Origin: a virus
IMG/VR virus record: IMGVR_UViG_3300011118_000041
Coordinates: 1 to 20,502 of that record
Reading direction: 5' to 3' (one strand)
DNA: 20,502 nucleotides
Shown here: positions 1 to 20,502 of the stretch, piece by piece
Layout of the letters: the number at the start of each line of letters is the position of its first letter
How positions within the stretch are numbered: the first letter of the stretch is position 1
The notes under the pieces: model-generated
Seen by the model: only the letters and a program-made list of their open reading frames with translations
Told to the model about the DNA's origin: nothing
Databases searched by the model: none
Program-made: the position numbers and the translations under genes

Positions 1-2
1 AC

Positions 3-41
3 ACCCTCCACTTAGTCGAGTTTTATATATGTCGTGCGTAA
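3..41 (+). CDS. Possible 3' end of an upstream gene (partial)
   Basis: The reading frame starting at base 3 is open to a TAA at 39-41 and would encode the last dozen residues of a protein ending ...FYICRA. It would overlap the next gene's ATG at 29 by 13 bases. The alternative frame from base 1 stops at 13-15 (TAG). Either could be the end of the preceding gene. The piece is far too short to identify, and only the dense packing of the rest of the window suggests that one of them is real. Confidence 0.2.
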   Translation, partial: TLHLVEFYICRA

Positions 42-643
42 TACTACTCCAGAGCACCGCAGCAACAGTCTCGGTGTATGTTGAGTTAGCCGCAGGAGGC
101 CCAGCGCTGCTTCTTGCCTATACAGATGTCTCTGTTGCCATTCAGAAGGCCGGTGGCACCTATGACCCTATGAATCCCGCCCTGGCCGCAGGAACGTGGG
201 ATGAGGTGGGAGACGGTGTTTACACCATTGACCTCTCCGCAAATGATACAGACACCCTTGGAAACATGTATGTACGTGTTTCAGGAGCAACTGTAAAGAC
301 CACTCTTTCCCCTTTGTTTATAGCAGAGGCCGCTCCCTCGCCAACGGCGACCCTCCCAGTCGTGAATACTCTTTTGTTTGGGTATGTTCTTGACGCGCAG
401 GGTGCTCCCCTGGCTGGTGCCTCTGTTTCGGCCCGAGTCCTAGCTACCCCTTCGGTAGGCTACTCTGGTACCGAGGGATATGTACAAGGCGCAACCCTTG
501 TTACTGCCAAGACGGACGGCTCTGGTTTCTTCCAGATCTCGCTGGTCACTGGCTCGCAGGTGGATTTCTTCATTCCATCCGCCAACTACCGTAGAACCTT
601 AGAAGTTCCGGTTGATTCAACTAACGTTTTTGACATCCCGTAA
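29..643 (+). CDS. Virion structural protein with C-terminal carboxypeptidase-regulatory-like domain
   Basis: This 204-residue protein looks all-beta. Residues about 12-100 form one beta-rich unit, with GTWDEVGDGVYTIDLSANDT near its middle. A Pro/Ala/Thr linker follows at about 101-112. Residues 113-204 have the pattern of a carboxypeptidase-regulatory-like or transthyretin-like fold: FGYVLDAQGAPLAGASVSA, then KTDGSGFFQISL. Such Ig-like folds are common on phage capsids, necks and fibres, where they act as decoration or stabilising modules, so a surface-exposed role is likely but inferred. The start is uncertain. No good SD precedes ATG 29, and the frame is open to the window edge, so the true start could lie upstream. 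It ends 10 bases before the next gene. A head-decoration or neck-fibre role cannot be separated from sequence alone. Confidence 0.6.
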   Translation: MSCVILLQSTAATVSVYVELAAGGPALLLAYTDVSVAIQKAGGTYDPMNPALAAGTWDEVGDGVYTIDLSANDTDTLGNMYVRVSGATVKTTLSPLFIAEAAPSPTATLPVVNTLLFGYVLDAQGAPLAGASVSARVLATPSVGYSGTEGYVQGATLVTAKTDGSGFFQISLVTGSQVDFFIPSANYRRTLEVPVDSTNVFDIP

Positions 644-653
644 GGAGTCCTAG

Positions 654-2483
654 ATGGCGACCCCAACTAGCATCGAGGTTTCAGTAGACAATACTGAATA
701 CAGTAGATACGAGACCGATCGAGATACGATCACAGTTACATTGAGTGTCACAGGCGGCGCTCCATACGTAGGAGAGCAAGTATACGTAGAGCTGATCAAG
801 GCTCGCCGCTCTCGTGATGCTGTGGTTGCTTCCTCTACTGCCTCGTTCACTTACGCCGCAGACCCCGTGTCTGCTGTCATTGAGTTCTACCTTCCAGATA
901 TCGTAGACCAAGACCTCATCAGCCTTGTGCGTCATGGCGAATACTTTATCAAGGCTACTAGCGCCACTGATGAGGATATCAACGCGTCCACTGACGACTT
1001 CTGCATTAGTATCGTAACTGTTGACCGTCTGAAGAATGACTTCCTCTTCGGTCTCAACCTTGCGGCTACTGAGATTCGTGAGCCTAAGTTCCAGCCTCAA
1101 GAGATTGAAGGCGTGACTGTGGTAGAGGTTAGCCAGGGTCACCCGTTCGGTGTAGGCCAGCTAGGCTATGTTTACCACGAAGATGACATCACCAATGCGA
1201 CGGCAATTATTGGGGGCGGTGTAGATGGCGCAGTTACAATTACCGCTGACGGAGATTGCGCTGGTGCTGCTGGTAACAGCTTTGTTGTTACTGTGCAAAT
1301 ACCTACCGGAACTTCTGGTCTTACTGCTTCTTTCGCTGCTAACAGCCTTATAATCAACCTAGCAGTTATTGCTGGTGTTCCAGACGACGTACAGAACACG
1401 GCTACTCTAGTAGCCGCCGCTATCGATGCTCTCCCCGAGTTCAGTGCTGTAGCGTCCGGCTCTGGTGCCGACCCTCTCACCTTGGCAGAAGGCCCAACCC
1501 AGTTCGCTGGTGGCGTGACTGTATATGTTCGTCAGCTCAACTGGAACGGTGGCCCTCTCGTAAGCATTACCGCTCCTGGAGTCTACGTTCTTTTCGCAGG
1601 TAACGGCGACGGCTCAGGTGGCTGTGCTGGTGCAGGCGGAGCTACTATCTCTGGTGCAACCAACGACTACATCTGTGTGCGCGTAAAGAGCACTCTACTT
1701 CTCCCTGACAGCAGCCTTGTTGAGCAGCTTCTAATCGATAAGAAGAAGATCGATGACGAAACCCTCAAGCGCTACATTTGCCAGGCTATGGACTGGGTGG
1801 AGAAGGACTACCTCGCTACCTACGTAGAGCCTACTAACGTTGTGACGGACAGAGATCCCACCACAATCCAGTACTCTGCAGGTATCAACGCTCCCGCCCC
1901 TATCTTTACCGACACGGACTTCGACTACATCGTTAGCCCTCTAACCTACTTCGTTCCTCGCAGCCAGGGCTCGTGGGTCAAGATTCAGACCCCGTACCCA
2001 CAGCTTCTCCGAGTAGATAGCTTGTACGGCGCTATCGCTAACACCCGTGTTATTGACATCGACCTTGAGTGGATTGAGCATTCCGAGCAGACTGGTCTCA
2101 TTCAGCTGGTTCCTTTCAACCAGGAGATTGCTTTCGACTTCATCGGACTTCTCTGGGTGAACGCTATCCGTGGTGCAGCCGAGCTTCCCAACTTCTGGCA
2201 CTTCAACATGATTGTCGGCTTGCGTGAAGCTAGCTGCGACATTCAGGAGCTGATTGCTAAGAAGGCAGCAATCGACGCCTTGACCGCAGCAGGTCAGGCT
2301 ATTCGTCCAGGCCTTGGCTCCACATCGCTCAGCCGAGACGGTGTAAGCGAGTCAGTATCCTACATCAACTCCGCGCAGTATGGCCTCTTCACAGGCACCA
2401 TCACTGCCTACAAGGAGTGGATCAAGGAGAACGGTAGAGAGCTTAGAGCTAAGTACCGTGGCGTTACAATGGTGGTTGTGTAA
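654..2483 (+). CDS. Large multidomain neck/head-tail structural protein with Ig-like N-terminus
   Basis: The start ATG is preceded by AAGGAG at a proper distance. The 609-residue protein reads as a chain of modules. Residues about 5-125 look like an Ig-like beta domain. Residues about 183-287 match a beta module I recognise from many phage virion proteins: AGAAGN near 203-208, then an NTATLVAAAIDALPEFSA helix, ending in FAGG. Residues about 355-400 look like a short helical segment (DDETLKRYICQAMDWVEKDY), followed by a beta/alpha C-terminal region to 609 with WVKIQTPYPQLLRVDSLYG and a YRGVTMVVV end. The C-terminal part plus the position before gp10-like and terminator genes suggest a head-tail connector or neck component. 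No enzymatic motif is visible. The stop overlaps the next start by one base (TAATG), pointing to translational coupling. The structural role is fairly safe; the exact one is not. Confidence 0.6.
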   Translation: MATPTSIEVSVDNTEYSRYETDRDTITVTLSVTGGAPYVGEQVYVELIKARRSRDAVVASSTASFTYAADPVSAVIEFYLPDIVDQDLISLVRHGEYFIKATSATDEDINASTDDFCISIVTVDRLKNDFLFGLNLAATEIREPKFQPQEIEGVTVVEVSQGHPFGVGQLGYVYHEDDITNATAIIGGGVDGAVTITADGDCAGAAGNSFVVTVQIPTGTSGLTASFAANSLIINLAVIAGVPDDVQNTATLVAAAIDALPEFSAVASGSGADPLTLAEGPTQFAGGVTVYVRQLNWNGGPLVSITAPGVYVLFAGNGDGSGGCAGAGGATISGATNDYICVRVKSTLLLPDSSLVEQLLIDKKKIDDETLKRYICQAMDWVEKDYLATYVEPTNVVTDRDPTTIQYSAGINAPAPIFTDTDFDYIVSPLTYFVPRSQGSWVKIQTPYPQLLRVDSLYGAIANTRVIDIDLEWIEHSEQTGLIQLVPFNQEIAFDFIGLLWVNAIRGAAELPNFWHFNMIVGLREASCDIQELIAKKAAIDALTAAGQAIRPGLGSTSLSRDGVSESVSYINSAQYGLFTGTITAYKEWIKENGRELRAKYRGVTMVVV

Positions 2484-3274
2484 TGAGCTTTATTGGTGTA
2501 GACTTTGACTTCGCCAGACTAGAGGAGCTTGTTGAGGCTCGTGGAGACGAGGTTATTCTAGAAACGGCTGTGGCTTGTCCTTGTCGTAACGGAGACCTGC
2601 ACGCTTCTCTCATCAAGTTAGAAGGCAAGCCAGGCAACCTCAGAAACTTAGATTGCCCCCACTGTCAGGGAGACGGCTACAGGTACCGTAACGCTAGGCG
2701 CATCAAGGGCCTCATTACCGGTATCGAGGCTGGACGTAACCGACAGTTGCTAGACATTGGCTACGCCGTTCCCGGTGACGCCACCTTCTCGCCTTCTCTG
2801 AAGGCAGGAATAATTACTGATTTCGACAAGATCACTTTCTGCGGCCCATCCCCTCTAAACGCTGGACAGGTCATTATGAGAGGTTCCCACACCTTGGAGG
2901 ACAACGCTCAGTTCGTTACAGACCTTGAAAACAACGAGGACCGCTTGTGGTACCGCCCCGGATGCTCTATCTGGTGCGAGGATATCAACGGAGTAGTCTA
3001 TGAGCACAGCACTGACTTCGTGTTTGAGAACAAGAAGATTCAGTGGGTTGGAAACTCCCCAGACATCAAGACGCTATACACCGTGAAGTATACTGGCTTC
3101 TTGGAGTGGATTGCCTACGCTACCCCTCTTCAGCGTTTCGACAACGGTCGTAGCCTAGGTCAGCGCGTTCTTGTACGCAAGAAGCATGTGACCTTCACAC
3201 AGGATAGCCCGATGGACAGCCCTTCCTTCCGAGCTTCAGAAGAAGACTTGTTCACTACCCACACCAAGTTCTAA
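2483..3274 (+). CDS. Putative neck protein with a CxC...CxxC zinc ribbon
   Basis: The 263-residue protein carries four cysteines spaced as a metal site: C32 and C34 (ACPC), then C58 and C61 in CPHCQGDGY. The second knuckle resembles the CxxCxGxG repeat of DnaJ-type zinc fingers. The rest appears beta-rich, with further cysteines at FCGPS and CSIWCED that lack a clear site pattern. The start overlaps the previous stop by one base and its stop overlaps the next ATG by one base (TAATG at both ends). This gene and the flanking ones are therefore probably translated together. Its position between the large neck protein and an HK97 gp10-like protein suggests a head-tail adaptor or head-closure role. 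I infer the zinc site is structural, stabilising a small knob for protein-protein contact. I do not recognise a named family with certainty. Confidence 0.6.
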   Translation: MSFIGVDFDFARLEELVEARGDEVILETAVACPCRNGDLHASLIKLEGKPGNLRNLDCPHCQGDGYRYRNARRIKGLITGIEAGRNRQLLDIGYAVPGDATFSPSLKAGIITDFDKITFCGPSPLNAGQVIMRGSHTLEDNAQFVTDLENNEDRLWYRPGCSIWCEDINGVVYEHSTDFVFENKKIQWVGNSPDIKTLYTVKYTGFLEWIAYATPLQRFDNGRSLGQRVLVRKKHVTFTQDSPMDSPSFRASEEDLFTTHTKF

Positions 3275-3735
3275 TGTACGCAAACATCAAGATAACTGCG
3301 CCTAAGTTCAACCTGGGCGCTTTCGAGCATAAGCTAAACAGGTCCATGATCAAGATTGGTCGTGAGGGTAGGGACTTTTGGCGCACTCTTGCAGGTCAGC
3401 GGTTGAAGTCTTCCAGGGTTGAGTATCAGCGCGCGGTGAAGGTGTTCAAGGATTCTCCTACATCTGTAACCCTAGGCCTCACAGGCAGCTGGCTAGCTTC
3501 TGCTGTCGAGGACGGAACTCCAGCCTACAATATGACGATTCATAAGAATCACGGGATTGCACCTCTCAACCTCAAGAGAGTAATACGGTTCGACAATCCG
3601 ACCGTGTTCGCAAAGCAGGGCGGAAAGCCGTGGGAGCACCCAGGATTCAAGGGTGTGCATATTAGAGATGAAGTGGCTGAAGAAGTCAAGAAGATAGCGA
3701 TACGTTACATCAATGAAGCGCTAGACGAGTTGTAA
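3274..3735 (+). CDS. HK97 gp10-like tail completion / head-tail joining protein
   Basis: The 153-residue size, alpha/beta makeup and position fit the HK97 gp10 family, small proteins at the head-tail interface. Typical features are a basic helical N-terminal half (about residues 14-55), a central strand region SVTLGLTGSWLASAVEDGTP (62-83), a basic KNHGIAPLNLKR stretch, and the HPGFKG motif at 122-127 before a C-terminal helix. There is no convincing SD before its ATG. The start sits inside the stop of the previous gene, so reinitiation is the likely route of expression. The following gene starts after a fresh SD. Family assignment is by pattern; the exact ring it forms (tail completion or connector) is inferred from gene order. 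Confidence 0.72.
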   Translation: MYANIKITAPKFNLGAFEHKLNRSMIKIGREGRDFWRTLAGQRLKSSRVEYQRAVKVFKDSPTSVTLGLTGSWLASAVEDGTPAYNMTIHKNHGIAPLNLKRVIRFDNPTVFAKQGGKPWEHPGFKGVHIRDEVAEEVKKIAIRYINEALDEL

Positions 3736-3745
3736 GGGGAATAAG

Positions 3746-4750
3746 ATGTCAGTAATACCGGAGTTTGTAATACAGAAAGCAATCATCGCAGGCTTCCGAG
3801 CCATGCGCCAGGATTCCCGCATCCTCGACACGATCTTCGCACAAATGCACCAGGACCAGCTAGCCGCTGTGAAGCAGTTCGTCCTGGAGAGCCAGATTAG
3901 CTTTGATGTAAACTTCCCCAAAGAAGATGTTACTGTTCCTAGACTAGTACTACTCCTAAAGGATGAGACTGAAGCCTCTACCTTCTTGGGCGATGTTATG
4001 GGCGACAAGACTGACTATCTACATGTCCCCATCCCTGAGCTGTCCTATGACACCCTTGGAGGCCACGGAGCCTCTACAAGCGATTCTAGGGGCCTTCCTG
4101 TGAAGGTGGCAGGGCCACTAGCGGTGGCTACTCAGGACGACGCAAACAGCATCACTTTCCAGTCTGGTGAAGATATTACAGACATAGTGCAGAATTTACT
4201 TGAAAATCCCCCAGGATGTCTTACACTATATGTAGTAGAGGGCACAGGTGCTGGCGAGGTTTACGATATTTTCCGGTTACGACCGGATGGCCTTGACATC
4301 ATCGGTGCGTTTGATCCAGAACTAGATGCTACGAGTGTCGTTGACATTCGTAAACCGAACGACCCAATGGCCTCCGATGGAGAGCCCAGCCGGGTTTATG
4401 ACTCTAATGGGTCATATTTGCGTAAGGGTGTCAACTATAAAGAGAACTACGCTCTTCATGTGTTGGCAGGTAAACAAGAAGAAGTCATCTATCTTTACGC
4501 TACCATAAAGGCCCTGTTGTTATCACAGCGAGCTTATCTAGAGAGTCAGGGAGTCATAAACCTAAGCATAGGTGGCTCAGACCTCGCTCCTAGAACTGAG
4601 TTCCTACCTGATGAAATCTTTCAACGAGCAATGAGTCTTCGATTCGAGGCTCCGTTCTCATTCTTGGAACCGCAAGAAACGTATAGTAAGATTCAGATTA
4701 ACTACATGGTTGGCGACGACATCATCGTCAAATACCCAATAACTCTGTAA
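3746..4750 (+). CDS. Probable tail terminator protein with an inserted beta module
   Basis: This gene sits in the usual slot for the protein that caps the tail tube and sheath, just before the sheath gene region. The N-terminal part (about 1-100), with a long helix followed by strands such as VPRLVLLLKDE, resembles tail terminators of contractile phages, which form a hexameric ring at the top of the tail. At 334 residues it is longer than compact terminators. Residues about 133-201 hold an insertion with GTGAGEVYDI followed by a hydrophobic strand and FDPELDATSVVDI, which matches the small beta module seen in other tail proteins here. The C-terminal part (about 230-334) returns to alpha/beta, with a YSKIQINYMVGDDI strand. 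The SD AAGGGGA lies 5 bases upstream of ATG. The tail-terminator call rests on position and weak similarity; a neck protein is the alternative. Confidence 0.55.
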   Translation: MSVIPEFVIQKAIIAGFRAMRQDSRILDTIFAQMHQDQLAAVKQFVLESQISFDVNFPKEDVTVPRLVLLLKDETEASTFLGDVMGDKTDYLHVPIPELSYDTLGGHGASTSDSRGLPVKVAGPLAVATQDDANSITFQSGEDITDIVQNLLENPPGCLTLYVVEGTGAGEVYDIFRLRPDGLDIIGAFDPELDATSVVDIRKPNDPMASDGEPSRVYDSNGSYLRKGVNYKENYALHVLAGKQEEVIYLYATIKALLLSQRAYLESQGVINLSIGGSDLAPRTEFLPDEIFQRAMSLRFEAPFSFLEPQETYSKIQINYMVGDDIIVKYPITL

Positions 4751-4760
4751 GGCAAATGGT

Positions 4761-5063
4761 ATGACCGAAGAGAAAACCAAAGTTAAACCACGAGGCTTCG
4801 AAGAAGTGAAGCCACTCAGTGGTGAAGAGAAAAAGGAAGTGGCACCTGCTGCTCCTAAAAAGGAAGCCCCTAAGAAGGCTCCCGCAAAGAAGAAGGCCGT
4901 AGCGAAGAAAGCTACCAAGCCTGTAAAACGATATAGTTTTGATCAGTGGGCTTCCCGCCGTGAAGTAAAAGCACGACACCGTGGCGGCCTTCGTGCATTT
5001 GTAACTAACCCCAGAAAGCACCGAACCCTCGAAGAGTGGGATAAGTGCTTCATCGGTTACTAA
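4761..5063 (+). CDS. Lys/Ala/Pro-rich small protein of unknown function
   Basis: The 100-residue protein has two parts. Residues 1-58 are low-complexity, with KK/AP/KA repeats such as PKKEAPKKAPAKKKAV, resembling histone H1-like or disordered basic tails. Residues about 58-100 form a short folded-looking unit with YSFDQWASR, KARHRGGLRAFV and a C-terminal RTLEEWDKCFIGY. I have a sense of having seen this kind of C-terminal unit beside phage tail genes but cannot name it. A basic tail could bind DNA, the acidic tape measure complex or another virion protein; none of this is shown. The SD is weak (AAGG). An ATG also occurs 5 bases earlier in another frame. The gene lies between the probable terminator and the sheath, and codon use does not obviously differ from its neighbours. 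Confidence 0.6.
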   Translation: MTEEKTKVKPRGFEEVKPLSGEEKKEVAPAAPKKEAPKKAPAKKKAVAKKATKPVKRYSFDQWASRREVKARHRGGLRAFVTNPRKHRTLEEWDKCFIGY

Positions 5064-5064
5064 T

Positions 5065-5069
5065 AGGAG
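5065..5069 (+). promoter_or_regulatory. Strong ribosome binding site of the tail sheath gene
   Basis: AGGAG lies 6 bases before the sheath ATG at 5076 in an A/T-rich spacer. It is a near-ideal SD for one of the most abundant virion proteins, and it fixes the start codon. Confidence 0.75.
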
Positions 5070-5075
5070 ATAGAG

Positions 5076-7631
5076 ATGGCACGCAGCATTACATTTAACG
5101 GTATCACTCGATTCACCCCAGGTGGTATCACGCGAATCAACGCATCCGCTCTAGCTCAGGTTACGACCACCGAGAACGGCATCGTTGCTATTGTTGGAGA
5201 AGCAGAAGGCGGAGCACCCGGCTCTGAGGTTGGTCTTGTTACCACTTTTGATCCTTCCCGAGCAGCGGATATTTTCCGTAGTGGCCCAATCGTTGACGCT
5301 CTCAACCTCGCATTCCAGGCATCTAACGATCCTGACGTACCTGGCGGAGCTTCCCGAGTATACATTTACAAGACCAACGCGTCTGTAGCTTCTACTGCAA
5401 ACCTTGCAGCCGAGGATGCAACCGAGGTTGTTAACAGCACCGCAACAGTCGGCGGTACAGCAACTGCCCTCCCTGATACGGTAGGGCTGGCTGCTTACAC
5501 AGACGACGACGACCCTCGCCTAGTTGGCAAGTGGCTTGTAATCAACCCAAACACTGCCGCCTCCGAGGTTCGCCTCATCACAGGCTATACGGCGACTGGT
5601 AATATTCTTACGTGGGCTGATGCAGCAACAGTAAATGTCGCAACTGACCCGTACATTGTCCTTGAGGCCGAGGTAGAGCTTGTAGACGTTGTAGGCGCGG
5701 CTGCCACAACCACTAATGTTCCTCTTCTCGACGCTGCTATGGTAGCGAACGAGCACGCAGGACGTTGGGTCTATGTTCAGGCAACTGCTTCCCTTTCTTA
5801 CGTTCGTCAGATTGTAAGCAACACCACTACTGACCTTGTGGTCAGCCCAGCACTTCCAGCAGCACCAGCTGCGGGCGTTGCATACGTTGAGATCCTTGCG
5901 AACTCCATCGAGCTTACCTCCAAGGATTGGGGCGAGCACACCAACGGTATCAAGGTTGACGTTTCTGACGGAACCGGTTCTACCAAGGTTGTGACTGTCA
6001 CTTTCGAAGGCGACGAGGAAGTATCCCCAGAGCTTGGCGGAACTGCCCAGTTGAAGGTTCTCTTCAAGGGCGGTACCGAGATTGCAGCAACGCCTCTTTT
6101 GGCCGCAGCTCCTTCTACCGCCTCGTTTGTTACTACAACCGGTACGGCTCTTACGCCAGGTGCTCACGACGGACAGCAGGTATTGATCAACGGTGAATAC
6201 ACCACGATTACTACCAACACTGCAACAGAACTCAATCTCAGTCCTGCACTATCTGCGGCTCCCGAGGTTGGCGATGACGTGGCTATCCAGACTGTAACCG
6301 AGGCTGTACTTGAGGTTCAGGGATCTGCAGGAGCAGCAACCAGTCTTACGACTACGGTTACTGGTGCTCCCGGCAATGACCAGACTTTCGCGTTCTCCTC
6401 TGGGCAGACTCTTCGTCAGCTCATAGACCTTATCAATCAGGACTCCAACTACGAGGCTGCAGCCGGACAGGCTGTGAACCCAGACACCACCTTGGTTGCT
6501 GACTTTGACTTCGGTCCAGAGACTTCAGCAAACATCCAGGTGTCCACCGACCTTGCGGTCGAGGGTACTACTCGTAACCTGATGGCTGTGGTAGATTACC
6601 TCAACGACTTCTCCCAGTACGTAGAAGCTGCTCGCTCTTCCGACACCGGAAGCGCTGTTGCAGGCTGCTGCGCACCAGGTGAGACTCTAGACTCTGTTGC
6701 TCTAGCTGGCGGATCTCGTGGTATCTCCACGAACGCTTACTTCGACGCAGGATTCGATGAGCTTCTCAAGGTTCGTTGTAACTCGGTTGTTCCTCTAATC
6801 GACCAGGACCTCGTAAACGAGGGCTATGGCTCCACCGCAACCGTTGCTTCCGTAGCAGCTAACCTTGCAGGTCACGTAGCTGAGGCTCGTGGAACTGCTC
6901 AGGATACAGCTGGCGAACGTGGCGGATTCCAGGGATTCCGTGGAACTAAGACCGAGGTCATCGCTCAGGCTAACAGCTTGAACGACCAGGACGTTGCTCT
7001 GGTAGCTCAGAATGTAACCACTCTGAACAACCTCGGAACTCTCCAGCAGTTCGGTCCTCGTATGCAGGCTGTTATTGCAGCTTCTATGCGTGCCGGTGTG
7101 AACGAGATTGCTGAGCCACTCACACACAAGTTGCTCCGTGTTTCCGGCCTTACTCAGGATTCTACCTGGGATCCAGCCGATATCTCGGATGCAAACGAAA
7201 TGATTATCAATGGTGTTCTGTTCGCAGAGACCATTGATGGTGTTGGAACCAGATGGGTCCGAGACCTTACTACCTGGGTTACAGACGACAATCTCGCCTA
7301 TAGCGAAGGTAGTGTTCGTGATGCAGTTCGTTACGTAGCTTTCGGACTTCGCACCACTCTTGTTGAGCGCTTCACCGGTAAGAAGGCCTCCCCGGCAACT
7401 ATTGGTACCGTGAAGGATACAGCAGCTAGCTATCTTGAAACCGCTCGTCAGGATAACATCATCGTGGATTCTACGGATCCAGTAACCGGTGCGACCGTCA
7501 AGGCGTATCATAACTTGAAGGTGTACTCTTCTGGAGACACACTTCGCATCAACGTTGGTATCTTCCCAGTCCCAGGTATCAACTTCCAGTTGAATGACAT
7601 TTTCCTTCAGTTGCCAACGCAGTCCGCGTAA
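5076..7631 (+). CDS. Contractile tail sheath protein
   Basis: This protein polymerises around the tail tube and contracts to drive the tube into the cell. The N-terminal region fits the family: the segment around FTPGGITRIN, then GIVAIVGEAEGG and DPSRAADIFRSGPIVDALNLA. The C-terminal third carries the conserved sheath core: NGVLFAETIDGVGTRWVRDL, SVRDAVRYVAFGLRTTLVERF and a C-terminal strand VGIFPVPGINFQLNDIFLQL. At 851 residues it is larger than typical sheaths. The excess lies at about 125-410, where three copies of a small beta module occur (about 125-197, 203-275 and 340-406). Between the last two is a typical sheath strand region (SIELTSKDWGEHTNGIKV). The insertions probably face outward, as the variable domains of other sheaths do. 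No internal stop or frameshift is visible. Assignment is secure. Confidence 0.95.
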   Translation: MARSITFNGITRFTPGGITRINASALAQVTTTENGIVAIVGEAEGGAPGSEVGLVTTFDPSRAADIFRSGPIVDALNLAFQASNDPDVPGGASRVYIYKTNASVASTANLAAEDATEVVNSTATVGGTATALPDTVGLAAYTDDDDPRLVGKWLVINPNTAASEVRLITGYTATGNILTWADAATVNVATDPYIVLEAEVELVDVVGAAATTTNVPLLDAAMVANEHAGRWVYVQATASLSYVRQIVSNTTTDLVVSPALPAAPAAGVAYVEILANSIELTSKDWGEHTNGIKVDVSDGTGSTKVVTVTFEGDEEVSPELGGTAQLKVLFKGGTEIAATPLLAAAPSTASFVTTTGTALTPGAHDGQQVLINGEYTTITTNTATELNLSPALSAAPEVGDDVAIQTVTEAVLEVQGSAGAATSLTTTVTGAPGNDQTFAFSSGQTLRQLIDLINQDSNYEAAAGQAVNPDTTLVADFDFGPETSANIQVSTDLAVEGTTRNLMAVVDYLNDFSQYVEAARSSDTGSAVAGCCAPGETLDSVALAGGSRGISTNAYFDAGFDELLKVRCNSVVPLIDQDLVNEGYGSTATVASVAANLAGHVAEARGTAQDTAGERGGFQGFRGTKTEVIAQANSLNDQDVALVAQNVTTLNNLGTLQQFGPRMQAVIAASMRAGVNEIAEPLTHKLLRVSGLTQDSTWDPADISDANEMIINGVLFAETIDGVGTRWVRDLTTWVTDDNLAYSEGSVRDAVRYVAFGLRTTLVERFTGKKASPATIGTVKDTAASYLETARQDNIIVDSTDPVTGATVKAYHNLKVYSSGDTLRINVGIFPVPGINFQLNDIFLQLPTQSA
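5448..6293 (+). repeat. Three copies of a small beta module inside the sheath gene
   Basis: Translated copies lie at about residues 125-197, 203-275 and 340-406. Each follows the same plan: a leading strand, a short HxGRWVYVQ-like or GQQVLINGEY-like strand, a hydrophobic strand ending in R.I or T.I, an NT.T.L.LSPAL turn, then PAAPAAG/AAPEVGD and a closing strand. Copies 2 and 3 are the clearest pair (TTDLVVSPALPAAPAAG against TATELNLSPALSAAPEVGD). Copy 1 is more diverged. Similarity is at protein level; DNA identity is patchy. Confidence 0.55.
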
Positions 7632-7668
7632 GGGTAGCTTTTGAATAGAAAACTAAGGAGTATTTAAA

Positions 7669-8580
7669 ATGCCAGCTCTTCCTACAGTAGTTACTGATTA
7701 TCTAACCGCCGTAAAAGACGCGTTGACTACAGGCCCTGCTTTGGATAACAATGTGCCACCAGCAACTCATGCCGGTGCTCAGAATTACCTTCGCGCACAA
7801 GATATGTCCACTGTTCTTGATTTGCTTCAAGATGCATTGTCACAGTCTTCAGCACTTACAGCAGTAGGCGGCACTGTCCGTGGTGTTGTTGACGGTGCAG
7901 CAACCTTCGTAGCAGGCACACAGGTAGGTAATACCGTTGTGTTTGACGGTAACATCACTGCCTCTCTGGCAGGTGAGTCGCGTCGAGTAGCAGTTAACGA
8001 CACTACCACGCTTACCTTCGAAGGCGACGACCTCCCAGCAGCACCAGCCGCTGGAGACACGTACACCATTCAGGGAACTATGTTCTCTGAGTTTGTAGAC
8101 GCTCTTCGTGAAGGCAAAGGCCTTGCCGATGCCCCAGCTGGTAGCGTATACGGTGCAGACCGTCTAGCTATCGGAGGCATTATCAAGGGTGTAGAGGTTC
8201 TAGGCTCCACCGTTGCAGAGCGCAACATTGGCCGTCCTGGTCTTACCTCTCTAGCAGGCTCCACGGACACCGTGGTTCTTCTAGCAGACTCAGACTACCG
8301 CATTGACCAGTTCAAGGGCATGCGAGTAGTAGTTACTGCAAGAGGCGAGGGCATCGTAGTTAGCAGCAATGAGAACTCCGTGACACTTCGTGGCCCAATG
8401 GCAGCTGCCGCACAGGCAGGCGATGCTGTTGCAATCACCGTTCCAGTGAACGACTTTGGTGGTACATCCGCTCCAAAGATTCTAACCCATCCAGGTGCGC
8501 AGCCAGGCGAAAACGCCTATCTTGCTACCCTCATCGACCAGTTGCAGACTCTGGTAGCAGCGTTTACGCTTCCTACCTAA
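7669..8580 (+). CDS. Tail-associated structural protein, function unknown
   Basis: I do not recognise this 303-residue protein as a named family. The N-terminal ~60 residues look helical (YLTAVKDALTTGPALDNN, then MSTVLDLLQDALSQ). Two copies of the same small beta module found in the sheath follow: residues about 68-135 (TTTLTFEGDDLPAAPAAGD) and 197-258 (SVTLRGPMAAAAQAGD). A Gly/Pro-rich stretch and a C-terminal helix (AYLATLIDQLQTLVAAFTL) close it. It has a strong SD (AAGGAG, 8 bases before ATG) and lies between sheath and tube, which implies a virion role, perhaps sheath-associated or tail-surface. It is the last gene before a hairpin with a U-tract, so it and the sheath may share one transcript end. 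No signal peptide or catalytic motif is visible. Confidence 0.6.
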   Translation: MPALPTVVTDYLTAVKDALTTGPALDNNVPPATHAGAQNYLRAQDMSTVLDLLQDALSQSSALTAVGGTVRGVVDGAATFVAGTQVGNTVVFDGNITASLAGESRRVAVNDTTTLTFEGDDLPAAPAAGDTYTIQGTMFSEFVDALREGKGLADAPAGSVYGADRLAIGGIIKGVEVLGSTVAERNIGRPGLTSLAGSTDTVVLLADSDYRIDQFKGMRVVVTARGEGIVVSSNENSVTLRGPMAAAAQAGDAVAITVPVNDFGGTSAPKILTHPGAQPGENAYLATLIDQLQTLVAAFTLPT

Positions 8581-8591
8581 AGTAATATTTG

Positions 8592-8650
8592 GCAGCCTGG
8601 GGGTGGATAGTCGTCCCCTCCTTGAAGCCCCTGGGCCTGCTTTTTCTTTC
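8592..8650 (+). terminator. Intrinsic terminator-like hairpin between sheath region and tail tube gene
   Basis: GCAGCCTGGGGG (8592-8603) pairs with CCCCTGGGCCTGC (8628-8640), giving about 12 pairs with two G-U wobbles and one bulged C at 8636. CTTTTTCTTTC follows at once. The loop contains a second C tract (8615-8618) that could also pair with the G tract at 8599-8603, so two structures compete. It lies in the longest intergenic gap of the window (8581-8695). It should end or reduce transcription, or protect the 3' end of the upstream mRNA. Which of these occurs is not visible. Confidence 0.75.
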
Positions 8651-8695
8651 TGGCTTTAGTCCGCAATCAGTGTTATAGTATATTAGGAGTTTATA

Positions 8696-9118
8696 ATGGC
8701 GTCACAAACATTCTCAGGAGCGAGAGCTATCTTCCTGGTCAATGGTGCAGCCGTTGGTTTCGCAGGTGGCGTTTCCGGCGAGGAAATGATCGACTATGAG
8801 CCTATTGACGTACTCAATTTGCTCGAAGTTCGTGAACACGTACCAGTAGCCTACAGAACCAGCTTGAATGCTCAGATCTTTAGAGTCGTTGGCGACTCTC
8901 TCAAGGCGCAGGGAATCCTCCCTGTCCAGAGTGACATCATCACGTCCGGCGACCTAGAGGCCGCTATTCAGGACAGTGTGACTGCCAACACCGTACAGCT
9001 TTTCCAGGGCGTTCGATGCGCTGGTCATAGCTTCGATATCACAGCCCGAGGCGTCGTTCAGGAGAACGTTCCGTTCGTCGCTATCCGCGTGATTGACGAG
9101 TTCGAGAATCCAGTATAA
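8696..9118 (+). CDS. Tail tube protein
   Basis: The 140-residue protein is the expected size for a tube subunit. Hexameric rings of it stack to form the inner tail tube, through which DNA passes. Recognisable features are the N-terminal SGARAIFLVNGAAVGFAGGV strand pair, then GEEMIDYEPIDVLNLLEVRE with EHVPVAYR, and a C-terminal strand VPFVAIRVIDEFENPV. This matches tail tubes of contractile phages that follow the sheath gene. Its SD (TTAGGAG, 6 bases before ATG) is strong. It follows a terminator-like hairpin by about 45 bases, so its transcription needs read-through or its own promoter. A long gap (9119-9212) separates it from the chaperone gene. Assignment is by pattern and position and is solid. 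Confidence 0.88.
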   Translation: MASQTFSGARAIFLVNGAAVGFAGGVSGEEMIDYEPIDVLNLLEVREHVPVAYRTSLNAQIFRVVGDSLKAQGILPVQSDIITSGDLEAAIQDSVTANTVQLFQGVRCAGHSFDITARGVVQENVPFVAIRVIDEFENPV

Positions 9119-9153
9119 ACTGGGTCGAACTTAGATATGATTAGGAGATCCTC

Positions 9154-9207
9154 ATGCTGCCCCAATGCTGGAGTGGCATGAGAAGTTCTCTATTTATAAG
9201 AGGGTAA
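9154..9207 (+). CDS. 17-codon leader-like ORF before the tail assembly chaperone
   Basis: AGGAG at 9143-9147 lies 6 bases before ATG 9154, an ideal SD. The ORF encodes MLPQCWSGMRSSLFIRG and stops at TAA 9205-9207, five bases before the preferred chaperone ATG at 9213. The chaperone's own SD-like AGAGGG falls inside its last codons, so translation of the peptide could expose or couple the chaperone start. It may instead be the remains of a longer chaperone N-terminus. One extra C in the CCCC run at 9160-9163 would put this ATG in frame with the chaperone (MLPPMLEWHEKF...). No homolog is recognised. Confidence 0.35.
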   Translation: MLPQCWSGMRSSLFIRG

Positions 9208-9212
9208 CATTG

Positions 9213-9686
9213 ATGGATAATCTACTGCATACCTTTAGCGTTGATGTGTATTCCGAACAGGATGCAACGCGCTATCAAGGTACATTTACGACTAAGAAGC
9301 TAACAATCAAGACCATGACCCAGCTTGGCGTTCGAAGAAGCCAGCTATGTGGCGGTCTTCACTACGACGAAGATAACCCAGGCCAGGGCCTAGACGCTAC
9401 TACCTACTCGATCAACAGCATGATCGCTCATCTAGAGGTCTCTCTCGTTGACGTTCCTATCTGGTGGGACCTGGACAAGATTACAGACATCTCTGTATTG
9501 TCTGAGGTCTACAAGGAGGTTGCTCGTTTCGAGAGTAACTTTTCGAGATCAAGGAATGCCGCTCAAGACGGAAGACCTGTTGCTAGCGGCCAAGGAAGTG
9601 GCCAAGCGCAGGGTTCTGGAGCCAACGTTGGTGGAGAGCCTCAGCCAGTGGTGGGAGGAGAAGTTCAAGCTTCCCTCGAACCATGA
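9213..9686 (+). CDS. Tail assembly chaperone, upstream frame (gpG-like)
   Basis: In long-tailed phages this protein and its frameshifted extension coat the tape measure protein before the tube assembles; they are absent from the finished virion. I start it at ATG 9213 because AGAGGG lies 8 bases upstream and the protein then begins MDNLLHTFSVDVYSEQ. An in-frame ATG at 9165 lacks a well-placed SD. Residues 1-110 look folded: YQGTFTTKKLTIKTMTQLGV, an INSMIAHLEVSLVDVP strand, then DISVLSEVYKEVARFE. From about residue 111 the sequence turns into a Gly/Gln-rich tail (ASGQGSGQAQGSG) that ends in SLEP. That tail overlaps the next frame and is probably shaped by it. The product would be 157 aa unshifted, or about 278 aa when the ribosome shifts +1 near 9540. 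Confidence 0.8.
   Translation: MDNLLHTFSVDVYSEQDATRYQGTFTTKKLTIKTMTQLGVRRSQLCGGLHYDEDNPGQGLDATTYSINSMIAHLEVSLVDVPIWWDLDKITDISVLSEVYKEVARFESNFSRSRNAAQDGRPVASGQGSGQAQGSGANVGGEPQPVVGGEVQASLEP
9540..9546 (+). other. Candidate +1 programmed ribosomal frameshift site
   Basis: The upstream frame reads AAC TTT TCG. The four Ts at 9540-9543 let a Phe tRNA on TTT (9540-9542) re-pair perfectly with TTT at 9541-9543. The next codon is then CGA in the downstream chaperone frame. A perfect SD-like AAGGAGGT (9513-9520) lies about 20 bases upstream. A small GGCCA/TGGCC hairpin (9588-9603) lies downstream. Both are at unusual distances for known stimulators. The exact slip point is inferred; a -2 shift would give the same frame. 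Confidence 0.5.
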
Positions 9687-10050
9687 GTTGTTTCAGGAAT
9701 GCTCTGTATATGAGCTGGCTGTAAAGTTTTGGGAAGACCACTACCGCAAGGACCCACTCGCTGTTTACCGTAACGCTGATGGTGAAGTACAGTTTGTAAA
9801 GACTGGCGACCCCCTCATCGACAAGTGGGAACAAGAACTTGCAGATGGCAAGACACCAGATTACCTTGAGGCCTTTACTCAGGACGAGATAAACCGCCTC
9901 AACCAGATGAGACTTCGAGCAGTTGATCGCTTCAACAAGCCTGCAAATCGCTCGAAACAGACCATAGGAGAAGCCACCGCTATAGCGGCGCAAGAGGCTA
10001 TACAGGCTACTCCTCTAAGATATAAGCGTTTCAAAGACTCCCCAGATTAA
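9556..10050 (+). CDS. Tail assembly chaperone, downstream frame (gpT-like extension)
   Basis: This frame is +1 relative to the upstream chaperone and is open well before 9556, so it is probably expressed mainly as a fusion through the frameshift. It reads MPLKTEDLLLAAKEVAKR, then LEPTLVESLSQWWEEKFKLP, SVYELAVKFWEDHYRKDPLA, DPLIDKWEQELADGKTPDY and a basic C-terminus ending RFKDSPD. The charged, helical character and position directly before the tape measure gene match the T part of G/GT pairs. An independent start at ATG 9556 is possible but weak: AAGGA abuts it with no spacing, and the good SD at 9513-9520 is 35 bases away. ORF length from 9556 is 164 aa; the part joined by the shift is 168 aa. 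No stop or damage is visible, so this is not a pseudogene. Confidence 0.78.
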   Translation: MPLKTEDLLLAAKEVAKRRVLEPTLVESLSQWWEEKFKLPSNHELFQECSVYELAVKFWEDHYRKDPLAVYRNADGEVQFVKTGDPLIDKWEQELADGKTPDYLEAFTQDEINRLNQMRLRAVDRFNKPANRSKQTIGEATAIAAQEAIQATPLRYKRFKDSPD

Positions 10051-10062
10051 TAGGAACACACG

Positions 10063-12000
10063 TTGGCAGACGACACCCATAAGATTGCGTTAGAACTGGT
10101 CCTTGAGGGCCAGCAACAGATCGACCAAGGCCTAAAGAAGGTTGCTAAGGATACCGCTACCTTTGGCAGTGTTTCTAAGCGTCTGGAAAAGCAGTCTATT
10201 CGTCATGCCAAGGAGCGTTCTAAGCTAGAGGATAAGTGGAACAGTCCTAAAGCCAAGAAGAAGCTCATCAACGATGAGAAGGCTGTCAACACCCAGCTCA
10301 AAGAGCGTATAGCTCTTATACGCAAGCAGGGTGCAGAAGTCGATAAGCTCGCTCGTAAGATGGAGCGTGTAGCTAACGGCCAAGACGCCAACGACCCAAG
10401 AAACGATCCGAGAGGTCGTAGGAGCCTAGGCAGAGGCATACGTAGAGCTGCAGGCGGAGCTGCACTCGCAGCAGCCGGTGCAGGTATTGGTTTGATGTCT
10501 AGCCAGATTCGTCAGGGCTACGCACAGCACATGCAGTACGGCATGGGCCGCGCCGGTATGATGGGCTCTGGTGCCACTACTGCAGGTCTCGACGCTGTAC
10601 TAGGTCAGGGCACTAAGCTAGGCTACGACAAACTACAGGGCGTCCAGCAGGCTAGAGCGGTTGCTATGGCTACTGGTAACTACAAAGCTACCACGACAGC
10701 GCAGGAACTCACTCGTAGCACCATGCTAGACATGGGACAGTCTACAGGGCTGATGGGACAGTTAACTCAGGCTGGTGGCGGTTTTGGAGGCGCGGAAGGT
10801 AACGCAGGTAGCAAGCAGCTACAGAAGATCATTACGCTAGGCTTTAGCGCTGGTATCAGCAAGGCTCGTCTTCCAGAGTTTATCCAAGGTGCTACAGGCG
10901 TTATCAAGGCACAGGCAGCTCGTCAGGGCGGCAACATTGACTCTGTAGGCTATGCTTCTGTTCTTCAAGCTATGGGCGCTAGCGGTGCTTCAGGCCTGCA
11001 AGGTGCTCGTGGCGCATCTGTATTTCAACGGTTGAATGAATCTATCGTAAAGCCAGGCGGCGGTGAAGCTGGTCAGGCTATGATGCTTCAGGCTTTCGGC
11101 TTTGGTAAGCCAGGCGGAGGCTCCAGTTACTACGAAGCTATACAGCGTCAGGAAGAGGGCGCTACTCCCGAGAACGTCAAGGCTATGTTTGCCGAGTTCG
11201 GTAAACAGAAGGGTGGCGGAGAGGCTCAGATTCTTGCTCTCAAGGGTGTGACCGGTCTAAATACCACTGTGCTTGAGGAGCTTAGAGACGTAGCAGCGAC
11301 TATGGAAGGTCCTGCTAGAGACGAAAAGCTACAGTCGATTCTAGACAAAGCTCAGGAGACGCCCGAAAGTCGTGCAGCAGATGGCATCGACGAGCTTGGA
11401 GATATGGCCAAGCAAGCGGCTATCGTCACTAACCACTCCCTCACTATAGGAGCACAAGTTGCCGAGTCTGTAAAGGCTATGCAGCTAGCTCTAAATGAGA
11501 TGGTTACACAGCTTATGCCTTTTGCTATAAAGGTGTTGGAAGCCATTGCACTGATAATGAAAGAGGTTGCCAACCTTATGGGCGGAGGCTTGGAGGGTAC
11601 CAACTTAGACGCAGATATTTTCGGTATCAAGAGGAGAACCGATCCTGAAACTGGTGAAGTCGCCACAAACTTCAAGGGCGACACAGTGGGAGAGTACGAC
11701 GTTGCTAATCTTACGGGTGGCGACAAGTATAATAAGGTGGAGAGAAAAGCTATCAACGAAATCAATAAGAAGTATGCGGTTGCGCAAATCGGCTACGATA
11801 TGGCTATGAAAGCTGACCCCGAAGCTCAGAATGCCGCAGACGCTAAGTATCTTACTTTGTTCGAGCCAGGAGGCCTGTTCTTCGAAGAGTTCCAGGCACA
11901 GAAAGCGATCGCGTTGGCCCAGCTTGAAGCAACTAAAGAAGCTAGCGCTACAGCTGCTGCAGCTGCTAAGTCCCCTGTTCCGCCAGGGATAGCTAGGTAA
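10063..12000 (+). CDS. Tail tape measure protein
   Basis: This protein sets tail length and is ejected through the tube ahead of DNA. The start is TTG at 10063, with AGGA 7 bases upstream and a sensible N-terminus (ADDTHKIALELVLEG). Residues about 15-110 are highly charged and helical, likely coiled coil. Residues 127-146 form a Gly/Ala-rich hydrophobic segment (RRAAGGAALAAAGAGIGLMS), followed by a long Gly/Gln/Met-rich region. A second hydrophobic stretch at about 485-510 (LMPFAIKVLEAIALIMKEV) could insert in a membrane. The C-terminus is helical and ends in an Ala-rich tail. At 645 residues it is short for its class and predicts a fairly short tail by the usual proportionality. It follows the chaperones, as expected. 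No muralytic domain is seen here; that role appears to sit in the next gene. Confidence 0.88.
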   Translation: MADDTHKIALELVLEGQQQIDQGLKKVAKDTATFGSVSKRLEKQSIRHAKERSKLEDKWNSPKAKKKLINDEKAVNTQLKERIALIRKQGAEVDKLARKMERVANGQDANDPRNDPRGRRSLGRGIRRAAGGAALAAAGAGIGLMSSQIRQGYAQHMQYGMGRAGMMGSGATTAGLDAVLGQGTKLGYDKLQGVQQARAVAMATGNYKATTTAQELTRSTMLDMGQSTGLMGQLTQAGGGFGGAEGNAGSKQLQKIITLGFSAGISKARLPEFIQGATGVIKAQAARQGGNIDSVGYASVLQAMGASGASGLQGARGASVFQRLNESIVKPGGGEAGQAMMLQAFGFGKPGGGSSYYEAIQRQEEGATPENVKAMFAEFGKQKGGGEAQILALKGVTGLNTTVLEELRDVAATMEGPARDEKLQSILDKAQETPESRAADGIDELGDMAKQAAIVTNHSLTIGAQVAESVKAMQLALNEMVTQLMPFAIKVLEAIALIMKEVANLMGGGLEGTNLDADIFGIKRRTDPETGEVATNFKGDTVGEYDVANLTGGDKYNKVERKAINEINKKYAVAQIGYDMAMKADPEAQNAADAKYLTLFEPGGLFFEEFQAQKAIALAQLEATKEASATAAAAAKSPVPPGIAR

Positions 12001-12005
12001 TTGCT

Positions 12006-15000
12006 ATGTCTGCTATAATTGAAGGCGCTCCATTTACGGACATAATCAACGGATCCCTAGGAAAAGATGGGGTCAGAAGATACAAGACTAGATGCAAGAT
12101 CCTGGTAGACAGTCATAACGCCGAGTCTGGTCAAGGCCCAGGCGCTGGCCGTTCCTTGGTGATTCAGGACGATGTATACTCTGTAGAGACCAGTAAGACT
12201 ATCAAGGGTGCAGGGCAGGCGACCGTTAGTCTCATTCCAGGTGACAACTACCTGAATCTAATCTTTCCTAACGACTATATCAATATCTACTTCGATATTG
12301 GTGACGGGTCTGGGTGGACTCGTACATTCTTCGGATTCGTGGACCGTATTGAGGAGAACTACTCAGTGTCGGGTAACGGTAACCCTGTCACTACGTTCCG
12401 CCTCATATGCACTGACTTCTACAAGGCGTTTGACCGAACGCAGATCTATTTCAACCCGCAGCTCGCCCTTCGCCCCGACTTCGCTAACTACGACTTCGCT
12501 GAGGCAAATATCGGTGGCCTGTCTCTTATGACGCGCGGTATCGTGGCCGGTGGGTCTCCTCCAGACGTTATCACTAACCTGGTGTTGCTTCTTATTGGGT
12601 TTGGAACACAGTTTAGGCTTCCCGCTACTTACAACCCCGGCGATACTCAGGTGCGTCTTAGAAAGCGCAGAGCTGAACTTGTTTATGGTAAGCTAAGCCC
12701 GGAAGCCTTAGAGTCGCTGTCTGCAGTAGGTAACGACTACACTAAGCTAGAGGCCGAGGCCAGAGCAGAAGCTAACCGTACTTGGGATAGTTACAGGGCT
12801 GGTAGGATTCAGAAAGAGGACGAACGAATCCAGTTGTTGTCTAAGAATACCGGACAGCCGGATCCTTCTAAGCTTGATGGCGATCAAGCTATTACCGTTC
12901 TTCAAGATATCATCATCAGGCAACAGCTTACTCCTAATGAAAAGGAGAGAGGACTGACAGGGGGTTTAGATAGCCTTACAGAAGCTAACGTCAGTCAGCT
13001 AAAAAGCATTTCTACCGAGACCTCTTTCTTGACCGACATTCTCGATGTATTCACCTTTGTAGAGCGCCGCTCCATTGATGGATACATGATTGGGTACCCT
13101 GTTTGGCAGAAGCAGGGAAGCCTAATGCAGATCCTTAGGGCTTTCTCCAATGAGTCCATCAATGAGATGTTCTTCGATCTGCGCCCACTTAGCTCCTCTG
13201 GAGCTGACCACTCCGTCTCTGAGGAACCTGTAGAAGGTGCCTACTCTCGTCTCGCAGATGACAAGAGCGGAAACATAGATGATGATGAGGCAGCCCCTCC
13301 AGGAATCACCTACATCCCAGCTCTGGTTATGCGTGAGTATCCGTTCAGTACCATCGAGGGTCTTGACCTCACCGATGTCAAGCTTGAGCTGATAACTAAA
13401 ACAGACACGCAAGATTATATTGGCCCACTGTTCTTTGGTTCCTTGTTTGACCGCAAGGCCAATACTGCTGGCCGTCATGTTATAGAGCACGACAACATTA
13501 ATGTTGCGGATAAAGCGGAGGGTGTTTCCACTGTAAAGGGTAGGAAGCACCTAGACGTAGCTGTTATCTCCGAGACTGAGGTGATGAAAACTGCACTAGG
13601 TAGAAGTGATAATGATCACTTCAACTTGTTTGAGTTTTGGTCCGACGATGTTCTTGGATCAGACAACAAGTTCTACATGAAGGACATGCTTCCTATCATT
13701 ACTCCTATCCATATCATTAGAAATGGTATAAGAGTAAACACCGTTACTACGAGAGCTGCTCGCTTCAGTGTAGACGCAATAAGCAAAACTACTCCTCCAG
13801 CGGAACACCCCACAGCTGACCAATCTCCTGACGAGATCCCTGAGGCCAGCGTCATTCAGTCCCCTATCTGGCCCGCCAATCCCACCTACGTTAGGTACTA
13901 CAACAGTAGTCCTCAGGCTGCGTGGGGATACCGTCCTAAGCCTAAGCCGCTTCCCGCAGACCAGTCAAAGGGTCCACAGGCCTGGGTATTCCACCAAGGT
14001 ATTGATATCACTAAGAGGCCATATGCAAACGTCGGCGTACCGGCGCAGGCAGGTTGGTCCGATCCCATTCCTGTCAAGGCAATAGCTGATGGCTGGGTTG
14101 TTGCTTCTTTCCCAGACGGCTGTACTGATGGTTACGGTAACTGTGTAGTTATCAAACACGATCTTACGACTCCAGGCGGAACACACATAGGTATACGTTA
14201 CTCTGTCTATGCCCACCTAGACAGCCGAGCAGTGGGAGCTAACCCCAAAGTGCCTAAGGCCAAGTCTAAGAGTAAATTCGCTTCCAAGGAGTGTCCAGGG
14301 GTGAGCGGCGGTATGCAGAAGCCTCAGTTCATCGAGCGCGGCACCGTTGTAGGTTACATGGGCAATACCGGTTTCACGGCTAAGAAGAACGACCGCTTCC
14401 ACCTGCACTTCGAGATCTGCAGAGATTGGCCGCCTAGAAACGACGCAGTTACTGCTAGAATTCCTTTCACCACAACCCCTCAAGGCGACCCAAAGCCAGA
14501 CCCTCCTGTGGTTGGCGGGAACTTGTTCGATGAGACCGGTGAGAGTACTTTCCGAATGGAACAAGCTAAACAGAATAGTTGTGACCCATTCCAGTTCTTT
14601 CAGTTGTTTGGCATCAACCTACAGACCTTCCTAAACAGCGCCCAGCCTGCAGAAGACGCAGGTGAAGTAGAGCCTGATGATAGTGACCAGGGAGGAAACA
14701 CTCCTGAAGAGCTTGCAAACTATCCTAAGACAGATGTCAAGGCTACGACCGGCGCTGAGATGGCTACTGAGGCGGATCCTAAGCCAACTACATCGCAGAA
14801 GCAAGTGGTTGACGGCTCTGACTCTCGTAAGCAGATTCTTCGCTGGGCTCTTTTGCAAGACCACTGGTACCAGCACAATCTTGAGTACCTATCCGGTACT
14901 GTGCAGATGCGTGGCGCTCCTGAGATTCGCGTAGGATATCGTCTAGATATGCACGAACGTCGCATGAGTTACTACGTCGAGGGTGTCAACCACTCTTGGA

Positions 15001-15488
15001 AGTTCCCTAACAACATGTCTAGTACCTTGCGCGTCACGCGAGGACAGCCTAATCATCCTTTCCCAATCTACGTTTACCCTGCCTATGAACAGATGAACGC
15101 CACTAAGGATCAGCGAAAAACTGGTAGAAGTCGCTTAGCTACATACTTTGTGACTCCCGATCCTGTAGCAATTCGTCGTTCTATATTCCTTAGAGACGGA
15201 GGAGCAGCTGTTGGTGGCGGTGAAGGCAACAGCCTTCTGGGTTCAGGAGCAGACGCAAAGAACTCTGTAGATGATATAGATTCTATTGAGTTCGATAAGG
15301 ACAGCCGCATTTCGACTAAGTATGACGAGCTAGTAAGTCCCGCAGGTTCTTATGAACTTACTAAGCGTATGGAGGACGGAGCCGTGGATGAAAACGAGGG
15401 TGAGAATGACCAGCCTCGCACCGACACTGTTTCCGGTACCGATGCTCGCTTCACAGATCTGAAGGATCCTACGGGGAAGACTAAATGA
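12006..15488 (+). CDS. Baseplate hub protein with embedded M23 zinc endopeptidase
   Basis: The N-terminal ~210 residues resemble gp27/gpD-like hubs, which adapt the tube to the spike: strands such as DDVYSVETSKTIKGAGQATV and TFFGFVDRIEENYSV. A charged helical insertion follows (about 225-330), then further hub-like sequence (340-560). Residues about 640-830 form an M23 (LytM-type) peptidase. The signature residues are H663 and D667 (HQGID), H737 (YAHL), and H799 and H801 (HLHFE). By family knowledge H663, D667 and H801 bind zinc and H737/H799 take part in catalysis. Cysteines C706 and C713 flank the GYGN loop, with C763 and C805 elsewhere in the domain. A hub-like beta domain returns at about 940-1035. 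The enzyme would cut peptidoglycan peptide cross-links during penetration. It starts 6 bases after the tape measure stop with a weak SD (AGGT). Its stop overlaps the next start (ATGA). Confidence 0.88.
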   Translation: MSAIIEGAPFTDIINGSLGKDGVRRYKTRCKILVDSHNAESGQGPGAGRSLVIQDDVYSVETSKTIKGAGQATVSLIPGDNYLNLIFPNDYINIYFDIGDGSGWTRTFFGFVDRIEENYSVSGNGNPVTTFRLICTDFYKAFDRTQIYFNPQLALRPDFANYDFAEANIGGLSLMTRGIVAGGSPPDVITNLVLLLIGFGTQFRLPATYNPGDTQVRLRKRRAELVYGKLSPEALESLSAVGNDYTKLEAEARAEANRTWDSYRAGRIQKEDERIQLLSKNTGQPDPSKLDGDQAITVLQDIIIRQQLTPNEKERGLTGGLDSLTEANVSQLKSISTETSFLTDILDVFTFVERRSIDGYMIGYPVWQKQGSLMQILRAFSNESINEMFFDLRPLSSSGADHSVSEEPVEGAYSRLADDKSGNIDDDEAAPPGITYIPALVMREYPFSTIEGLDLTDVKLELITKTDTQDYIGPLFFGSLFDRKANTAGRHVIEHDNINVADKAEGVSTVKGRKHLDVAVISETEVMKTALGRSDNDHFNLFEFWSDDVLGSDNKFYMKDMLPIITPIHIIRNGIRVNTVTTRAARFSVDAISKTTPPAEHPTADQSPDEIPEASVIQSPIWPANPTYVRYYNSSPQAAWGYRPKPKPLPADQSKGPQAWVFHQGIDITKRPYANVGVPAQAGWSDPIPVKAIADGWVVASFPDGCTDGYGNCVVIKHDLTTPGGTHIGIRYSVYAHLDSRAVGANPKVPKAKSKSKFASKECPGVSGGMQKPQFIERGTVVGYMGNTGFTAKKNDRFHLHFEICRDWPPRNDAVTARIPFTTTPQGDPKPDPPVVGGNLFDETGESTFRMEQAKQNSCDPFQFFQLFGINLQTFLNSAQPAEDAGEVEPDDSDQGGNTPEELANYPKTDVKATTGAEMATEADPKPTTSQKQVVDGSDSRKQILRWALLQDHWYQHNLEYLSGTVQMRGAPEIRVGYRLDMHERRMSYYVEGVNHSWKFPNNMSSTLRVTRGQPNHPFPIYVYPAYEQMNATKDQRKTGRSRLATYFVTPDPVAIRRSIFLRDGGAAVGGGEGNSLLGSGADAKNSVDDIDSIEFDKDSRISTKYDELVSPAGSYELTKRMEDGAVDENEGENDQPRTDTVSGTDARFTDLKDPTGKTK

Positions 15489-16642
15489 TTACTAGAGTAA
15501 GACCTACGGATGCCCCAGACGGCACCACGCTCCAGGGCTCTCTCCTCTCTGATCCCCAGGACTACAAGTCCCTAAACATGACTCAACTCATGCTTGGGAT
15601 AGTTCTGGAAGTCTACCCATCAGACAGAGATGAGAACCGCTCTGCTGTCCAGACTGTGGATCGTCAGGGATACAGACACGAGTGTACTGTGCTTATTGTA
15701 GATGATGGAGCTGCTGCGTACACTGTTATGGAGAACGTAGTTATTCCTCCACAAGGTCCTAGCGGCCTAGATGACTACGAAGAGAAGCTTCCTAGAGCTG
15801 CGTCTATTCAGGTGAACGGAGAAGAGTTCGACTCTTCGTTGCACCAAATAGACCCCTACAACCTAGACGGCGATTGGTGTGTAGTAGCTTTCATCGGAGG
15901 AAGGCTAGACCACCCGTTTGTGTTGAGTTGGTGGCCCCACTCCAGGAACCCCCTAGACCCAGCCACTAGTGGCTACGGCGCTGAAGGCAGGGCTCTGGAG
16001 CAAGCCGGACGATACTTCTCAAGAGTAAACGGCATAGAGACTGTTATTACCAGCAAGGGAGATATCATATTCTCCACCACTTGGGCTAACAGCAGCCTTG
16101 CTCCTGGTGCAGAGTCTACTGAGGGACGCTTCGGCAGGAACCCAGACGAAGAGACCGGTGGTAGCATCCGTTTGAATATAAAGCCTTCACAGGCTTTTGA
16201 GCTTACCTTCAACCCTCAGGAAGAGGGTATTGGCGTACTGGACACTACAGAGCCAGAGATGCCTCAGAGAAACCCTGCCGAGGAAGAGCCGGTAGCCAGC
16301 GATGAGCGCAACGAGACATACATCTACATGGACAGGGACCAGATTGACTTCTTCATTCCTGGCAGCTTCACGGTAGAAGTATCCGACATCGTGAAGATTA
16401 CTGCTGGTGATGAGATCCAGATATATGCCACAAACATCCTGACCCACGATGCTGAGAAGATCCTCATTGGAGCCAACGCCGCTGATGATGAGGCGCTAGT
16501 ATTGGGAGAACAACTGAGATTGTGGCTCCAGAATACTTGTAAAGTATTATCCCCATTTGGTCCCCTAATGATAGATCCTCTTACGACAGTAAGAGCTACT
16601 ACCTTTGCCCCACCCCTTAGCACGAAGACTATTGTTGAATAA
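15485..16642 (+). CDS. Baseplate spike/hub-associated OB-fold protein (gp5-like)
   Basis: The 385-residue protein has an early beta segment MLGIVLEVYPSD, then an OB-fold-like strand set at 129-151 centred on WCVVAFIGGRLDHPFVL. That pattern is common in gp5/VgrG/gpV-type spikes, which sit under the hub and pierce the envelope. The later part includes a strand-rich region (GIETVITSKGDIIFST; SFTVEVSDIVKITAGDEIQIYAT) reminiscent of a beta-helix or prism. The C-terminus is YNLEE-free and ends TKTIVE. No lysozyme domain is present, in contrast to T4 gp5; lytic activity seems to lie in the upstream hub. ATG 15485 overlaps the hub stop by four bases, with GGGGA 7 bases upstream. The spike role is inferred from order and fold pattern; no terminal metal-binding tip motif is clear. 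Confidence 0.68.
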   Translation: MITRVRPTDAPDGTTLQGSLLSDPQDYKSLNMTQLMLGIVLEVYPSDRDENRSAVQTVDRQGYRHECTVLIVDDGAAAYTVMENVVIPPQGPSGLDDYEEKLPRAASIQVNGEEFDSSLHQIDPYNLDGDWCVVAFIGGRLDHPFVLSWWPHSRNPLDPATSGYGAEGRALEQAGRYFSRVNGIETVITSKGDIIFSTTWANSSLAPGAESTEGRFGRNPDEETGGSIRLNIKPSQAFELTFNPQEEGIGVLDTTEPEMPQRNPAEEEPVASDERNETYIYMDRDQIDFFIPGSFTVEVSDIVKITAGDEIQIYATNILTHDAEKILIGANAADDEALVLGEQLRLWLQNTCKVLSPFGPLMIDPLTTVRATTFAPPLSTKTIVE

Positions 16643-16689
16643 TGGCTGATAACTGGTATAATGATAGGGAGCACGTACATTGCCTGTAA
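16642..16689 (+). CDS. Possible 15-codon ORF overlapping the next start
   Basis: ATG 16642 overlaps the preceding TAA by one base and encodes MADNWYNDREHVHCL, ending inside the following gene, whose TTG is at 16680. There is no SD of its own. It could serve only to carry ribosomes to the AGGGAG SD at 16666-16671, or it may be chance. Confidence 0.15.
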   Translation: MADNWYNDREHVHCL

Positions 16690-17159
16690 ACAAGCCCGCA
16701 TTAGAGAGCGCCTTGCAGTCCTTGTTTGCTACTCCACCAAATACTACTGCCGCCTGCGCTACAGCGTGGGGCAACGCTATGGCGACGTATGTGGCCGGAA
16801 TGATTCCTCCCCACCAAGCTGCTACCACTGGAACTGCAGCTTTAGCGCTTGCAGGCGAGCTTACTTCCGTATTCAATTCCTGGACAGCAGGTACTTACGA
16901 CCCTGACCCTTGTGTGAATCTGGCTCCTTTTGAAGCTGCCTTTGCTAACTTCGCAACACTTATAAAGGATAGCCCAGACACACTGGGGATATATGAAGGG
17001 ACAGCCATACCCCCCGCTGACGTGGGATTTTGCAATATCGGTATACAGACTACGCACGCATCTGCAGCCGCTGCTTTTGCTACCGCTATTGACGCGTGGT
17101 TCAAGACAGGTACTTCCTCGTTGATTCTTACTCCGTTCACTACTGTAACTTGGAGCTAA
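16680..17159 (+). CDS. Ala-rich baseplate-region protein of unknown function
   Basis: This 159-residue protein starts with TTG at 16680, chosen because AGGGAG (16666-16671) lies 8 bases upstream and no ATG is nearby in frame. It reads as a bundle of Ala-rich helices (ATAWGNAMATYVAGMIPP, AALALAGELTSVFNSWTAG, FEAAFANFATLIKDSP, HASAAAAFATAIDAWFKTG) and ends in TVTWS. I recall Ala-rich proteins of this type in phage baseplate gene clusters but cannot name a function. Four cysteines are scattered without a motif. It sits between the spike and the LysM/wedge protein, so a small structural or assembly role in the baseplate is the likely guess. It ends one base before the next ATG. Confidence 0.6.
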   Translation: MPVNKPALESALQSLFATPPNTTAACATAWGNAMATYVAGMIPPHQAATTGTAALALAGELTSVFNSWTAGTYDPDPCVNLAPFEAAFANFATLIKDSPDTLGIYEGTAIPPADVGFCNIGIQTTHASAAAAFATAIDAWFKTGTSSLILTPFTTVTWS

Positions 17160-17160
17160 C

Positions 17161-19134
17161 ATGGCAGAAAACTCAGCCATCACATTCAAAAATACTGGAG
17201 GCAAGATTAACTCCACGATTACCCCTGCCAGTCTAGAGGGCGCTGAGGGACAGCGAGCTAATTCGTTTTACACAGGTCAGATTACTCCTTTTCTTGAGAA
17301 GCAGTACAGTATCTTCATCCTAAATGCTAAGACCAACAAAGTTATCCAAGACGCCAACTTCTTGGGCCTGAACCCTGCTGCAACCTTAGCCCCGCCAGAG
17401 TACTTCTTCCGTGTTGCTCCCAAGGTCATTGAGGTTAGTGAGCCTTACGCTACTACCATTATTCCTACCCAGCGTGGAGGAAAGTACGTAGAATCTCACG
17501 GTTCTATCATCAAATCTATCCGTATTCAGGGAACTACTGGTGTGCGCCCCAACCGCAAAAGGGGTCCTGGCTCTAATATCCCTCTCATTGGAGAAGCGGT
17601 AAACGACCTTACTGGCGAGTTCGACCTTCGACTTCCCGGTCCCCGAAGCGGGGCTCCCAACGGAGGTCTTCGCCCTTATAGAGCTAGTTCCGAGGAAACC
17701 GGTTTTGATTCTATCGTGTTCCTTAGAAACATCTTTCGTGCGTATTCGGACGTGAAGGAAAACGACGAGACTTCTAACCATATTCTTATGGTGTGGAGAA
17801 ACAACAAGGATGGCGATTCGTGGATCGTAGAGCCTAAGGAGTTCCGCGTCAACAGAAGTGCGGCTTCTCCTTTGACATATGAATACAACATCACGTTCCA
17901 GACGCTCTCTCCGCTAAACGTAACCTTCTCAACTGAGAGCGATCCTCTATCCGCAGTTCTTGAGACTCGTAAGGTCTTTGAGCGCGTTCAAGAGTTCAAC
18001 CAATCTCTTCGCCGTACCTTCCTTATCGTGTCTACACAAGTTCGCCGGTTGGAGGGCTTGGGCGTATTTGCACAGACCCAGCTTCTTACTCCTATAATCA
18101 ACGTAACTCGTGGTCTTGGAGTTCTCAGAGCTACTGGCTCTAACTTCGGTAAGCGCCTACAGCACAACGCTCGTGTACTTCGGGATAACCTTGACAACGC
18201 TGTTGACCTTCTCTCAGGAACCCCTGGAGTAGAGGAGCAGGACGCTCTGGTTCGTTCCCTTAGACGCGCCAGTATTACTGCCGCAAGAATCCTGGTTGAG
18301 CCAGGTACTCGCGAGAGTGTAGACAGCGAAGGTGGAGAGCGCCAGGATCGGTACGCCCGCGCCTACATCACAGCCGGTAACACCGCTGACCGTGTTAGGG
18401 TGGCTCCAGCCGTTGGAGGCTCTAAGACTTACATTGGAAACGCTGCCCCTACAGGTAGTGTGGCGCAGGGCACTGTGCATGTTGGGGAAGATATCCGCGC
18501 TCTAGCAGGGCGTTTGTTGGGAGACCGCTCTCAGTGGCATATTATAGTGACGCTGAACGGCTTGAAGTCGCCCTACCTTGCTACTGACGGAAGAGCAGAT
18601 ACCCTTGCCCCTGGCGATAATATCCTGTATCCTGTATCTTCACGCGGAGTAAGCTCCATGTCTCTAAATACCGTAAACGTTTCTGACGGTGAGACTGATG
18701 GCACAAACCAGAACACCCTTGGCCCTGTTCAGCAAGCCTATGGCCGAGATATTCGTTTGGTCTCTGTTCCAACCTCCGCATCCGGTGTTGACCTTGCGGA
18801 CTTCGGAGTGAACCAGAAGGGCGACCTAGCCTCTGTTGTAGGTGTTCCTAACGTAGAGCAGGGTATCATCATCAAGTTCTCTACCGAACGCGGAGAGCTT
18901 CCAGCTCACCCAGGTTTCGGAGCATCCTTTCCTATCGGTTCTAAGGCCACTCCTGAGGCCATTAACGATTTCCGCTCCGCTACGGAGAGCACTATTTACA
19001 GCGATGGCAGAGTCCAGCGCGTAGACAGATTAGATTTCATTGTCGAAGGAGATACCCTCCTGGCCCAATCCAGGATCGTGTTGATAGACTCGTCCGATAA
19101 CTTGAATATTACGTTCCCTCTGAGGAGAGTATAA
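17161..19134 (+). CDS. Baseplate wedge protein: LysM domain fused to a gp25-like domain
   Basis: The 657-residue protein has three parts. Residues 1-255 form a beta-rich region with IKSIRIQGTTGVRPN, whose family I cannot name; a helical stretch follows to about 410. Residues about 439-492 look like a LysM fold: VHVGEDIRALAGRLLGDRSQWHIIVTLNG, then LAPGDNILYPV. Residues 530-657 resemble gp25/DUF2634-like wedge proteins: QGIIIKFSTERGELPAHPGFG, DFRSATESTIYSDGRVQRVD, and a final DTLLAQSRIVLIDSSDNLNI strand. In T4, gp53 and gp25 are separate wedge subunits, and LysM-bearing gp53-like proteins occur in other myoviruses, so this gene may merge the two jobs. GGAG lies 5 bases before ATG. Its stop overlaps the baseplate J start (TAATG), matching the usual gp25-gp6 order. 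The LysM could bind protein partners rather than cell wall. Confidence 0.72.
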   Translation: MAENSAITFKNTGGKINSTITPASLEGAEGQRANSFYTGQITPFLEKQYSIFILNAKTNKVIQDANFLGLNPAATLAPPEYFFRVAPKVIEVSEPYATTIIPTQRGGKYVESHGSIIKSIRIQGTTGVRPNRKRGPGSNIPLIGEAVNDLTGEFDLRLPGPRSGAPNGGLRPYRASSEETGFDSIVFLRNIFRAYSDVKENDETSNHILMVWRNNKDGDSWIVEPKEFRVNRSAASPLTYEYNITFQTLSPLNVTFSTESDPLSAVLETRKVFERVQEFNQSLRRTFLIVSTQVRRLEGLGVFAQTQLLTPIINVTRGLGVLRATGSNFGKRLQHNARVLRDNLDNAVDLLSGTPGVEEQDALVRSLRRASITAARILVEPGTRESVDSEGGERQDRYARAYITAGNTADRVRVAPAVGGSKTYIGNAAPTGSVAQGTVHVGEDIRALAGRLLGDRSQWHIIVTLNGLKSPYLATDGRADTLAPGDNILYPVSSRGVSSMSLNTVNVSDGETDGTNQNTLGPVQQAYGRDIRLVSVPTSASGVDLADFGVNQKGDLASVVGVPNVEQGIIIKFSTERGELPAHPGFGASFPIGSKATPEAINDFRSATESTIYSDGRVQRVDRLDFIVEGDTLLAQSRIVLIDSSDNLNITFPLRRV

Positions 19135-20502
19135 TGGCTTTCGTCCCAAGATCCTTTACCCAAATCCTGACAGATTCGGTTGCCTATGTGCAGTCCCGCA
19201 CAACCTACACAGACTTTACCGTTGGTTCGGCTATTCGAACAGTTCTGGAAGCAGCAGCTCTAGAGGACGATGAGCAGTATTTCCAGATGGTCCAGCTTCT
19301 GGACATCTTCTCGTACACCACCGCCGCTGGTGAGGACCTTGACCGCAGGCTTGCAGACTTCAACATCTTCCGTCTTCAGTCACGTCCTTCCTTTGGTGAA
19401 GCTAAGTTCATCAACACTAACCTTATTCAGGACGACTCTGCCACAGACTCCGCCGCAGGAAACACTACAGTAACCATCTTTGATTCCACAGGGTTCCCTA
19501 CCAACGGCTACCCTTACCTTATTAGAATCGCTGAAGGAACTAACCGCGCGCAGGACGCTGTTGTATCGAATCTGAATACCGCTACAAACACCTTTACCGT
19601 AGGTACGCTCGTTAGAGACGTAGAGATTGGTGACCGAGTAGCTCTTATCACTGGTGCCTCCCCATACACTATTGCTCCCAGCACAAACATACAGTCACCA
19701 GCCACCTCCTCTGAGAGCGCCAAGATTTACCGTACCTCAGAGGTTGCTACTATCCCAGCAGGTAACTACTACTCTAATCTAGTAAATATCGTAGCCACCA
19801 CCTCTGGTACTTCCGGCGATGCAGGCATCGGTCGTGTGTCTCAGTTTGTGGGAGCGCCTTCTTTTGCAGGAGCCAGCGTTACCAACCCAGACATCATTAC
19901 AGGTGGCGCTCTACGTGAGAGCGACGGAGACTTTAGAGCACGCGCAGTGGAGAAGCTCCAGGCTCTCTCTAGAGGAACTGTGTTGGCCCTCAAAGCCAGC
20001 TCTGTAGGCGTAACGGATCAGAATACCTCTCAGCGAGTTATCTCTTCGAACGTTCTTGAAGACTTTGCAGGTGACCCAGAAGAGGTCATCGTATACATCG
20101 ACGACGGCACTGGCTTTACTCCAGATACCGTGTCCCCGGCCTTCGACTCCCTCGCTACAGCAGTGAACCCCGGAGATGCAGTCATTTCTGTAGATGACGC
20201 TTCTGATTTTCCTTCCACAGGATATGTGTTGGTAAATGAGGACTTTCTTCTTGAATATGTTTCTGTTACCGTAAACACCTTGACTTTGGACGGAACAGTT
20301 CCGATTGGCACGACCCCAGCATCTATAGGGGATACTGTCCGTCGCATAGACTACATCTCAACAAGCACTGAATCCGGTCAGAGACGCTTCCAGATCAACA
20401 ACCCTCCTGTGGTCAGAAACACCGAGCGCATCTACACCAAGGCGTTGCTCGACACCACCTGGACCTTGCTTGTGGCCAACACTGATTACGTGCTCAATAA
20501 GG
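19134..20502 (+). CDS. Baseplate J-like wedge protein (Mu gp47/T4 gp6 type), 3' end outside window
   Basis: The first 456 codons are present; the frame is open at the window end. The start is clear: GAGGAGA lies just upstream and ATG overlaps the previous stop by one base. Baseplate J signatures are the helical N-terminus with FTVGSAIRTVLEAAALEDDE (28-47), AAGEDLDRRLADFNIFR (64-80), an APSTNIQS strand region, and RESDGDFRARAVEKLQALSRGT (261-282). These proteins dimerise to form the wedge ring that links hub and fibres and controls sheath release. Two insertions (about 108-173 and 343-406) follow the small beta-module pattern seen in the sheath (for example TGYVLVNEDFLLEYVSV, then NTLTLDGTVP). 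The canonical protein is usually shorter before this point, so the insertions enlarge it. Assignment is firm; length is unknown. Confidence 0.85.
   Translation, partial: MAFVPRSFTQILTDSVAYVQSRTTYTDFTVGSAIRTVLEAAALEDDEQYFQMVQLLDIFSYTTAAGEDLDRRLADFNIFRLQSRPSFGEAKFINTNLIQDDSATDSAAGNTTVTIFDSTGFPTNGYPYLIRIAEGTNRAQDAVVSNLNTATNTFTVGTLVRDVEIGDRVALITGASPYTIAPSTNIQSPATSSESAKIYRTSEVATIPAGNYYSNLVNIVATTSGTSGDAGIGRVSQFVGAPSFAGASVTNPDIITGGALRESDGDFRARAVEKLQALSRGTVLALKASSVGVTDQNTSQRVISSNVLEDFAGDPEEVIVYIDDGTGFTPDTVSPAFDSLATAVNPGDAVISVDDASDFPSTGYVLVNEDFLLEYVSVTVNTLTLDGTVPIGTTPASIGDTVRRIDYISTSTESGQRRFQINNPPVVRNTERIYTKALLDTTWTLLVANTDYVLNK

Follow-up and report, generated by a model that had tools for sequence, protein, structure and literature searches.

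The window, a 20.5-kb IMG/VR contig (20,502 nucleotides), carries genes ordered as for a contractile tail. A contractile-tail sheath gene (5076–7631, + strand; PHROG 279, E = 8e-35) lies upstream of a gene for a tail tube or virion structural protein (8696–9118, + strand; PHROG 985, E = 2e-10), which directly precedes the 157-residue gene U (9213–9686, + strand). A second frame, T, overlaps the 3′ part of U and runs from stop to stop at 9436–10050 (+ strand), and directly 3′ of it lies a probable tape measure protein gene (10063–12000, + strand; 645 residues), assigned from its position and length; profile searches with this gene gave no match. The U/T pair is thus placed between the tail tube and probable tape measure genes, and this tail context, with the chaperone homology of U described below, bears out an initial annotation that had likened the two overlapping frames before a tape measure gene to the G/GT arrangement. 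Similar repeats of approximately 40–60 residues, noted by eye, seem common to the 851-residue sheath (5076–7631), a 303-residue protein (7669–8580) and the protein encoded at 19134–20501. A 1,160-residue protein (12006–15488) contains, also by eye, an HxH-type M23 peptidase-like stretch (...HLHFEICRDW...) and is therefore probably a tail lysin.

The start codon of U is ATG 9213, preceded by AAGAGGG at a distance of 8 nt, and its stop codon is at 9684–9686. The product of U is a short, G-like protein homologous to known tail assembly chaperones: it matches tail assembly chaperone families in PHROG (PHROG 25000/1038; E of approximately 1e-4), and its profile aligns with SPO1 gp10.2 (hhalign, 97.3%, E = 2.4e-11) over a region that includes the Phe of the slip site. 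The AlphaFold (AF2) model of U is confident up to approximately residue 110, which is this slip Phe, and is disordered after it. Searched against BFVD, the model gave matches with E down to 1e-7, with named tail assembly chaperones from 2e-5; the matches that carry a name come from Herelleviridae and other large phages with Gram-positive hosts, and are tail proteins or tail assembly chaperones. Comparison with solved structures (PDB) gave no significant match, the nearest relevant one being the HK97 chaperone at E = 0.23, and a Pfam search gave no significant match. The Gly/Gln-rich tail of U had been viewed as a by-product of the overlap, which fits the disorder of the model past the slip Phe and the overlap of VQASLEP, a conserved end of U, with KLPSNHE, conserved in T. 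Among relatives, U frames commonly carry VYxEVxxFENSF just 5′ of the slip codon, and T frames commonly carry AAKxxA...RWW..KYKLPxNHELFQ...TGDPLIDKWE 3′ of it.

Codons of T begin one base after those of U, which places T in the +1 frame. Relatives were collected by searching IMG/VR with U, T and profiles from both, giving 71 anchored loci, 62 of which are non-redundant at a limit of 85% identity across the 120 nt that surround the site; these 62 loci, together with SPO1-like and PHB04-like isolates, form the comparison set. Homologous T frames overlap U in the +1 frame in all 62 non-redundant loci (binomial, 4e-19), as the initial annotation had read the window, and have no conserved start of their own. 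No confirmed relative of T was found in GTDB genomes. In the isolate phage collection, neither the T of the window nor that of one relative (L129) gave a match, nor did the U of another (L087), and the U of the window matched only SPO1-like phages, at E of approximately 0.01 or worse.

A shift from U into T is permitted in the 250 nt between a T-frame stop codon (9433–9435, + strand), which forms its upstream bound, and the U stop, and the sole in-frame XXX_N site of the window in this region is TTT_T at 9540–9543 (+ strand). U reads TTT 9540–9542 as a codon; after it come T9543 and CGA, giving the junction ...FESNF-RDQGMPLK.... The initial annotation had proposed re-pairing of tRNA-Phe from UUU 9540–9542 to UUU 9541–9543, landing on CGA, and the proposal is matched across the family, in which relatives mark the signal as real and ancient: all 62 loci have, near the 3′ end of the G-like gene and at the aligned position or at most three codons away, a slippery site at which the tRNA can re-pair fully or nearly so. 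By type, these sites are TTT_Y in 54 loci, AAA_A in 4 and TCC_C in 4, the first comprising TTT_C (39), TTT_T (8), TTTTTTC (4) and TTT_C one codon (2) or three codons (1) later, which gives TTT_Y at the aligned position in 51 of the 62 loci and a later TTT_C in 3. The heptamer TTTTCGA, which the initial annotation had singled out for a conservation check, is not conserved; TTT_Y is, with TTTC commoner than TTTT. When the aligned slip codon encodes Phe it is TTT in 52 of 59 loci (52:7), against 131 TTT to 168 TTC elsewhere in the same genes (Fisher, 1.5e-10). Slippage from UUU to UUC or UUU allows full re-pairing of tRNA-Phe, AAA_A allows full re-pairing of tRNA-Lys, and TCC_C allows re-pairing at two of three positions, in likeness to the antizyme shift site UCC_U.

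The TCC_C sites form one clade and AAA_A occurs in a second, with three changes on the tree; in the sampled loci, other shift-prone sites have therefore taken the place of the slip site, with no case of loss. Members of the first clade (L051, L052, L054 and L055) have ACC/CAC/GCC TCC CCT (UCC_C) and not TTT_Y, with a weak Shine–Dalgarno (SD) element in some of them, and are a case of natural slip-site exchange. One of them, L052, is forced to a later site by a T-frame stop just past the old TTT position. The AAA_A relatives (L058, L065, L141 and L143) have AAA AGY where others have TTT_Y. In four TTT_Y clades, U becomes less conserved and T more conserved across the slip codon, one of the four showing only a slight gain for T. 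Twenty loci have a T-frame stop at −20 (offsets in nucleotides from the slip codon), such stops reach −8 and even +1 elsewhere, and U stops occur as early as +15, or +9 in Troll and Twort, so that the shift site is bracketed between them. The A-site codon varies across loci (CTC, CGN, TTC and others) and is not a stop codon in the window. No downstream stimulatory RNA structure is conserved over +6 to +65, where the mean folding z is −0.13 and control regions are equal or better.

These properties bear on three other routes into the T frame. A shift of −2, which had been left standing beside +1, would give the identical frame, and an SD far upstream might pull the mRNA backwards; such a shift is nonetheless highly improbable, since tRNA-Phe cannot re-pair two bases back (on GCU, CGU, CCU or ACU), the codon preceding TTT is variable, the conserved part is TTT with the following Y, needed by a forward slip only, and the AAA_A replacement permits perfect +1 re-pairing. 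Slippage of RNA polymerase on the T run, for which TTTT or TTTTTT runs in 12 loci might speak, has a negligible probability: most sites consist of only three T's followed by C, too short for such slippage, and it does not account for the replacement sites TCC_C and AAA_A. T might also be translated from a start of its own, by reinitiation or internal initiation and with no fusion, in which case the peptide FESNFRDQGMPLK is not expected. An ATG is present at 9556 in the window, but this origin of T is very unlikely. Only 3 of 62 loci have an ATG at this offset (+16); 24 loci have no ATG, GTG or TTG from −17 to +37; and no start position is conserved among the 62 loci, although relatives with a separate T start had been envisaged as a possible counterexample. 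As the initial annotation had noted, ATG 9556 has no well-spaced SD, with AAGG only 1 nt upstream, and in SPO1 and Troll the pair is annotated as joined products. The locus is very probably explained by a +1 slip of tRNA-Phe at 9540 that links the two chaperones into a fusion of approximately 278 residues, of which 168 (9544–10050) would be the T part translated after the shift.

Upstream of the slip codon lies the SD-like sequence AAGGAGGT (9513–9520, + strand), whose core GGAGG (9515–9519) ends 20 nt before it. The sequence occurs once in the window against approximately 0.7 occurrences expected by chance on both strands, and therefore proves nothing in the window alone. Across the 62 loci, GGAGG is found at exactly −25 to −21 from the slip codon in 45, the next offset accounting for 4. 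At codon −9, where 13 different amino acids are encoded, the third base is nonetheless G in 52 of 61 informative loci; codon use for those amino acids predicts 29, and none of 200,000 simulations reached 52 (P < 5e-6). Glu at codon −8 is encoded by GAG in 51 loci and by GAA in none (246:149 elsewhere; 4e-10), GAG:GAA is 46:12 for Glu at codon −3, and GTG is preferred for Val at codon −7 (1.5e-5). Pairing with the 16S rRNA tail is strongest for the 12 nt beginning at −27, with a mean energy of −13.2 kcal/mol against a background of −3.2 (z = −12); in L041 the match is AAGGAGGTGATC. At least 7 contiguous nucleotides of TAAGGAGGTGATC are present in 41 of the 62 loci and in 5 of 434 control windows; a strong SD is absent in 8 of the 62. 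The initial annotation had allowed for either another role or chance: its SD-like element stands, and chance falls to the fixed 20-nt offset and the wobble constraint. On this comparison, the conservation of AAGGAGGT is held at the nucleotide level at a fixed distance of 20 nt, although the E-V residues of the encoded helix could account for some of it. A hairpin pairing the SD with the slip region was considered and rejected, its favoured partner at 0 to +5 being present in only 21 of 62 loci and the A-site codon being variable.

An SD-like sequence under nucleotide-level selection at a fixed distance is one feature of SD-stimulated frameshifting, and it is present here. Known SD stimulators lie 3 nt away for +1 shifts and 9–14 nt away for −1 shifts (PMC5009743), from which 20 nt is a departure; searches of published open-access text gave no account of an SD approximately 20 nt before a +1 site. 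In prfB the slip occurs on CUU_U with UGA in the A site and an SD 3 nt away (PMC12421855, PMC5009743). The window resembles prfB in its +1 direction, its predicted single-tRNA slip on a pyrimidine run and its candidate SD-like stimulator, and differs from it in having no stop codon and in the 20 nt between GGAGG and TTT. A slip at the codon just after the SD, and not at TTT, would fit the prfB spacing of 3 nt, but is scarcely credible: T-frame stops lie past that codon in strong-SD loci, at −17 in L047 and L143 and at +1 in L052, which excludes it in these three, and the T frame is poorly conserved from there to TTT.

Among isolates, the RefSeq record of SPO1 (NC_011421) annotates ‘+1 ribosomal slippage’ for the homologous pair gp10.2/gp11.1, which shares with the window a homologous U, the gene order, the +1 direction at UUU_Y and TTT CGT at the matching place. 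The Adastra record has a ‘+1 frameshift product’, and ‘an unusual +1 frameshift’ has been described for Moonbeam (PMC4299906). The sites are TCC TTT CGT in SPO1 and TCC TTT CGC in Adastra; unlike the window, both lack GGAGG at −25, and anti-SD pairing is weak in four of five SPO1-like sequences tested. The 3′ ends of U read ACC TTT CGC AGA TAA in Troll, ACC TTT CGT TAC TAG in Twort and ACG TTT CGC CAA in Semele, with only approximately 17 nt left for a shift in Troll and Twort. RefSeq calls the T part ‘RNA polymerase beta subunit’ in Twort (NC_007021, L172 1313–1771) and Semele (NC_047926, L173 1304–1771), a name that looks wrong because its position and frame are those of the +1 chaperone extension.

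The isolates with sheaths closest to that of the window are PHB04, Dolphis and Touem01. They belong to a PHB04-like group comprising Bordetella phage PHB04, Pseudomonas phages Dolphis and Touem01, and relatives of 86–95 kb in Aeromonas, Enterobacter, Yersinia and Morganella. Like the window, these phages have a +1 U/T overlap before the tape-measure/lysin gene and a TTT CGN site (pairs at L163 6678–7046 in PHB04, L164 6640–6975 in Dolphis and L165 6662–7036 in Touem01); unlike it, PHB04, Touem01 and Dolphis carry AAGGAGG or AAGGAG approximately 4–5 nt before TTT, close to the prfB layout. In the records examined, seven PHB04-like isolates of Gram-negative hosts (including L167–L170) have an unannotated +1 tail-chaperone frameshift at TTT CGN, their T parts being listed as separate short hypothetical proteins or omitted. 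One slip codon is found with three SD arrangements: none in most of the SPO1-like sequences, near in PHB04, Touem01 and Dolphis, and far in the family of the window. Outside phages, the UCC_UUU_CGU cassette of influenza PA-X, present exactly in SPO1, shares the UUU_CGN slip with the window; it is read by a eukaryotic ribosome with no SD, and only the site is alike.

Stimulation of the +1 shift by AAGGAGGT from 20 nt away, outside the rule of 3 nt or 9–14 nt, is a tentative proposal that falls slightly short of even confidence. The element may instead serve another purpose, such as a folding pause for the chaperone domain, ribosome spacing or an internal T start, with no effect on the shift, and we place this close to, and a little under, an even chance. 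The 20-nt spacing outside the known stimulator range and the same UUU_C slip in SPO1-like phages without an SD are in keeping with another purpose, whereas the SD keeps its distance from the slip codon even where the proteins have diverged greatly, and an SD at a near-canonical 4–5 nt from the same TTT CGN site is present in the related PHB04 group, so that SDs recur at the U/T junction. An internal start would make use of the T-frame ATG, GTG or TTG found at −17 to −5 in 20 of the 62 loci, mostly a TTG at −11 with an acceptable 9-nt spacing, but the other 42 have no such codon there, and codon usage for Phe at codon −4, where TTT would make the TTG, is unbiased (17:26 against 114:142; P = 0.62). 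The SD probably does not serve T as a start signal.

The comparison of loci fixes the site and direction of the +1 shift and the conservation of slip site and SD; that the shift takes place in vivo, how often it does so and what the SD contributes are what we infer from these alignments. From one start, two chaperones would be made, the short U (157 residues, G-like) and a U-T fusion (approximately 278 residues, GT-like). The slip would occur while Phe-tRNA sits in the P site on UUU 9540–9542 and the next codon is awaited: the tRNA would move forward to UUU 9541–9543, and translation would resume in the T frame, with CGA 9544 as its first codon. By analogy with lambda gpGT, the fusion presumably delivers tail tube subunits to the tape measure protein. 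Lambda G/GT likewise draws two forms of the chaperone from overlapping frames that immediately precede the tape measure gene; unlike the window, it uses a −1 shift (Xu, Hendrix and Duda 2004, as cited in the review PMC5009743).

AAGGAGGT is under selection and can pair with the 3′ end of the 16S rRNA in elongating ribosomes; if it acts on the shift, this pairing would raise the shift rate. A strong anti-SD hybrid would arise with the P site near codons −5/−4, withstand the next few translocations, and be exhausted or ruptured approximately when UUU enters the P site, so that pausing or forward recoil may be favoured. Anti-SD hybrids survive 5–7 nt of movement, according to evidence cited in the review PMC5009743; as 20 nt lies at or beyond this range, how long the hybrid persists and when it ruptures are given here as we infer them. 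The kind of event is already known, from +1 slippage in SPO1 (RefSeq) and from UUU_Ynn as a +1-prone tetranucleotide in bacteria (PMC5009743); what is new is the SD at 20 nt.

The +1 tail-chaperone shift has so far been mentioned in a few SPO1-like phage annotations. Here a large group of contractile-tail phages, most of them uncultured, shows the +1 form throughout, and that form also occurs in phages of Gram-negative hosts. For annotation, a TTT_C, often TTT_CGN, at the end of a chaperone gene, followed by reading in +1, may serve as a simple rule for locating the missing second chaperone in many phages. The same slip codon without an SD, with a near-canonical SD and with a 20-nt SD makes a natural experiment on the response of the ribosome to internal SDs. 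If true, stimulation from 20 nt would act through a long-lived pausing hybrid, or through its rupture at the moment UUU arrives in the P site; phages related to this family have either no SD or a near-canonical one at the same slip codon.
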